This document shows positions 1-64,000 of a stretch of DNA of 64,000 nucleotides, piece after piece. The notes beneath the pieces were generated by a model. That model did no database searches. It was not told where the DNA came from and was given only the letters and a program-made list of their open reading frames with translations. Position numbers and translations under genes: made by a program. The DNA is taken from contig NZ_WKJC01000002.1 in the NCBI RefSeq assembly GCF_009674675.1, forward strand, positions 1 through 64,000, written 5' to 3'. Positions within the stretch are counted from its first letter, which is position 1. Each line of letters begins with the position of its first letter. Origin of the DNA: Kangiella sp. HZ709. GTDB lineage: Bacteria > Pseudomonadota > Gammaproteobacteria > Enterobacterales > Kangiellaceae.

Positions 1-157
1 ACTTATTAAAAATAAATCAATTAATCGAATTAATTTTAGGGTGTTGGTCACTTCATTGATAATGCGATGCATTACCTATCAAGTGCCCACACAAATTGTC
101 TTACAAACTTTTAAAGAACGTCTTGGCAAAGAACTTGCTTTGCTCAAGTGGGCGCAC
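1..157 (-). promoter_or_regulatory. rRNA operon leader (5' external spacer before a 16S gene outside the window)
   Basis: Read on the minus strand, this stretch follows two rrn-type promoters and contains a boxA-like antitermination element (CGTTCTTTAAAA, 109-120). This is followed by the TGTGTGGGCACTTG element (about 80-93) that also appears in enterobacterial rrn leaders after boxA. The order promoter, boxA, GTGTGGGCAC, AT-rich spacer matches known leaders. No 16S sequence itself is present, so the mature 16S 5' end should lie just left of base 1. The call rests on motif order and was not checked by alignment. Confidence 0.8.
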
Positions 158-185
158 ATTATATATCGCCCTTAATCTCTGTCAA
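158..185 (-). promoter_or_regulatory. rrn promoter, proximal (P2-like)
   Basis: On the minus strand a consensus TTGACA (185-180) and TATAAT (163-158) are separated by 16 bp. A GC-rich discriminator (GTGCGCCCAC) follows at the start site, as in stringently controlled rRNA promoters. The upstream side (186-235) is strongly A/T-rich and could act as an UP element. It lies 112 bp downstream of a second, similar promoter. Confidence 0.85.
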
Positions 186-269
186 TCATTTTTGCTTATT
201 TTTTATTAAAAAAAGCAATATATTTTTGATTGAGCTTTTTTTCTTAGCTATGCCTCGAAAGAGATGCGC

Positions 270-297
270 ATTATAGGTAGTTTTAGTTAGCTGGCAA
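270..297 (-). promoter_or_regulatory. rrn promoter, distal (P1-like)
   Basis: On the minus strand TTGCCA (297-292) and TATAAT (275-270) are separated by 16 bp, followed by GCGCATC. An A/T-rich block with long T/A runs lies upstream at 300-345, as expected for an UP element or Fis region. The spacing to the proximal promoter (112 bp) resembles the tandem P1/P2 arrangement of E. coli rrn operons. From 346 to 492 I see no gene or clear site. Confidence 0.75.
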
Positions 298-492
298 GCC
301 TTTTTTCACACTTTTTTGATATTTTTTTTAAACGCTTGTTTCAGTGAATAAAAAGCGTACAAAAAGTCGCTACCAACCAACTTAGGATAAAAATTTCTAA
401 TGCAAAACCACTCTGAATAGCGACATGAATAATACTAGGAGTAATCGTCTGTTTGAAGCATGCTTATAGTATCGATTAAAAACTTGGAATTA

Positions 493-1296
493 TTAAGAAA
501 TAGACTCACTTTCGTTATCAGTTTCTGTATCTTCTGTGTTCGATTTAGCTTTTTTGCGTTGTATCCGCTCTTCACGAATGTCTTTGAGGTGCCAGAGAGT
601 TAATATCGGCCCTGACAAAGCATAGATCCCAAAACCGATAAACAAAACTTCTGGCGGGAAAGAAGCAATCAAAACAAATAGTAGCACCATTATAATGATA
701 CCCATAAAAGGTACCTTGCCTTTGGTATTTGCTCCTTTAAAACTTGAGTACCGAAAATTACTCACCATTAATAAGCCAGTAACAATGGTTAATATACCTA
801 TATAGATACCATAGGGTTTTGGCTCCCAACTGTATTCTACGCCTAACCAAACTAAGCCCGCTAAAATAGCAGCCGCAGAGGGACTTGCCAAACCTTGAAA
901 ATAGCGTTTATCAGCTGTTTCTACTTGAGTATTGAAGCGAGCTAGGCGTAAAGCGGCCGCTACTACATAAACAAAACTGGCTAGCCAGCCAAATTTACCT
1001 AAATCCGACAAAGCCCAATTATAAGCAACTAAAGCTGGCGCTATGCCAAAAGAGACCATATCGGCCATAGAGTCGTATTCTGCACCAAAGGCTGTTTGAG
1101 TATTGGTGATTCGAGCTATTCTGCCATCAAGTCCATCCATAATCATCGCAATGAAAATAGCGATTGCTGCATATTCAAAATGACCTTGCATCGATGCCAC
1201 TACCGCATAAAAACCTGCAAAAAGACCTGCTGTGGTTAATAAATTGGGGATTAGATATATTCCTCTATGCGAGGAGAAGCGTTGACGCATTTTCAT
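493..1296 (-). CDS. pssA: CDP-diacylglycerol--serine O-phosphatidyltransferase
   Basis: Inner-membrane enzyme that joins serine to CDP-diacylglycerol to make phosphatidylserine, precursor of phosphatidylethanolamine. The CDP-alcohol phosphotransferase signature is complete: D57-G58, A61-R62, G71, D75 and D79, preceded by another Asp at 54. The 267-residue protein has several hydrophobic helices and a charged, acidic C-terminal tail (residues about 240-267). This is the multi-membrane-span type (archaeal/Gram-positive-like PssA also found in many proteobacteria), not the E. coli peripheral type. ATG start at 1296 with a weak AGAG upstream. It stands alone, downstream end facing the rRNA promoters. 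Confidence 0.92.
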   Translation of the reverse strand: MKMRQRFSSHRGIYLIPNLLTTAGLFAGFYAVVASMQGHFEYAAIAIFIAMIMDGLDGRIARITNTQTAFGAEYDSMADMVSFGIAPALVAYNWALSDLGKFGWLASFVYVVAAALRLARFNTQVETADKRYFQGLASPSAAAILAGLVWLGVEYSWEPKPYGIYIGILTIVTGLLMVSNFRYSSFKGANTKGKVPFMGIIIMVLLFVLIASFPPEVLFIGFGIYALSGPILTLWHLKDIREERIQRKKAKSNTEDTETDNESESIS

Positions 1297-1409
1297 AAAA
1301 AGCTCTAATTGTGAAAGCTATACTATTGATATCTGTAGAATACCATATTAGTTAATTAGGTTTGAAGCACTTTCCATACGCATTTATTAATGGCATATTG
1401 GTTAAAAAT

Positions 1410-1437
1410 TTGACAGAACAGTTGTTTCTGGCAAGAT
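1410..1437 (+). promoter_or_regulatory. candidate promoter for the DUF3579 gene
   Basis: A perfect TTGACA (1410-1415) is followed after 16 bp by CAAGAT (1432-1437), a weak -10. It lies 39 bp before the gene start at 1476. Seen by eye only. Confidence 0.4.
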
Positions 1438-1475
1438 AGCCGCAATTTATAGGGCTCTAACAATTAAGAGTGGGC

Positions 1476-1766
1476 ATGAGCGCATTAAGTAATAAACGAT
1501 TTATTATTAAAGGTGTCACTGAAAACGGTGAGAAATTTCGTCCAAGTGATTGGGCAGAAAGAATGTGTGGCAATCTTTGCACCTTCAGAAATCGTCGTAT
1601 GATGTATTCCCCGCTGTTAAGACCAGCAGTCATTGATGGGTATAAATGTATTATCATTAATGCCGCTTTGTCAGAGACAAATCCGAATCTTTTTGAGCAA
1701 CTGTTCGAGTTTGCTAAGAAGAATAAGTTAGGCTTTACAGAAGAAGATATTGAATCAGTCGCTTGA
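1476..1766 (+). CDS. DUF3579 family protein
   Basis: A 96-residue soluble protein with the pattern of the DUF3579 family: FRPSDWAERLCG-like block near residue 20, then a YSPLLRP stretch and a short C-terminal acidic helix. The biochemical role of the family is unknown to me. I chose ATG at 1476 instead of the in-frame GTG at 1470, because AAGAG (1466-1470) then sits 5 bases before the start. It is divergent from pssA and followed by a DUF4124 gene on the same strand. Confidence 0.7.
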   Translation: MSALSNKRFIIKGVTENGEKFRPSDWAERMCGNLCTFRNRRMMYSPLLRPAVIDGYKCIIINAALSETNPNLFEQLFEFAKKNKLGFTEEDIESVA

Positions 1767-1823
1767 GTTATCTAGCGCAAACTGTAAAAATGTCATTGAT
1801 TTGTTTATTTAATAGGAAGAACC

Positions 1824-2288
1824 ATGTCAAAACTTAAATTATTTTTGCTTACCGCTGTTACCGCGTTTACGATGAACGCAGCAATTGCTGGTGAAGTTAT
1901 CTATAAATGGAAAGATAGCAATGGCAATATTAAATATACCCAATCAAAACCACCATCAGGTATTGATTACGTCACTATACGCAATAGAACTTCGACTAAA
2001 ACTGACGCTGTGAAAACTTTTGAAGCTAAATCAGAAGTCGTCGATCCAGTGGCAGAAGAACAAGACAAAGTTATCGCCGCGCAAAATGCCGATAAAAATC
2101 GGGTAGACGCTATAAATGCTCAACGAGCTGAAAAGAATTGCGTTATCTCTAAGAATAATCTTGAAGCTTTAAATAGAAGCACTCGCATTCAGATTGAAGA
2201 AAATGGCGAGCGCCGTATGCTAACTGATGAGGAAAGGAACAATAGATTAAAAGAAGCAAAAGACAATATCGCTAAGTTCTGTAAATGA
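1824..2288 (+). CDS. DUF4124 domain-containing exported protein
   Basis: 154 residues with an N-terminal signal peptide (hydrophobic residues 5-20, likely cleavage after AIA at about 22). It is followed directly by the typical DUF4124 core: an EVIYKWKDSNGNIKYTQ block at about 24-40. The rest is Lys/Glu/Asn-rich and probably helical, with two Cys (about 106 and 153) that could pair in the periplasm. Function is unknown for the family. A good AGGAAG ribosome site precedes the ATG. A bidirectional terminator follows. Confidence 0.75.
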   Translation: MSKLKLFLLTAVTAFTMNAAIAGEVIYKWKDSNGNIKYTQSKPPSGIDYVTIRNRTSTKTDAVKTFEAKSEVVDPVAEEQDKVIAAQNADKNRVDAINAQRAEKNCVISKNNLEALNRSTRIQIEENGERRMLTDEERNNRLKEAKDNIAKFCK

Positions 2289-2301
2289 AAGTTCAGTTAT
2301 A

Positions 2302-2332
2302 AAAAAAGCGAGCATTTAGCTCGCTTTTTTTT
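2302..2332. terminator. bidirectional rho-independent terminator (DUF4124 gene / clpB)
   Basis: GCGAGC (2308-2313), loop ATTTA, GCTCGC (2319-2324), with an A run before and a T run (2325-2332) after. It therefore ends transcripts from both sides; clpB ends at 2335 on the other strand. Confidence 0.85.
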
Positions 2333-2334
2333 GC

Positions 2335-4902
2335 TTAGTTAAAAGTAAAAGTACCATCTGTTAGTGAAACCTTTATCTCAGTTCCTTTGGTAAAATCACC
2401 ATTTAAGAGTTTTTGCGCCAATGGGTTTTCAATATAAGATTGAATAGCACGTTTGAGCGGTCGAGCGCCATAAACTGGATCGAACCCAAGCTCCGCAAGA
2501 TGGTTCATAGCCTCTACTGTAAAACTAATACTTAAGCCAAGTTCTCTCAACCGTTTATTCAAATTCGATAGTTGTATATTAGCAATATTCTTAACTGCCG
2601 CCTTATCTAAACTATGGAATACCACAGTTTCATCAATCCGATTGATAAACTCTGGACGGAAAAAACTACTCATAGCATCCAGTAGCTGGGACTTTAAATC
2701 TAAACTCGAAGAATTCGGATCAAAATTTTGAATCAGATCTGAACCTAAATTAGAAGTCATCACCAGCACGGTATTTCTAAAATCTACCGTCCGCCCTTGA
2801 CTATCAGTCAAGCGACCATCTTCCAAGACTTGCAATAAGATATTAAAAACATCTGCATGCGCTTTTTCAACCTCATCAAAGAGCACTACCGAATAAGGCT
2901 TCCTTCTCACAGCTTCGGTTAAGTAGCCCCCCTCTTCGTAACCCAAATAACCTGGAGGCGCACCAATTAACCTAGCCACAGCATGCTTTTCCATAAACTC
3001 AGACATGTCGATACGAATCATCGAATCTTCCGTATCAAACAAAAATTCAGCTAAGGATTTACAAAGTTCTGTTTTACCAACTCCCGTTGGCCCTAAGAAT
3101 AAGAAAGAACCATTCGGTCGATTGGGATCAGACAAACCTGCGCGAGAACGACGAACGGCATTGGATACTGCGACAACAGCTTCATCTTGCCCAACCACTC
3201 TTTGATGCAAATAACTTTCCATTTGCAGTAGCTTTTCTTTTTCTCCCTGCATCATTTTTGAAACAGGAATACCCGTCCATTTAGCGACCACTTCTGCAAT
3301 TTCATGTTCTGTCACATTATTACGAAGTAAAGTCATCTCCAAATCTTTTGCTTCGTCGACACTTGCCAATTTAGATTCAAGCTCTGGAATTAATCCATAT
3401 TGCAGTTCAGACATTTTAGCTAAATCACTGGCACGTTGTGCCGCTTCAAGATCCGTTCTAGCTTTATCCAAATCAGCCTTAATACTTTGAGTACCTTGTA
3501 CTGCGGCTTTTTCAGCAGTCCAAACATCATTTAACTCAGCAAATTCTTTTTCAAGCTGGACTATTTCAGTTTCTAATTCATTTAAGCGTTGCTTTGAGCC
3601 TTCATCAGATTCTTTTTTCAAAGCTTCACGTTGAATTTTTAATTGAATCAAACGGCGATCCAGCTTATCCATGACCTCAGGCTTAGAATCAATTTCCATT
3701 CGGATGCGACTAGCAGCCTCATCAATTAAATCAATAGCCTTATCAGGAAGTTGACGATCCGTGATATAGCGTTGAGATAAACTGGTTGCTGCCACAATTG
3801 CTGGATCAGTAATTTCTACTCCATGATGCACTTCATATCGCTCTTTCAAGCCACGCAATATGGCAATGGTATCTTCAGTAGTAGGCTCATCCACTAAAAC
3901 TTTTTGGAATCGTCTTTCTAAAGCTGCATCTTTTTCTACATATTGCCGATACTCATCCAAAGTAGTAGCGCCAACGCAATGTAGCTCGCCACGAGCCAAG
4001 GCTGGTTTTAGCATATTCCCAGCATCCATTGCACCCTCTGCTTTACCTGCACCTACCATGGTATGCAATTCATCTATAAATAAAATAATTTGTCCTTCTT
4101 GTTTTGACAAATCTTTGAGCACTGCTTTTAAACGTTCTTCAAACTCGCCGCGAAATTTTGCACCCGCTATTAAAGCACCCATATCTAAAGACAATACTTT
4201 TTTGTTTTTAATACCTTCTGGGACTTCCCCATTAATTATACGTTGGGCTAAACCTTCTATGATAGCGGTTTTACCCACTCCAGGCGCGCCAATTAATACA
4301 GGGTTATTTTTACTTCGACGCTGCAATACTTGAATACATCGTCGAATCTCATCATCGCGCCCAATAACGGGATCTAACTTGCCACTTTCCGCTTGTTCAG
4401 TTAAATCAATGGTGTACTTTTCAAGAGCTTGACGATTATCTTCGGCATTGGGGTCATTAACACTTTGATCGCCTCGCACTCTCTGAATCGCCTCTTCTAG
4501 CAATTGGCTAGTGACTCCGTTATCTTTTAAAACTTTGCCTAGAGTTTTATCTCCAAGCGATGCTAATAAAAATAGTTCCGAAGAAATATATTGGTCATTT
4601 CGTTGTTGAGCCAATTTATCGCACACATTCAGTAATGCCCCCAAGCTTTGTGATAAGTGCACTTCACCGGGTGCGCCGCTTACTTGAGGCAATTTGGTTA
4701 ATTCTTGTTGTAAGCTGTTAGCCAATGAATTGGGATGAACGCCAATTTGCGACAAGATTCCCACCACACTATTACCCTGCTGCTGTAACATGGCTAATAG
4801 TAAATGTACGGGCTCAATATATTGGTGGTCTTGACCAACAGCTAACGATTGGGCATCGGATAAAGCGTTTTGAAACTTACTGGTTAATTTATCCATTCTC
4901 AT
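2335..4902 (-). CDS. clpB: ATP-dependent chaperone ClpB
   Basis: Hexameric cytoplasmic disaggregase working with DnaK. The 855-residue protein has the Clp N-terminal repeat domain (about 1-145), first AAA+ domain with Walker A GAPGVGKT (205-212), a coiled-coil middle domain (about 400-520), and second AAA+ domain with Walker A GPTGVGKT (about 603-610) and the GYLGYEEGG pore region. Length matches E. coli ClpB (857). I set the start at the ATG at 4902 and not at the upstream GTG (4917), because GGAG lies 9 bases before it and family members begin with this M-R-x-D pattern. It follows the plsC-like gene in an rluD-pgeF-plsC-clpB order, but also has its own heat-shock-like promoter. Confidence 0.97.
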
Positions 4903-4963
4903 AATTTCGATCTCCACATGAGAAATGCAAGATTAATACTTGCTTCTATAACATGCTTAATTT

Positions 4964-4989
4964 ATGAGGGTAGATTAAACTAATTCAAG
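4964..4989 (-). promoter_or_regulatory. candidate sigma-32 (heat-shock) promoter for clpB
   Basis: On the minus strand CTTGAA (4989-4984), 13 bp spacer, CCCTCAT (4970-4964). This is close to the sigma-32 consensus CTTGAA / CCCCATnT. It lies about 62 bp upstream of the chosen clpB start, in the gap after the plsC-like gene. clpB is a classic sigma-32 target, which supports the reading. Confidence 0.6.
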
Positions 4990-5012
4990 AGAAGGTTAAT
5001 GAGTATGATCAA

Positions 5013-5729
5013 TTAAAGCTTGTTTCTATGACCAAGTAGCAACTCTCCCAGCCTTAACAAACTATCTTCTTCAGAAAAGAATTCATGGCTAAGATTTGAA
5101 AACTGCTGTACTTGAGAATTGGAGCGCATAAAAAGTGGTTTGAAGACGCTTCCCTGTCCATTGACACCCGACAATCTTGCGACAAAAATTGGGGCCTTGG
5201 AAAACTCTGCCAGCTTCTTAATACCGGGCTTTACTCGATAAGGCTCTTCATGGTCTAAATGGATTTTACCATGAGGGAATAACGCTATAATTTCGCCTTT
5301 ATCTAAAGCTCGTTTCGCTTGACGAAAAGCAATGTCAGCACGACCAGTTCTATCTACCGGAATACAACCAGCACCTTTAAAAAGCCAATTGAGATACCAA
5401 CGTTCATACTCTTCTTTGGCTATCATAAATCGGATCGGACGATCGCAAGCAGCAATTAAGAGAAAAGGATCAATCCCCGATAGATGATTGGAAATGACTA
5501 GCGCACCACCGTCTTTTGGTAATTTAAAACACTTGCTATCAGTTTCAAGCCCGATAAAATTCAGGTTATGGAAATTATGACAATAATAGCGAAATACGCC
5601 GTCTATCTTATTTAAAAATCTAGAACCCCAATCGACCTGGTTGTACTTTTTGCCGAGAAAATTAAGCCGTAAAAGATAGACTATAAAAAGTAAAACGAAA
5701 GTTATAAAAATAATAGTCGTATAAGACAT
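5013..5729 (-). CDS. 1-acyl-sn-glycerol-3-phosphate acyltransferase-like protein (PlsC family)
   Basis: Membrane-bound acyltransferase, likely transferring a fatty acyl group to a lysophospholipid or a related acceptor. One N-terminal membrane helix (residues 4-20) precedes the PlsC domain. The catalytic NHX4D motif is present as NHLSGID, and a P-V-D-R-T block and an F-P-H-G-K block follow. The latter replaces the common FPEGT. 238 residues, within the family range. It starts 1 base after the pgeF stop and is probably co-transcribed with it. The exact acceptor cannot be told; it might also be an ornithine- or hopanoid-lipid acyltransferase. Confidence 0.8.
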   Translation of the reverse strand: MSYTTIIFITFVLLFIVYLLRLNFLGKKYNQVDWGSRFLNKIDGVFRYYCHNFHNLNFIGLETDSKCFKLPKDGGALVISNHLSGIDPFLLIAACDRPIRFMIAKEEYERWYLNWLFKGAGCIPVDRTGRADIAFRQAKRALDKGEIIALFPHGKIHLDHEEPYRVKPGIKKLAEFSKAPIFVARLSGVNGQGSVFKPLFMRSNSQVQQFSNLSHEFFSEEDSLLRLGELLLGHRNKL

Positions 5730-5730
5730 T

Positions 5731-6456
5731 TTAACTTTCCATCCAAATCATTGAAGCCATCCGTCCGGTGACGCCGTCACGACGATAAGAAAAGAAGTGT
5801 TCATCTTTTTCGTAGCTACATAACCCGCTTTGATAAACCTCAACTCCATACTGAGTTAGTTTCATTTCCGCTATTCCAGGTAAATCTGCCAAATACTTTT
5901 TATTGAAATTTTGTATGAAAAATTTCTCTGTTTTTGGCTCGGCTTTAAGGAAAAGATCTTTTACTTCACGCCCTACTTCGAAATGCTTTTGACTGATGGC
6001 AGGTCCAATCCAAGCCAGTAGTTCATCGGGTTTAGCGTATTTTTGAACCGCTTTTTCTAAAATACCATCTACTAAACCACGCCAGCCCGCATGAACCGCA
6101 GCCACAAAGTCACCGCTTTTCGAACACAGGAGAACAGGCAGGCAGTCAGCTGTCATAACAACACAGGGTTGATTAGAATTCCGGGTAAAGCTAGCATCAG
6201 CTGTAGTGCCAAATAATGAGGGAGCATACTCCACTACTACTGTTGAATGAGTTTGATTCAGCCATATAGGCTCTACAGGATGCTTCGCAATCCTTTTCAA
6301 AGTATCTCGATTGAGTCTGACATCTTTATCTAGATCGCCAACGTGCAATGCTAAATTAAAACTTGCATAAGGTGCAACGCTTACTCCTGCTTCACGAGTG
6401 GTTGAAACCGCTTTGATATTATCTGGCGCAGGCCAATAAGGCTTTATCAATCTCAA
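5731..6456 (-). CDS. pgeF: YfiH/PgeF (LACC1-like) family protein, peptidoglycan editing factor / purine nucleoside phosphorylase
   Basis: Cytosolic metal-binding protein of the YfiH family. Members have been described as purine nucleoside phosphorylase/adenosine deaminase and, in E. coli, as PgeF, which keeps wrong amino acids out of peptidoglycan stem peptides. The three zinc/active-site residues are visible: H70 (NQTHS), C105 (ADCLPV) and H122 (HAGWRG). 241 residues, normal. The start is a TTG at 6456, with AGGAA overlapping the rluD end. Order rluD-pgeF-clpB is conserved in gammaproteobacteria. Confidence 0.88.
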   Translation of the reverse strand: MRLIKPYWPAPDNIKAVSTTREAGVSVAPYASFNLALHVGDLDKDVRLNRDTLKRIAKHPVEPIWLNQTHSTVVVEYAPSLFGTTADASFTRNSNQPCVVMTADCLPVLLCSKSGDFVAAVHAGWRGLVDGILEKAVQKYAKPDELLAWIGPAISQKHFEVGREVKDLFLKAEPKTEKFFIQNFNKKYLADLPGIAEMKLTQYGVEVYQSGLCSYEKDEHFFSYRRDGVTGRMASMIWMES

Positions 6457-6461
6457 ACTGA

Positions 6462-7436
6462 CTATTCCTGATTTTCGTAAAAAGCCTTGTTTTTTCTTAA
6501 AGCTACTAGTAGCTGTTGCATATCATCCGGTAATTCAGCTTGCCACTCTATATAATCGCCCGTAGTTGGATGTTGTAGTCCAAGTAAGCATGCATGCAGT
6601 GCTTGGCGCCTAAAGCCTCCCATAATCTCACTAAGCTCTGAAGTAATTTGAGTTGGGGTGCGATAACGACCACCGTACAAAGGATCACCAATCAGAGGAA
6701 ACTTCAAATGCGCCATATGCACACGGATTTGGTGAGTACGGCCTGTTTCTAGACGCAACTTGATATGACTATGATCTAAGAATTTTTCAACAACACGGTA
6801 ATGAGTTATCGCTCTTTTACCATCCGGCGTGACCGCCATAGAAGTACGTTTAGTTGGATGGCGACCAATCGGTGCATCAATTGTGCTACCTGAAACCATC
6901 ACTCGATTAGTTACTGCATCATATTCACGGGTGAATGCGCGGCGCTGTAATTGCTCAACTAAGTCGGTATGTGCTGCAATAGTTTTAGCTACCACTAATA
7001 AACCTGTCGTTTCTTTATCCAAACGATGGATGATCCCGGCTCTTGGTAAATTTGCTAATTCCGGAGCATGGTGTAATAAGGCATTAACAAGAGTACCATC
7101 CTTATTGCCGGCCCCAGGATGAACCACTAAGCCTGCTGGCTTATTAATCACCAACAAATCATCATCCTCATAAGCAATATTGAGATCTATAGGTTGTGGC
7201 TTCCAATCGCCTTCTACTTTGATTTCCGCATTAATTTCAATTTCTTCAAAGCCGTCAAGTTTTTGCTTGCTGGCAGTAATAACTTGATCATTAACTTTGA
7301 CATAGCCATTTTTTATCCAATCTTGGATTCTTGAACGCGAATACTCAGGAAATTCTTGTGCTAAAGCAAAATCTAAACGTTGCCCATAAACTTTTTCGTC
7401 AAATAGGTGTCTGATTTCAACAGATTGAGTGGTCAT
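6462..7436 (-). CDS. rluD: 23S rRNA pseudouridine synthase RluD
   Basis: Makes pseudouridines in helix 69 of 23S rRNA (E. coli positions 1911, 1915, 1917). N-terminal S4 RNA-binding domain (about 17-75) and a pseudouridine synthase domain with catalytic D140 in HRLDKETTGL. 324 residues, matching E. coli RluD. First gene of the rluD-pgeF-plsC-clpB run and divergent from bamD, an arrangement widely kept in gammaproteobacteria, which favours RluD over RluA/RluC. Confidence 0.93.
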   Translation of the reverse strand: MTTQSVEIRHLFDEKVYGQRLDFALAQEFPEYSRSRIQDWIKNGYVKVNDQVITASKQKLDGFEEIEINAEIKVEGDWKPQPIDLNIAYEDDDLLVINKPAGLVVHPGAGNKDGTLVNALLHHAPELANLPRAGIIHRLDKETTGLLVVAKTIAAHTDLVEQLQRRAFTREYDAVTNRVMVSGSTIDAPIGRHPTKRTSMAVTPDGKRAITHYRVVEKFLDHSHIKLRLETGRTHQIRVHMAHLKFPLIGDPLYGGRYRTPTQITSELSEIMGGFRRQALHACLLGLQHPTTGDYIEWQAELPDDMQQLLVALRKNKAFYENQE

Positions 7437-7585
7437 AGTGGTTACTCGTCGTAATTATGGGCGCATAAACCAAAGCTAGCGGTAATTAGGCCAATGTAAA
7501 TTCACGTAATAAAGATTGGCGTGACTGTCTAGCTCGGTTAGAATGTGCCACATTGTAACAGGCTCTAATTAAACAGAAAATCTAT

Positions 7586-8350
7586 ATGCAAAAACAATTA
7601 TTATTAATTTTGGCAATCGCGGGACTTTTTTTGGCTGGTTGTTCTTCGACTCCAGAATCAGAAGATAAAACTGAGGTTGAATCGCTGACAGCGCAGGAGT
7701 TAACCACTAAAGCAAAATCTGCTTTAAATGCGGGTAACTACACTAGAGCTATTGAGTTAATGGAAGAAATCGATACTCGCTATCCATTTGGTCGAATTTC
7801 TGAGCAAGTAAAGCTGGATCTTATTTTTGCCTATTTTAAAAAAGGTACCTACGATCAAGGTCAGTTACAAGCCGATCGCTTTATTCGCCAGCATCCTCAG
7901 CACAAAAGTTTAGATTATGTCTATTACATGAAAGGCATCATGTACTATGAACAAGAACGTGGTTTCTTGAAAGACTTGTTAAGCGCCGATATCCATAAGC
8001 GCGACACGACTAACCTTAAAGCGGCTTTTGATAGCTTCCGCTCTTTGGTGCAAGTTTACCCAGACAGTGACTATGCACCTGATGCTCGTCAACGCATGAT
8101 TCAGGTTAAAAATTTATTGGCTCAACACGAATTACATATCGCTAAATTTTATATGGCTAGAGACAGCTATGTAGGCGCCGCAAATCGTGCTAAGTACATC
8201 GTTGAAGCTTATCCTAAATCAAGCTCAGTTCCGCAGGCTTTAGAAATTCTAGTGAATTCTTATAAATTCTTGGATATTCCAGAATTATCAGAGCAATACC
8301 GTCGTGTATTATTATTAAACTATCCAGGTTATGAATTAGCCGAGTTTTAA
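7586..8350 (+). CDS. bamD: outer-membrane protein assembly factor BamD (lipoprotein)
   Basis: Essential lipoprotein of the BAM complex that inserts beta-barrel proteins, partner of BamA (encoded at 49580-52060). Signal peptide with lipobox LAGC (acylated Cys at residue 19), then TPR-like repeats through residue 254 (typical blocks AxxxxxxxNYxxAIELMEEIDTRYP and YPxSxYAPDARQRM). Length close to E. coli BamD (245). Divergent from rluD, as in E. coli. Ends at a terminator shared with glnB. Confidence 0.95.
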   Translation: MQKQLLLILAIAGLFLAGCSSTPESEDKTEVESLTAQELTTKAKSALNAGNYTRAIELMEEIDTRYPFGRISEQVKLDLIFAYFKKGTYDQGQLQADRFIRQHPQHKSLDYVYYMKGIMYYEQERGFLKDLLSADIHKRDTTNLKAAFDSFRSLVQVYPDSDYAPDARQRMIQVKNLLAQHELHIAKFYMARDSYVGAANRAKYIVEAYPKSSSVPQALEILVNSYKFLDIPELSEQYRRVLLLNYPGYELAEF

Positions 8351-8365
8351 AAACCGCTTACTAAT

Positions 8366-8403
8366 AAAAAGGCGCTGACTTAACCAAAAGCAGCGCCTTT
8401 TTT
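8366..8403. terminator. bidirectional terminator between bamD and glnB
   Basis: AAAAAGGCGCTG (8366-8377) pairs with CAGCGCCTTTTT (8391-8402) across a 13-base loop, with A and T runs on the outer sides. It serves bamD (plus) and glnB (minus). Confidence 0.85.
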
Positions 8404-8422
8404 ATTACAAGATTTTTAATCT

Positions 8423-10407
<1,985 letters not shown>

Positions 10408-10508
10408 AGTTAAACTCAACAATAATTTTTGACTATTCTCCCTCAATTCTACATTTTTTCAATGAGTTATCCTATTATTCCTTGAAAAGATGCCAATATG
10501 TAATTACT

Positions 10509-10538
10509 CTCTGCAGAGGAACTAAGATCGAGATCTTA
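10509..10538. repeat. two short palindromes just before pilS
   Basis: CTCTGCAGAG (10509-10518) and TAAGATCGAGATCTTA (10523-10538) lie next to each other. The second ends just before the pilS ribosome-binding site GGAGAG (about 10540). They could be protein-binding sites or a small hairpin limiting translation. No function can be assigned. Confidence 0.5.
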
Positions 10539-10551
10539 TGGAGAGAACTGC

Positions 10552-12126
10552 GTGAATGCACAAGATCAAAAACTAGAGCTAGGCTGGCAATTTATGCGCT
10601 ACTACAGCCTGATAAGAGTAGTGGTGGCCTTCTACTTCCTTATCAGTCCATTTGTTTTTGATCTTAGCCCTGCTGGAGATGCATCTCAATTTTATAACAG
10701 CATAGCCATTAGCTACTTTATACTAGCGACTTTATTGCTGTTTATATCACTTTCAGAAAAACGATTTAATATACTATCTATAGTCAAGCCGATGATTGAT
10801 ATTGGCTTTATTTCTTTACTGGCTTTTGCCAGCAATAGTGATACTGCTGGCTACGCCATTATAATGGCGACAGTTTCTGTTTTTGCCATACTACTGCTAA
10901 GACATCGTTTAGCACTGCTGTATGGAATCGTTGCAACCATAGCGTTAGTCATGGTCAAGACATTAAAAACCGATTCGATAAGCGAATCTGATTACATGAA
11001 CCTGTTCTTGCAAGCTTTTGCAATCCTTACTGTATCGCTTTTGGGTAATATGTTGGCTCGAAGATTAACGAACTACGAATCAGAAGCGATTGAGAACAGC
11101 TATTTAATTAGCGATATGCATCAGCTCAATAGTAATATTATTAATAATATGAAACGTGGCCTGATAGTAATCGATGAGAATTTTAAGCTACTCTATATTA
11201 ACAAGATTGCCTGGTATTATATCGGCAATCCGCCTTCCCCCACTGGGAAATATCTAAAGTTTCTGCTCCCTGAACTACAGCAACAAGTAGAAGGTCTGCA
11301 GTCGCAGGAACTAGAGGGCTCATTAATTAAGTTAAGCCCTTCTAGTCCAAGGCTTCTGCCTAAGTTTTCTCGCTTAAAAAACGATAATAAAATTTTAATT
11401 ACTCTAGAAGATTATTCAAAAATCTCTAAAAAGATACAGCAAGCAAAACTCGCCTCACTAGGTCAACTAACTGCCAGCATTGCTCATGAAATCCGCAACC
11501 CTTTAAGCGCTATCAACCAAGCAAGTCAAATGTTTGATGAAATAGAAACTGCTAGCCAACAAGAAAAAGACTTGTTGCGTATTATTCAACGTCAATCAAA
11601 ACGAATTAATAACATCATCGAGAATGTTCAGATGGTCTCTAAGCGCAAAACACCTTCTCGCCAGGAAGTTTATTTAGAGCGCTTTTTAGAAAGCTTTGTG
11701 CACGAATTTAAGTTAGGCCTCAACCATACAGCTGAAATTTTCATCAATCCTCTTGACGAAAATGTTAAGGTGAAATTTGATCAAGGGCAGTTAAAGCAAG
11801 TTCTATCCAACCTCATTGAAAATGGCTTGAAATACAGTTTTATCAACACAAAAAAATATAGCATTAATTTAAATGCCGAATATGACAAAAATAATAAAAA
11901 TGTATATCTTGACGTTATCGATCAGGGCATAGGGATCCCTCTAGATCAAATGGAAAAGATTTTTGAACCATTTTATACCACCAATCATGATGGTACTGGC
12001 TTAGGCTTGTACATCTCTAGAGAATTATGTGAAGCCAACGGAGCGCAATTAGAACCCATACCTATTGCCTTCGGGGGCGCTTGTTTTAGAATTATTTTTG
12101 ATGCCAATTATGAAGTCTCCAATTAA
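10552..12126 (+). CDS. pilS: PilS-like sensor histidine kinase
   Basis: Membrane histidine kinase, likely the sensor for type IV pilus expression. Several N-terminal membrane helices (about 18-170, five or six), a PAS-like segment (about 190-290), then HisKA with phosphorylated H312 (SIAHEIRNPLSA). The ATPase domain has intact N box (NLIENGLKYS), G1 (DQGIGIP), F box (FEPFYTT) and G2 (GTGLGLYIS). 524 residues. Start is GTG at 10552, with GGAGAG 6 bases upstream. It overlaps pilR by 17 bases, so the two are co-translated. Kinase motifs are complete, unlike its partner's ATPase. Confidence 0.9.
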   Translation: MNAQDQKLELGWQFMRYYSLIRVVVAFYFLISPFVFDLSPAGDASQFYNSIAISYFILATLLLFISLSEKRFNILSIVKPMIDIGFISLLAFASNSDTAGYAIIMATVSVFAILLLRHRLALLYGIVATIALVMVKTLKTDSISESDYMNLFLQAFAILTVSLLGNMLARRLTNYESEAIENSYLISDMHQLNSNIINNMKRGLIVIDENFKLLYINKIAWYYIGNPPSPTGKYLKFLLPELQQQVEGLQSQELEGSLIKLSPSSPRLLPKFSRLKNDNKILITLEDYSKISKKIQQAKLASLGQLTASIAHEIRNPLSAINQASQMFDEIETASQQEKDLLRIIQRQSKRINNIIENVQMVSKRKTPSRQEVYLERFLESFVHEFKLGLNHTAEIFINPLDENVKVKFDQGQLKQVLSNLIENGLKYSFINTKKYSINLNAEYDKNNKNVYLDVIDQGIGIPLDQMEKIFEPFYTTNHDGTGLGLYISRELCEANGAQLEPIPIAFGGACFRIIFDANYEVSN

Positions 12127-13441
12127 AAACCCCAAAGTACTTATCATTGATGATGAAGCTGATATCCGTCATCTTTTGGCCATGAGTTTAGTACAACTCA
12201 ATATTGAAGTAGATTGTGCAAAGGATGTCGCTGAAGGCATGAGATATTTGCAAAAACAAAGCTATAACCTGTGCCTGACTGATATGAAACTACCAGACGG
12301 TAATGGCTTGTCTATTGTAGAACACTGCCATAAAAACCTGCCACAGATGCCTATCGCAGTTATTACTGCATTTGGCAACACTGATACCGCCGTAAAGGCT
12401 ATGAAATTTGGCGCTTTTGATTTTGTTGCTAAACCTATCGAGTTAGTACAATTAAGGCATCTGATCCAGAATGCGTTTAAATACAATGCAGAAGAAACTG
12501 CTGCAGAAAAAATTTATCCCATTGATTTCTTCAACGGCTCCAGTACTACTATTTCTAACTTTAGGCAGCAATTAAGTAAAATTAACAAATCCAATGCGCC
12601 AGTGATTATTAATGGCGCTAACGGTACTGAAAAAGAAACCGTAGCTCAGTATATTCACGATCAAAGTTCGCGCGGAGAGTATGAAGCTGTTTATCTTGAC
12701 TGTAGTACAGAACAGCAAGAAATGATTGATGAATTACTATTTAAAACCTCCGAGCCAGATAAAAATTTATTAATACAAGCTCATCAAAGTAGTCTTATCA
12801 TTAATAATGTGCATTTACTTAGCAAAGCATCTCAGAAGCGCTTGCTACAAGTGCTCGAAACTAAATCTTTAAAAATCAATGACCAAAAAGAACAAATCAT
12901 TGATATTAGAGTACTTGCCTGCTCATCGGAGAACCTTGATAAATATGTAGCGAGTTTGGAGCTAAGAGAAGATCTTTTCTTCAGGTTAGATGTACTTAGA
13001 TTATCTATACCATCGATATCTCAACGCATAGAAGATTTTTCTGAATTACTGAACTACTGTTTAAACTCTTTATCTATTGATAAGAAGCTTGCACCTAATG
13101 CGAGTGCTAAGTTAGAAAAGTATGATTTCCCTTATAATTATCGCGAGCTTAGAAAAATTTTAATTAACGCTAACCACCAATCTGTTACGGAAGATATTGC
13201 ACTTGAAGATTTAGACTTCAGCTATGCAACGAATATCCAAGCAGCCAGTCAGAATCAGACTGAGTCACTTATTTCATCACGGGGTGATTTAAGTTTAGAT
13301 GAGTATGTTACAGAGATTGAGCGCCAAGAAATTCGCGCTGCGCTTAATCAAACTCGTTGGAATCGTACAGAGGCCGCAAAATTACTAGGTATTAGCTTTA
13401 GAACTATTCGCTACAAGATTAAGAAACTGGAAATAGAATAA
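12110..13441 (+). CDS. pilR: PilR-like response regulator with degenerate sigma-54 AAA+ domain
   Basis: 443 residues in NtrC-family order. The receiver domain is intact (D14/D15 pair, phosphorylated D58, T86, K108), as is a C-terminal Fis-type helix-turn-helix (about 405-440). The central AAA+ domain (about 150-370) is clearly related to PilR but broken. Walker A reads NGANGTEKE where ESGTGKE is expected, and about 15 residues around the GAFTGA loop are missing. The Walker B Asp-Glu is replaced by Asn-Asn (IINNVHLL, N232-N233). The REDLFFRLDV arginine region is kept. ATP hydrolysis and sigma-54 contact therefore look lost. Start placed at ATG 12110 (an ATG at 12101 is also possible). It probably acts as a DNA-binding regulator without open-complex activity. 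Confidence 0.85.
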   Translation: MKSPIKNPKVLIIDDEADIRHLLAMSLVQLNIEVDCAKDVAEGMRYLQKQSYNLCLTDMKLPDGNGLSIVEHCHKNLPQMPIAVITAFGNTDTAVKAMKFGAFDFVAKPIELVQLRHLIQNAFKYNAEETAAEKIYPIDFFNGSSTTISNFRQQLSKINKSNAPVIINGANGTEKETVAQYIHDQSSRGEYEAVYLDCSTEQQEMIDELLFKTSEPDKNLLIQAHQSSLIINNVHLLSKASQKRLLQVLETKSLKINDQKEQIIDIRVLACSSENLDKYVASLELREDLFFRLDVLRLSIPSISQRIEDFSELLNYCLNSLSIDKKLAPNASAKLEKYDFPYNYRELRKILINANHQSVTEDIALEDLDFSYATNIQAASQNQTESLISSRGDLSLDEYVTEIERQEIRAALNQTRWNRTEAAKLLGISFRTIRYKIKKLEIE

Positions 13442-13604
13442 TTTAACTAAACCTTTGCTTTCCTTAAATAGAACCTCTTTATATTTTGGCAAATAGCTGC
13501 CAATACCTTAAGAGATCTCCTACAACGTATAGTGACTTAGCGACTAAAGTACTCAATATAACTGAGCTATATTTAAATCTCTTCAATAAATCAAAGGATT
13601 GATT

Positions 13605-14102
13605 ATGACAAAGGGATTTACTTTAATTGAATTATTAGTCAGCTTATCGATATTCAGTATCGTTGCCTCTTTTGCAGCCCCAAGTCTACATAGGTTTATA
13701 CAGAAGCAACACCTAATTGCAGACATTTCAACCGTTTTAAGTTTAATGAACAGTGCAAAAAATGAAGCTATAAAAAGTAATACAAATATAACCATATGCG
13801 GGAAAAGCAGCGCTGCAGAATGCAGTAGGAATTGGCAAGAACTGAAAGTTCAGTCGCCGATTAATCATCAATTACTTTACAGTGCAAAACTAACGGGTAA
13901 TTATCGTTCTGTTATGTGGAGTAGTTTTCAGCGCAAGACCAGCTTAATATTCAATGCGCGTGGTTATACTGATCACCTCAATGGAAGTCTCTACTTTTGT
14001 CATACCCGTTATCCAGAATTAAATCGAGTAATAAGAGTCAGTAAATCCGGGCGAGCGACAATCTACTCTGATAAGAAATCTATAGGTAAACGCTGCGATT
14101 AG
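13605..14102 (+). CDS. FimT/GspH-like type IV pseudopilin
   Basis: 165-residue prepilin-like protein. A short leader MTKG is followed by the prepilin peptidase signature F-T-L-I-E-L (cleavage after Gly4, Glu at mature position 5) and a hydrophobic helix to about residue 28. The C-terminal globular part has four Cys typical of the FimT/GspH type. It is a minor pilin candidate for assembly or DNA uptake. AAGGA at 13594-13598, 6 bases before ATG 13605, decides the start over the upstream TTG. Follows pilSR but with a 163-base gap, so probably has its own promoter. Confidence 0.8.
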   Translation: MTKGFTLIELLVSLSIFSIVASFAAPSLHRFIQKQHLIADISTVLSLMNSAKNEAIKSNTNITICGKSSAAECSRNWQELKVQSPINHQLLYSAKLTGNYRSVMWSSFQRKTSLIFNARGYTDHLNGSLYFCHTRYPELNRVIRVSKSGRATIYSDKKSIGKRCD

Positions 14103-14142
14103 ACAAGTTATCATTGTCATGTGCTAAAATGTTTACAAGCCT

Positions 14143-15525
14143 ATGAACAAAAATAATATTGTGACTGAAGTTATTAAACAAACAGAAATTATCGCTCAAT
14201 CAGGATTAGAGCTACTGACCAATGATGAGATTAAATTACTCAGTAAAGATACTAATGGCGAGCAATATCTACTGCTAAAAAAATGTATCTTAGCAGTGCT
14301 CAATAGCGGCGAAGCAACTGATAACATTTATCACGTCCATAATCAGCTACCTGATTTTGATGTCGAAATCATACCTTTAAACAAAGGCCTTAAGCTTAAA
14401 ATCTTTAATGCTCCTAAGTCTGCATTTGTTGATAATAAGATGATAAATGGACTACAAGAGCAAGTCTTTAGCGTACTAAGAGATATCGTTTTTCTTAAGC
14501 AAGAGCTGGAGTTTAACAGCCGAATTGATTTTAAAAGCTCCAAAGGCATCAGTAATGCCATTTTCCATATACTTCGTAATGCAAAAGCTTTGCAGGTCGG
14601 TGAAGAGCCCTCTATGGTAGTTTGTTGGGGTGGCCACTCCATTCCAAAACACGAATATAAATACACTAAAGATGTCGGCTACCAGTTAGGGCTAAGAGGA
14701 CTGAATGTTATAACTGGTTGTGGCATTGGGGCTATGAAAGGCCCAATGAAAGGAGCTTTAATTGGTCATACAAAGCAGCGGATTTGTTCTGGACGTTATG
14801 TGGGAATAACAGAACCTGCAATTATTGCTGCAGAATCTCCCAATCCCATAGTAAACGAACTAATTATTATGCCGGATATCGAAAAACGATTAGAAGCATT
14901 CGTTCGACTAGGTCATGGTATTATCGTTTTTCCTGGTGGAGCAGGAACTGCTGAAGAAATTTTGTATATATTAGGCTTATTGCTGGAGCCTAAAAATAAA
15001 ACCATTCCTTTTCCTTTAATATTTACTGGTCCTAAAGAGTCTAAATCTTATTTTGAAGACATTGATAATTTTATTGAGAAGACCCTAGGTCCGGAAGCGC
15101 AAGCGAAGTACCAAATTATTATTGATGCACCTGATAAGGTAGCCAAAGCCATTCAAACAGGCATCGCAGAAGTAAGAGAATACCGTAAGACTAAGCAAGA
15201 CGCCTACCATTACAACTGGCAATTAACCATTGATTGGGATCTGCAAGAAGAATTTGTACCTGATCATCTGAATATGGCAAAACTCAATCTAAGCACTAAT
15301 CAAGCAGCACATGAATTAGCGGCTAATTTGAGGAAGGCTTTTTCGGGTATAGTCGCTGGCAACATCAAAGAGCAAGGAATTGCAGCCGTCATGCAACATG
15401 GCCCATACCAGCTTTCGGGTGATAAGGAGATTATGAATGAAATGGATAATCTCCTTAAAAATTTCATTAAACAAGGAAGAATGAAGCTTAACCAAGAAGG
15501 TTATCAACCTTGCTACGAAATATAA
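14143..15525 (+). CDS. ppnN: pyrimidine/purine 5'-nucleotide nucleosidase (YgdH/PpnN)
   Basis: Hydrolyses nucleoside 5'-monophosphates to base and ribose-5-phosphate; in E. coli it is (p)ppGpp-controlled and adjusts nucleotide pools. 460 residues, like E. coli PpnN (454). The LOG-type Rossmann core carries GCGIGAMKGPMKG (about 190-202) and PGGAGTAEE (about 264-272), flanked by the N- and C-terminal regions specific to YgdH. Followed by an inverted repeat with a U-tract only in the minus direction. Confidence 0.9.
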   Translation: MNKNNIVTEVIKQTEIIAQSGLELLTNDEIKLLSKDTNGEQYLLLKKCILAVLNSGEATDNIYHVHNQLPDFDVEIIPLNKGLKLKIFNAPKSAFVDNKMINGLQEQVFSVLRDIVFLKQELEFNSRIDFKSSKGISNAIFHILRNAKALQVGEEPSMVVCWGGHSIPKHEYKYTKDVGYQLGLRGLNVITGCGIGAMKGPMKGALIGHTKQRICSGRYVGITEPAIIAAESPNPIVNELIIMPDIEKRLEAFVRLGHGIIVFPGGAGTAEEILYILGLLLEPKNKTIPFPLIFTGPKESKSYFEDIDNFIEKTLGPEAQAKYQIIIDAPDKVAKAIQTGIAEVREYRKTKQDAYHYNWQLTIDWDLQEEFVPDHLNMAKLNLSTNQAAHELAANLRKAFSGIVAGNIKEQGIAAVMQHGPYQLSGDKEIMNEMDNLLKNFIKQGRMKLNQEGYQPCYEI

Positions 15526-15552
15526 AAAAAAGGCTAAGCACTAAGCTTAGCC
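15524..15552 (-). terminator. terminator-like hairpin oriented to the minus strand
   Basis: GGCTAAGC (15532-15539) pairs with GCTTAGCC (15545-15552) around ACTAA. On the plus strand the A run precedes and no T run follows. On the minus strand the hairpin is followed by eight T. It would therefore stop minus-strand transcription, yet no minus-strand gene is seen in 15553-15735. Confidence 0.6.
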
Positions 15553-15682
15553 AAAATTCCACCATATAGCTGAAGGAAACCTTTACTAGCTCAATAGTAA
15601 AATCAATGCTTTATTTGACCTCGAGACTGTGATAAAACTGTTTCTAGGTGAAGCATGTCTGAACTAGATATGTATTTGATAT

Positions 15683-15722
15683 TAATGCATATACGCATTA
15701 AAAACAATGCAAATTTGCATTA
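15683..15722. promoter_or_regulatory. paired palindromic operator upstream of XRE gene
   Basis: Two related 18-bp palindromes: TAATGCATATACGCATTA (15683-15700; 6-bp arms TAATGC/GCATTA) and, centred 22 bp further, AATGCAAATTTGCATT (15706-15721; perfect 16 bp). Centre spacing is two helical turns, as for cooperative repressor binding. A weak promoter (TTGATA 15676, TAAAAA 15699, 17 bp apart) would be covered by the first site. Probably autoregulation by the XRE protein that starts at 15736. Confidence 0.7.
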
Positions 15723-15735
15723 AAATGTAAAATTT

Positions 15736-16140
15736 ATGAGTGATGTATTAGAACAATTACGCGAGTTGATGAAGAGCTTAGGCGAAACCGACTACTCTCT
15801 TCAAAATAAAGCACACATAAGTCAATCAACTATTTACCGTATCGTTGAAGGTAAAACTTCTGATCCTGGTATATACAAGGTTGACAATTTAGCACGCTCT
15901 ATGGGTCATTGCTTATCTATTGTGCCTTTGAGTGAATTTTCTCAAAAACTACAAGATATTAACGATGTTCATGCATTAAGCGAAACCATAGCGCTAATTG
16001 ATGGGATTGCTAAAAGTCGTGGTTCTGAATTTTCCCCAATGGAAAAAGCTGAGTTAATATTGGCAAATTACAAAACTATTGCCCAAGACAATCAACAAAA
16101 ACACACGCCTCTACAAAACGTTATTAATCTAAAAAAATAA
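15736..16140 (+). CDS. XRE-family helix-turn-helix regulator
   Basis: 134 residues. The helix-turn-helix lies about 20-58 (YSLQNKAHISQSTIYRIVEG region). The C-terminal half is helical and ends in a Lys-rich tail, without membrane segments. The twin palindromes just upstream suggest it represses its own operon. Its stop codon abuts the ATG of the rhombosortase-like gene, so the two are co-transcribed. It looks like the small cytoplasmic regulators seen beside mobile or accessory genes; no toxin partner is visible. Confidence 0.75.
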   Translation: MSDVLEQLRELMKSLGETDYSLQNKAHISQSTIYRIVEGKTSDPGIYKVDNLARSMGHCLSIVPLSEFSQKLQDINDVHALSETIALIDGIAKSRGSEFSPMEKAELILANYKTIAQDNQQKHTPLQNVINLKK

Positions 16141-16749
16141 ATGCTCAACTTTTTGAAAAACTACTGGTTCTTCATCGGTATCAGTAGCCTTGTGCTAGTG
16201 TTACTATTACTAGAACCCACTTCATCAAACTGGCTAGCCTATAGACGCCTGTCTATCAGTAATGGGGAGGTTTGGCGTTTCATAACTCCAAATCTAGTTC
16301 ATTTAGGAGTCGTCCATACACTAATGAACCTTGTAGGCTTTTGGTTAATTGTCTTGATTTTTAGACCATTACTTAAGATGCAAGATTGGATAATTTGGAT
16401 AATCTCACTTTATATCTTAAATATTGTTGGTATTCATTTGTTTTTACCAGAATTAAGCCGTTATGTAGGAATGTCAGGCGCTTTATACGGTTTAATTTCA
16501 GCTGCATGCGTTGCTGAAATGCGTTTTAAAGTAAAGCTTAGCGCCCTGCTTCTTATAATCGTTGGATTAAAAATATTTGCACCGCAAATTTTTGGCATCA
16601 GAGCAGAATATAATGATCTTATTGGTGGTTATGTCGTCGAAGAATCACACATCATTGGCTTTATTCAAGGGATATTTGTAGGATTGCTTTGGCCAAAAAG
16701 CCGGTTAAATAAACCAGCTTTTGAAGCTTTAATACAAAAGAAAAAATAA
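16141..16749 (+). CDS. rhomboid-family intramembrane protease, rhombosortase-like
   Basis: 202 residues with about six membrane helices. Catalytic dyad motifs are visible: Ser in GMSGALYG (about residues 117-124) and His in EESHIIGFIQG (about 176-186), with HTLMN near residue 60 matching the rhomboid HxxxN oxyanion position. The short 6-helix form and the W-R-F-I-T-P-N-L-V-H-L entry segment resemble rhombosortases, which process GlyGly-CTERM proteins. No GlyGly-CTERM substrate is recognised in this window. Translationally joined to the upstream XRE gene (no gap). Confidence 0.75.
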   Translation: MLNFLKNYWFFIGISSLVLVLLLLEPTSSNWLAYRRLSISNGEVWRFITPNLVHLGVVHTLMNLVGFWLIVLIFRPLLKMQDWIIWIISLYILNIVGIHLFLPELSRYVGMSGALYGLISAACVAEMRFKVKLSALLLIIVGLKIFAPQIFGIRAEYNDLIGGYVVEESHIIGFIQGIFVGLLWPKSRLNKPAFEALIQKKK

Positions 16750-16759
16750 GCTTGTTGGC

Positions 16760-17068
16760 TCACAAAACCAGCTTATATTTATTTTTCTCTAAGGTCTTTT
16801 CACCAATACCTTTTACAGCCGTTAATTCATTAATCGACTTAAATTCACCATAAGTTTCACGGTATTCAACAATAGCTTGTGCTTTCTTTATGCCAACACC
16901 GTTTAAACTAGATGCCAACTGCTCAGCTAAAGCAGTATTGATATTTAGCCGTGCAAGAGCCTGTTCAACTGCAGCTCGTGGTTCTTTATCTTTTGCTATT
17001 ACGATATTGGACAAGATTGAAGCCGTTAAAGTAATTACCGACAATGTCACGATTGATAGTTTTTTCAT
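16760..17068 (-). CDS. ComEA-like helix-hairpin-helix exported protein
   Basis: 102 residues: signal peptide (hydrophobic 5-25), then a ComEA-type double helix-hairpin-helix domain (LNINTALAEQLASSLNGVG and KSINELTAVKGIGEKTLEK blocks). Family members bind DNA in the periplasm during uptake, or are general exported HhH proteins. An AAGGAG site precedes the ATG. It is convergent with the rhombosortase-like gene. Confidence 0.85.
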   Translation of the reverse strand: MKKLSIVTLSVITLTASILSNIVIAKDKEPRAAVEQALARLNINTALAEQLASSLNGVGIKKAQAIVEYRETYGEFKSINELTAVKGIGEKTLEKNKYKLVL

Positions 17069-17132
17069 TTTTAATCTCCTTTGAAATGAATTCGTCCTTT
17101 GACGATATTAATTTATTGGAGATTAATCTTAG

Positions 17133-17840
17133 CTACAAGTCGATTACTAAGCTTTCAGAGATTTCGCACAAACTTTTTAGTGGATCTGCAGCTTGGGTAA
17201 TTGGGCGGCCTATCACTAGAAAATCCGAACCCGCCTGGAGTGCTTTTGTAGGCGTCATAATTCTTGATTGATCACCTATATCCGCACCCATAGGACGAAT
17301 TCCTGGTGTTATCAATTTAAAGTCCTCACCATGCTTGTCTTTCAAGGCTTGCGCTTCCCATGCAGAGCAAACAACTCCATCAAGTCCAGCCTCTTTTGTC
17401 AAACCCGCCAAATGTAGTACCTGTTCCGCTAATGTATTTTGATATCCAAGCTTTTTGTAATTTGCTTCATCCATACTAGTAAGCATTGTTACCGCTATTA
17501 AGAGCGGTCTATGATCACCATAAGCTTGTACAGCCGCATTGGCCTTCTGCATCATTTCAACGCCACCTATCGCATGAACATTGGTCATCCAAACGCCTAG
17601 TTCAGCAGCTGCTCGACAAGCTTTGGCCACTGTATTTGGAATATCATGAAACTTCAAATCTAGAAAAATCTTGAAGTCTTTTTTTACCAGTTTTTTAACG
17701 AACTTAGGGCCAAATAAAGTAAACATTTCTTTGCCTACTTTTAGCGCTGCTAAACTTGGATCTAACTGCTCAACTAATGCTAACGCATTTTTTTTATTAT
17801 CGTAATCGAGTGCTACGATAATTTTTGGATCTTGCTTCAT
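17133..17840 (-). CDS. pyrF: orotidine 5'-phosphate decarboxylase
   Basis: Converts OMP to UMP in pyrimidine synthesis. 235 residues; the catalytic D61-K63-D66 array lies in DLKFHDIPNT, and phosphate-binding GIRP (about 184) and IGRPIT (about 216) segments are present. Last gene of a lapA-lapB-pyrF run, as in E. coli and relatives. Confidence 0.95.
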   Translation of the reverse strand: MKQDPKIIVALDYDNKKNALALVEQLDPSLAALKVGKEMFTLFGPKFVKKLVKKDFKIFLDLKFHDIPNTVAKACRAAAELGVWMTNVHAIGGVEMMQKANAAVQAYGDHRPLLIAVTMLTSMDEANYKKLGYQNTLAEQVLHLAGLTKEAGLDGVVCSAWEAQALKDKHGEDFKLITPGIRPMGADIGDQSRIMTPTKALQAGSDFLVIGRPITQAADPLKSLCEISESLVIDL

Positions 17841-17847
17841 ATAAAAG

Positions 17848-19023
17848 TTACTCGCCTTCTATACCTTGAATGGGTTTAATGGAACTCCAGTCTTTACAAC
17901 TAGGGCATTGCCAATGAATAATGCGACCATTGAAGCCACAATTATGACATACATAACGAGGTTTTCTTTCAACCAACTTTTCAACGATTCCATCCAGTAA
18001 CTGCAGGCTAGGTTTAGCTGAGTCGTGAGCATGCTCAATGTGCATACTAATTAATTGATGCAGACCTTTAAGGGAAGGCTTATCTCGCAAATGCATCCCT
18101 ATATTCTCGGCCGCGGCCCGATCGCCTTGCTCTTTCTTAATGATCTTTGAAAGCTCAATTACTGCTGAAACTCCGGCACCTTTTTCAATACTTTGCTGTA
18201 AAAGCTTCACATAACCTTTTTCATCTTTTCGTTGTTCAAAAGCTTCTTTAAGATTGTGCAATGCTTCTGGTAAAAAAGCGATGTCCTGCTCAAGTAGCTT
18301 GCTATAGGCTTTTATTGCCGCTTTATAATTTGAATCTTCAAAATATATATCGCCTTGCAATAAACTGGCTCTTACTGAGTTAGGATTAGCCACTAAAGCC
18401 TTTTTAATGGTAGCCATTGCTGTTTTTAAATCTTTGGCATTTTTCTTTTCAGTCGCCAGCTCACAGTAGTAATGAGCAATAGCTTTTGATTGCTTTTCGC
18501 CCATGACTATTTCTAACTGCTCTGCAGTTTTAGCCGCTTGCTCCCAATCACGAGTTGCTTGGTAAATATTTAAAAGTTGGTGCAAAGAATCTTTTTTATG
18601 CTTTGGCTCTGCTAAAAGTTTATCAAACAAGTTGGTAGCGCGGTCGTACATTCCAACAGCTTGATAATCGACAGCCAACTCATATAGGGCTTTATTGTGG
18701 TTCTTCTTTGAGAGTTGCGGTCTAGCAATGATATTTTGATGCAGCCTAATCGCTCTATCTACCTCACCTCTTTTGCGAAATAAATGACCTAACGCCATAT
18801 GAGTATCAACTGTATCAGTATCCACCTGTAGTAGATCTATAAAGGTATCAACGGCTTTATCGGGCTGCTCATTAAGTAAGTAATTTAGACCTTTTATATA
18901 ATTACTGGAAAGACTAGATGGTTTCAATTCGGATTTGTTTGAGCTTTTTTTACCCACTCGATAGCCAGAGAACACCGCAATAGGCAATAACGCTAATATT
19001 GCCATCAACACCCATTCATTCAT
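17848..19023 (-). CDS. lapB: lipopolysaccharide assembly protein LapB (YciM)
   Basis: 391 residues: N-terminal membrane anchor (about 5-20), many TPR repeats (about 45-340), and a C-terminal rubredoxin-like zinc knuckle with two CxxC pairs (CHNC, about 359-362, and CPSC, about 373-376). In E. coli LapB recruits FtsH to LpxC and so limits lipid A synthesis. It is therefore functionally tied to the lpxD/lpxA/lpxB genes at 45-49 kb. Lies 2 bases after lapA and 7 before pyrF. Confidence 0.93.
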   Translation of the reverse strand: MNEWVLMAILALLPIAVFSGYRVGKKSSNKSELKPSSLSSNYIKGLNYLLNEQPDKAVDTFIDLLQVDTDTVDTHMALGHLFRKRGEVDRAIRLHQNIIARPQLSKKNHNKALYELAVDYQAVGMYDRATNLFDKLLAEPKHKKDSLHQLLNIYQATRDWEQAAKTAEQLEIVMGEKQSKAIAHYYCELATEKKNAKDLKTAMATIKKALVANPNSVRASLLQGDIYFEDSNYKAAIKAYSKLLEQDIAFLPEALHNLKEAFEQRKDEKGYVKLLQQSIEKGAGVSAVIELSKIIKKEQGDRAAAENIGMHLRDKPSLKGLHQLISMHIEHAHDSAKPSLQLLDGIVEKLVERKPRYVCHNCGFNGRIIHWQCPSCKDWSSIKPIQGIEGE

Positions 19024-19025
19024 GC

Positions 19026-19322
19026 CTAAAGGTCTTCCTTAATCGGCATAGTTCTTAAGTTATTAAGCTCTTGCTCCGCTTTTACTAACTTGCGTTTAGT
19101 GTTTTTTAATTGAGTTTTAGTTTTCAACAATGACAAACTAGACATAGATAAGCCAATAATCAAACCAAGAGCTAAACAAACGGTTATCAGCAGCACTAAC
19201 TGTACTGAAGCTTCTCCAAAAAGGTAGTTGAGTTGAATGGTTTGGTCGTTTTGATTAGCGAACATAAACGCTAACCCAAATGCCGCTAACAGCAATATTA
19301 TGGCGATAAGTAATCTCACCAT
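19026..19322 (-). CDS. lapA: lipopolysaccharide assembly protein LapA domain protein
   Basis: 98 residues with two membrane helices (about 2-20 and 40-62) and a coiled C-terminal cytoplasmic tail rich in Lys and Gln, typical of LapA/YciS. Works with LapB. An AGGAG site overlaps the ATG region. The ihfB-lapA-lapB-pyrF order is conserved. Confidence 0.88.
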   Translation of the reverse strand: MVRLLIAIILLLAAFGLAFMFANQNDQTIQLNYLFGEASVQLVLLITVCLALGLIIGLSMSSLSLLKTKTQLKNTKRKLVKAEQELNNLRTMPIKEDL

Positions 19323-19341
19323 TAACTCCTAAAAATTAATA

Positions 19342-19644
19342 TTATGGTTTTATCGGTTTATCTTTACCAGCATTAGTTCGTTCACGTAACTCTTTTCCTG
19401 GCTTAAAATGCGGGACATATTTACCATTCAAAGTTACCGACTCACCAGTTTTTGGGTTTCGACCAACTCTTGGCGCGCGATAATGTAAAGAGAAACTCCC
19501 AAAACCACGAATTTCAATTCTGTCACCGGTTGCTAATGATTCCGACATTTGGTCAATCAAAGACTTCACTACTAACTCTAAATCGCGGACCGATAACTGT
19601 GGGTTTTTATCGACTAATTTTTCGATTAATTGTGATTTTGTCAT
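19342..19644 (-). CDS. ihfB: integration host factor beta subunit
   Basis: 100 residues of the HU/IHF family: [10 protein letters not shown] start, [23 protein letters not shown] arm region with the DNA-kinking Pro (about residue 64), and a short basic tail. Bends DNA as a heterodimer with IHF-alpha. Position downstream of rpsA and upstream of lapA supports the beta subunit. Confidence 0.93.
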
Positions 19645-19777
19645 ACATAAATCCTTTGTTCTTTATCGCCAACTGCACAATTTCAAGTAATCATTGTTCG
19701 TCTACTTGTTATTTTTCTGACCTTTGAACAACATAAAAAGTTTCAAAATTAGCCATAAAAAACAGCTAACTCATTTA

Positions 19778-19783
19778 ATTATA
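19778..19783 (-). promoter_or_regulatory. candidate -10 box of ihfB promoter
   Basis: TATAAT on the minus strand (19783-19778) lies in a very A/T-rich gap between rpsA and ihfB, about 134 bp before ihfB. No good -35 is seen. After the rpsA terminator, ihfB needs a promoter in this gap. Confidence 0.35.
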
Positions 19784-19834
19784 TAACATTTTTCTGCTTT
19801 TTGGGGAATAAGATGTAAAAAATTGCAATCATTA

Positions 19835-19862
19835 AAAAACCCGCCATAAAAGGCGGGTTTTT
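19835..19862. terminator. bidirectional terminator after rpsA
   Basis: AAAAACCCGCC (19835-19845), loop ATAAAA, GGCGGGTTTTT (19852-19862). It lies 21 bp after the rpsA stop on the minus strand and has U-tracts both ways. Confidence 0.88.
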
Positions 19863-19882
19863 AAAAAGCTACAAACTAGCGA

Positions 19883-21553
19883 TTAATCGCCCATTTGCTC
19901 TTTTAACAAGTCACCTAAAGTTGAAGGTGAAGATGATGGCTTGTCGTTGCTAAACTCTTTGATAGCAGCTTGCTCTTCAGCATGGTCTTTAGCTTTGATA
20001 GATAAGCTGATATTACGGCTCTTCTTATCAACACCGACAAACTTAGCTTCAACAGCATCGCCAGCGGCAAAGTGCTTAGTAGCGTCATCAACACGCTCAG
20101 AGCTAATGTCTGAAGCACGTAAGTAACCTTCAATACCGTCAGCTAGCTCAACTAAAACGCCTTTCGCATCGACTTCTTTAGCTGTACCTTTAACGATTGA
20201 ACCTTTAGGGTTAGCCGCTAAGAAGTCAGATAAAGGATCAGCATCAACTTGCTTGATACCTAAAGAGATACGCTCACGCTCAGCATCAACTGCTAATACC
20301 ACAGCTTCAACTTCGTCGCCTTTCTTGAATTCACGAACAGCTTCTTCGCCAGACAATGTCCAAGAAATATCAGACAAGTGAACTAAACCGTCAATGCCGC
20401 CGTTAAGGCCGATGAAGATACCGAAGTCTGTGATTGACTTGATGTTACCAGTAACTTTGTCATTTTTAGCAAAGTTTGCTGCAAACTCATCCCATGGGTT
20501 AGGAATACATTGCTTAACACCTAATGAGATACGACGACGTTCCTCGTCAATATCCAACACCATAACTTCAACTTCGTCACCTAAGTTAACGACTTTAGAA
20601 GGGTGGATGTTTTTATTAGTCCAATCCATTTCTGAAACGTGTACTAAACCTTCAACACCATCTTCGATTTCAACGAAACAACCGTAGTCAGTTAAGTTAG
20701 TCACGCGACCTTGAAGACGAGCGCCTTCTGGGTAACGGTTCATGATGTCTACCCAAGGATCAGAGCCTAATTGCTTGATACCCAGAGATACACGGTTACG
20801 CTCACGGTCAAATTTCAATACTTTAACGTCAATTTCGTCACCAACTTGAACTACTTCACTTGGGTGCTTAATGCGCTTCCAAGCCATATCTGTGATGTGC
20901 AATAAGCCGTCAACACCACCTAAATCTACGAATGCACCGTAGTCAGTTAAGTTCTTAACGATACCTTTAGCTTCTGAACCTTCTTCAAGGTTAGCAAGCA
21001 ACTCTTCACGTTCAGCTGAATTCTCAGACTCAATCACTGCGCGACGAGAAACCACAACATTGTTGCGTTTTTGATCTAACTTGATAACTTTAAAATCAAG
21101 CTCTACACCTTCAAGGTGTGTCGTATCACGTACTGGACGAACGTCAACCAATGAACCAGGCAAGAATGCACGGATTGATTGAACTTCAACAGTGAAACCA
21201 CCTTTAACTTTACCAGTGATAACACCTTTAATAGTTTCTTGTGCTTCGTGAGCAGATTCCAACACGCCCCATGCTGCGAAACGCTTAGCGCGCTCACGTG
21301 ATAGGCGAGTTTCACCGAAACCATCTTCAACTGCGTCTAATGCTACTTGAACTTCGTCACCAACCGTTACTTCCAACTCACCAGTATCACTTAAGAACTG
21401 ATTACGTGGGATAACGCCTTCAGATTTAAGGCCAGCGTTAACGATCACAACTTCATTATCAATATCAACCACCACACCTGTGATGATTGCGCCTGGACGC
21501 ATTTCTACGTTAGTTAAACTTTCTTCAAAAAGTTCTGCGAAATTTTCGCTCAT
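19883..21553 (-). CDS. rpsA: 30S ribosomal protein S1
   Basis: 556 residues with six S1/OB repeats, each ending in a V-x-L-x-D-x-E-R-x-R-I-S-L-G-I/V-K-Q type block. It unwinds mRNA and brings it to the 30S subunit. Length is that of E. coli S1 (557). Conserved cmk-rpsA-ihfB order. The 167-base gap from cmk likely holds its own promoter. Confidence 0.98.
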
Positions 21554-21720
21554 TTGTTAGTACCTGATACCTTAATGGACAAAAAAGATAAGTTATCTGC
21601 CACATTAAGACTTGTTTCAAAATCACCAGATTAAGATCCGCTAATACTGGGTCAGTTAGTTAAGTTCGCTTATCATCCATGCAAGCAAACGGAATTTTTA
21701 TAAATCAGCTAGGATTCAAT

Positions 21721-22410
21721 TCAAGAATCATGAATAAAATCAAGTATTTGCTGAACAACCTCATCAATCGTTAAGTCTGTGCTATCGACCTCTAAAGCAC
21801 CCTGCGCTGGCACCAATGGAGCCACTTCACGGGTACGGTCACGCTCATCCCTTTCAATGATGCTTTTCAAAAGGTGCGGAATACTAGCATTTACACCCTT
21901 TTCGGTCAACTGTTTATAGCGCCTATCCGCCCGTATTTCGGGGCTTGCAGTTAAAAAGACCTTATGTTTTGCATCAGTAAAAACCACTGTTCCCATATCC
22001 CGGCCATCCGCTACTAAACCTGGTTTTTGGCGAAATTGTCGCTGACGAGTCAAAAGCGCGTCTCGAACTTGTGGAATGGCAGCCACCTTCGACGCCATGG
22101 CACTGGTTTCATCCAAACGCAATTGCACGCCAACATTTTCGCCATTGAGAAGAATCGCTTGCTCCGAACCGTCGCTGGATGGCTGGAAAACCACATCCAA
22201 ATGCAAAGCTGCCTCTTCAATTGCCGGTATATCGTCTAGCGGTATATCATTTTTAATTACCGCCAGCGCGGTCAAACGATACAAAGCCCCGCTATCCAGT
22301 AAATGATAACCGAGCTTTGTTGCTAGAATTTGACTGATGGTACCTTTACCTGAGCCGCTCGGGCCATCAATAGTGATTACTACGGTGCTTTCTACATTTT
22401 TTTCGCTCAT
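21721..22410 (-). CDS. cmk: cytidylate kinase
   Basis: Phosphorylates CMP/dCMP. 229 residues from the ATG at 22410; I prefer this to the GTG at 22425 because GGAGAG lies 7 bases before it. P-loop GPSGSGKGT (about 17-25), CMP-binding DSGALYR (about 38-44), and VADGRDMGTVVF (about 134-145). Lies between hisC and rpsA, as in many gammaproteobacteria. Confidence 0.95.
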   Translation of the reverse strand: MSEKNVESTVVITIDGPSGSGKGTISQILATKLGYHLLDSGALYRLTALAVIKNDIPLDDIPAIEEAALHLDVVFQPSSDGSEQAILLNGENVGVQLRLDETSAMASKVAAIPQVRDALLTRQRQFRQKPGLVADGRDMGTVVFTDAKHKVFLTASPEIRADRRYKQLTEKGVNASIPHLLKSIIERDERDRTREVAPLVPAQGALEVDSTDLTIDEVVQQILDFIHDS

Positions 22411-22448
22411 GGCTGTGCTCTCCACATGACCTCGCTTAAGGTTGTCCC

Positions 22449-23552
22449 TTAACCTTTGCTCATTTCAGTTAAGACACGGATAAACTTAGCATTTTCTTCT
22501 TCCAAACCAATCGAAACCCGTAAATGATTTGGCATCTCGTAATTGGCAACAGGCCGAACAATCACACCCTTTTGCAGCATTTCATCATATAAAGGGCCAG
22601 CATTTTGCTTCATATCCACAGTGATAAAGTTTGTCACTGAAGAAATATAGTCATAGCCCAACTGATTAAATGCATCAATCAATTGCTGCATTCCGGCTTT
22701 ATTCACATCTAAAGCGCGCTGTAAATATTCATGGTCATCTAATACCGCTTCAGCCGCCGCTAATGCCAATGAGTTCATATTAAAAGGCTGACGAGGGCGA
22801 TTGATTAAACCCGTAATTTCTTCATTGGCAACCGCATAACCAGCCCGAACTCCAGCTAACCCGTATGCTTTTGAAAAAGTGCGAGTCACGATGAGGTTCG
22901 GGTACTCTTTGATCCATGGAATCGTTTGTGGATATTCAGCAAACTCAACGTATTCATAATAGGCCTCATCCACCACCACTATCACATCATTTGGCACCTT
23001 ATCCATAAAGGCTTTAAGATCAGTTGAATTATTCCAAGTACCGGTAGGGTTGTTAGGGTTAGCGATAAACACCATGCGAGTGTTAGCATTAATTGCATCT
23101 GCAGTCGCTTCTAAATCATGCCCCCAATTTTTGGCAGGAATTTGTACGGCTTTAGCACCAATCGCTTGAGTTACAATTGGGTATACGACAAAAGCGTGTT
23201 GAGAGAAAATAACTTCATGCTCAGGTTGCACAAAAACACGGGCAATCAACTCCAGCACATCATTAGATCCGTTGCCAAGCGTTATCTGATTAATATCCAC
23301 ACCACAACGCTCTGCTAGTTTTGCTTTTAAATAATAGCCATTAGCATCAGGATAACGTGCCATTTCAGCAAACTCTTTTTCCATAGCTGCTTGTGCTTTG
23401 CTGCTAATACCAATTGGATTTTCATTGCTAGCAAGCTTAACAATATTGGTAATCCCCAGCTCTCTTTCCAGCTCAGAAATCGGCTTACCTGGTTGATAAG
23501 GGTGTAATTTTTGAACGCCTGCGCCAGCTAATGCAATAAAATCGCAACTCAT
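22449..23552 (-). CDS. hisC: histidinol-phosphate aminotransferase
   Basis: PLP aminotransferase of fold type I, 367 residues, with Schiff-base Lys228 in TRTFSKAYGLAG and the NPNNPTG block at about 165-171. Located before cmk-rpsA instead of in a his operon. This is the place of the second hisC copy that in related genomes belongs to the serC-pheA-hisC-aroA aromatic cluster, so it may also transaminate phenylpyruvate-type substrates. aroA is absent from the expected place between hisC and cmk. AGCGGAG precedes the ATG. Confidence 0.9.
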   Translation of the reverse strand: MSCDFIALAGAGVQKLHPYQPGKPISELERELGITNIVKLASNENPIGISSKAQAAMEKEFAEMARYPDANGYYLKAKLAERCGVDINQITLGNGSNDVLELIARVFVQPEHEVIFSQHAFVVYPIVTQAIGAKAVQIPAKNWGHDLEATADAINANTRMVFIANPNNPTGTWNNSTDLKAFMDKVPNDVIVVVDEAYYEYVEFAEYPQTIPWIKEYPNLIVTRTFSKAYGLAGVRAGYAVANEEITGLINRPRQPFNMNSLALAAAEAVLDDHEYLQRALDVNKAGMQQLIDAFNQLGYDYISSVTNFITVDMKQNAGPLYDEMLQKGVIVRPVANYEMPNHLRVSIGLEEENAKFIRVLTEMSKG

Positions 23553-23758
23553 GGTTTTCTCCGCTAATCCTGTCGTGTGATTGTTTTATCGAACTTAAAT
23601 ATCCGAGGGCGCGTATTATCCTTGAAAAGCGTTAAGATTTCATCCTACTTTTTTTACAACCAAACAGCTCTGACCATTATAATTTGCTACGAAATTCCGC
23701 TAACTACACAAAAAATCTGGTATAACGTCTGCTATCAAAAATTCATTAGGAACTAGGT

Positions 23759-25972
23759 ATGAAATATTTACTCATTTTATTAAGCTTAGCCGCTTTAGCT
23801 TTTGGCGTTTATTACGTCATCAATAACAATAAAGACGATCAAGCTAAAGAGGTTCAAAGCAAAGCCTCCGCTCCAATTGCAGCCAGTCAGGAAGCCGCGG
23901 TCACTAAACCCGCCGAGCCCCAACCTCCGATAGCTCGCAAAGAAGCATTTGAAATGGTGATACATGATCATAAGCGTGTCGATAACTATTATTGGATGCG
24001 CGATGACGAACGTAAAGATCCTGAAATCCTTGCGCACCTTGAAGCAGAAAATGCCTACAAAGAAAAGATGTTGGCACATACCGAAGGACTACAGAAAACT
24101 TTATACGATGAAATTGTATCAAGAATAGAAAAAGACAATTCAAGCGTTCCTTATTTTAAAGAAGGTTACTGGTACTATCGTCGCTTTGAAACAGATAAAG
24201 AGTACCCAATTTATGCTCGTAAAAAGGGCACCTTAGAAGCCGCAGAAGAAATCATAGTGGATGTTAATGCACATGCGCCAAAAGAAGGTTATTTTTCGAT
24301 TTCAGGTTTAGAACTTGGTAAAAGCCAGCAGACTTTGGCCTATGCTGAAGATAAAGAGGGTCGCAGAATTTACAACATCAAATTTAAAAACCTTGAAACC
24401 GGCAAGATGTACGATGATGTTTTAAAAAACGCGAGCAGCAATATCGTTTGGGCTAATGATGATGAATATTTATTTTATTTACAAAAAGATCCGCAAACTT
24501 TATTGGCGGATAAAGTCTATCGCCACAAATTAGGTACGCCTCAATCAGAAGACGTTTTAGTGTATGAAGAAAACAATAAAACTTTCTACACAGGAATTGG
24601 CAAAACTATGGATAGCTCCATGCTAATCATTGCTCACTCAAGCACTGAAACTAAAGGCATGAGTTTCTTAGATGCGAACAACCCTGCTGGCGACTTTGAA
24701 CTATTTTACCCGCTTGAAGAGGGTCATGAATACGGCATCACTAAGTCAGGTGATGATATCTATATTCGTACTAACAAAGGTGCACAAAACTTTCGTTTGA
24801 TGCAAGCAAGCATTGAAAATAAAGATGACTTCTCCAAGTGGGCTGAGATAATCCCACATGATGAAAACACTCTATTACAAGGCGTCACCGGCTTTAATCA
24901 ATTCTTAGCACTGAGCGAGCGTAATGGCGGTTTAAGTCGTATTCGATTGATGGACAAAGATTCTGGTGAATTTACCACTATTCCAGCAAAAGACGCCGCT
25001 TACGTTATGTCAATGAGCACGAACGTTGATCCAAATGCAAAAACCGTTCGTTATTATTACAGTAGTTTAACCACTCCAGGTTCTACCTATGATTACGATA
25101 TTGCATCTGGTAAGTCAGAGTTAAAAAAGCAAGATAAAGTGCTTGGCGATTTTGACGCCGATAACTACCATAGCGAACGCATTAGCGTAAAAGCGCGCGA
25201 TGGCAAAATGGTTCCAGTATCGATTGTTTATCGAAAGAATACTTTCAAAAAAGATGGAACCAATCCTTTGTACCAATATGCCTATGGCTCCTATGGCGCC
25301 ACCATTGATCCAAGATTCCGCTCTACCATTCTGTCGTTACTCGATCGCGGTTTTGTTTATGCCATTGCCCACATTCGCGGCTCGCAAACATTAGGTCGTC
25401 ATTGGTATGAAGACGGTAAAATGTTCAATAAAATAAATACTTTTACTGACTTTATTGATGTTACTGATGGATTAGTAGCACAAGGATATGGCCATAAAGA
25501 TAAAGTCGTGATCGCTGGCGGAAGTGCTGGTGGTTTATTAATGGGTGCGGTGATTAATATGGCGCCAGAGAAATACAAAGCTGTAGCTTCACATGTACCT
25601 TTTGTGGACGTGGTAACGACCATGCTAGACGAGTCAATCCCGTTAACCACTAATGAATTTAACGAATGGGGCAATCCAAAAAATAAAGACTCTTATGAGT
25701 ATATGCTGTCTTACTCACCATACGATCAAATTGAGCGTAAAGAATATCCTAATATGCTAGTCACTACAGGTTTACATGACTCGCAAGTTCAATACTTCGA
25801 ACCTATGAAATGGGTAGCTAAACTTCGTGAATATAAAACGGGGGATAACAAACTGTTATTCCATACCAATATGGAAGCCGGACATGGCGGCGCCTCAGGA
25901 CGTTTTCAACGTTTAAAGCAAACCGCTATGGAATATGCCTTCTTTATGGATGAGTTAGGGATGGATAAATAA
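23759..25972 (+). CDS. S9A prolyl oligopeptidase family, oligopeptidase B-like, membrane-anchored or exported
   Basis: 737-residue serine peptidase. Beta-propeller (about 75-470) and alpha/beta-hydrolase domain with catalytic Ser589 (GGSAGG), Asp674 (HDSQV) and His709 (AGHGG). The RDG-x-P-V-x-x-V-Y-R-K entry and DRGFVYAIAHIRG block resemble oligopeptidase B, which cuts after Arg/Lys in short peptides. An N-terminal hydrophobic helix (1-23) followed by an Ala/Pro/Lys-rich linker puts it outside the cytoplasm, unlike E. coli PtrB. Its promoter may be the extended -10 TGGTATAAC (TATAAC at 23721). A terminator follows. Confidence 0.9.
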   Translation: MKYLLILLSLAALAFGVYYVINNNKDDQAKEVQSKASAPIAASQEAAVTKPAEPQPPIARKEAFEMVIHDHKRVDNYYWMRDDERKDPEILAHLEAENAYKEKMLAHTEGLQKTLYDEIVSRIEKDNSSVPYFKEGYWYYRRFETDKEYPIYARKKGTLEAAEEIIVDVNAHAPKEGYFSISGLELGKSQQTLAYAEDKEGRRIYNIKFKNLETGKMYDDVLKNASSNIVWANDDEYLFYLQKDPQTLLADKVYRHKLGTPQSEDVLVYEENNKTFYTGIGKTMDSSMLIIAHSSTETKGMSFLDANNPAGDFELFYPLEEGHEYGITKSGDDIYIRTNKGAQNFRLMQASIENKDDFSKWAEIIPHDENTLLQGVTGFNQFLALSERNGGLSRIRLMDKDSGEFTTIPAKDAAYVMSMSTNVDPNAKTVRYYYSSLTTPGSTYDYDIASGKSELKKQDKVLGDFDADNYHSERISVKARDGKMVPVSIVYRKNTFKKDGTNPLYQYAYGSYGATIDPRFRSTILSLLDRGFVYAIAHIRGSQTLGRHWYEDGKMFNKINTFTDFIDVTDGLVAQGYGHKDKVVIAGGSAGGLLMGAVINMAPEKYKAVASHVPFVDVVTTMLDESIPLTTNEFNEWGNPKNKDSYEYMLSYSPYDQIERKEYPNMLVTTGLHDSQVQYFEPMKWVAKLREYKTGDNKLLFHTNMEAGHGGASGRFQRLKQTAMEYAFFMDELGMDK

Positions 25973-25993
25973 TTTAACGCTAGTTCTAATGCG

Positions 25994-26023
25994 AAAAAGC
26001 CAAGCTAACGCTTGGCTTTTTTT
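25994..26023. terminator. bidirectional terminator (S9 peptidase gene / ruvA)
   Basis: AAAAAGCCAAGC (25994-26005), loop TAAC, GCTTGGC (26010-26016) and seven T. The last bases touch the ruvA stop at 26022. Confidence 0.88.
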
Positions 26024-26639
26024 AACCCGCCAATTTCCTTAAAGCCATTCTTATAATTTCTTCTGACTTCAAATCTTCTGTTGCGACTTGTGAGATAGCT
26101 TTGCTGGCAATTTGCGGCTTATAACCTAAAGCTACTAGCGCGCTAATCGCTTCTTGAGTTTGATCATTAGAGCGACCAACAGCTGATTGAGCTGGTCTTT
26201 CAGTTTGTTCTATCAATTCAGCTGAAACTGACCAATCTTTTAACTTATCGGTCATTTCGATTAATAAACGTTCTGCGGTTTTCTTACCTACACCGGGAAG
26301 TTTGACTAATCGATCGACGTTATGATCGTGAACGGTTAATACAAACTCATCCGCTTCCATACCGGACAAAATAGCCAACGCTAGTTTAGGTCCCACGCCA
26401 TTAACTTTAATTAATTCTCTGAATAACAAACGATCTTTAGCTGATATAAAGCCATACAAAGCATGTAGGTTTTCAGAAATTGATACATGAGTAGAAAGAA
26501 TGGTTTCTGCACCCTCTTCCGGCAATTGATAGAAAGTCGTCATCGGTACCTGAATTTCATAGCCTACTCCGGCGCTTGTTTCTAGGATGACAAATGGTGG
26601 AGTTTTCTCAATTAATATACCGCGTATTCTTCCTATCAA
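26022..26639 (-). CDS. ruvA: Holliday junction DNA helicase subunit RuvA
   Basis: 205 residues: OB domain (1-64), tandem helix-hairpin-helix ([13 protein letters not shown] at about 80-92, [16 protein letters not shown] at about 113-128), flexible linker, and C-terminal RuvB-binding domain (about 157-205). Binds four-way junctions. Starts with TTG at 26639, overlapping the ruvC stop by 4 bases (TTGA). The usual downstream ruvB is absent here. Confidence 0.95.
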
Positions 26640-27178
26640 CGTAACCGTCCTCTCGCTATTGTTTTGGCGGTGCCTTTGGCACCTGATAATTTATCTAGAC
26701 CGCTTGCCGTATTGGCATGACACAATGCCACGGCTAACGCATCGGCGGCATCGGCCTGAGGGTTTGATGGTAATTTTAAAATCATTTTCACCATATGCTG
26801 AACTTGCGTTTTATCAGCAGCACCGGTTCCAACCACCGATTGCTTTACTTTTCTAGCCGGGTATTCAGCCACTGGCAAAGCATAATGGCTAGCACCAACA
26901 ATGGCAGCGCCTCTAGCTTGTCCTAACTTTAATGCTGAGTCTGCATTTTTAGATAAAAAAACTGACTCGATCGCAAATTCATCGGGTTTAAACTCAAGGA
27001 TTAACTCGCAGACGGAATCAAAGATTTGTTTTAGTTTTTGGTCCAACGAGCCATCTTTAATACGAATACAGCCACTGGTAATATATTTAGGTTTATTATG
27101 GGGAATGCCATCACCCACTTGGATAATACCAAATCCAGTGATTCGTGAGCCAGGGTCAATTCCAAGGATGACAGCCAT
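26636..27178 (-). CDS. ruvC: Holliday junction resolvase RuvC
   Basis: 180-residue endonuclease. Acidic catalytic residues are visible: D8 (GIDPGS), E71 (AIES), D143 and D146 (ADAADAL). Cuts Holliday junctions after branch migration by RuvAB. In a yebC-ruvC-ruvA order on the minus strand, like E. coli. Confidence 0.96.
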
Positions 27179-27280
27179 AGTGTATTTTATTAGAAGTTAT
27201 GAGTGTTAAGTATGTTTCTATAAAGGTGTATTGTAAAGCCAAGAGAAGAGGTTTTAATTCTTATCTTGGCTTATTAGATA

Positions 27281-28024
27281 CTAAACTAGTTCGTAAGATT
27301 CAGCAGGAATATTCGCATTGGTATAAACATTTTGAACATCATCCAACTCTTCCAACAAATCAATTAAGCGCAAAACCTTTGCACCGTCTTTGATATCTAG
27401 ATCCGCTTGAGTGGATGGCAACATCGCAACTTCAGCATTTTCGGCCTTAAAACCCGCGTTTTCCAACAAGTCCTTTATAGTCATAAAGTCTTCCCATGGA
27501 GCAAGGACTTCTAAAGAACCATCTTCATGAGTGATAATATCATCAGCTCCAGCATCAAGCGCAGCTTCCATCAAAGCATCTTCATCAGTTTCAGCAGAAT
27601 AGATATATTGACCTTTACGCTCAAACAAATACGCCACCGAACCAGAAGTTCCTAAATTACCTCCGCTTTTAGTAAAAGCAAAGCGAACTTCGCCAACAGT
27701 ACGATTTTTATTATCAGTCATACTTTCAACTAAAACCGCAACACCGCCAGGACCATAACCTTCATAGGTCAGTTCATCATAATTTTCACCTTCGGTATTA
27801 CCTGCACCACGCGCCACTGCTTTTTCAATCGTATCGCGTTTCATATTGGCGCCTAAGGCTTTATCGATGGCAGCTCTTAAGCGTGGATTATCATCTGGTT
27901 CTGCACCACCTGCCTTTGCGGCAACGACTAATTCACGAATAACTTTAGTGAATATTTTTCCTCGTTTAGCATCTTGTGCTGCTTTTCTGTGTTTAATGTT
28001 AGCCCATTTACTGTGACCAGCCAT
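27281..28024 (-). CDS. yebC: YebC/PmpR family regulatory or translation factor
   Basis: 247 residues with the signature start [17 protein letters not shown] and a [13 protein letters not shown] block (about 89-101). Family members have been described as DNA-binding regulators and, more recently, as factors relieving ribosome stalling at proline stretches. Conserved neighbour of ruvC. Good GGAG upstream. Confidence 0.93.
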
Positions 28025-28219
28025 TTTTATTCTCCTTTCGAACTTTGGGTCGTCATAAATTCTTCTAGGTAAAGTTTATACCTTGAATTCATGCTGCCAT
28101 AGGCTATTTAACCGTAGCCACGACCCTATTTTATCTTTTAGAAAGCAAACCTTCTCATTTGGTTTAGCTTCATAACTATTTACCTAAAGTTCTTAATGTC
28201 TTCAGGCCTCAATCGATAG

Positions 28220-30025
28220 TTACGAGATAGATTCGTTAGGTTTTTCTCTTGGCCTCTTTTGAGTAGCATCCTTTTTAGTGACTTCAATTCCTAACTCTTC
28301 CAATTGAGCAGTTTCAATTTTACTTGGTGCCTGCGTTAATGGACATGATGCCGTTGTAGTTTTTGGGAATGCTATGACATCACGAATTGAGTCAGAGCCA
28401 ACCATTAACATCACTAGACGATCTAAACCAAATGCTAAACCACCATGAGGAGGACAACCAAACTTTAAAGCATCTAGCAAGAAACCGAATTTCTCTTGCT
28501 GCTCATTTTCATCAATACCTAAAATATCAAAAACCGCTTCTTGCATATCTTGGTTATGGATCCGAACTGAGCCACCGCCAACTTCACTGCCATTTAAAAC
28601 CATGTCATAGGCTTTCGATAGAGTACCTGTTGGATTAGCTTTAACTGCAGCCACATCCAAATCTTTTGGTGCAGTGAATGGATGGTGTAAAGCATGCACA
28701 TGACCATCAATTTCTTCAAACATTGGGAAATCAACTACCCACAATGGTTTCCAATCGTTAGAAACTAAGTTTAAATCTTCTGCCGTTTTTAAGCGTAAAG
28801 CACCCATCGCATCCGCAACAACACGTTTAGTATCGGAACCGAAGAAGATGATATCACCTGCCACCGCGCCGACTTTTGAGACTATGGCTGCGGCGACATC
28901 GTCACCAATAAACTTAATGATTGGGCTTTGTAAGCCATCATCATTAACTTTAATCCAAGCTAAACCTTTAGCGCCATATACGCCAACGAATTTGGTGTAT
29001 TCATCGATTTGTTTACGACTAAATTGAGCACCAGCTGGAACTCTTAACGCTGCAACACGCGAATTTTCGTCATTTGCAGGGCCTGCAAAAACTTTAAACT
29101 CTACATCTTTCAATTCGTCATCAACCGTAACTAATTCGGTATCCATTCGTAAGTCTGGTTTATCAGAACCATAACGATCCATTGCTTCGGCATAACTCAT
29201 GCGCGGGAACACTGGCATCTCAATTCCTTTAAGTTCACTGAATAAATGGCGGATCATACCTTCCATCAAGTTCATGATTTCTTCTTGATCAAGGAACGAC
29301 GTTTCAATATCCAGTTGGGTAAATTCTGGCTGACGATCCGCACGCAAGTCTTCATCACGGAAACATTTTACGATTTGATAATAACGATCAAAGCCAGCCA
29401 TCATCAACAATTGTTTAAACAACTGTGGCGATTGAGGCAAAGCATAGAAAGAACCGTTCTTAACTCGACTTGGTACTAAGTAATCTCGAGCACCTTCCGG
29501 CGTTGCCTTAGTCAAAATTGGCGTTTCCACATCAACAAAGCCATGCTCATCCATATAACGGCGCATAGCACTAGTCACTTTATGGCGAAACAATAACTTG
29601 TCTTGCATCTCTGGACGACGCAAATCTAAATAGCGGTATTTCAGGCGCATTTCTTCCGATGCTTCCAAGTTTTCATCAATTGGAATCGCAGGTGGTTGCG
29701 CTTTATTTAATATCGTAATTTCTTGTGCCAAGACCTCAATATCACCAGAAGCCATATTTTTATTTACCATATCTTCAGGGCGAGCTCTAACGGTTCCTTT
29801 CACCTGAATTACAAATTCATTGCGCAGTTGTTCTGCGGTTTCAAACAACTCTTTAAAATCAGGATCAATAACCACTTGCAATACACCGGTTCTATCTCTT
29901 AATTGCAAAAAGATAAGACCGCCTAAATCACGGCGTCTGTGCACCCAACCTGCAATTGTAACTGATTGATTTTCATTGTTTTTTGAAAGTTCACCACAGT
30001 AGTGGCTGCGCATATTTGTGCTCAT
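28220..30025 (-). CDS. aspS: aspartyl-tRNA synthetase
   Basis: 601 residues, class II synthetase: N-terminal OB anticodon domain (about 1-110), catalytic core with motif 2 ([18 protein letters not shown], about 222-239), a bacterial GAD insert, and motif 3 ([13 protein letters not shown], about 540-552). The first ATG (30025) has no good ribosome site. The ATG at 30013 (M5, MRSHYCGEL) fits the family start better and has GAG 7 bases before it, so it may be the true start. The basic tail KRPREKP is slightly longer than usual. Confidence 0.96.
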
Positions 30026-30063
30026 GTAAATTAGTATCCGAAATAGTAAATTCTTGGTGTAAA

Positions 30064-30175
30064 TTAGGCCCTAGCCTAAGAAGCGCTATATGGTACGCCA
30101 GACCTTAGGTCTAAGCAAGCTGCAAGCCTTATAGTTGCTGGCTTTTCGCAGTATTTATTAGGTTCCTAATAAATA
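30064..30175. repeat. cluster of three inverted repeats between aspS and the amidohydrolase gene
   Basis: TTAGGC-CCTA-GCCTAA (30064-30079), AGACCT-T-AGGTCT (30100-30112), and a perfect 11-bp-armed repeat TATTTATTAGG-TT-CCTAATAAATA (30152-30175). All three carry a TTAGG/CCTAA or CCTTAGG core. They sit in the 274-base divergent gap and may be operators or RNA structures in the aspS leader. No other gene-like sequence is seen here. Confidence 0.6.
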
Positions 30176-30299
30176 GTTTATGGATATTACAAGGGAAGTT
30201 GTTTCATTTTGAGTTTTATTACTCAAGCTTAGTTAATTTTTCTTTTCATGAGCAAGTGACTGTATTAGATTAAGCAAAACCTTAAACAATATCAGCCCC

Positions 30300-31949
30300 A
30301 TGAAAAAACTCTTTCTCGCCATATTATTGATGTTTAGCACCCAAGCCTGGGGGTTAGCGACTCTTATTCACAATGTTAAGGGTTACTCTATCAACCAAGG
30401 AGAACTGGTGGAGTTTGAGGCTATTTTATTCGAGGGCGAGACCGTTATTGGTATTGGAGAACGTGAAGAGTTAGCCAAAAAAGTCAGTTTTAGTAGAGCC
30501 ATTGACGGCCAAGGAAAAACCTTATTACCAGGTCTAATTGACTCTCATGGTCATCTTCTTGGCCTAGGGAATAACCTACAGGAGATTGATTTAAGAGGAA
30601 TACAAAGTGAGTCGCTATCCGCTAGCAAAGTCGCAGAGTATATTAACAAACACCCCAAGAAGCGTTGGTTTATTGGTCGTGGCTGGAATCAAGTTTTATG
30701 GGACTCTAATACATTCCCTACTAAAAAATCTCTGGACAAAATCAATACCGACAAACCTATTTGGTTAAGTAGAGTGGATGGTCACGCAGGCTGGGCAAAC
30801 TCAAAAGCATTAGAGCTTGCAGGTATCAATAGAAACACACCTGATCCAAAAGGCGGTAAAATCATTAAAGACAAGGAAGGAAACCCTACTGGTGTGCTCA
30901 TCGATACTGCCATGGGTATGGTTACGGAAAAAATTCCTGAGCAAAATGCTGATGAAATAGAAACCTCTTTAGATATTGCATTTGAACACCTAATCCAACT
31001 GGGCATTACTTCTGTACACGATGCCGGCGTTAGTTTCCCTACCTATAAATCTATGCTGAAAATGTCTGAAAAGAAAGAAATCCCTTTAAGAGTTTATGGC
31101 ATGTTATCAGGCAGCGATGAATACCTAGGAGCCATGCTTAAATTAGGAAAAATTGATGATTCATTCTTGAAGATACAATCGGTTAAACTTTACACCGATG
31201 GCGCATTGGGATCTCGCGGCGCAGCTTTAATCGAGCCTTATTCTGATGACGCCGATAACGTAGGCTTATTATTTCATTCTGACAAGGTGCTAAAGAGCAA
31301 GTTCGATTTAATCAATCAATATGACTTTCAAATTAATGTGCATGCCATTGGTGACAAAGGTAACCGACAAGTTTTAGATACTTTTGAGAAGTTAGATAAA
31401 AAAAATTCGATTCAATCTTCACGCCACCGAATAGAGCATGCGCAAGTGGTGGCACTAGAAGATATACCCCGCTTTACAAAATTAGGCGTTATTGCTTCAA
31501 TGCAACCTACGCACGCCACCTCAGATATGAATATGGCTGAGGATCGCGTTGGTTCTGAGCGAATTAAGGGAGCTTATGCTTGGCGTACTATGCTAAATAA
31601 TGATGTCTTGATTGCCTCAGGTTCAGATTTTCCTGTTGAGCTTGCTAACCCTTTCCATGGTTTATTCTCAGCGGTGAAGCGACAAAGCCATGATAATCAA
31701 CCAAAAGATGGCTGGTACTCTAATGAAGCTCTTTCGATTAAAGAGGCCTTGGCTAGCTTTACCGTCAATGGCGCCTATGCTTCATTTTGGGAAAAGCATA
31801 TAGGCTCGCTAGAGAAAGGCAAAAAAGCGGACTTCATATTAGTTGATAAAGATTTATTTAGTGACGAGCTAAATAAAATTTGGGATACAAAAGTACACCA
31901 AACCTGGATAAATGGAATTCAGGTTTTTGACAGAAAAGCTAAAAACTAG
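30300..31949 (+). CDS. exported metal-dependent amidohydrolase (YtcJ-like, amidohydrolase 3 family)
   Basis: 549 residues with a signal peptide (hydrophobic 3-18, cleavage near residue 18-20). TIM-barrel amidohydrolase with metal-binding DSHGH (H83, H85) on strand 1, HAIGDKGN (about 352-359), HRIEHAQ (about 378-384), and SGSDFPVE (about 441-448). Substrate unknown; YtcJ-like enzymes hydrolyse amides or aryl esters. Being secreted, it may take part in peptide or amide scavenging together with the exported S9 peptidase at 23759. Its stop overlaps the convergent lipoprotein gene by 4 bases. Confidence 0.85.
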   Translation: MKKLFLAILLMFSTQAWGLATLIHNVKGYSINQGELVEFEAILFEGETVIGIGEREELAKKVSFSRAIDGQGKTLLPGLIDSHGHLLGLGNNLQEIDLRGIQSESLSASKVAEYINKHPKKRWFIGRGWNQVLWDSNTFPTKKSLDKINTDKPIWLSRVDGHAGWANSKALELAGINRNTPDPKGGKIIKDKEGNPTGVLIDTAMGMVTEKIPEQNADEIETSLDIAFEHLIQLGITSVHDAGVSFPTYKSMLKMSEKKEIPLRVYGMLSGSDEYLGAMLKLGKIDDSFLKIQSVKLYTDGALGSRGAALIEPYSDDADNVGLLFHSDKVLKSKFDLINQYDFQINVHAIGDKGNRQVLDTFEKLDKKNSIQSSRHRIEHAQVVALEDIPRFTKLGVIASMQPTHATSDMNMAEDRVGSERIKGAYAWRTMLNNDVLIASGSDFPVELANPFHGLFSAVKRQSHDNQPKDGWYSNEALSIKEALASFTVNGAYASFWEKHIGSLEKGKKADFILVDKDLFSDELNKIWDTKVHQTWINGIQVFDRKAKN

Positions 31950-32188
31950 TCTATTTTGGGTAGTTCGCTTTTCTTAATTCTTTTAACTGGTGGGTTTACC
32001 CAAACAGTTCTTAGATTTCCAGCAGATGATAGTCTTGCTCTTTCTACAGCACTAATCTTTCTATAATCTAAGACATAAACGTAATCATCACCAGATGATT
32101 TAGCGCTAGTATACTTTGAAGAACTTGAGCAAGAAGCCAATAAACTAGCAGAAATTATCAATGTTAATGAAAATGAGAAAGTCTTCAT
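31946..32188 (-). CDS. small putative lipoprotein
   Basis: 80 residues beginning at the ATG 32188 (AGGAG 6 bases upstream). Lipoprotein signal with lipobox LASC (Cys about residue 20), Ser-rich linker, then a short region with DYVYVLDYRKISAVERA and VWVNPP blocks. I do not recognise the family; it may be a small envelope protein. Convergent with the amidohydrolase gene. Confidence 0.65.
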   Translation of the reverse strand: MKTFSFSLTLIISASLLASCSSSSKYTSAKSSGDDYVYVLDYRKISAVERARLSSAGNLRTVWVNPPVKRIKKSELPKID

Positions 32189-32331
32189 ACACAACTCCTG
32201 ATTAATTCATACAGACTAATACTCTATAAATATAGACTACTTTTTATACAATTTGCAAGTTTACCGATTTGTGCTTTAGCCCTTTATATAACCTTGTTAC
32301 AATGCCTTAACTAAAAAACTAAGACGAAACA

Positions 32332-34044
32332 ATGCGTACCAGTAACTATTTATTATCAACTCTTCGCGAAGATCCAAGTGATGCTGAGCTAATTAGTCAT
32401 AAACTTATGCTACGTGCGGGAATGATCCGCAAAATTGCTTCAGGCATGTATACTTGGCTACCCACAGGTTTGCGGGTTTTAAGAAAAGTAGAGTCCATTG
32501 TCAGAGAAGAAATGAATACTTCTGGCGCCATAGAAGTTTTAATGCCCGCTGTTCAGCCTGCAGATTTATGGGAAGAATCGGGTCGCTGGGATCAGTTTGG
32601 TCCAGAGTTATTACGTTTTAAAGATCGCCATAATCGTGATTTTTGTTTGGGGCCAACACATGAAGAAATTATTACCACTTTGGTTCGTGATGAAATTAAT
32701 AGCTACAAGCAACTACCAACGAATCTCTACCAAATTCAAACTAAGTTCCGTGACGAAGTTCGTCCACGTTTTGGCGTAATGCGAGCTCGCGAATTTTTAA
32801 TGAAAGATGCCTATTCTTTCCATGCGGATCAAAGTTCTTTAGAAGATACTTATACAGTGATGCATCAAACCTACTGCAATATATTTGATCGCATAGGTTT
32901 AGATTATCGCCCTGTAATAGCTGACACAGGCTCTATCGGTGGCTCTACCTCGCATGAATTCCATGTGCTAGCAGCGTCTGGTGAAGACGCAATCGCTTTT
33001 AGTACCGAAAGTGATTACGCCGCGAATGTTGAAAAAGCGGAAAGTTTATCTCCACAGATTGAACGCCCTGACGCCTCAACCGAGTTAGTTAAAGTTGAAA
33101 CCCCAAATTGTAAAACCATTGATGCCGTTGCGGATTTTTTGAACATCAATGCCAAGCAAACTATTAAAACTTTATTAGTTAAAGGTGCAACCGAAGCATC
33201 TCCAATAGTTTGTTTAATTCTTCGTGGTGACCATACTCTTAATGAGGTTAAAGCCGAAAAACACCCTCTTATTCAATCTCCAGTAGAGTTTGTTGATAAA
33301 GTCGAGACCATAAAAGAAGCCACAGGAGCGACGCCAGGCTCATTAGGACCAGTTAATTTAAAGATGACAATTCTAGTGGATAGAGATGCTGCAACATTAG
33401 CGGATTTCGTCTGCGGAGCCAATGAAGATGGCTTCCACTTTACTGGTGTCAATTGGGAACGCGATGCTAGTTATAGCGAAGTTTTTGATTTTAGAGAAGT
33501 GGTAGCTGGTGATAAAAGTCCAGACGGTAAAGGTGAATTAGAAATCAAACGAGGCATTGAAGTTGGCCATATCTTCCAATTGGGTACTAAGTATTCTGAA
33601 GCCATGAATGCTACGGTCCTGGATCAGAATGGAAAAGCCCTAACTATGAGTATGGGTTGCTATGGTATTGGAGTTTCTAGAATTGTTGCTGCTGCTATTG
33701 AACAAAACCATGACGATTATGGTATTGTATGGCCTGATGCTATTGCCCCCTTCCAAATTGCCATTGTTCCAATGAATATGCATAAATCAGAAGAAGTGCA
33801 AAAAGTTTCAGAAGAGCTTTATGTCAAACTGCAACAACAAGGAATTGAAGTATTATTTGATGATCGCAAAGAACGCGCCGGCGTAATGTTCTCAGATATG
33901 GAACTTATCGGCGTGCCCCATCGCGTGGTTATTAGTGATCGCGGTTTAAAAAATAATACTGTTGAATATAAAGCTCGCCAAGGTGCTGATAAGCAAGACA
34001 TAGAGTTAAGTAACTTAGATGCATTCTTGGAAACTTTGTTCTAA
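32332..34044 (+). CDS. proS: prolyl-tRNA synthetase
   Basis: 570 residues, bacterial type with the INS editing domain (about 225-395) inserted in the class II core. Motif 2 region [17 protein letters not shown] (about 100-116) and C-terminal HGTP anticodon domain (about 475-570) are visible. Length matches E. coli ProRS (572). Followed after 13 bases by a lytic transglycosylase gene. Confidence 0.97.
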
Positions 34045-34057
34045 AACAGTAGATATC

Positions 34058-34639
34058 ATGAGTTTTATATCATCAATCAAAAGAAGCTTATTAGTGGTTA
34101 TATTGTTAACCACTAGCGTTTTTGTACAAGCGCAAGAAGACCCTGGCCAAGCCTTTAAAGATGAACTTAAATCTTTACTCAATGCTGAGCATCATTTTGT
34201 TGATGAATATGATGCAAAAGTTTGGATGAAAGATATGTCCATTCGGTTAGCTAAGCGCGCCCCACACATCCCTGAAAAGGAACGCTTAAAGATTCTTGCC
34301 CTAGTGCATAAACACTCCAATGCTGCAGGAGTGGATCCACAAATGGTACTTGCCATTATGGAAGTGGAGTCGAATTTTGACCGTTATGCTTTATCTGTGG
34401 CTTATGCTAGAGGATTAATGCAAATCATGCCCTTTTGGATAAAAGAAATCGGTACACCTGAAGATGATTTGTTTGATATAGAAACCAATATTAAGTACGG
34501 CTGTTATATCTATAAGCTGTATTTAAAGTATGAAAAAGGCAATACCACATTAGCACTTGGTCGCTACAATGGTTCACGCGGAAAAATGAAATATCCTAGA
34601 AAAGTATATGCAGCATTAAGAAAGCGCTGGGCTCTGTAA
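34058..34639 (+). CDS. exported lytic transglycosylase (SLT domain)
   Basis: 193 residues from ATG 34058: signal peptide (hydrophobic 10-22, cleavage after VQA at about 25), then an SLT fold. Catalytic Glu104 lies in MEVESNF, followed by ARGLMQIMPF and the RYNGSRG loop. Cleaves murein between MurNAc and GlcNAc in the periplasm. The lysozyme-like fold stands alone without LysM or other modules. Stop is directly followed by the patatin gene ATG (34640), which suggests co-transcription. Confidence 0.88.
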   Translation: MSFISSIKRSLLVVILLTTSVFVQAQEDPGQAFKDELKSLLNAEHHFVDEYDAKVWMKDMSIRLAKRAPHIPEKERLKILALVHKHSNAAGVDPQMVLAIMEVESNFDRYALSVAYARGLMQIMPFWIKEIGTPEDDLFDIETNIKYGCYIYKLYLKYEKGNTTLALGRYNGSRGKMKYPRKVYAALRKRWAL

Positions 34640-35767
34640 ATGACCGACTCGCAAGCATTAGTCTTAAGCGGTGGCGGTGCTCGCGCGGCTTATCAAATTG
34701 GAGTTCTTAATGCTGTTAATGAAATCTTATCACAACCTAAAGAAAGTCCTTTTTCCATTATCACAGGCGTTTCTGCAGGCGCTATTAATGGAACCGTTTT
34801 AGCGACTCACAATCACCAATTCTCACATGGCTTAGCAAGACTATCGAAGATTTGGCAGAACTTTCAACCTAATCAAGTATATAAAACTGGCGCAGGCCAT
34901 CTTTCTAAAAACTTTTTTCACTGGTTATGGGCGTTAGCTAAACCGAAAAATCAAAATCAAAAAGCCATTTCTTTATTGGATAATTCGCCGTTAGAAAGTT
35001 TGCTAGCAAGTATGGTGCAATTCGAATCCATTGATTCAAATATTCAACTGGGAAACTTAACTGCCCTTTGTACCACCAGTTATGATTACAACAATGGCGA
35101 CTCTGTTAGTTTTCACCAAAGCACCAACAACAAGTCTTGGAAAAGATATCGCCGTAGAGGACAAGCAGCAACCATTAGTCTTGATCACTTAATGGCCTCA
35201 GCTGCTATTCCAGTAATATTTCCGTCTAGAAAGATCGGAGCTACTCACTACGGTGATGGTGCATTGCGTTTTTTAGCGCCCTTAAGTCCTGCATTACATT
35301 TAAATGCCAATAAATTATTTGTGATTACAGTAAATCCATTGAAAGCTGAAGAACAAAAACATACGGAAATCCCTTCTATTGGCGATATAAGCGGTCATTT
35401 ACTGAATAGTATTTTTGTGGATAGCTTAGAAAGCGATATTGAACGTCTGCGCAGAGTTAATGAACTTTTGAGCCATATCCCAGATGATGACATTATTAAG
35501 AGTCAGCTAGCTTTGCGGCCTATCGATGCCTTAATTATTTCACCCAGCATCGACCCAGCAGAGCTGGCTGGACAATACTTTGAAGCTCTTCCAAAAAGCT
35601 TAAAATTCTTTTTTAAACGCATTGGAATAGCCGCAGATAAAGGCGAGAATATCCTTAGCTATTTATTGTTTTATGCACCTTTCACTCAGCACTTAATGCA
35701 AATTGGATTCCAAGATGCGATGCAAGAAAAAGAGGCTATAACAGCTTTCTTTTCTGAACAAAAATAA
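34640..35767 (+). CDS. patatin-like phospholipase
   Basis: 375 residues. Oxyanion motif SGGGARAAYQIGVL (about 10-23), nucleophile Ser45 in GVSAG, and catalytic Asp206 in YGDGAL complete the Ser-Asp dyad. No signal peptide, so probably cytoplasmic or membrane-associated lipid hydrolase. Joined to the transglycosylase gene upstream. Its last 32 bases overlap the 3' end of tilS on the other strand. Confidence 0.9.
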   Translation: MTDSQALVLSGGGARAAYQIGVLNAVNEILSQPKESPFSIITGVSAGAINGTVLATHNHQFSHGLARLSKIWQNFQPNQVYKTGAGHLSKNFFHWLWALAKPKNQNQKAISLLDNSPLESLLASMVQFESIDSNIQLGNLTALCTTSYDYNNGDSVSFHQSTNNKSWKRYRRRGQAATISLDHLMASAAIPVIFPSRKIGATHYGDGALRFLAPLSPALHLNANKLFVITVNPLKAEEQKHTEIPSIGDISGHLLNSIFVDSLESDIERLRRVNELLSHIPDDDIIKSQLALRPIDALIISPSIDPAELAGQYFEALPKSLKFFFKRIGIAADKGENILSYLLFYAPFTQHLMQIGFQDAMQEKEAITAFFSEQK

Positions 35768-37016
35768 CTTTTCCTTGATACACCACTAACAAAGCAGATG
35801 CCCGTAGCCAACTAGGTACATCATTTTCCTGGAAGTAATTCTTTAATGTTTGCCCATGCTCTTTATTAGGATGATAAAATTTATCACCTTCTGCTCGATA
35901 TCTAACAATCACCTGCTGGTCTCGAAGCTCAGGCCACATCTCAAGGACATCTTTAACCAAGATCGTTTGCTTATTCGCACCATTAAAATTGTTAGTCAAT
36001 GTCCATTGCCATTCTTGAGATGGATTAAATTTTTCCAAAGGGTCTGATAATAAGTAGATATGATTTTTATAACGTCTTAATTGATAAGCCTCAATATCAA
36101 TGCAGGGATTTATATCAGATTGAGTATTTAGAAACTGAGATTTTATTTCTTGTAATAAAACTCTTGACGGCATTTTTATATTAAATTTCGCAAACCAATA
36201 TCTTAATAAATTAGACTGGCGTTCACTAGATAACACTTCAAGTTTACTAATGTCCAATCTGCTTTGATCAAACGCATCTTGATAGTCTAGTTGCGCTAAT
36301 TCTTCAAGTAGTAACTGCGTTGCTGCAAAGTTCTCTGCCGAATTAGCTAAAGTCTCGGAAACTTGAGGCCAATGCTTGCTAAGTTCAGGAATGATTTTAT
36401 GGCGCAGAAAATTTCTGCTAAATGCTATATCTTGATTAGAATTATCTTCAATATGTTTTAGCTGATATTTCTGAATATAGTCTGCTATAGCATCTTGAGA
36501 CACTTTTAATAACGGCCTTGCATGCCAGCCTGCTGCAAAACATTTGCTGTAAGGCATTGCCGAAAGGCCTTTAACTCCTGCGCTTCGAAGGAGTTGTAAT
36601 AACACTGTTTCTGCCTGGTCATCTTGGTGCTGAGCTGTTACTAAACAAGATTGCGCGTCAACAAACTGACTTAAAGCTTGATAACGAGCATTTCTAGCTG
36701 CTTGCTCTAAACTTGCTTGCCTTCGATTAACAACTACTTTTACTGATGAATAATTAATACCCAGTGTTTCGCAAAGCTCTTGATTGAATGTGCCCCATTC
36801 TAGTGACTCTGCTTGTAAACCATGATCAATATACACTGCTTGAAGAACAAAATTTTTAGCATGCTTAGATAAAGCGTTCAACAAACACACTGAGTCTTTG
36901 CCGCCGCTTAATGCGATGACTAATTTACGAATTTTGGGATGTTCAGAAACGAGAAAAGCCAGAAACTCATTTACCGCTTGAGTTACTGGCTCTTTTGAAC
37001 CACTACTAATGCTCAT
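35736..37016 (-). CDS. tilS: tRNA(Ile)-lysidine synthetase
   Basis: 426 residues. PP-loop SGGKDS (about 37-42) at the N terminus and the TilS C-terminal domain. Changes C34 of the AUA-reading tRNA-Ile to lysidine, an essential step. Its ATG overlaps the accA stop (TAATG), and the accA-tilS pair is conserved in gammaproteobacteria. Confidence 0.94.
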   Translation of the reverse strand: MSISSGSKEPVTQAVNEFLAFLVSEHPKIRKLVIALSGGKDSVCLLNALSKHAKNFVLQAVYIDHGLQAESLEWGTFNQELCETLGINYSSVKVVVNRRQASLEQAARNARYQALSQFVDAQSCLVTAQHQDDQAETVLLQLLRSAGVKGLSAMPYSKCFAAGWHARPLLKVSQDAIADYIQKYQLKHIEDNSNQDIAFSRNFLRHKIIPELSKHWPQVSETLANSAENFAATQLLLEELAQLDYQDAFDQSRLDISKLEVLSSERQSNLLRYWFAKFNIKMPSRVLLQEIKSQFLNTQSDINPCIDIEAYQLRRYKNHIYLLSDPLEKFNPSQEWQWTLTNNFNGANKQTILVKDVLEMWPELRDQQVIVRYRAEGDKFYHPNKEHGQTLKNYFQENDVPSWLRASALLVVYQGKVIFVQKRKLL

Positions 37017-37975
37017 TAGTCTTCGCTGACAGTTCCTACCGCCATTAATTTTTCATAGCGCTTATTCAGCAGAGTATTTTCATCCAAGGATTCGAGGTAT
37101 TCTAAATCTTCTAATAAGCGTTGCTTAAGATTAGTCGCCATCAAAGGGTAGTCACGGTGAGCACCACCTTTAGGTTCTGCTACAATCGCATCAATAAGAC
37201 CTAGCTCTTTAATACGTTCCGCGGTAATACCCATAGCCGATGCTGCCTCTTCTGCTTTTTCAGCGCTCTTCCACAAAATCGAAGCACAACCTTCAGGAGA
37301 AATAACTGAATAGGTAGAGTATTGCAGCATATTGACTCTATCGCCTACCCCGATGGCAAGAGCTCCACCAGAACCACCTTCACCAATTACAGTCGCCACA
37401 ACAGGTACCTTTAAGGTAGCCATCACTTTTAAGTTACGGGCAATAGCTTCAGATTGGCCGCGCTCCTCTGCACCAACACCAGGGAATGCTCCTGGAGTAT
37501 CGATAAAAGTAAAAATAGGGATTTGAAAACGCTCAGCTAATTCCATTAAACGTTTTGCCTTACGATATCCTTCAGGACGAGACATACCAAAATTATGCTT
37601 AATTTTTTCTTTAGTATCGCGGCCTTTTTGATGTCCAATCACAACAACAGGTTTACCATCAAGTCGAGCCATACCGCCAACAATAGACGCATCATCAGCA
37701 TAAGCTCTATCGCCCGCTAACTCATCAAAGTCTGTGAAGATGTGCTCAATATAATCGCGTGTATATGGACGCTGTGGATGGCGTGCCAGTTGAGCGACCT
37801 GCCAAGGCGATAAATCCTTAAAGATCTGCTCAGTTAATTCATTGGATTTTGCTTTTAAACGATCAATTTCTTCGCTGATATTTAATTCTTTATCTTCACC
37901 CATCAAGCGGAGCTCGTCGATCTGGGCTTCTAATTCTGCAATTGGTCGTTCAAAATCTAAAAAGTTTAAACTCAT
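37016..37975 (-). CDS. accA: acetyl-CoA carboxylase carboxyltransferase subunit alpha
   Basis: 319 residues, identical in length to E. coli AccA. Carries the crotonase-like core with [17 protein letters not shown] (about 203-219) and the [15 protein letters not shown] block (about 232-246). Makes malonyl-CoA with AccD. In E. coli it follows dnaE; here 3.4 kb of DNA-repair and regulator genes separate the two. Confidence 0.97.
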
Positions 37976-38084
37976 GTTGGTATTAATCTTTATATGTTTA
38001 AAGCTATCTTGGCTGACTATTCTACTTTTTTGTGCTTGTTAAGGAAAGTAAAGAAAGGCAATACTGCTACTGGTCTGACAATTA

Positions 38085-38690
38085 TCAATCTTCTGCTTTT
38101 TCTGGTAAATATCCAAAATGACCGACGATTTTATAATCAAAAAGCATATCTTCTAGTGTTGGTCCCCTACCAATATTATGAACAATTTTGTAATTACCTG
38201 AGTTACTATCTTTAACATTCGAAACGATACCTATATGCGGCAAGTTATTATCTAAACGCCAACTGACAATATCCCCAGGTTGATAATCTTCAGAGTCATC
38301 AGTAATGACGAGTACTTCAGCATACCTCTTGAAAAACGCCTCTAAGTTAGGGACCCTCCTGTGATCAATATTAGTATCAGGACGATTCAACCCCCAATTT
38401 TTTGGATACTCTGAAAAATTTTGACTCATATCGATATGCACCAATTCTTGCAGATCCAAATCTATAGCTCGATAAGCTCGAATAACCACATCAGTGCATA
38501 CGCCAACATCAGCCGGCACATCCCCCATCGGATAAGCAATTTTTCGATAAGCTCCATCATAGGTTACCGATGCGTTAGTTCTCGATAAAGCGGCATTCAC
38601 CAGCTCATTAGATAAACTCGAACTTTCAGCTGAGTTAGCTATAGGTAAAGAGATAAATAGAACTAGTATTAAACTCAATATTATTTTCAT
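38085..38690 (-). CDS. DUF1287 domain-containing exported protein
   Basis: 201 residues with signal peptide (hydrophobic 3-18, cleavage after ANS at about 20) and a DUF1287 core: CTDVVIRAYRAIDLDLQELVH (about 66-86), GDIVSWRL and LPHIGIVS. The Cys and His positions recall an NlpC/P60-like fold, so a peptidoglycan-related hydrolase role is possible but unproven. Located before accA on the same strand, 109 bases away. Confidence 0.8.
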   Translation of the reverse strand: MKIILSLILVLFISLPIANSAESSSLSNELVNAALSRTNASVTYDGAYRKIAYPMGDVPADVGVCTDVVIRAYRAIDLDLQELVHIDMSQNFSEYPKNWGLNRPDTNIDHRRVPNLEAFFKRYAEVLVITDDSEDYQPGDIVSWRLDNNLPHIGIVSNVKDSNSGNYKIVHNIGRGPTLEDMLFDYKIVGHFGYLPEKAED

Positions 38691-38836
38691 AACTTAATTT
38701 TACTGTGACTTTGATATTTTGAGTTATATAGCTTTCAAGAGTTCAAAAACATATAAAATCATTGAGTTCCGAAAATGGCTACTCAATTTGTATTTACATG
38801 CTAATATTTAATTCTAAATTAAAGCATTAGACAGTT

Positions 38837-40210
38837 ATGCAAACTTATCAAAAAGCACGATTGGCTCGAGATATCAGATACGACGGTAAATTTTTTGTGG
38901 CTGTTAAAACCACTAAAATCTACTGTCGACCAATCTGCCCAGCGCCTTCGCCTAAAGAAAAAAATGTGCTTTATTTTGATAGGGCTATTCAGGCGCAAGA
39001 TGCTGGATTTAGACCTTGTAGGCGATGCCGCCCAGAGTCTGCGCCTCAATCTGCAGCCTGGCTAGGCACCCAAGCCGTCTTTAATCGAGCAATGAATAAA
39101 ATTCATGCTGGTGAACTCAATCATCAAGCTATGGCTGATTTTTGTGAGCCGTTAGGAATTTCTGAACGCTATCTAAGAAAGCTATTTCAACAACATATAG
39201 GAACCTCACCAAGACAATATGCGAACCATGTACGCCTCATGTTTGCCAAACAGCTATTACATCAAACACGATTAAATATCACAGACATCGCTTTTAGTGC
39301 GGGTTTTAATAGTATTCGACGTTTTAATGATGCCTTTAAAAAAACGATTCACCTTACCCCTAGTGATATTCGTAATTATCAACCATGCGAACATTCTGCT
39401 ATTCAATTAAGAGTGTATTATCAAGCAGATTACAATTGGAAATTAATGCAGCAATTTCTTAAACAAAGAGAAATATCGAGCTTTGAATCCGTTAAGCAGA
39501 ATAGCTATGAACGAACTTTTCTATATCAGTCACCAGATGATTTAGCTGAGAATATATCAGGGATCTTTAAAGCCAGTCACAAACCAATTGCTAAAGCCTT
39601 TGATATCCAAATAGAAATCTCTAACATCCGATACTTGATGCCTGTCTTAAATAATATTAAGCGCATATTGGACATTAATACCAATACGCAAGTAGTAGAA
39701 AATCATCTCAAAAGTGATCCAAAATTATCGCCATTGTTGCAAAAAGGACTAAGGTTGCCTGCTACTTGGGATACTTATGAGGCAGGGATAAAAGCAATTT
39801 TAGGTCAACAGGTTTCAGTCAAAGCCGCTTACACCCACACCGCTCACTTAATAGAACATTTAGGTGCAGAATATAATAAACAGTATAAAACTTTTCCTAC
39901 ACCGGAAGCAGTTGTAGATGCTGATGTCTCTTTTTTGAAAATGCCCAATGCCAGAAGAGAAACCTTAAAACATTTTTCCCAATGGTACATTCAAAATTCA
40001 GGACAAAATTTAGCGTCCATATTGGATATAAAAGGGATAGGACCTTGGACCCTAGAGTATATTAAATTACGCTCAGGAATCGACACGGATGCTTTCCCAG
40101 AAAATGATTTAGGCATTATCAAAGCCATGAAAAAGTATCAAATAACCGACACAGAACAATGGAAGCCATGGCGTAGCTATGCGACCTTACAACTATGGAA
40201 TAGCTTATGA
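38837..40210 (+). CDS. Ada N-terminal domain / AraC HTH / AlkA DNA glycosylase fusion
   Basis: 457 residues joining three parts. Ada zinc/methyl-acceptor domain: C30, C34, C61, C64 (IYCRPIC and PCRRC). AraC-type HTH: about 80-185. AlkA-like 3-methyladenine glycosylase: about 190-457, with helix-hairpin-helix GIGPWTLEYI and catalytic Asp424. In E. coli Ada senses methyl phosphotriesters through the first Cys and activates repair genes. This protein would sense damage, regulate and excise alkylated bases at once. The O6-methylguanine transferase part of Ada is missing and is supplied by the overlapping ogt gene. Confidence 0.92.
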   Translation: MQTYQKARLARDIRYDGKFFVAVKTTKIYCRPICPAPSPKEKNVLYFDRAIQAQDAGFRPCRRCRPESAPQSAAWLGTQAVFNRAMNKIHAGELNHQAMADFCEPLGISERYLRKLFQQHIGTSPRQYANHVRLMFAKQLLHQTRLNITDIAFSAGFNSIRRFNDAFKKTIHLTPSDIRNYQPCEHSAIQLRVYYQADYNWKLMQQFLKQREISSFESVKQNSYERTFLYQSPDDLAENISGIFKASHKPIAKAFDIQIEISNIRYLMPVLNNIKRILDINTNTQVVENHLKSDPKLSPLLQKGLRLPATWDTYEAGIKAILGQQVSVKAAYTHTAHLIEHLGAEYNKQYKTFPTPEAVVDADVSFLKMPNARRETLKHFSQWYIQNSGQNLASILDIKGIGPWTLEYIKLRSGIDTDAFPENDLGIIKAMKKYQITDTEQWKPWRSYATLQLWNSL

Positions 40211-40683
40211 ATCAGCTTTACTATCAAACGTTTAAAATACCATTCGGCAAACTGTTTATTTATGCCGATGAGAAAGTTATTAAAGCTGTCTTATTTAAAG
40301 CATGGCAAAGTTTTGATGCAACAAATGCGATCAACAAGAGTACCGATTTAATCGAACTGTGCCGTAAACAATTAGATGAATACTTTGCCGGCGATCGTCG
40401 ACAATTTGATTTGCCGCTTGAGTCCAATGGTACCGATTTTCAAAAAAACGTATGGCAACAACTTACAAAGATCCCTTTTGGTGAAAGTCGAAATTATGGA
40501 GAAATAGCTAGCGCGATTGGGAATACTAAGGCTTCGCGCGCTGTCGGCGCAGCCAATGGAAAAAACCCCATTTCCATAATCGTACCTTGTCATAGAGTCA
40601 TTGGTGCTAATGGTGCCTTAACCGGCTACGCTGGTGGGCTGCAAGCAAAACAATGGCTGTTAAAGCATGAAGGACTTCTTTGA
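40207..40683 (+). CDS. ogt: methylated-DNA--protein-cysteine methyltransferase
   Basis: 158 residues. Takes the methyl group from O6-methylguanine onto Cys128 in PCHRVIG; a substrate-gate region TKIPFGESRNYGEIA is visible at about 88-102. Overlaps the Ada-AlkA gene by 4 bases (ATGA) and completes an alkylation-repair operon. Confidence 0.94.
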   Translation: MNQLYYQTFKIPFGKLFIYADEKVIKAVLFKAWQSFDATNAINKSTDLIELCRKQLDEYFAGDRRQFDLPLESNGTDFQKNVWQQLTKIPFGESRNYGEIASAIGNTKASRAVGAANGKNPISIIVPCHRVIGANGALTGYAGGLQAKQWLLKHEGLL

Positions 40684-40719
40684 TTTTTTAACTGTTGTAA
40701 GTCATTGATTCTTACATCA

Positions 40720-40787
40720 TGTCGGCTCAATGTCGTTAGAATGCCGGGGGACTTCTAATGAAAGCCGTCCATTTGTCGTGGTATAGT
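40720..40787 (+). promoter_or_regulatory. direct-repeat array and extended -10 promoter of the XRE-2TM gene
   Basis: TGTCG/TGCCG units start at 40720, 40731 and 40742, exactly 11 bp apart. Another pair (AGCCG 40763, TGTCG 40774) is again 11 bp apart. An extended -10, TGGTATAGT (TATAGT 40782-40787), follows with no recognisable -35. The same type of array and extended -10 precede the paralogous gene at 58840, so a shared activator binding one face of the helix is likely. Confidence 0.6.
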
Positions 40788-40837
40788 TATGCCATTTTAA
40801 GCCACACTCTCGACTCACTTAACCGAAACAGTAAACA

Positions 40838-41353
40838 ATGATTATTCGCAAACTCAGATTAAAGCGTGGTTGGTCACAAGAACAGTTAGCCCAAGTTACG
40901 GGTTTAAATGTTCGCACTATACAACGCCTTGAAAGGGGACAAAATCCAAGTCTTGAAACAAAAAAATCATTGGCTGCTGTATTTGAAGTAGATATCTCAA
41001 CTTTTGAACTACCTACTGAAAATTCTATTCAAGGAGAGTCTAAAATGACTGAATCTGATAATTCACTATCCGAGCAATCGAAACCAATTGAAACTATACA
41101 AGCTGATGAAAAAGAAGCCATCGAATATGCCAAAGGCGTTAAAGAGTTCTTAACTCACTTGTTTTTTTTCCTAGTGTTTATTCCCGTTATAGTATTCAAA
41201 AAAGGATTGTATGAGCCTACCTTTAATTGGTTAATACTAGGATGGGCAATCGGCTTAGTTATACATGGTCTGAATGCTTTCGAGAAACTCAACTTTTTTA
41301 AAGTCGATTGGGAAAAGAAAATTGCGGAACGAAAGCTAGGAAGAAAATTGTAG
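40838..41353 (+). CDS. XRE helix-turn-helix protein with C-terminal 2TM membrane domain
   Basis: 171 residues. HTH at about 3-55 (LRLKRGWSQEQLAQVTGLNVRTIQRLERG region), Ser/Glu-rich linker (56-95), then two membrane helices (about 107-125 and 132-150) in a 2TM-domain pattern ending with a basic tail. A membrane-held DNA-binding protein is implied; the signal is unknown. Its HTH is strongly similar to that of the protein at 58840-59259, and the two share promoter architecture. It is convergent with dnaE. Confidence 0.8.
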   Translation: MIIRKLRLKRGWSQEQLAQVTGLNVRTIQRLERGQNPSLETKKSLAAVFEVDISTFELPTENSIQGESKMTESDNSLSEQSKPIETIQADEKEAIEYAKGVKEFLTHLFFFLVFIPVIVFKKGLYEPTFNWLILGWAIGLVIHGLNAFEKLNFFKVDWEKKIAERKLGRKL

Positions 41354-41369
41354 GTGCAATTAGCTCTTG

Positions 41370-44300
41370 CTAATATACAACCTTATAATCCACACAACCT
41401 GGTAAATGTTTTAAGCTAAAAACTAAACTATCGCTAGGTTGTACACACCAATCTTCTGAAAATTGAAACACACCTTCTAGTTGCGCCTGCTGTGCTTGTA
41501 ATTTAATGGAAAATGGACAAGCTCCATCTCGATTCATTTGAATTAATTCCTTAAGCTCCGCTAAAGTATCGGGGCCCGTTATCGAATCAGAAATAGTTAT
41601 CTGTATCTTTTTACAGTAACGTTCCCGAGTTTCTTCAAAAGACATTAAAGTTTTAGCACTAATACTAACGCCGCCAGAATACTCATCATTTCTAGCTTCA
41701 CCCTCAACAACTATAACTTTATCTTTTGATAATAAATGTTGGTAAGTCTCAAAAGCTTCTGAATAAACAGCAACATCACAGCGACCAGATTTGTCATCAA
41801 GTGTGAGAATCGCCATTTTATCACCGCGCTTAGTCGTCATTACTCGCATTCCAACAATTAAACCAGACACTTTTGTGTTTTCACCACGCCTTGTAGGTTG
41901 CAAGTCTCTCAAACGTCTTATCGACATCTGGTTCACTTCAGGCAAATAACGTTCAATTGGATGGCCTGTCAAATACAAGCCTAGAGTTTCTTTCTCGCCC
42001 TGCAAAACCTGCTCGTCAGTCCAAGGCTTTACCTTAATGTATTGATGTTGTTGAGTAGCAGTTTCGGTAACTACTGAGCCAAACAAGTCATCTTGCCCTG
42101 CTTCTTGGCTTTTATTAAATTGCTCAGCAGCTTTAATCGCTTCATCAAGGCTAGCCATCAAAGTAGCTCGGTTCGGCGCAACTTTATCTAAAGCACCAGC
42201 TTTAATGAGTGACTCTAAAACACGGCGATTGGCTTTCTTAAGGTCAATCCTGCTACAAAAATCGAATAAATCGGTATAGGGTCCGTTCGCTTCTCGATCC
42301 TTAACAATTGATTCTATCGCAGCCTCACCAACACCTTTAATAGCACCTATGCCATAAATAACATTTCCTTCATCATCAACTGAGAATCGATATTGGCCTT
42401 CATTTACATCCGGTGGGCGAATAACTAAGCCATTATTTTCGGCGTCTTCAACATAGGTTACTACCTTGTCAGTATTATCCATATCTGAAGACATTACCGC
42501 TGCCATAAACGCTGCGGGATGATGAGTTTTAAGCCAAGCAGTTTGGTAAGCGACTAATGCGTAAGCAGCTGAGTGAGATTTGTTAAAACCATAACCAGCG
42601 AACTTTTCTACCAAGTCAAAAATTTTCATCGACAGGTCGCCATCAACACCATTATCAATAGCACCTTGTTTGAAAATGGCTCTCTGCTTCTCCATTTCCT
42701 CAAGCTTCTTCTTACCCATAGCACGACGTAAAATATCTGCACCGCCGAGTGAGTAACCAGACAATATCTGAGCGATTTGCATCACTTGTTCTTGGTACAA
42801 AATAATGCCATAAGTCGGCTCTAGGGTATCTTTGAGCCATTCGTGCTGATAATCCGGATGCGGATATGAAACTGGTTGTCGTTTGTGTTTACGGGCGATA
42901 AAGTCGTCGACCATCCCCGATTGCAATGGACCCGGCCTAAACAAGGCTACCAGTGCAATAATATCCTCAAAGCGACTTGGTTGTAGGCGCTTAATCAAAT
43001 CCTTCATACCACGAGACTCTAACTGGAATACTGCTGTAGTATCTGCTTTTTGGAGCAATTGATAGACATCAGGATCTTCTGTATCAATGCGGCTAATATC
43101 AATAGGCTCAATACTTTGCTTAGCCAGCTGGCGGTTCGCGGTTTCCAGCGCCCAATCAATAATAGTTAAAGTTCTTAGCCCTAAAAAATCAAATTTTACC
43201 AGACCTGCACTTTCAACATCATCTTTGTCAAACTGTGTAACAATATTTGAGCCAGTTTCATCACAATAGAGCGGCGCAAACTCAGTAAGATCATTTGGCG
43301 CTATAACTACTCCACCGGCATGCTTACCCGCATTACGAGTGATACCTTCGAGCTTTCTTGCGAGATCCCAAAGCTCACGCATATCATCGTCTTCTTCATA
43401 GCGTCTAGGAATTTCTGGCTCTTGTTCCCAAGCTTTTTCTAAAGTCATACCAACTTCAAAAGGAATAAGCTTGGCAAGTTTATCAACAAAACCATAAGGT
43501 TGACTTAATACTCGTCCCACATCACGAATAACAGCTTTCGCTGCCATGGTACCAAAGGTGATAATTTGCGAAACGCTATTTCGACCATAGGTTTGGGCTA
43601 CGTAATCGATCACCTTATCACGACCTTCCATACAGAAGTCGACATCGAAATCGGGCATCGAAATTCGTTCAGGATTCAAAAAACGTTCGAATAATAAATC
43701 GTACTCAAGCGGATCCAGATCGGTAATATCCAATGCATAGGCCACTAAGGAACCAGCACCTGAACCACGGCCAGGGCCAACCGGTACACCATTGTTCTTG
43801 GACCATTGAATAAAGTCAGCAACAATTAAAAAGTAGCCAGGAAAGCCCATTTCGTTAATGACATCGAGTTCAATTTGTAGGCGTTCATCATAGGGTTGAC
43901 GAATTTCTGCAAAATTGTCTGCGCTTCGCTCGTACAAATGATCTAAACGTTTTTCTAAACCTTTTCTTGATTCTTCGGCGAAAAACTCATCAATGGTCAT
44001 GCCTTCAGGAATCGGAAAGTCAGGTAAGAAGTATTTACCTAGCATCAAATCTAGATTACAGCGTTTAGCAATCTCAACAGTGTTTTCAATCGCTTCTGGG
44101 ATGTCGGAAAATAACTCAATCATTTCATCAGCACTACGCAAATACTGCTGATTAGAATAATCCCTTGGCCTTCTGGGATCGCCTAGTACACGACCTTGAT
44201 TAATGCAGACTCTGGCTTCATGAGCGCCAAAATCAGAAGAATCGATAAAGCGAACGTCATTGGTAGCAACCACTGGGGTATTGGACCCTTGCGCTATTCC

Positions 44301-44855
44301 AATAACCTGATGAATATATTCATTTTCTTGCGGACGTCCCGTTCTTTGTAACTCTAAATAAAACCTATCTTCGAAATGATGGTTCCAAAAGCCTAAATAC
44401 TCCGCGGCAGCATCCATATTGTCCGCTAATAAGGCTTTACCAACGTCACCTTCTCTGGCACCCGACAATATGATCAGTCCCTCATTGTGTTGCGGTAACC
44501 AAGCTTTCTTGACTAACGGCAAACCTCGAAGCTGGTTACCTAAATATGCCTTTGAAATTAGCTCCTTAAGGTTTTGATAGCCCTCTTGATTCATGCATAA
44601 AGCTGTGACTCTAAAATGTTCATCCTCATTCTCAGGATGTTGGATTAGTAAATCTGCCCCAACAATAGGTTTTACCCCAGATTTCACTGTACCAGAGTAA
44701 AACTTGACTAAACCACACATATTCATTTGGTCAGTCATAGCAATGGCTACATGACCATTCTCAACACATTGTGAAATTAAAGGCTTTACACGCACCAAGC
44801 CATCCACCATCGAATATTCGGTGTGGACTTTTAAATGAACAAAGCTTGGGCTCAT
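41370..44855 (-). CDS. dnaE: DNA polymerase III alpha subunit
   Basis: Replicative polymerase catalytic subunit, 1161 residues (E. coli 1160). N-terminal PHP domain (about 5-270), polymerase core with catalytic Asp pair in PDFDVDFC (near residue 400), a third Asp further on, tandem HhH and C-terminal OB-fold. Follows rnhB on the same strand, as in the conserved lpxB-rnhB-dnaE order, after an 85-base gap. Confidence 0.98.
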   Translation of the reverse strand: MSPSFVHLKVHTEYSMVDGLVRVKPLISQCVENGHVAIAMTDQMNMCGLVKFYSGTVKSGVKPIVGADLLIQHPENEDEHFRVTALCMNQEGYQNLKELISKAYLGNQLRGLPLVKKAWLPQHNEGLIILSGAREGDVGKALLADNMDAAAEYLGFWNHHFEDRFYLELQRTGRPQENEYIHQVIGIAQGSNTPVVATNDVRFIDSSDFGAHEARVCINQGRVLGDPRRPRDYSNQQYLRSADEMIELFSDIPEAIENTVEIAKRCNLDLMLGKYFLPDFPIPEGMTIDEFFAEESRKGLEKRLDHLYERSADNFAEIRQPYDERLQIELDVINEMGFPGYFLIVADFIQWSKNNGVPVGPGRGSGAGSLVAYALDITDLDPLEYDLLFERFLNPERISMPDFDVDFCMEGRDKVIDYVAQTYGRNSVSQIITFGTMAAKAVIRDVGRVLSQPYGFVDKLAKLIPFEVGMTLEKAWEQEPEIPRRYEEDDDMRELWDLARKLEGITRNAGKHAGGVVIAPNDLTEFAPLYCDETGSNIVTQFDKDDVESAGLVKFDFLGLRTLTIIDWALETANRQLAKQSIEPIDISRIDTEDPDVYQLLQKADTTAVFQLESRGMKDLIKRLQPSRFEDIIALVALFRPGPLQSGMVDDFIARKHKRQPVSYPHPDYQHEWLKDTLEPTYGIILYQEQVMQIAQILSGYSLGGADILRRAMGKKKLEEMEKQRAIFKQGAIDNGVDGDLSMKIFDLVEKFAGYGFNKSHSAAYALVAYQTAWLKTHHPAAFMAAVMSSDMDNTDKVVTYVEDAENNGLVIRPPDVNEGQYRFSVDDEGNVIYGIGAIKGVGEAAIESIVKDREANGPYTDLFDFCSRIDLKKANRRVLESLIKAGALDKVAPNRATLMASLDEAIKAAEQFNKSQEAGQDDLFGSVVTETATQQHQYIKVKPWTDEQVLQGEKETLGLYLTGHPIERYLPEVNQMSIRRLRDLQPTRRGENTKVSGLIVGMRVMTTKRGDKMAILTLDDKSGRCDVAVYSEAFETYQHLLSKDKVIVVEGEARNDEYSGGVSISAKTLMSFEETRERYCKKIQITISDSITGPDTLAELKELIQMNRDGACPFSIKLQAQQAQLEGVFQFSEDWCVQPSDSLVFSLKHLPGCVDYKVVY

Positions 44856-44940
44856 AGAATACTGATAAGAATTATTGTTGTATCAAAAGATTATAAAGCA
44901 GAAAAAACTGATGTCAGCTTTTTAATAGGATTTCTTAGTA

Positions 44941-45519
44941 TTAGAACAATAACTTTTGTACTGGAGCAAAAGATCGGCGATGGATTGGAGTAATACCTAA
45001 GGTTTGAATGGCCTCTCTATGCTGCTTAGTTGGATAGCCTTTATGCTTAGCAAATCCGTAACCAGGGTAACGATGATCCATTTCTACCATTTCCTCGTCT
45101 CTAGCAACCTTTGCAATAATTGAAGCTGCGCTGATACAAGCTTCTTTTGAGTCGCCTTTGATAATCGCTTCCATTGCACACGCTAAATCAGGCAATTTAT
45201 TACCATCAATTAACGCCAATTGCGGGAATTGACCTAAGGTTTCGACGGCTCGTTTCATCGCCAACAAACTCGCTTGCAAAATATTGATCTGATCAATTTC
45301 TTCTATTTCTGCCCGAGCAATCGACCAGGACAATGCTTTTTCTTTAATTTCATGGGAAAGTGCTTCCCTCTTTGCTTCAGACAGTTTTTTTGAGTCGGCC
45401 AACCCTTGAATTGGCTTTCGCGGATCTAAAATAACCGCCGCGGCTACCACAGGACCTGCTAATGGACCTCGGCCAACTTCATCAACTCCTGCAATAAACT
45501 GAAACTGCTCTCGACTCAT
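44941..45519 (-). CDS. rnhB: ribonuclease HII
   Basis: 192 residues. Catalytic D13-E14 in [12 protein letters not shown], then further acidic residues in IDGNKLP and DHRYP segments. Removes RNA from RNA/DNA hybrids, including single ribonucleotides. Seven bases after lpxB. Confidence 0.95.
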
Positions 45520-45526
45520 AAGCTAA

Positions 45527-46744
45527 CTAGTCTATTGACTCCGGTGGCAGCAAATTCTGCTGAGAATACCAATCTTGAATATAGCTAGCAGCGTAGACAT
45601 CAGCATTTTTTCTTAACTTTTGGTGCCACTCCATAAATTTGAGCAAGGTATAGTCCCAACGCTGTGGATCTGCATCTAACCAAGCCCTTATTTCGCTAAA
45701 CAATGCGTCGGGAGTACATTCATGTTGCACAGCTTCAGGAATTAGCGTTTCACCGGTTAGAAGGTTAGGAATTGAGTAGTTATCAATAATTAGTAATTTT
45801 TTATAAATACGGTAGCTCAGCTCTCCGAACTTATAGGCCACAACCATTGGACGCTTAATCAATAACCCTTCTAAAGTGGCCGTTCCGGAAGCCATTAAAA
45901 CCAAATCTGATGCAGCCATGGCAACTCGTGACTGACCATCAATCAATTTAATTTCCGGCAGTTCGCTTTCTTGATTAATTGCTTCTAAAAACTGCTCTTT
46001 TCGCAACTCATTAGCCATCGGAGCAATAAATTTTATATCTGGATAAAAGCGATTTACTAACTTAAGCGATTTTAAAAAATCTTTCGCCAAGTACTTTATC
46101 TCACTGCCGCGAGAACCCGGCATCACACAGATATATCGACAAGCTTCTTCTAAATCTAAAGTTCTTTTTGCTTCCGTTTTATCGGTATATAAAGGAATTT
46201 CATCAGCCAAAGTATGACCAACGCAAGTATTGTCGATAAAATGTTTATCATAAATTTTCTGTTCAAAAGGAAACAAGCACAACATTAAATCTACCGCTTT
46301 TTTAATCTTGACGATGCGCTTAGGTCGCCATGCCCAAACAGAAGGACTGACATAATGAACGGTCTTGATATGGGAAGATTTCAACTTTAATGCTAAGCCA
46401 ATATTAAATTCAGGGGCATCAATTCCAATAAATAAATCAGGTTTGCTTTTTTTCCAACGAGTAGCTAATAGCCTTCTAATTTTAAGCAGTTCTGGTAACC
46501 GTTTTAAAATAGGCACTATACCCATGACAGCTAATTTATCCATGGGAAATAAAGTCTCGCAGCCTTCTTTTACCATTAAAGGTCCGCCAATACCTTCGAT
46601 GACTAAATTTGGGTTCGCTTTCTTTAACTCTCGAATTAAACCAGCACCTAAAATATCGCCGGAAGATTCTCCGGCGACTATAGCAATTCTGTTAATTTTA
46701 TTTACTGCTTGTGTCTCAACAGCAGCTGACAAGCTATGCGGCAT
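45527..46744 (-). CDS. lpxB: lipid-A-disaccharide synthase
   Basis: 405 residues, GT-B glycosyltransferase of family 19 joining lipid X and UDP-diacylglucosamine. GESSGDILGAGLI opening (about 26-38), a PSVWAWRPKR block, and a GTATLEGLL segment near the nucleotide site are characteristic. About 20 residues longer at the N terminus than E. coli LpxB; the first ATG lies 1 base after the lpxA stop, but an internal start is possible. Confidence 0.95.
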   Translation of the reverse strand: MPHSLSAAVETQAVNKINRIAIVAGESSGDILGAGLIRELKKANPNLVIEGIGGPLMVKEGCETLFPMDKLAVMGIVPILKRLPELLKIRRLLATRWKKSKPDLFIGIDAPEFNIGLALKLKSSHIKTVHYVSPSVWAWRPKRIVKIKKAVDLMLCLFPFEQKIYDKHFIDNTCVGHTLADEIPLYTDKTEAKRTLDLEEACRYICVMPGSRGSEIKYLAKDFLKSLKLVNRFYPDIKFIAPMANELRKEQFLEAINQESELPEIKLIDGQSRVAMAASDLVLMASGTATLEGLLIKRPMVVAYKFGELSYRIYKKLLIIDNYSIPNLLTGETLIPEAVQHECTPDALFSEIRAWLDADPQRWDYTLLKFMEWHQKLRKNADVYAASYIQDWYSQQNLLPPESID

Positions 46745-46745
46745 A

Positions 46746-47504
46746 TTATCTTAATATCCCTCGAGTAGCGTTTTTCAAGAAGTTAATTAAGTCTTTAACC
46801 TTTTCATCTGATAATTGTGACAACTCTTCGATTGCTTCATCAACTTTAAGTGATTTTCTATAAATTAAACGATAAGCTTTTTTAAGATCACTAATCGATT
46901 CCGATGAAAACCCTCGGCGCTTTAATCCTTCACTATTTAAACCATAAGGTGCATTTTCGGCAACCAATATAAATGGCGGAATATCTTTAGAAATAGCACA
47001 GTCCATGCCGATAAAAGCATGAGCCCCAATTTTGCAAAATTGATGAACTTTAGCAAAACCAGAGAGAATTACATGGTTACCTACTACAACATGACCGGCC
47101 AAAGTCGCGTTATTCGACATGATAATATTGTCACCCAATACACAGTCATGTGCTATATGCGTGTACGCCATAAACCAGCCATCATTTCCGATCTGAGTAA
47201 CCGACTTATCTTGCACAGTACCTCTATGGACAGTACAGCATTCTCTAAACACATTGCCATCACCTATGATGGTTTTAGTCGGTTCCCCAGCATATTTCTT
47301 ATCTTGGTTTTCTTCACCAATAGATGAGAATTGATAAAAGCGGTTATTCTTTCCGATCTGAGTATAGTCGCCGATAACGACATGCGGCCCTAAGTGAGAT
47401 CCATCGCCTATAGTTACTTCTTTACCCACAATAGAATATGGACCAATAATTACATTCTCGGCAATCTTAGCTGTTTCATGAATAATTGCAGTGGGATGAA
47501 TCAT
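46746..47504 (-). CDS. lpxA: UDP-N-acetylglucosamine O-acyltransferase
   Basis: 252 residues of left-handed beta-helix hexapeptide repeats. Catalytic His119 in THIAHDC. Puts the first 3-hydroxyacyl chain on UDP-GlcNAc, committing to lipid A. Somewhat shorter than E. coli LpxA (262). In the lpxD-fabZ-lpxA-lpxB operon. Confidence 0.96.
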   Translation of the reverse strand: MIHPTAIIHETAKIAENVIIGPYSIVGKEVTIGDGSHLGPHVVIGDYTQIGKNNRFYQFSSIGEENQDKKYAGEPTKTIIGDGNVFRECCTVHRGTVQDKSVTQIGNDGWFMAYTHIAHDCVLGDNIIMSNNATLAGHVVVGNHVILSGFAKVHQFCKIGAHAFIGMDCAISKDIPPFILVAENAPYGLNSEGLKRRGFSSESISDLKKAYRLIYRKSLKVDEAIEELSQLSDEKVKDLINFLKNATRGILR

Positions 47505-47515
47505 CTTCTACCCTC

Positions 47516-47980
47516 TTAAATTTCTGATTTAGCGCACATTAATTCTGCAGAACAAACCACTTTACCATCAACTCTTGCTTCTGCTTCAAAACGCCATAAA
47601 TTGCGCTTACGCTTTAATAATGTAACTGTCATCACTAACTGATCGCCGGGCTCAACAGGCTTTTTAAACCGCGCATTATCAATGCCGGCAAAGTAATATA
47701 AAGAATCATCTGAAGGCAAATCTTCAGTAGTTTTAAAAGACAATATGCCAGTAGCCTGTGCTAAAGCTTCTAACATTAATACTCCTGGAAAAACAGGTCT
47801 ATGTGGAAAATGTCCTGGGAAAAAAGGCTCATTAACAGTAACGTTTTTTATCGCAGTTAAAGTTTCGCCCGGAGTATAATCAATCACTCTATCGATTAGT
47901 AGAAAAGGATAACGATGGGGCAAGTGTTTCATTACCTCATAAATATCCATCGAGTTCATTACTGCATTTTCGCTGTTCAT
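47516..47980 (-). CDS. fabZ: 3-hydroxyacyl-ACP dehydratase FabZ
   Basis: 154 residues, hot-dog fold. Catalytic His57 and Glu71 (FPGHFPH and MLEALAQ). Dehydrates 3-hydroxyacyl-ACP, competing with LpxA for the same substrate, which explains the conserved pairing. One base after lpxD. Confidence 0.96.
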
Positions 47981-47981
47981 G

Positions 47982-49028
47982 TTATTTCTCTTTATTTTTT
48001 AATAATGCTAATTCTTTACTAACGGCTTTTAGCTTACGCCACATATCATCTAATTGTCTAAAACGTACTGCACTTTTCTGCCAATTTTTATTTGTTTGAA
48101 ACGTTGTTCCTGAGGAATAGACACCGGGTTCAGAAATGGATTTATTGATAAATGAGCAAGCAGTGATATGTGCTTTATCGCAAATGTTCAAGTGCCCAAT
48201 AATACTTACCCTACCAGCAATGGTACAGTAAGCCCCAATTTTGCTACTTCCTGCTACAGCAGTGCAGCCTGCAATGGCAGTGTTTTTTCCAATTTCAACA
48301 TTGTGCGCAATATGAATGTGATTATCCAGAATAACACCTTCAGATATAATAGTGTTTTCTAAAGCCCCACGATCAATAGCGGTGTGAGCACCAATTTCTA
48401 CATTATCTCCAATAATCACAGAGCCAGTTTGTGGGATCTTTACCCAACTGCCTTGGTCATTAGCATAACCAAAACCATCACTACCAATCACTGCACTAGC
48501 GTGAATCACACAACTATTGCCAACGACAATACTATGATAACAGACCACATTAGGGTAAATCCTACAATTGGCGCCGATGATAGTGCCACTGGATATCTGA
48601 GCACCTGATTCGATGATAGTATTATCACCAACCACCACATTGTCTCCTAACGACACAAAGTCACCAATATGGACATTTGAGCCGATTTTAGCCGAGTCAG
48701 AAATTGAACTTAGTGGACTTATACCTGGGCTTGGTACCGGACTAGGATCTAATAGTTGAGATACTTTTGCAAAAGCAAGATAAGGGTCTTTTACGATTAA
48801 TATATTCCCTTTGTATCGTTGCGATACTTCTTCTAAATACTTTGCACTAATAATTAGAGCCGCTGCTTTAGATGATTCAATTTGCGGGATATATTTAGGA
48901 TCATTGATAAAACTGAGGCTTAAATCGTCTGCTTTATCTAACGGCAAAACCGCAGCGATTTCGCACTGCGGTTCTCCAATCAGCTCAGCATTTAATAGCT
49001 GAGAAATTTTATGAAGGCTTTTCTTCAA
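47982..49028 (-). CDS. lpxD: UDP-3-O-acylglucosamine N-acyltransferase
   Basis: 348 residues from a TTG start at 49028 (GGAG 5 bases before it). An upstream in-frame TTG at 49043 lacks such a site. N-terminal uridine-binding domain (about 1-95), then hexapeptide-repeat helix with catalytic His in [11 protein letters not shown], and C-terminal helical tail. Adds the second 3-hydroxyacyl chain in lipid A. Confidence 0.95.
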
Positions 49029-49050
49029 AAAGGCTCCTTGCAAGAATAAA

Positions 49051-49551
49051 TTATTTTTTCAATTCTGCCAAAACTTGCTCTGTAAGATCAGGAACAGAAA
49101 CATCCGTAAAAACAGCTGCTTGCCTTTCAATCACAAGGTTAAACCCACCCTTTACAGCAACGGCGTCAATAGCTTTTTTAATCTGACTATTGAGTTTCAT
49201 TGCTTCATCACGACGAGCTTTATCAAAGTCATCTTTGGCATTCTTTTGCTTCAACTGGAAATCCGCCATCTTTTTTTCTATCTCACGTCGAGAGTTAGTC
49301 AATTGACTTTCAGACATTGTTGCAGAATTTTTTGTAAAATTTTCTTGTTCTTTTTTGATGGTTTCTGCTAAGCGCTTAATTTCATTTTCTCTACCTGAGA
49401 ACTGCGACTTTAGGCGTTGCCCTATCGTATCATTTTGTGGAGCCTTTGCTTGTACATAAGCTGTGTTTACAGTTGCAATACGTGTTTCAGCTATAGCCGA
49501 AAAAGACATTAAACTTAAAACACTGGCTATAACTAATATTACTTTATTCAA
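49051..49551 (-). CDS. skp: periplasmic chaperone Skp/OmpH
   Basis: 166 residues with a signal peptide (hydrophobic 4-16, cleavage after AIA at about 20) and a long helical, Lys/Gln-rich body of the OmpH family. Holds unfolded outer-membrane proteins on the way to BamA. Begins with TTG at 49551 behind AGGAG (7 bases). Between bamA and lpxD, as expected. Confidence 0.92.
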   Translation of the reverse strand: MNKVILVIASVLSLMSFSAIAETRIATVNTAYVQAKAPQNDTIGQRLKSQFSGRENEIKRLAETIKKEQENFTKNSATMSESQLTNSRREIEKKMADFQLKQKNAKDDFDKARRDEAMKLNSQIKKAIDAVAVKGGFNLVIERQAAVFTDVSVPDLTEQVLAELKK

Positions 49552-49579
49552 AATATTACTCCTAATGTAAAAACATTAA

Positions 49580-52060
49580 TTAAAAGGTTTGACCAATTGT
49601 GAAAGTGAAAGTTTTCACTTCATCATAAAATTGCTTATCTATTGGGTTAGAGAAGCTAAACATTAATGGTCCTAATGGTGACCACCATTGTAGCGCAAGC
49701 CCTGAAGAAACTCTTATACTATTTGGGTCTGCGAAATCTGGAACACTATCAAACTGCCGATTATTGTTATTAATAATATTTAAACCATCAAACCTTGAAA
49801 CATTAAATTGAGAGTCCCATACGTTACCGGCATCTACAAAAAGACTTGCTCTTACATTGTTGTTATCTGCAAAAGGAATAGGGAAAATCAACTCAAGTGA
49901 TGCCGTAGCCAAAGAGTCTCCACCAATAGAGAAGCCTCCAATTTGTACAGTATCAAATGCAGGTGGAAAGCTAATAGTGTCATTGCCACCACCAGGAAAT
50001 GGTCCAGGTATATTAGAAGTTGATGGTATAAGCTGGATACTCCTAGGACCAATAGTATTTGGCTCAAAACCTCTCAAGCTTCCTGCGCCGCCAGCAAAAA
50101 AGTTTTCAAAGTAAGGAAGGCGACTTGTATCACCTAATCCTTCTCCATACCCTAGGTTCGCTCTCACCGAAATAATCCAATCATTATCAGATGTTAAAGG
50201 GAAATACTGCCTAAAGTTATAGTTAACCTTATAAAACTCTGTATCTCCAATAGGAGTTCCAACTTCTAAAGCAACCGAGTGGGAATACCCATTAGTAGGG
50301 AATATACCTCTATTTAACTTATTTGTTTGCCAACCAAAATTCAGCGAGAAATTGACAAAATCAAGGTTAGGCTCTGTTCTTGGATCTTGACCAAAAGACT
50401 CAAAAAACTCCAAGACTCGAAGGTCGAATGAACCTGGCGCTTTCAAGGTATTGTCTTGGTAAGAGAAACCATAATTTAGAGAGGTGAATTCACCTATTGG
50501 ATAAACCAAGCCTAACCCAAGTGAAATGGTATCTAAGCTTTGTCCATTAAAAATATTTAATTCTTCAAAATCTGTTTTTCTAAAAGATAGAGAACTTGTA
50601 AAGCCCAAGTTGTCATTAAAAAAGTACGGATCGGAGTAAGAGGCATTGATACTTTCTTGCGCACGATTAAAAGACAACCCAAGCCCTACATTTTTACCTT
50701 CACCTAAAAAGTTACTATGAGAAAGATTGCCTTGCAGTGTTATACCGAACCTATCATTATAACCCAAGCTACCACTTATCTGAGCTGCACCTCTTTCTTC
50801 GATGTTCACATCTAAATCAATTTTATTAGGGTGTTCTTCGCTAACTTTATTCTTAATATCTACTTTTTCTACAAAAGGTAATCTTTGCAATCTGAGCTTT
50901 GAACGATCGATTAACTTAGATGATAAAGGCTCGCCTTCTCTAATTCTAAACTCTCTCCGGAATACGTTCTCATCGGTGTCAGATGTCCCTGCAAACTCAA
51001 TTTTATCTACATAAAAACGTTTCCCAGGGTTTATCAATATGTTCAAGTCAACTTCATTTGAGTCTGCTAACTTCTCAGGAAATGTTTTAACTTCTGGGTA
51101 GGTATACCCGTAAAAGCCCAGAAACTCCTCTACTTGCTCTTCATAAAATTTAAGAATCGCATGTGAATATTTATCGCCTTCTTTAAAAGGCATCATGGCT
51201 TCGATAACATCTTTCTCTATTTGGAAATCCCCAAGAATTTTAACTTCATTAATATAATAAAGCTCACCTTCTTTGACTTTTAAAGAAATGTATAAATCTC
51301 TTTGGTTTTGCGACAAAGAGATATTGGTATCGGTTACCGAAAAATCTAAGTAACCACGATCCTTATAAAAAGAAGTTAACGTTTCAATATCTTTATCAAG
51401 TGTTTGCCTAGCGTATTTATTGTCATTAGAAATAAAAGAAAACATTCCGCCTGTTGTGGATTCAATTTGGCTTATTAACTCTTCATCGGTAAATAACTTA
51501 TTTCCAATAATGTTTATGTCAGCAATTAACGCACTCTGCCCCTCTTCAACCTCAATAAAAAGATTAACTCGATTTCTAGATAAAGTTCCTAATCTGACAT
51601 TGATATCTACATCATACTTACCATTGGCAAAGTATTGTGATGTAATTTCCTGCTTAATTTTTTCTAAAACAAAAGGGTTAAAAGGTTCTTTCTCCATTAC
51701 CCCTGATGCACTTAAACCAGCTTCAATTTGATCCGTTTTAAGTACCTTATTACCTGAAATAACGATTGAAGCAACGGTAGGTCTTTCTACTACTGTTATC
51801 TTCAGTTTCAACCCTTCTTTCTGAAGCTTTACAGAATCAAAGTTACCGGTCTTATAAACTGCTCGAATAATATTCGGTACACGTGCTTCATCTAGAGTTT
51901 CACCAACACGAATTGGCAAGGTGGTGAAGAAGGTTCCTAATTCAACTCTTTGCAAACCTTCAACTTGGATATCTTCTACTACAAACGGCTCAATAGCTTG
52001 AGCTTTGGCTGCTGCCAATGAAATCAATAAAACTGTTAATGTTTTTGTTATTAAACGCAT
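49580..52060 (-). CDS. bamA: outer-membrane protein assembly factor BamA
   Basis: 826 residues: signal peptide (1-22), five POTRA domains (about 25-425), and a 16-strand Omp85 barrel with the GGAGSLRGFE loop-6 motif (about 652-661) and a terminal Phe typical of barrel proteins. Core of the BAM complex with BamD (7586). In the rseP-bamA-skp order of E. coli. Confidence 0.97.
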   Translation of the reverse strand: MRLITKTLTVLLISLAAAKAQAIEPFVVEDIQVEGLQRVELGTFFTTLPIRVGETLDEARVPNIIRAVYKTGNFDSVKLQKEGLKLKITVVERPTVASIVISGNKVLKTDQIEAGLSASGVMEKEPFNPFVLEKIKQEITSQYFANGKYDVDINVRLGTLSRNRVNLFIEVEEGQSALIADINIIGNKLFTDEELISQIESTTGGMFSFISNDNKYARQTLDKDIETLTSFYKDRGYLDFSVTDTNISLSQNQRDLYISLKVKEGELYYINEVKILGDFQIEKDVIEAMMPFKEGDKYSHAILKFYEEQVEEFLGFYGYTYPEVKTFPEKLADSNEVDLNILINPGKRFYVDKIEFAGTSDTDENVFRREFRIREGEPLSSKLIDRSKLRLQRLPFVEKVDIKNKVSEEHPNKIDLDVNIEERGAAQISGSLGYNDRFGITLQGNLSHSNFLGEGKNVGLGLSFNRAQESINASYSDPYFFNDNLGFTSSLSFRKTDFEELNIFNGQSLDTISLGLGLVYPIGEFTSLNYGFSYQDNTLKAPGSFDLRVLEFFESFGQDPRTEPNLDFVNFSLNFGWQTNKLNRGIFPTNGYSHSVALEVGTPIGDTEFYKVNYNFRQYFPLTSDNDWIISVRANLGYGEGLGDTSRLPYFENFFAGGAGSLRGFEPNTIGPRSIQLIPSTSNIPGPFPGGGNDTISFPPAFDTVQIGGFSIGGDSLATASLELIFPIPFADNNNVRASLFVDAGNVWDSQFNVSRFDGLNIINNNNRQFDSVPDFADPNSIRVSSGLALQWWSPLGPLMFSFSNPIDKQFYDEVKTFTFTIGQTF

Positions 52061-52072
52061 TAATTAAATACT

Positions 52073-53410
52073 CTAAAATGTTCGATTTATGTCGTTGTAT
52101 AGCGCAATCGCCATGATTGTCAGCAGTAATATGATGCCTATTCGCATACCAAGTTCCATTATTTTTTCAGAAACTGGCTTTCCACGGATTAATTCGGCCA
52201 AATAGTACATTAAATGACCGCCATCTAGCATCGGAATAGGCAATAAGTTCACGAACCCTAAATTGACGCTTATCATAGCGAGATAAAACAAGAATGCAAC
52301 CATTCCTGCCTGTACTACTTGCCCTGCTCCTTGGGCTATTCCCACTGGTCCACCTAAGTTTTTGATAGATAGTTTGCCAGTGACTAATTTGCCAATGAAA
52401 CTGGTAATTCTATTCAGCATGGTCCAAGTCTCTTCCGAGCCTTTTTGCAGCGCTTCAAATAGACCATATTGAATGGTATTGAATTCGTTAAAGGTTCTCG
52501 GAGAGATACCTATCAAATACCTTATTTGCTCATTTTGCTCGAAGACTTTAGGAGCAATCTCTTTTTGATACTGATAGCCATCCCTTTCATAGGATAAGGT
52601 TAATAGCTTACTACCATTCGAATTCATAAATTCAGTAATATCAGACCACTTTTCAATGTTAGTCTCATTCAAAGCGATAATTTTATCACCGACTCTAATG
52701 CCTGCTTCTTCAGCTGCTGATTTTTCAGAAACGTAGCCAATAGAGCTTCCACTGTAGACTCTACTAAAGCTCACGCCTAAAGCATCGACAATAGTTCCTT
52801 CATCAGGCTCTTTCCAATTAGCCACATCAAGATAGATAGTTTTTTTAGCTTCCCCATCAGGAATAAGCTCAATCGCAACTTTATCCTGATTACCAACTTC
52901 GCCAATTAGCCCAAACACAAAATCTTCAAGATGTCTTACTTTATTACCATTTACCGAAATTATTTCACTGTTTTCTGGAAATCCGGATTTATAGGCAATT
53001 GAATCTACTTTGACTTCTGAAATAAACGGTTTACTAATATTTACGCCCATCATATAAACAGCCGCATAAACCAAAATAGCCAATAAGAAATTCGCCATTG
53101 GGCCTGCCAATACAATTAAAATTCGCTTCCAGACTGGCGCTCTATTAAATGCATAAGGTAAATCTTCATCCGCTACATTACCTTCTCGCTCATCGACAAA
53201 TCTTACGTAACCACCCAGCGGAATAGGCGCGACGGCAAACTCGGTGCCAGCCTTGTTGTACTTACTCCAAAAAGGCTTACCAAAACCTACCGAGAACCTT
53301 AATGCTTTAACACCCAGCTTTTTAGCTACCCAATAGTGCCCCCACTCATGAAAAGTGACCAAAATGCCAAGCAGGATAAGTAATCCAAAAATACTGTAGA
53401 AAAAGCTCAA
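52073..53410 (-). CDS. rseP: site-2 protease RseP
   Basis: 445-residue membrane zinc metalloprotease. HExxH at H21-E22-H25 (FHEWGH) in the first helix, two PDZ domains (about 125-300), and the third metal ligand Asp in PMLDGGH (about 391-397). Cuts the anti-sigma factor RseA in the envelope stress response. Starts with TTG at 53410, three bases past the dxr stop. Confidence 0.95.
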   Translation of the reverse strand: MSFFYSIFGLLILLGILVTFHEWGHYWVAKKLGVKALRFSVGFGKPFWSKYNKAGTEFAVAPIPLGGYVRFVDEREGNVADEDLPYAFNRAPVWKRILIVLAGPMANFLLAILVYAAVYMMGVNISKPFISEVKVDSIAYKSGFPENSEIISVNGNKVRHLEDFVFGLIGEVGNQDKVAIELIPDGEAKKTIYLDVANWKEPDEGTIVDALGVSFSRVYSGSSIGYVSEKSAAEEAGIRVGDKIIALNETNIEKWSDITEFMNSNGSKLLTLSYERDGYQYQKEIAPKVFEQNEQIRYLIGISPRTFNEFNTIQYGLFEALQKGSEETWTMLNRITSFIGKLVTGKLSIKNLGGPVGIAQGAGQVVQAGMVAFLFYLAMISVNLGFVNLLPIPMLDGGHLMYYLAELIRGKPVSEKIMELGMRIGIILLLTIMAIALYNDINRTF

Positions 53411-53412
53411 AG

Positions 53413-54603
53413 TTATAACTCACTAATTATTTGAGTAGTTAATTGCCGTGCAGATAAATCAGCCGCCAAAACAGCTCTTAAATCCGCTATTTCAGCATAG
53501 CCAGTTTGGCTTAACGTTTGCTGAATCACTTCCGCGATTTGTGTAAAGCCGATCTCTTCTTGCAAAAATGCTTCCACCGCAATTTCATTAGCCGCATTCA
53601 AGGTCGCAGGCATATTGCCGCCAGCTTTCATGGCATCAATGGCTAATTTCAAACACGGGAAACGTTTGAAGCAAGGTTTATCAAAGGTTAATTGGCTAAT
53701 GCTCATAAAGTCTAATGGCGCAACACCAGCATCAACTCGTTCAGGAAATGCTAGGGCATGAGCAATCGGCGTGCGCATATCGGGATTGCCCATTTGCGAA
53801 ATTACTGAGCCATCTTTATAACGAACCATCGAGTGAATAATACTTTGCGGGTGCAAAATCACTTCAATATCCGAAGGTTTTACGTCAAACATCCAACAAG
53901 CTTCGATTAACTCCAATCCCTTATTCATCATAGTGGCAGAGTCAACGGAAATCTTTCTTCCCATATCCCAATTTGGATGAGCACAGGCTTCTTCCTGAGT
54001 GATTGAAGAGAAATCATCTAGCGGCTTATTTAAAAACGGACCGCCTGAGCCAGTAAGGACAATGTTTTCAATCCCGCAAGAGCGGATCCCTTGTGCAACA
54101 AAGTGCTCAGGTAAAGATTGAAATATTGCATTATGCTCACTGTCAATCGGTAATAAAGTAGAGCCCGATTCTTTTACCGCTTGCATAAAGATAGAGCCGG
54201 ACATAACAAGAGCTTCTTTATTGGCAAGCAAGACTTTTTTACTCGCTTCAACAGCTGCTAACGTTGGTAACAAACCAGCGGCACCAACAATTGCAGCCAT
54301 CACAGTATCTACATCACTATGACTTGCCACTACAGACAAATCTTCAGTTGCAGATAGAACTTGCGTATTAGAGTTATAGCTAGCAAGCGTTACCTTTAAC
54401 TGCTCAGCTTTGCTTTCATCGGTTATAACTGCATATCGTGGCTTAAATTGTAAACATTGCTCGGACAGCAGATCCACATTACGATGTGCTGTTAAGGCAA
54501 AAGTTTGATATTTTTCCGGATGTCGAGAAATTACATCTAAAGTGTTAATACCTATAGAGCCTGTTGCGCCAAGGATGGTAATTTGCTCTTTACTAGAAGT
54601 CAT
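53413..54603 (-). CDS. dxr: 1-deoxy-D-xylulose 5-phosphate reductoisomerase
   Basis: 396 residues. NADPH-binding GATGSIG (about 12-18), and the SEHNAIFQSL / GSGGPF metal- and substrate-binding blocks at about 157-195. Second step of the MEP isoprenoid pathway, supplying the uppS substrate. Five bases after cdsA. Confidence 0.96.
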   Translation of the reverse strand: MTSSKEQITILGATGSIGINTLDVISRHPEKYQTFALTAHRNVDLLSEQCLQFKPRYAVITDESKAEQLKVTLASYNSNTQVLSATEDLSVVASHSDVDTVMAAIVGAAGLLPTLAAVEASKKVLLANKEALVMSGSIFMQAVKESGSTLLPIDSEHNAIFQSLPEHFVAQGIRSCGIENIVLTGSGGPFLNKPLDDFSSITQEEACAHPNWDMGRKISVDSATMMNKGLELIEACWMFDVKPSDIEVILHPQSIIHSMVRYKDGSVISQMGNPDMRTPIAHALAFPERVDAGVAPLDFMSISQLTFDKPCFKRFPCLKLAIDAMKAGGNMPATLNAANEIAVEAFLQEEIGFTQIAEVIQQTLSQTGYAEIADLRAVLAADLSARQLTTQIISEL

Positions 54604-54608
54604 AAAAC

Positions 54609-55508
54609 TTAAAAACCGCCTTTAAGCCACAATAGTAAAACCACAAAAAAGGGGGCTACTGATAAGGTACTATCCAAACGGTCAAGCAGGCCGCCATGGC
54701 CAGGTAAAATATTGCTGGTATCTTTAATTTTTGCTTGGCGTTTCAACATAGAAACAAATAGATCACCAATAACAGATACGATACCCAGGATGAGCACAAA
54801 AGGAATGAAATATTTCAGAGGTAACGGTAAACCCATATAGGTGCCAAGCGCCCATGCCACTAAAAAAGAAGTGATTAAGCCACCAAAAAAACCTTCCCAA
54901 GTTTTATTAGGACTAACCACCGGAGCTAATTTGTTTTTGCCAAAAGTTTTTCCTGCTAAATAAGCACCGACATCAGCACCCCAAATAACAAAAAACATGA
55001 GCAATAATAGAAAGCCGCCATAGTTGGTATCAATTTCATATTGGCTAGAACGAATTAAGACTATCGCTAACCAGGCAGCAGCTAACATCACCCAACCAAA
55101 TAACATTCTTAATGCTGCGCCACGAGTCCAAAGCCTACTGCCTTTAGGAAACATTAACACCAAAACAAAGGCTAATACCCAGATCAATGCTGCCACCATC
55201 AAAGCTTTAAAAGGATAGAGGTTTAATAATCCCAAACCTGCTTTTTGCATTAAAATATGGTTTGGAGTTTCATAGAAACCCATATTAAATAATTGATAAC
55301 AGAAGAAACCTACGATAGCCAAAGCACCCGCAATAAAACCATACTGAACTACGGCATACTTAGTTTCTAATAGCTTAGACCATTCCCAAGCTAGCAATCC
55401 GAAAATTGGGATCAAAATAAAAGAGAATATCTCTAACGTCGGATAAAATAAAAGCAAAGCTGCCAATGGCAATAATAGTAACGCCGTAATAACTCTTTGT
55501 TTAAACAT
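54609..55508 (-). CDS. cdsA: phosphatidate cytidylyltransferase
   Basis: 299-residue polytopic membrane protein with the full signature SMLKRQAKIKDTSNILPGH followed by GGLLDRLDS (about 252-280). Makes CDP-diacylglycerol, the substrate of PssA (493-1296). Lies between uppS and dxr. Confidence 0.95.
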   Translation of the reverse strand: MFKQRVITALLLLPLAALLLFYPTLEIFSFILIPIFGLLAWEWSKLLETKYAVVQYGFIAGALAIVGFFCYQLFNMGFYETPNHILMQKAGLGLLNLYPFKALMVAALIWVLAFVLVLMFPKGSRLWTRGAALRMLFGWVMLAAAWLAIVLIRSSQYEIDTNYGGFLLLLMFFVIWGADVGAYLAGKTFGKNKLAPVVSPNKTWEGFFGGLITSFLVAWALGTYMGLPLPLKYFIPFVLILGIVSVIGDLFVSMLKRQAKIKDTSNILPGHGGLLDRLDSTLSVAPFFVVLLLWLKGGF

Positions 55509-55527
55509 ATACCCTTCTTATCCTCAT

Positions 55528-56247
55528 CTATCCTATTTGTTCGCCTGTTTGCCCGAAGCGTCTTTGTCTTTTTGCGAAATCGCTAATAGCGACTTCTAAT
55601 TCTTTGCTATCAAAATCTGGCCACAAGGCATCACTAAAATACAACTCAGAATAAGCAGTTTGCCATAATAAGAAATTACTTATACGTTGCTCACCACCAG
55701 TTCTGATCATTAAATCAACATCCGTAACATCTGCTGTCACAAGACGCTTACTAATGTCATCTTCAGTAATCTTTCCAATTCCATCCATAAGACACTGGTT
55801 GGCCGCTTGAGTGATATCCCAATGACCGCCATAATTGGCTGCTATTTGCAGAAGTAAACCATGATTATCTTTAGTCAGTTCTTCTGCATTATCAATAGCT
55901 TTTTGTAACCGTTTATCAAAGCCCGCTTTATCACCAATAACCACAAGCTTTACATTGTTTTTATGCAATTTTTTAGATTCGTTTTTTAAGCTAGTGGCGA
56001 ATAAATCCATCAGGAAACTGACTTCGTCTTGTGGCCGTTTCCAATTTTCGCTGGAGAAAGCAAATAGCGTTAAAACACTTATTCCTTGCTCACCACAATA
56101 TTCCGCCATTTCACGAGCGCGTTCCATCCCTGCTTTATGGCCCATCACGCGCTTCTTGCCACGCTTTTGCGCCCAGCGACCATTACCATCCATAATGATA
56201 GCAATATGCTTTAGGTTTGCAGGAATGTTAGGTTCAATCTCGCTCAT
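55528..56247 (-). CDS. uppS: undecaprenyl diphosphate synthase
   Basis: 239 residues. Catalytic Asp20 in IMDGNGRW, and the [11 protein letters not shown] block (about 193-203). Builds the C55 carrier for peptidoglycan and O-antigen. First of the uppS-cdsA-dxr-rseP run, 85 bases after frr. Confidence 0.97.
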
Positions 56248-56281
56248 GACTTAATATTCGTTATCTTATAAATACAATAAA

Positions 56282-56299
56282 GCCGCAGTTTCCCGCGGC
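56282..56299 (-). terminator. GAAA-tetraloop hairpin between frr and uppS
   Basis: In the minus-strand RNA, a 7-bp stem (one G-U pair) GCCGCGG / CUGCGGC closes a GAAA tetraloop. Only a weak U-rich tail (UUUAUU) follows, so it is either a partial terminator or an mRNA processing/stability element between the two genes. Confidence 0.5.
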
Positions 56300-56332
56300 A
56301 ATACGATAATTAAAACGAAAAATTCGCTTTAA

Positions 56333-56890
56333 TTATATTTCCATCAACTCTTTCTCTTTCTCCGCCGCCATCGCATCAACTTTAACAATCATATCGTCAG
56401 TCAAAGATTGGATATTCGACTCAGCCGCACGCAACTCATCTTCAGAGATTTCTTTCTCTTTCTCCAACTCTTTCAAAGTCGAATTAGCATCACGACGAAT
56501 ATTACGAATAGCCACTTTGGCATTTTCCGCTTCACCACCGACCACTTTAGTGAGTTCGCGACGACGTTCTTCGTTCAATGGTGGTAAAGTAATACGGATA
56601 ACTTGGCCTGCAACATTGGGCGTTAAGCCTAAGTCTGACTTCAAAATCGCCTTTTCAGTTGCTTCAATCGCGCCTTTATCAAAGATTTGCAATACCAAGG
56701 TCCGGCCCTCTTGAACCGAAATGCTCGCTACTTGGCTGATAGGAGTATCAGCACCATAATAAGGCACCATCAAATGCTCTAATAAACTGGGGTGTGCACG
56801 GCCTGTACGGATTTTGGTTAAAGCCATTTTTAATGACTCAAGGCTTTTATCCATACGCTCATCAGCGTCTTGGTGAATCTCGTTTATCAC
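56333..56890 (-). CDS. frr: ribosome recycling factor
   Basis: 185 residues, the family standard. Typical [13 protein letters not shown] (about 28-40) and a C-terminal [16 protein letters not shown] helix. Releases ribosomes after termination with EF-G. Starts with GTG at 56890 behind AGGAG (6 bases). Confidence 0.97.
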
Positions 56891-57035
56891 GGCAAACTCC
56901 TAAATATCTCTAATTCTGTTATTTCTGGGCTCTAGACGGCATCTTGCATACTAGAGTAAGGCGCATATTATGCCCTAAATTGGCTTAAATTCTAAGTAAA
57001 ATAATGATTTATTGCTGCCTTACGACGAACCTATG

Positions 57036-57752
57036 TTATGGATGAACAAGCGTCCCTTCAGAACCGCCAGTAACCACATCTTTCAAAGCACCCGACTTAG
57101 TCATATTGAATACTCGAATATTCTTTTGGTGATCGCGGGCTAAATGAAACGCAGTTAAATCCATCACCGCCAATTCCTTTTCTAGCGCTTCTTTATAGCT
57201 TAACTGGTCATATTTCACTGCATCGGGATCTTTTGCTGGGTCAGCGTTATAAACACCATCAACCTTAGTTGCCTTTAAGATTAGGTCTGCTTCAATCTCA
57301 ATCCCACGCAAACAAGCCGCTGTATCCGTAGTAAAGAAAGGGTTACCGGTTCCGGCGCAGAAGATAACAACCTTACCCTTTTCAAGCGCATTAATAGCGC
57401 CTCGGCGTGAAAAACCTTCGCACACTCCGTCGATTGGCATCGCGGATAATACTTTCGCTGGTATATTATTTCGCTCAAACGAGTCTTGAAGCGCTAAAGA
57501 ATTCATTACAGTCGCTAACATGCCCATATGATCGCCCGTTACACGATTCATACCGGCTTCAGATAGCGCCTGACCGCGGTAAATATTGCCGCCCCCAATC
57601 ACCACGCCCACTTCAACGCCCATAGCCGTCACCGACTTAATCTCATCAGCCATCTGTTGCAAAATTGCCGGGGCGATACCAAAAGCTTGCTCACCCTGTA
57701 AGGCTTCACCGCTAAGTTTTAAAAGAATTCGTTGATAAGCAAGTTCAGGCAT
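57036..57752 (-). CDS. pyrH: UMP kinase
   Basis: 238 residues, amino-acid-kinase fold. KLSGEALQG (about 12-20), [10 protein letters not shown] (about 51-60) and [13 protein letters not shown] (about 132-144) are diagnostic. Phosphorylates UMP, regulated by GTP and UTP. In most relatives it directly follows tsf; here about 2.3 kb of other genes lie between. Confidence 0.97.
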
Positions 57753-57972
57753 GATGGCTCCTTATAATTTGATTGGATGGATTATAGTTGGGTTATGGAA
57801 TTGGAGCAATCATATCTGCCTGAGTTAATCGACGAAGAGCTCTACTAAATCTACAGCACACTACTTATTCATTCTGATTCGCTTTAGTATTCATTATAAA
57901 ACGTAGTAATAGGTAAAATACAAAAACATTGATACAGTTAACAAAGCACTTTATTAATCGCGCCATGCTGTA

Positions 57973-58734
57973 ATGAATCTAGACTTTAAGAATTCAGGTT
58001 ACTTTGTAAAGCAACACTTTCTAAATCATAGTCAAATTAATAGGTTGAGCTTAATTACTGAGATTTTTCATCATTCCTGGGTTGAAGCTAATATAGGTTT
58101 CTACGAAGAAAGGGCTATTAATTCTGCTTACCTCACTAGTCAAAAACACCTAAACGAAGAACAAAGAATCTCTCTACTCCAGTTTATTGGATCCAACCAA
58201 TTAATGGAGCAGGTTTACTCTATTATTCCTAAAGATCCTGCCTTTATGAATACTCAGCTATTCTTTAATCCGGTAAATCCTGAGCAAAAAAATTATTGGC
58301 ATAGAGACATCCAGTATGATTTGGATCTTGAGCAGCAAAAAGCGGCTTTATCCGGCCCGCAAGCTCTACACTTTAGAGTTGCCCTAAAAGACGAACCCGG
58401 AATCGAGTTAGTTCCAGGTTCTCACATGAACTGGGATACTCAAGAAGAGCTGGATGTGCGCTTGGAGCAAAATGGTAAGAAAAGTCACCATAACTTATCT
58501 ACTGGCAAAACCATCCCCTTAAAAGCGGGTGATTTACTGATCTTCTCAGCCAAAATGATTCACCGCGGACTTTATGGCTTAGATCGCTTTTCGCTAGATG
58601 TTCTTTATTGTGACTCAAACAAAGAGTTACTCAAATATGCTGAGCCTAACTGCCTACCCAATGAAGAGCAGCTAAAACTTATTGAGGACCCTACCGCTTT
58701 TATGAATACCGCCAAAATTATTAATTCGCTATAA
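57973..58734 (+). CDS. phytanoyl-CoA dioxygenase (PhyH)-like Fe(II)/2-oxoglutarate oxygenase
   Basis: 253 residues. Iron-binding facial triad H110-R-D112 (WHRDIQ) and distal His197 (MIHRGLYGLDR), with Arg205 as the likely 2-oxoglutarate anchor. The substrate is unknown; PhyH relatives hydroxylate lipids, amino acids and small metabolites. Divergent from pyrH in the island between pyrH and tsf. No close functional partner is visible. Confidence 0.8.
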   Translation: MNLDFKNSGYFVKQHFLNHSQINRLSLITEIFHHSWVEANIGFYEERAINSAYLTSQKHLNEEQRISLLQFIGSNQLMEQVYSIIPKDPAFMNTQLFFNPVNPEQKNYWHRDIQYDLDLEQQKAALSGPQALHFRVALKDEPGIELVPGSHMNWDTQEELDVRLEQNGKKSHHNLSTGKTIPLKAGDLLIFSAKMIHRGLYGLDRFSLDVLYCDSNKELLKYAEPNCLPNEEQLKLIEDPTAFMNTAKIINSL

Positions 58735-58752
58735 AACTAATAAATTCAAGGC

Positions 58753-58798
58753 TGTCGTCCCTTTGTCAGGTCATTTTCGTCACCGCCAATGGTATAAT
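58753..58798 (+). promoter_or_regulatory. direct-repeat array and extended -10 promoter of the second XRE membrane gene
   Basis: TGTCG (58753), TGTCA (58764) and TTTCG (58775) are spaced 11 bp apart. They are followed by extended -10 TGGTATAAT (TATAAT 58793-58798) without a -35. The block GTCGTCCCTTTGTC is nearly the same as GCCGTCCATTTGTC at 40764, upstream of the paralogous gene. Confidence 0.6.
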
Positions 58799-58839
58799 TA
58801 GGCCATGATTTCCTCACAGAGTGTTGGGACCTTATCACA

Positions 58840-59259
58840 ATGATAGTTAAACGATTAAGACAAAAAAATAATTGGTCACAAGAACAATTAGCAACCATGA
58901 GTGGGCTTAGTATCCGAACCATTCAGCGCGTTGAAAGTGGTCAAAGTGCCAGCCTTGAAACTTTAAAGAGTCTCGCCTCTGTATTTGAAACTGATATTTC
59001 TAAATTTACAGAGGAAATCACCGTGATAGATAAACAATCAGAAAAATGGCAAAGCCAGCCTACATGGCTTAAATTTTTATTTTTCGGCGTCCAGAGTAGA
59101 AAAGTTGCTCTCGCCATAGAGCTTTCTTTTTTAGTGGTAGCTGTTGCACTTTGGATCTTTGTAGAACCTAGCTATCCTACAATATTAGCGTTAATTGCAG
59201 CTTACTTAAATTGCTTACTAGTAAGGCATGCTGACAATAAAAGCCTTTGGGATATTTGA
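58840..59259 (+). CDS. XRE helix-turn-helix protein with membrane helices
   Basis: 139 residues. HTH at about 3-55 (LRQKNNWSQEQLATMSGLSIRTIQRVESG region), nearly matching the protein at 40838. Here a shorter linker leads to two hydrophobic segments (about 85-108 and 110-128), which do not closely follow the 2TM domain of its paralogue. A membrane-tethered regulator is inferred. Followed by a terminator. Confidence 0.75.
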   Translation: MIVKRLRQKNNWSQEQLATMSGLSIRTIQRVESGQSASLETLKSLASVFETDISKFTEEITVIDKQSEKWQSQPTWLKFLFFGVQSRKVALAIELSFLVVAVALWIFVEPSYPTILALIAAYLNCLLVRHADNKSLWDI

Positions 59260-59267
59260 AAACCTAG

Positions 59268-59298
59268 ATAAAAAAACCGCTCATTGAGCGGCTTTTTT
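59268..59298. terminator. bidirectional terminator between XRE gene and DUF2799 lipoprotein gene
   Basis: CCGCTC (59277-59282), loop ATT, GAGCGG (59286-59291), with A run before and T run after. Ends both convergent genes. Confidence 0.85.
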
Positions 59299-59956
59299 AT
59301 TTTTCAAAACAGCCTTCATAGTCGCAATAATTTAAACGCTCATGCTTTAAAATTATATACTCTAAATCGCGCTTGGCTTCTTCTATATCTTCTTCATATA
59401 AATGCTCTGAACGATATAAGTCACCGTAGCGGCTTCTTTGTTTTTCTATTTCTATTTGCGCCGTTCGTCTGTCTTTTTCCGTGAGCTCTGGATCACTTAG
59501 CTTATCGGTGTTCCAGCGTATTTGGTATTGAGCATCATCCATCGAAGTTCGATGATCTTCGAGTTCTTCAATCGTTTCATCAAGCTTTTTCTCAGCGGCA
59601 TAAATCTCTTTGCCAGCATTATAGCCGTCCAGAAAGTCTGTTGGATTTAGATTCCACTCTCGGCAGCTGTGTCTATAGTAGCCACCATTTTTACCAAAAG
59701 CATAACCGCTAGTAGCCGTACAGAACTCTAAAGTACCTTTGTAATGACCAGTGGTGTATTTTGATTTAGGAGGAATAACACCACCTATTTCTTTACATTC
59801 TTGTGCATATTCATCATATTGCTTTAACGAGAAACCTCGCTTGCCTTCGTCAAAACCACGAGCTTGCCAATCGGTCATAGCGCAATCTTCGACCGTTAAT
59901 GACGAACAGGACGACAAGACGACAATTAGCAATACAGCTGAAATTAATTGTTTCAT
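59297..59956 (-). CDS. DUF2799 domain-containing lipoprotein
   Basis: 219 residues from ATG 59956. Lipoprotein signal with lipobox LSSC (Cys about residue 17). DUF2799 features: C-x-x-x-D-W-x-x-x-G-x-x-x-G opening (about 24-38), FCTATSGYAFGKNGG (about 77-91), and F-x-x-G-Y-x-A-G-x-E-I (about 109-119). A long Glu/Lys-rich coiled coil (about 120-205) follows. Function unknown. The longer reading from 60013 is rejected because it runs through the tsf terminator and would hide the signal peptide. Confidence 0.75.
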   Translation of the reverse strand: MKQLISAVLLIVVLSSCSSLTVEDCAMTDWQARGFDEGKRGFSLKQYDEYAQECKEIGGVIPPKSKYTTGHYKGTLEFCTATSGYAFGKNGGYYRHSCREWNLNPTDFLDGYNAGKEIYAAEKKLDETIEELEDHRTSMDDAQYQIRWNTDKLSDPELTEKDRRTAQIEIEKQRSRYGDLYRSEHLYEEDIEEAKRDLEYIILKHERLNYCDYEGCFEK

Positions 59957-59995
59957 TAGTTTCCCCAAATACTTTAGTAATACTTTTTTAATAGT

Positions 59996-60029
59996 AAAAA
60001 AAAGCCGCGGCATTTTTGGATGCTGCGGC
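59996..60029 (-). terminator. terminator after tsf
   Basis: On the minus strand GCCGCAGCAT / ATGCCGCGGC (60029-60020 and 60013-60004, one mismatch) is followed by eight T. It ends the rpsB-tsf transcript 50 bases after the tsf stop, so pyrH is not co-transcribed with tsf here. Confidence 0.85.
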
Positions 60030-60078
60030 TTTTCTTGCGTTTCTCAAAAGAGAAGTTCAAACGGTATTCTTAAAAGAA

Positions 60079-60945
60079 TTAAGCACCCATTTGAGCTGCA
60101 ACTTCAGCAGCAAAATCTTCTTCTTTCTTCTCGATGCCTTCACCTACCTCAAAACGAGTGTAAGAAACCACGTCAGCGCCAGCGGCTTTCACTAGCTTAC
60201 CAACTGTAGTTGAAGGATCTTTAATGAACCCTTGACCTTCAAGAGTAATTTCACCGATGAACTTGTTGATACGACCTCCAATCATCTTCTCGATGATGTT
60301 TTCTGGTTTGCCAGCCATGTCAGGTAATTCACGGATGATTGATTTTTCTTTCTCGATTACCGCAGGATCAACGTCATCAGCTTTGTTGAACTGAGGGTTA
60401 GCAGCAGCAACGTGCATTGCAACGTCTTTTGCTAATTCTTCAGAACCACCAGCTAATGAAACGATAACGCCGATACGACCACCGTGGATGTAACCAGCAA
60501 GGTTATCACCTTCAACTTTAGTAACACGACGTACCGTGATGTTCTCACCGATTTTCGCAACTAAGTTTGCACGGGCAGTCTCAACCGTTTCACCAGAAGT
60601 CATTGCAGTGTCATTCAATGTAGCAACATCGGTAATGCCTTTTTCTAATGCTAAATCGGCAACCGCGTTTGCGAAACCCATGAAATTTTCGTCACGAGCA
60701 ACGAAGTCAGTTTCAGAGTTGATTTCAACTAAAACACCAACGCCGTTTGCAGTGCGCGATAAGATAACACCTTCAGCCGCAACACGACCCGCTTTCTTAG
60801 CAGCCTTAGCTGCGCCAGATTTACGCATGTTATCAATTGCAACTTCAATGTCACCGTTAGTTTCAACTAGAGCTTTTTTACACTCCATCATGCCAGCGCC
60901 AGTGCGCTCACGTAATTCTTTAACTAATGCAGCAGTAATTGCCAT
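60079..60945 (-). CDS. tsf: translation elongation factor Ts
   Basis: 288 residues. N-terminal UBA-like domain with [18 protein letters not shown] (about 9-26), then the [10 protein letters not shown] core block (about 79-88) that contacts EF-Tu. Nucleotide exchange factor for EF-Tu. Separated from rpsB by 228 bases holding a large palindrome. Confidence 0.97.
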
Positions 60946-61031
60946 GATATTTTCTCCGGTTTGGCTATAACACTTATATAGGGCTTCTATATTGCGTCAC
61001 TCGCCAGAAATTCAATAGTTTGGTTTATTGA

Positions 61032-61048
61032 GGATGGTTGCACCATCC
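61032..61048. repeat. short hairpin beside the rpsB-tsf palindrome
   Basis: GGATGGT-TGC-ACCATCC forms a 7-bp stem with a 3-base loop, on the tsf side of the long palindrome. It has no U tail, so it is not a plain terminator. Confidence 0.7.
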
Positions 61049-61049
61049 A

Positions 61050-61171
61050 GGCAGCTTGCGAAAAGCTCAAGGACGAGGCGTAAGTTAGTGAAAAAGCGGA
61101 GCTTACCATAATGGTAAGTGAGCATTTTGAACTAACTTACAACGAAGTAATTGAGCTTTGCAGCAGTTGCG
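61050..61171. repeat. ~120-bp imperfect palindrome between rpsB and tsf
   Basis: A near-symmetric element centred at about 61110. Paired blocks from outside in: AAAGCTCAA with TTGAGCTTT (9 bp), GTAAGTTAGT with ACTAACTTAC (10 bp), and the central CTTACCA-TAA-TGGTAAG. The blocks in between also align in part, so the arms are about 60 bases. It could be a REP/MITE-like repeat inserted in the operon, or an RNA structure that tunes tsf relative to rpsB. Confidence 0.75.
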
Positions 61172-61173
61172 TA

Positions 61174-61902
61174 TTATTCAGCAGCTACGAATTCTTCAGA
61201 AGAATCAGCTGTCGTTGCAGAAGCTTGCTTGCCGTCAAGAACAGCATCAGCAACAGCGCCACAGTACAAACGAATCGCACGAATCGCATCATCGTTACCT
61301 GGGATGATGTAATCAACGCCTTTAGGGTTAGTATTAGTATCAACTACTGCTACTACTGGAATACCCATCTTGTTTGCTTCTGCGATAGCGATGTTTTCAT
61401 GATCTGCATCTACAACGAATAATACGTCTGGAAGACCGCCCATGTTCTTGATTCCACCGATAGAGGCTTCTAACTTAGTCATTTCACGAGAACGCATTAA
61501 AGCTTCCTTCTTCGTTAAACGCTCGAAAGTGCCATCTTCAGCTTGCTTTTCAAGATCTTTTAAACGGTTAATAGAACCGCGGATAGTTTTGTAGTTCGTT
61601 AACATGCCGCCTAACCAGCGCTTATCTACAAAGAACTGACCCGCACGAGTCGCTTCTTCTTTAACAATACTGCCAGCTGCACGTTTTGTTCCTACAAAAA
61701 GAATTTTACCTTTGTTCGACGCAATTTTACCTAAGTAATTAAGTGCATCGTTGAACATTGGAACAGTTTGCTCCAAGTTGATGATGTGAACCTTGTTACG
61801 AGCGCCGAAAATGTATGGACGCATTTGAGGGTTCCAGAAACGAGTTTTGTGACCGAAGTGCACACCCGCTTGTAGCATGTCACGCATACTAACTTTAGAC
61901 AT
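61174..61902 (-). CDS. rpsB: 30S ribosomal protein S2
   Basis: 242 residues. Starts with a [20 protein letters not shown] block and contains [20 protein letters not shown] (about 189-208). An Ala/Ser-rich tail differs from E. coli. First gene of the rpsB-tsf operon. Long leader and a stringent-type promoter upstream. Confidence 0.98.
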
Positions 61903-62089
61903 AATTTTTCTCCGAATTTCGGGTTAAGCCTCCACAAACCCCATTAAGCCGACAAATCTTACGATTTGCACCCCGACCAATGTGACGATTTGTGTGTGTT
62001 TTATTTAAGCAATCTTATTAAAAATCAATAAGTTACAATTCTTCGAGTTGATAAGCACAAATCAATAAATTAGCGCTATCTCAATCTCG
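61903..62089 (-). promoter_or_regulatory. rpsB mRNA leader, candidate S2-binding autoregulatory element
   Basis: The predicted transcript has about 187 untranslated bases. On the minus strand it carries GGTCGGGGTG followed directly by a CAAATC-GTAA-GATTTG hairpin (61968-61953), then GGGGTTTGTGGAGG near the start. E. coli-type rpsB leaders also carry a GGGGTGC-plus-hairpin element by which S2 shuts off its own operon. The match is by eye and not by covariance. Confidence 0.5.
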
Positions 62090-62095
62090 GCGCGC

Positions 62096-62124
62096 ATTAA
62101 ACCATTTTTAAGCAACCTAAACAA
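62096..62124 (-). promoter_or_regulatory. rpsB-tsf promoter
   Basis: Minus strand TTGTTT (62124-62119), 17 bp, TTTAAT (62101-62096), followed by GCGCGCC, a GC-rich discriminator typical of growth-rate and ppGpp-controlled promoters. The rest of 62125-62261 shows no gene; it should hold the promoter of the divergent PLP-enzyme gene. Confidence 0.65.
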
Positions 62125-62261
62125 GCCTAAAAGCCTTACTTTATGGGGCTTTCTAGATAGTAACTTGTAACAAAAGAAAGTCGCCCCCACTCATACATTT
62201 ATTCCCAGTGTTGCGGTATATTAGCAACTATTCGCAAAACAGAGCATTCATTATTCTAAAC

Positions 62262-64000
62262 ATGAGCCCCAATATGCTAAATTTTCTTACAGAAGTGCTT
62301 AAAGACCAGCCCAATGACTGGTTAAGACTTACGACTCACAGGCTAGATATTTATAACGAGGAACTGGCTAAATCAGAGTTTCTGGTAAAGCTTGATTCTT
62401 TGTATGCCAATGGCTCTGTAACTGAGACTGAGCTGAGCAATTTACCAACCGCTTATGATTATATTCGTTTAGGTCATCCGCTATCTTCCGTTTTAGAATG
62501 GGCTATTGGTAAGTTAAATAATCTAGCCGCTAACAATGTCATTAGTTTTGCTTCGCAGACTATGCCTATTTTGGCGATTTTACGCAAAAACCTGCTTTCC
62601 AATATCAATACAATGATTTGTTATAAAGACTCATTACCTTCTCACTTTGATGCTGATATTGTTCGTAAAATTTATGGCTATCAGTTTGAACTAAAAAAAG
62701 TTAATAGCGCTGAGCATATAACTGACTTTGAAGGCTCAACGATATTTATCGAGTCTAAAGAAGATGTAGGCAATTTTAATCTCGAAAACAAAGCAGATTT
62801 CATTATCAATCTGCATGATGCTTTCGGCAGTATTGTTCTAGTGACTAGTCCAAAAGCATATGACTATGTTGCTGAAATCCAGCATGTGCGTCGTCGCGAA
62901 TCCATTGCTATGACGCCGGCGGATTCTAATGCGGTATTGCACCAGTTAGCAGGACAGCCCTACTCTGCTACAAGCTTTGAGAAGGAACAAAATCAAAATT
63001 CTGTTATTAGCACCATTAAATCTATATCGAATGTTAATACTGATGCATTAGTAGCTTCTAGCGGCTTATCCATTCAATACGCTATTTTGATGGGCTTAAT
63101 CCATGATGCGCTCCAGGCTCATCCAAATAAAGCCATTAAAATTATTGTTCCACCAAACTGCTATGGCGGAACCAATGACCAAGCTCGTCGTGTTGCTGCT
63201 TGTTTAGATAATGTTGAAGTATTGGATTTACCTGTAGATGGGGGTAATGACATGGTGCAAGGCGTTGAGAAAATTCTAACGCAAGTTGCACAAGCTGATG
63301 CAGTGCCATTAATCATTACAGAAATCCCTACCAATCCAAGAGTTGAAGTTCCTGATTTAGAAAAGCTAAGACAAGCTTTATCACAAGAGCGCAAAACACC
63401 CAATGGTGAGATTGCCACTGCACCAGTATTTATTTTAGATCAAACATTCTGTCCTAATTACCATTTTTTGGGTGATGAAGATGTTCTGTCAAACGTTCAA
63501 ACTATTGCTTATATCAGCGGCTCGAAATTCCCAAGTGGCGGTAAATGTACTGCTGGTTATTGCGTTGCCAATAAAAAGGCTGAACATTTAATGCAAAAAA
63601 TTGGTTTGCATTTAGCACTTTGTGATAACCAAGCGACGCCATTGCAAATGGAGATACTGGCCGAACAAATGCCATCAATGAATCAACGCATTGCGGATGC
63701 TTATAAGAACACTCGCGAATTCGTATATTTTATTGAAGAAAAATTACCAGAGGCCAAAATCAATTTTGTCTCTGAAGAATTAGCCGCAAAAGGATTTACC
63801 CCTTCCGTATTTTCTTTGGACTTACCTACTAAAGGCGATACCCCAGAAGAGCGTGAATATTACAAAAGAGCTTTAAACCTCAAATTAATTAATATGATGA
63901 TTACTGAAATACCAGAAGAAAGTAAATATTGCGTTAGTTATGGTCAGTTGAAAGGCTGTTACTGGACTATTCCAGCCACATCCACGCAAGGTACGACTAA
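62262..64000 (+). CDS. PLP-dependent Cys/Met-metabolism enzyme (cystathionine gamma-synthase-like) with N-terminal extension, 3' end beyond window
   Basis: Open from ATG 62262 to the window edge (579 codons, no stop). The C-terminal part has the Cys/Met PLP fold: SSGLSIQYA (about 264-272), TEIPTNPRVEVPDL (about 360-373), LDQTF, and the Schiff-base Lys422 in SGSKFPSGGKC. E. coli MetB has its Lys at 198, so about 220 extra residues precede the enzyme core. This extension is of unknown fold and may be regulatory. The reaction (trans-sulfuration or gamma-elimination) cannot be told from this piece. Confidence 0.85.
   Translation, partial: MSPNMLNFLTEVLKDQPNDWLRLTTHRLDIYNEELAKSEFLVKLDSLYANGSVTETELSNLPTAYDYIRLGHPLSSVLEWAIGKLNNLAANNVISFASQTMPILAILRKNLLSNINTMICYKDSLPSHFDADIVRKIYGYQFELKKVNSAEHITDFEGSTIFIESKEDVGNFNLENKADFIINLHDAFGSIVLVTSPKAYDYVAEIQHVRRRESIAMTPADSNAVLHQLAGQPYSATSFEKEQNQNSVISTIKSISNVNTDALVASSGLSIQYAILMGLIHDALQAHPNKAIKIIVPPNCYGGTNDQARRVAACLDNVEVLDLPVDGGNDMVQGVEKILTQVAQADAVPLIITEIPTNPRVEVPDLEKLRQALSQERKTPNGEIATAPVFILDQTFCPNYHFLGDEDVLSNVQTIAYISGSKFPSGGKCTAGYCVANKKAEHLMQKIGLHLALCDNQATPLQMEILAEQMPSMNQRIADAYKNTREFVYFIEEKLPEAKINFVSEELAAKGFTPSVFSLDLPTKGDTPEEREYYKRALNLKLINMMITEIPEESKYCVSYGQLKGCYWTIPATSTQGTT

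Follow-up and report, generated by a model that had tools for sequence, protein, structure and literature searches.

An array of TGTCR half-sites in 11-bp steps precedes two HTH genes of the window (the whole 64-kb stretch of DNA analysed here) and recurs upstream of most of their relatives. The array itself, its conservation, its linkage to one type of XRE HTH and its rarity elsewhere can all be read directly in the genome sequences. We consider it likely, with a probability of about 0.7, that this array serves as operator for the HTH protein whose gene follows it, so that each module would represent an autoregulated gene.

Modules in the window and in the rest of the genome

The initial annotation had pointed to a second promoter-plus-HTH module at 58.8 kb, and both its array and its extended -10 element are indeed present as described (Table 1). 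The sister array at 40.8 kb, said to be the same, turned out to form two clusters with 11-bp steps within each, and its last half-site abuts the -10 element.

Table 1. Promoter elements and coding regions of the two modules (window coordinates)
Feature	Position	Strand	Remarks
Half-site array, 40.8-kb module	40720..40778	+	two clusters, 40720/40731/40742 and 40763/40774
Extended -10, TGGTATAGT	40779..40787	+	abuts last half-site; read from sequence
XRE HTH protein, 171 aa	40838..41353	+	Pfam 2TM domain
Half-site array, 58.8-kb module	58753..58789	+	TGTCG 58753, TGTCA 58764, TTTCG 58775; 11-bp steps
Degenerate inverted half-site, CCGCCA	58783-58788 region	+	3' of third half-site
Extended -10, TGGTATAAT	58790-58798	+	read from sequence; no clear -35
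XRE HTH protein ORF, 139 aa	58840-59259	+	C-terminal hydrophobic hairpin

The two proteins were also claimed to have similar HTH domains and different membrane parts, which our comparison confirmed. Their sequences are identical at 37 of the first 56 residues and share 41% identity over the whole length, and of these two proteins only the 40.8-kb one has the Pfam 2TM domain (PF13239, E 4.7e-12). In the 58.8-kb protein, the Pfam scan detected HTH_3 (PF01381) with 55.5 bits against a cut-off of 23 and no LytTR domain; after the HTH there were no curated Pfam matches, to PF13239 or any other family. The AlphaFold2 model of this protein (mean pLDDT 76, pTM 0.46) consists of the HTH, a linker and two long helices, 87-107 and 112-133, the former strongly hydrophobic and the latter borderline according to hydropathy. 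A Foldseek search with the model returned 403 matches at E <= 10, the best having an E-value of 0.023 and none reaching E <= 0.001. The top matches were HTH domains, and the modelled HTH was found to be similar to 434 Cro and SinR. Sequence searches against PDB gave nothing at E <= 0.01, while those with PADLOC and NCBIfam produced HTH-type matches alone, with all NCBIfam matches under cut-off.

Counting the modules in the genome (2.41 Mb in 11 contigs) gave more than the two already noticed, namely three at E <= 1e-8. The third, weaker module is located on another contig (C3:1889784). Its protein is likewise above the PF13239 cut-off, so that two of the three paralogs qualify as 2TM domain proteins, and its layout is that of the Kangiella-type homologs L061, L070 and L085. 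Its array contains two mismatches. With at most one mismatch, the pattern TGTCR-N6-TGTCR-N6-TGTCR matches the entire genome exactly twice, at 40720 and 58753, that is, at both modules of the window. With up to two mismatches there are 16 matches versus 14 for the reversed-pattern control, and therefore the array of the third module is not significant by itself. A model of the family array (R1, see below) identified the 58.8-kb array in the same genome with an E-value of 5.8e-8 and the 40.8-kb array weakly (E 1.7); in this search it missed the third. Besides ours, 19 genomes of the genus were searched, and all of them had at least one module match at E <= 1e-8.

Conservation and distribution of the array

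Homologs were collected with a pattern search that yielded 541 stretches, 365 of them encoding a relative, and the best 80 of the 365 were kept. Among these best 80, the named relatives nearest to the 58.8-kb gene are Kangiella and Kangiellaceae records, which suggests a Kangiella-type gammaproteobacterium as the source of the DNA. L042, which contains an ambiguous residue, was excluded from the structure alignment. Upstream regions were compared for 78 of the 80 loci (L056 and L080 are left out of all upstream counts) together with our three modules, 81 regions in total. According to a matrix derived from this set, most arrays lie 82-90 nt ahead of the start codon; every array scored above its 60 shuffles. 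Because the matrix had been fitted to the very sequences it scored, we also used a plain count over 15 positions. At least 13 of the 15 were matched in 67 of the 81 upstream regions, compared with 0.67% of random 190-nt windows drawn from the 64-kb window, both arrays included. Together with the two one-mismatch matches in the genome, this puts the repeat similarity reported initially above background.

The array is often extended by an inverted half-site. CCGACA is matched at no fewer than five of six positions in 43 of the 48 regions of the 139-aa class versus 5 of the 33 others. In the 139-aa class, this inverted site and the third half-site make up a palindrome of the type TGTCG-N4-CGACA, similar in geometry to the 434-repressor operator.

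Arrays scoring 14 or 15 of 15 precede genes for HTH proteins with very different C-termini: an unnamed two-TM end, the Pfam 2TM domain, longer multi-TM ends, a short hydrophobic tail (the 107-aa form) and even a soluble DUF4177-ended protein. One Pfam DUF805 member and a look-alike score 12. The constant part across arrayed members is the HTH with its RT(I/V)QR helix. The array follows the HTH domain and not the C-terminus. The proposal of a family of regulators was borne out and widened: its members are mostly HTH proteins predicted to be membrane-anchored, they share a cis-element, and they reach far beyond a single genome. When 274 genomes, drawn from across the class, were searched with the HTH of L219 for proteins with an R[TS][IV]QR read-out, five of seven newly found members had arrays with at least 13 of 15. 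Seventeen stretches were scored, eight picked for the one-mismatch array and nine for its absence, and those nine score 9 to 12. The query locus L219 (G062:C46) itself has an LKTVQR helix in place of RTIQR and TGTCC-type half-sites (12 of 15). It suggested covariation of specificity, which we do not claim, as this is one case; the new members read from the 274 genomes have RTIQR, a helix of the type that the read-out selected for. By eye, the leader seemed to contain a hairpin enclosing the Shine-Dalgarno sequence, but this idea was dropped when RNAalifold predicted 0 pairs for 22 leaders.

We then looked at the array from the opposite direction, starting from the pattern. With at most one mismatch, it has 97 matches in 27 genomes, and 34 of these are followed at a distance of 59-122 nt by a family gene in the same orientation, for which the rough chance expectation is 0.01. 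Conversely, the one-mismatch array is found at 33 of the 70 family matches listed (one of the 70 is in a genome outside the pattern search). The remaining 63 matches are not at family genes; the reversed-pattern control has 48 matches, and a single repeated sequence in G061 accounts for eight of the 63. Some of the 63 are Pho-type promoters. Eight stretches with the pattern at genes other than HTH genes were read, six with phosphate-related-looking genes and two with a dapE-like gene; the genes are ones we take to be phoA-like, porin/pst-like, 5'-nucleotidase-like and dapE-like. In the Kangiella-type genomes G040, G043, G045 (L166) and G052, a TGTC/11-bp array lies between the dapE-like gene and another gene, the HTH gene not being adjacent, and G056 (L174) has a related array. 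In our genome, two of the two-mismatch matches, L101 (G000:C4:353458) and L102 (G000:C4:361189), are upstream of pstS-like and phosphate-porin-like genes and are probable Pho boxes.

Model R1 was built from 36 of the 48 upstream regions of the 139-aa class, after excluding L038, L040, L044 and one duplicate, and then L018, L020, L024, L036, L045, L046, L048 and L055. With 150 candidates scored per genome, it produced 34 matches in 24 of 25 genomes. Of the 30 inspected, 28 precede an intact family gene and one (L133) precedes none; the other (L135, G009:C17:14232) is followed by a broken relic of an HTH gene. Most of the inspected arrays were already in the model or known. Six were new, four of them before an intact gene and one before the relic.

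Candidate readers of the array

Since the HTH with the RT(I/V)QR helix is the constant part across members, it is the most economical reader of the array. The XRE HTH would recognise TGTCR half-sites as 11-bp direct repeats on one DNA face, over or just upstream of its own -35 region, and the C-terminal hairpin would anchor the protein in the inner membrane. With such anchoring, promoter occupancy would follow both protein level and membrane state. The three paralogs resemble each other in both HTH and half-sites, so they probably bind each other's arrays too, with the HTH itself as their common factor. From the sequence patterns we thus infer binding, autoregulation, membrane insertion and cross-talk. 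One common factor for the family, as the initial annotation envisaged, is plausible, but it is best identified with the HTH itself and not with a LytTR regulator. Repression seems slightly favoured over activation because a half-site abuts the -10 element in the 40.8-kb module. Spacings elsewhere would also suit activation: at 58.8 kb, TATAAT lies 18 nt downstream of where the third half-site begins, and for 26 of the 81 regions the distance to the best hexamer resembling a -10, often a weak one, is 28-29 nt.

The proteins resemble XRE autoregulators of the Cro/C1 type in having the HTH_3 domain, a candidate operator at their own promoter and, in the 139-aa class, a palindrome. They differ in the prevalence of 11-bp direct repeats, in the putative C-terminal membrane hairpin and in that no target gene is seen adjoining here. 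ToxR/CadC-type membrane-bound regulators tether a cytoplasmic DNA-binding domain to the membrane, as the HTH proteins presumably do, but theirs is a winged HTH combined with a periplasmic sensor, as opposed to an XRE HTH with a bare hairpin. The predominance of direct repeats speaks against the HTH as reader, as XRE dimers are described as reading palindromes (PMC12565409). Also counting against it are the listed family matches that lack a one-mismatch array, the poor performance of R1 at the 40.8-kb and third modules, the two plasmid copies with no array and the 63 pattern matches away from family genes.

The main rival to the HTH as reader is a PhoB-like factor. In that case PhoB, or a different response regulator of the OmpR/PhoB family, would use the direct repeats as its box and activate the HTH genes from -35, with the HTH acting elsewhere or on the palindrome alone. 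We regard this as unlikely, and it stays a rival because Pho boxes have the same geometry: they are 11-nt direct repeats with the E. coli motif CTGTCAT (PMC4415409). The resemblance covers TGTC half-sites, their 11-bp direct repetition and the -35 region, and six of the eight stretches mentioned above have phosphate-related-looking genes. To compare the two kinds of sites, we took 40 arrays from the 48 regions of the 139-aa class, and 19 of 26 pstS upstream regions (score >= 11, duplicates once). The R position is A in 17, 18 and 18 of the 19 pstS boxes versus G in 32, 27 and 38 of the 40 arrays, and spacer GC is 13% versus 54%. On the Pho matrix, the 58.8-kb and 40.8-kb arrays score -9.2 and -15.1, lower than any Pho site scored, and neither is a Pho box of the TGTCA type. 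Non-pstS Pho-type sites score between 3.1 and 16.6, and the array of the third module, at 8.4, is therefore borderline. Moreover, 14 of the 40 arrays score above 0 (best 12.3), and one porin-type Pho site reaches 25.2 on the family matrix, so that by these scores the separation is incomplete. The inverted fourth site, however, is foreign to Pho boxes, and family arrays, with TGTCG instead of TGTCA and GC-rich spacers, are tied to one HTH family: the family model found few other genes among the 150 candidates scored per genome.

It is extremely unlikely that the common controller is a LytTR protein or its kinase. In favour of this idea, LytTR Regulatory Systems also combine an extended -10 with direct repeats, and their paralogs act on each other's targets (PMC6193735). 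Our genome does have two LytTR genes, and LytTR is present in 33 of the 38 genomes with a homolog. One of the two genes belongs to what we take to be an AlgZR-like pair beside a hemC-like gene, the other presumably to a sensor/LytTR pair. The expected LytTR gene with the same upstream repeats did not materialise: none of the 16 array matches in the whole genome (up to two mismatches) is at either gene. A kinase was sought by reading the ORFs around the array matches by eye. In addition, LytTR (PF04397) was unmatched in five of the 38 genomes, whose completeness is not given; among these five, L083 has the full array, and in the four from rhizobia mostly the last two half-sites are present. Finally, most repeats of LytTR Regulatory Systems are about 12 bp apart (PMC6193735), in contrast to the 11-bp periodicity here. 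The array could also be a relic, or a promoter element carried along by a mobile gene, with no regulator acting on it at present. Some homologs do reside on plasmids or beside attC-like sites, but the half-sites recur in the same phase in Kangiella, on enterobacterial plasmids and on a plasmid fragment of Bradyrhizobium, and the 58.8-kb copy has no attC-like flank, which leaves this alternative very unlikely.

Returning to the HTH as reader, the likeness to LytTR Regulatory Systems (HdrRM, BrsRM) is one of working principle, not membership. Both have several paralogs and direct repeats close to an extended -10, and in both the regulator is linked to a membrane part, a predicted one in the case of the HTH proteins. 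The differences are the XRE HTH versus LytTR, the 11-bp spacing, and a single fused protein versus a regulator with a separate membrane inhibitor; the gene 3' of the 58.8-kb HTH gene is on the opposite strand and encodes a DUF2799 protein, and no separate membrane inhibitor gene follows downstream. A more general picture, which we put forward as tentative and rather doubtful, is that of widespread, partly mobile one-protein membrane switches. In these, a membrane-held XRE HTH would read direct half-sites that succeed each other in helical phase in front of its own gene. Paralogs with swapped C-termini and one operator code would be wired to one another in a network, making them the XRE equivalent of LytTR Regulatory Systems. 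Among the titles and abstract openings listed from open-licence papers there was nothing on this family, and none of those listed mentioned '2TM domain'.

Since the conserved array, a candidate operator, goes with a single HTH type, it can be used to recognise family members by sequence and lends itself directly to binding assays. Should the hairpin have a sensing role, the proteins would be membrane-signalling regulators of very small size, and the swapping of C-termini while HTH and operator stay the same would amount to a natural experiment in modularity. On the practical side, genome-wide Pho-box predictions may pick up family arrays because of the common TGTC/11-bp geometry.

Mobility and genomic neighbourhood

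Our first attC detector found no sites in the 78 loci. A detector allowing gapped arms found attC-like sites in 7 of 156 flanks, at six of the 78 loci, versus 5 of 1121 windows in the null set. The attC-flanked homologs are L015, L017, L019, L029, L034 and L054, and most of their genomes have an integron integrase. At these six loci, therefore, the gene and its own array seem to travel as an integron cassette. An integron integrase was above cut-off in 11 of the 14 genomes tested; our genome and two others were without one. Of the six plasmid copies, four score 14 or 15 of 15, the Bradyrhizobium copy being a fragment. The other two have no array; one is the Klebsiella copy, immediately preceded by a gene for an IS5 transposase, and one comes from Alteromonas stellipolaris.

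The 58.8-kb copy is flanked by a uridylate-kinase-like gene (Pfam AA_kinase) and a gene that we take to be tsf-like. Because the HTH gene is also beside a tsf-like sequence in the relatives L009 and L011, the window copy looks vertically inherited. A PhyH-like dioxygenase gene (57973-58734) lies between the uridylate-kinase-like gene and the module; a similar sequence occupies the same place in L012 but seemingly not in L010. Directly 3' of the HTH gene, at 59277-59298, we read a hairpin, CCGCTCATTGAGCGG, with a T-run, which is possibly a terminator common to the HTH gene and the opposing DUF2799 gene.
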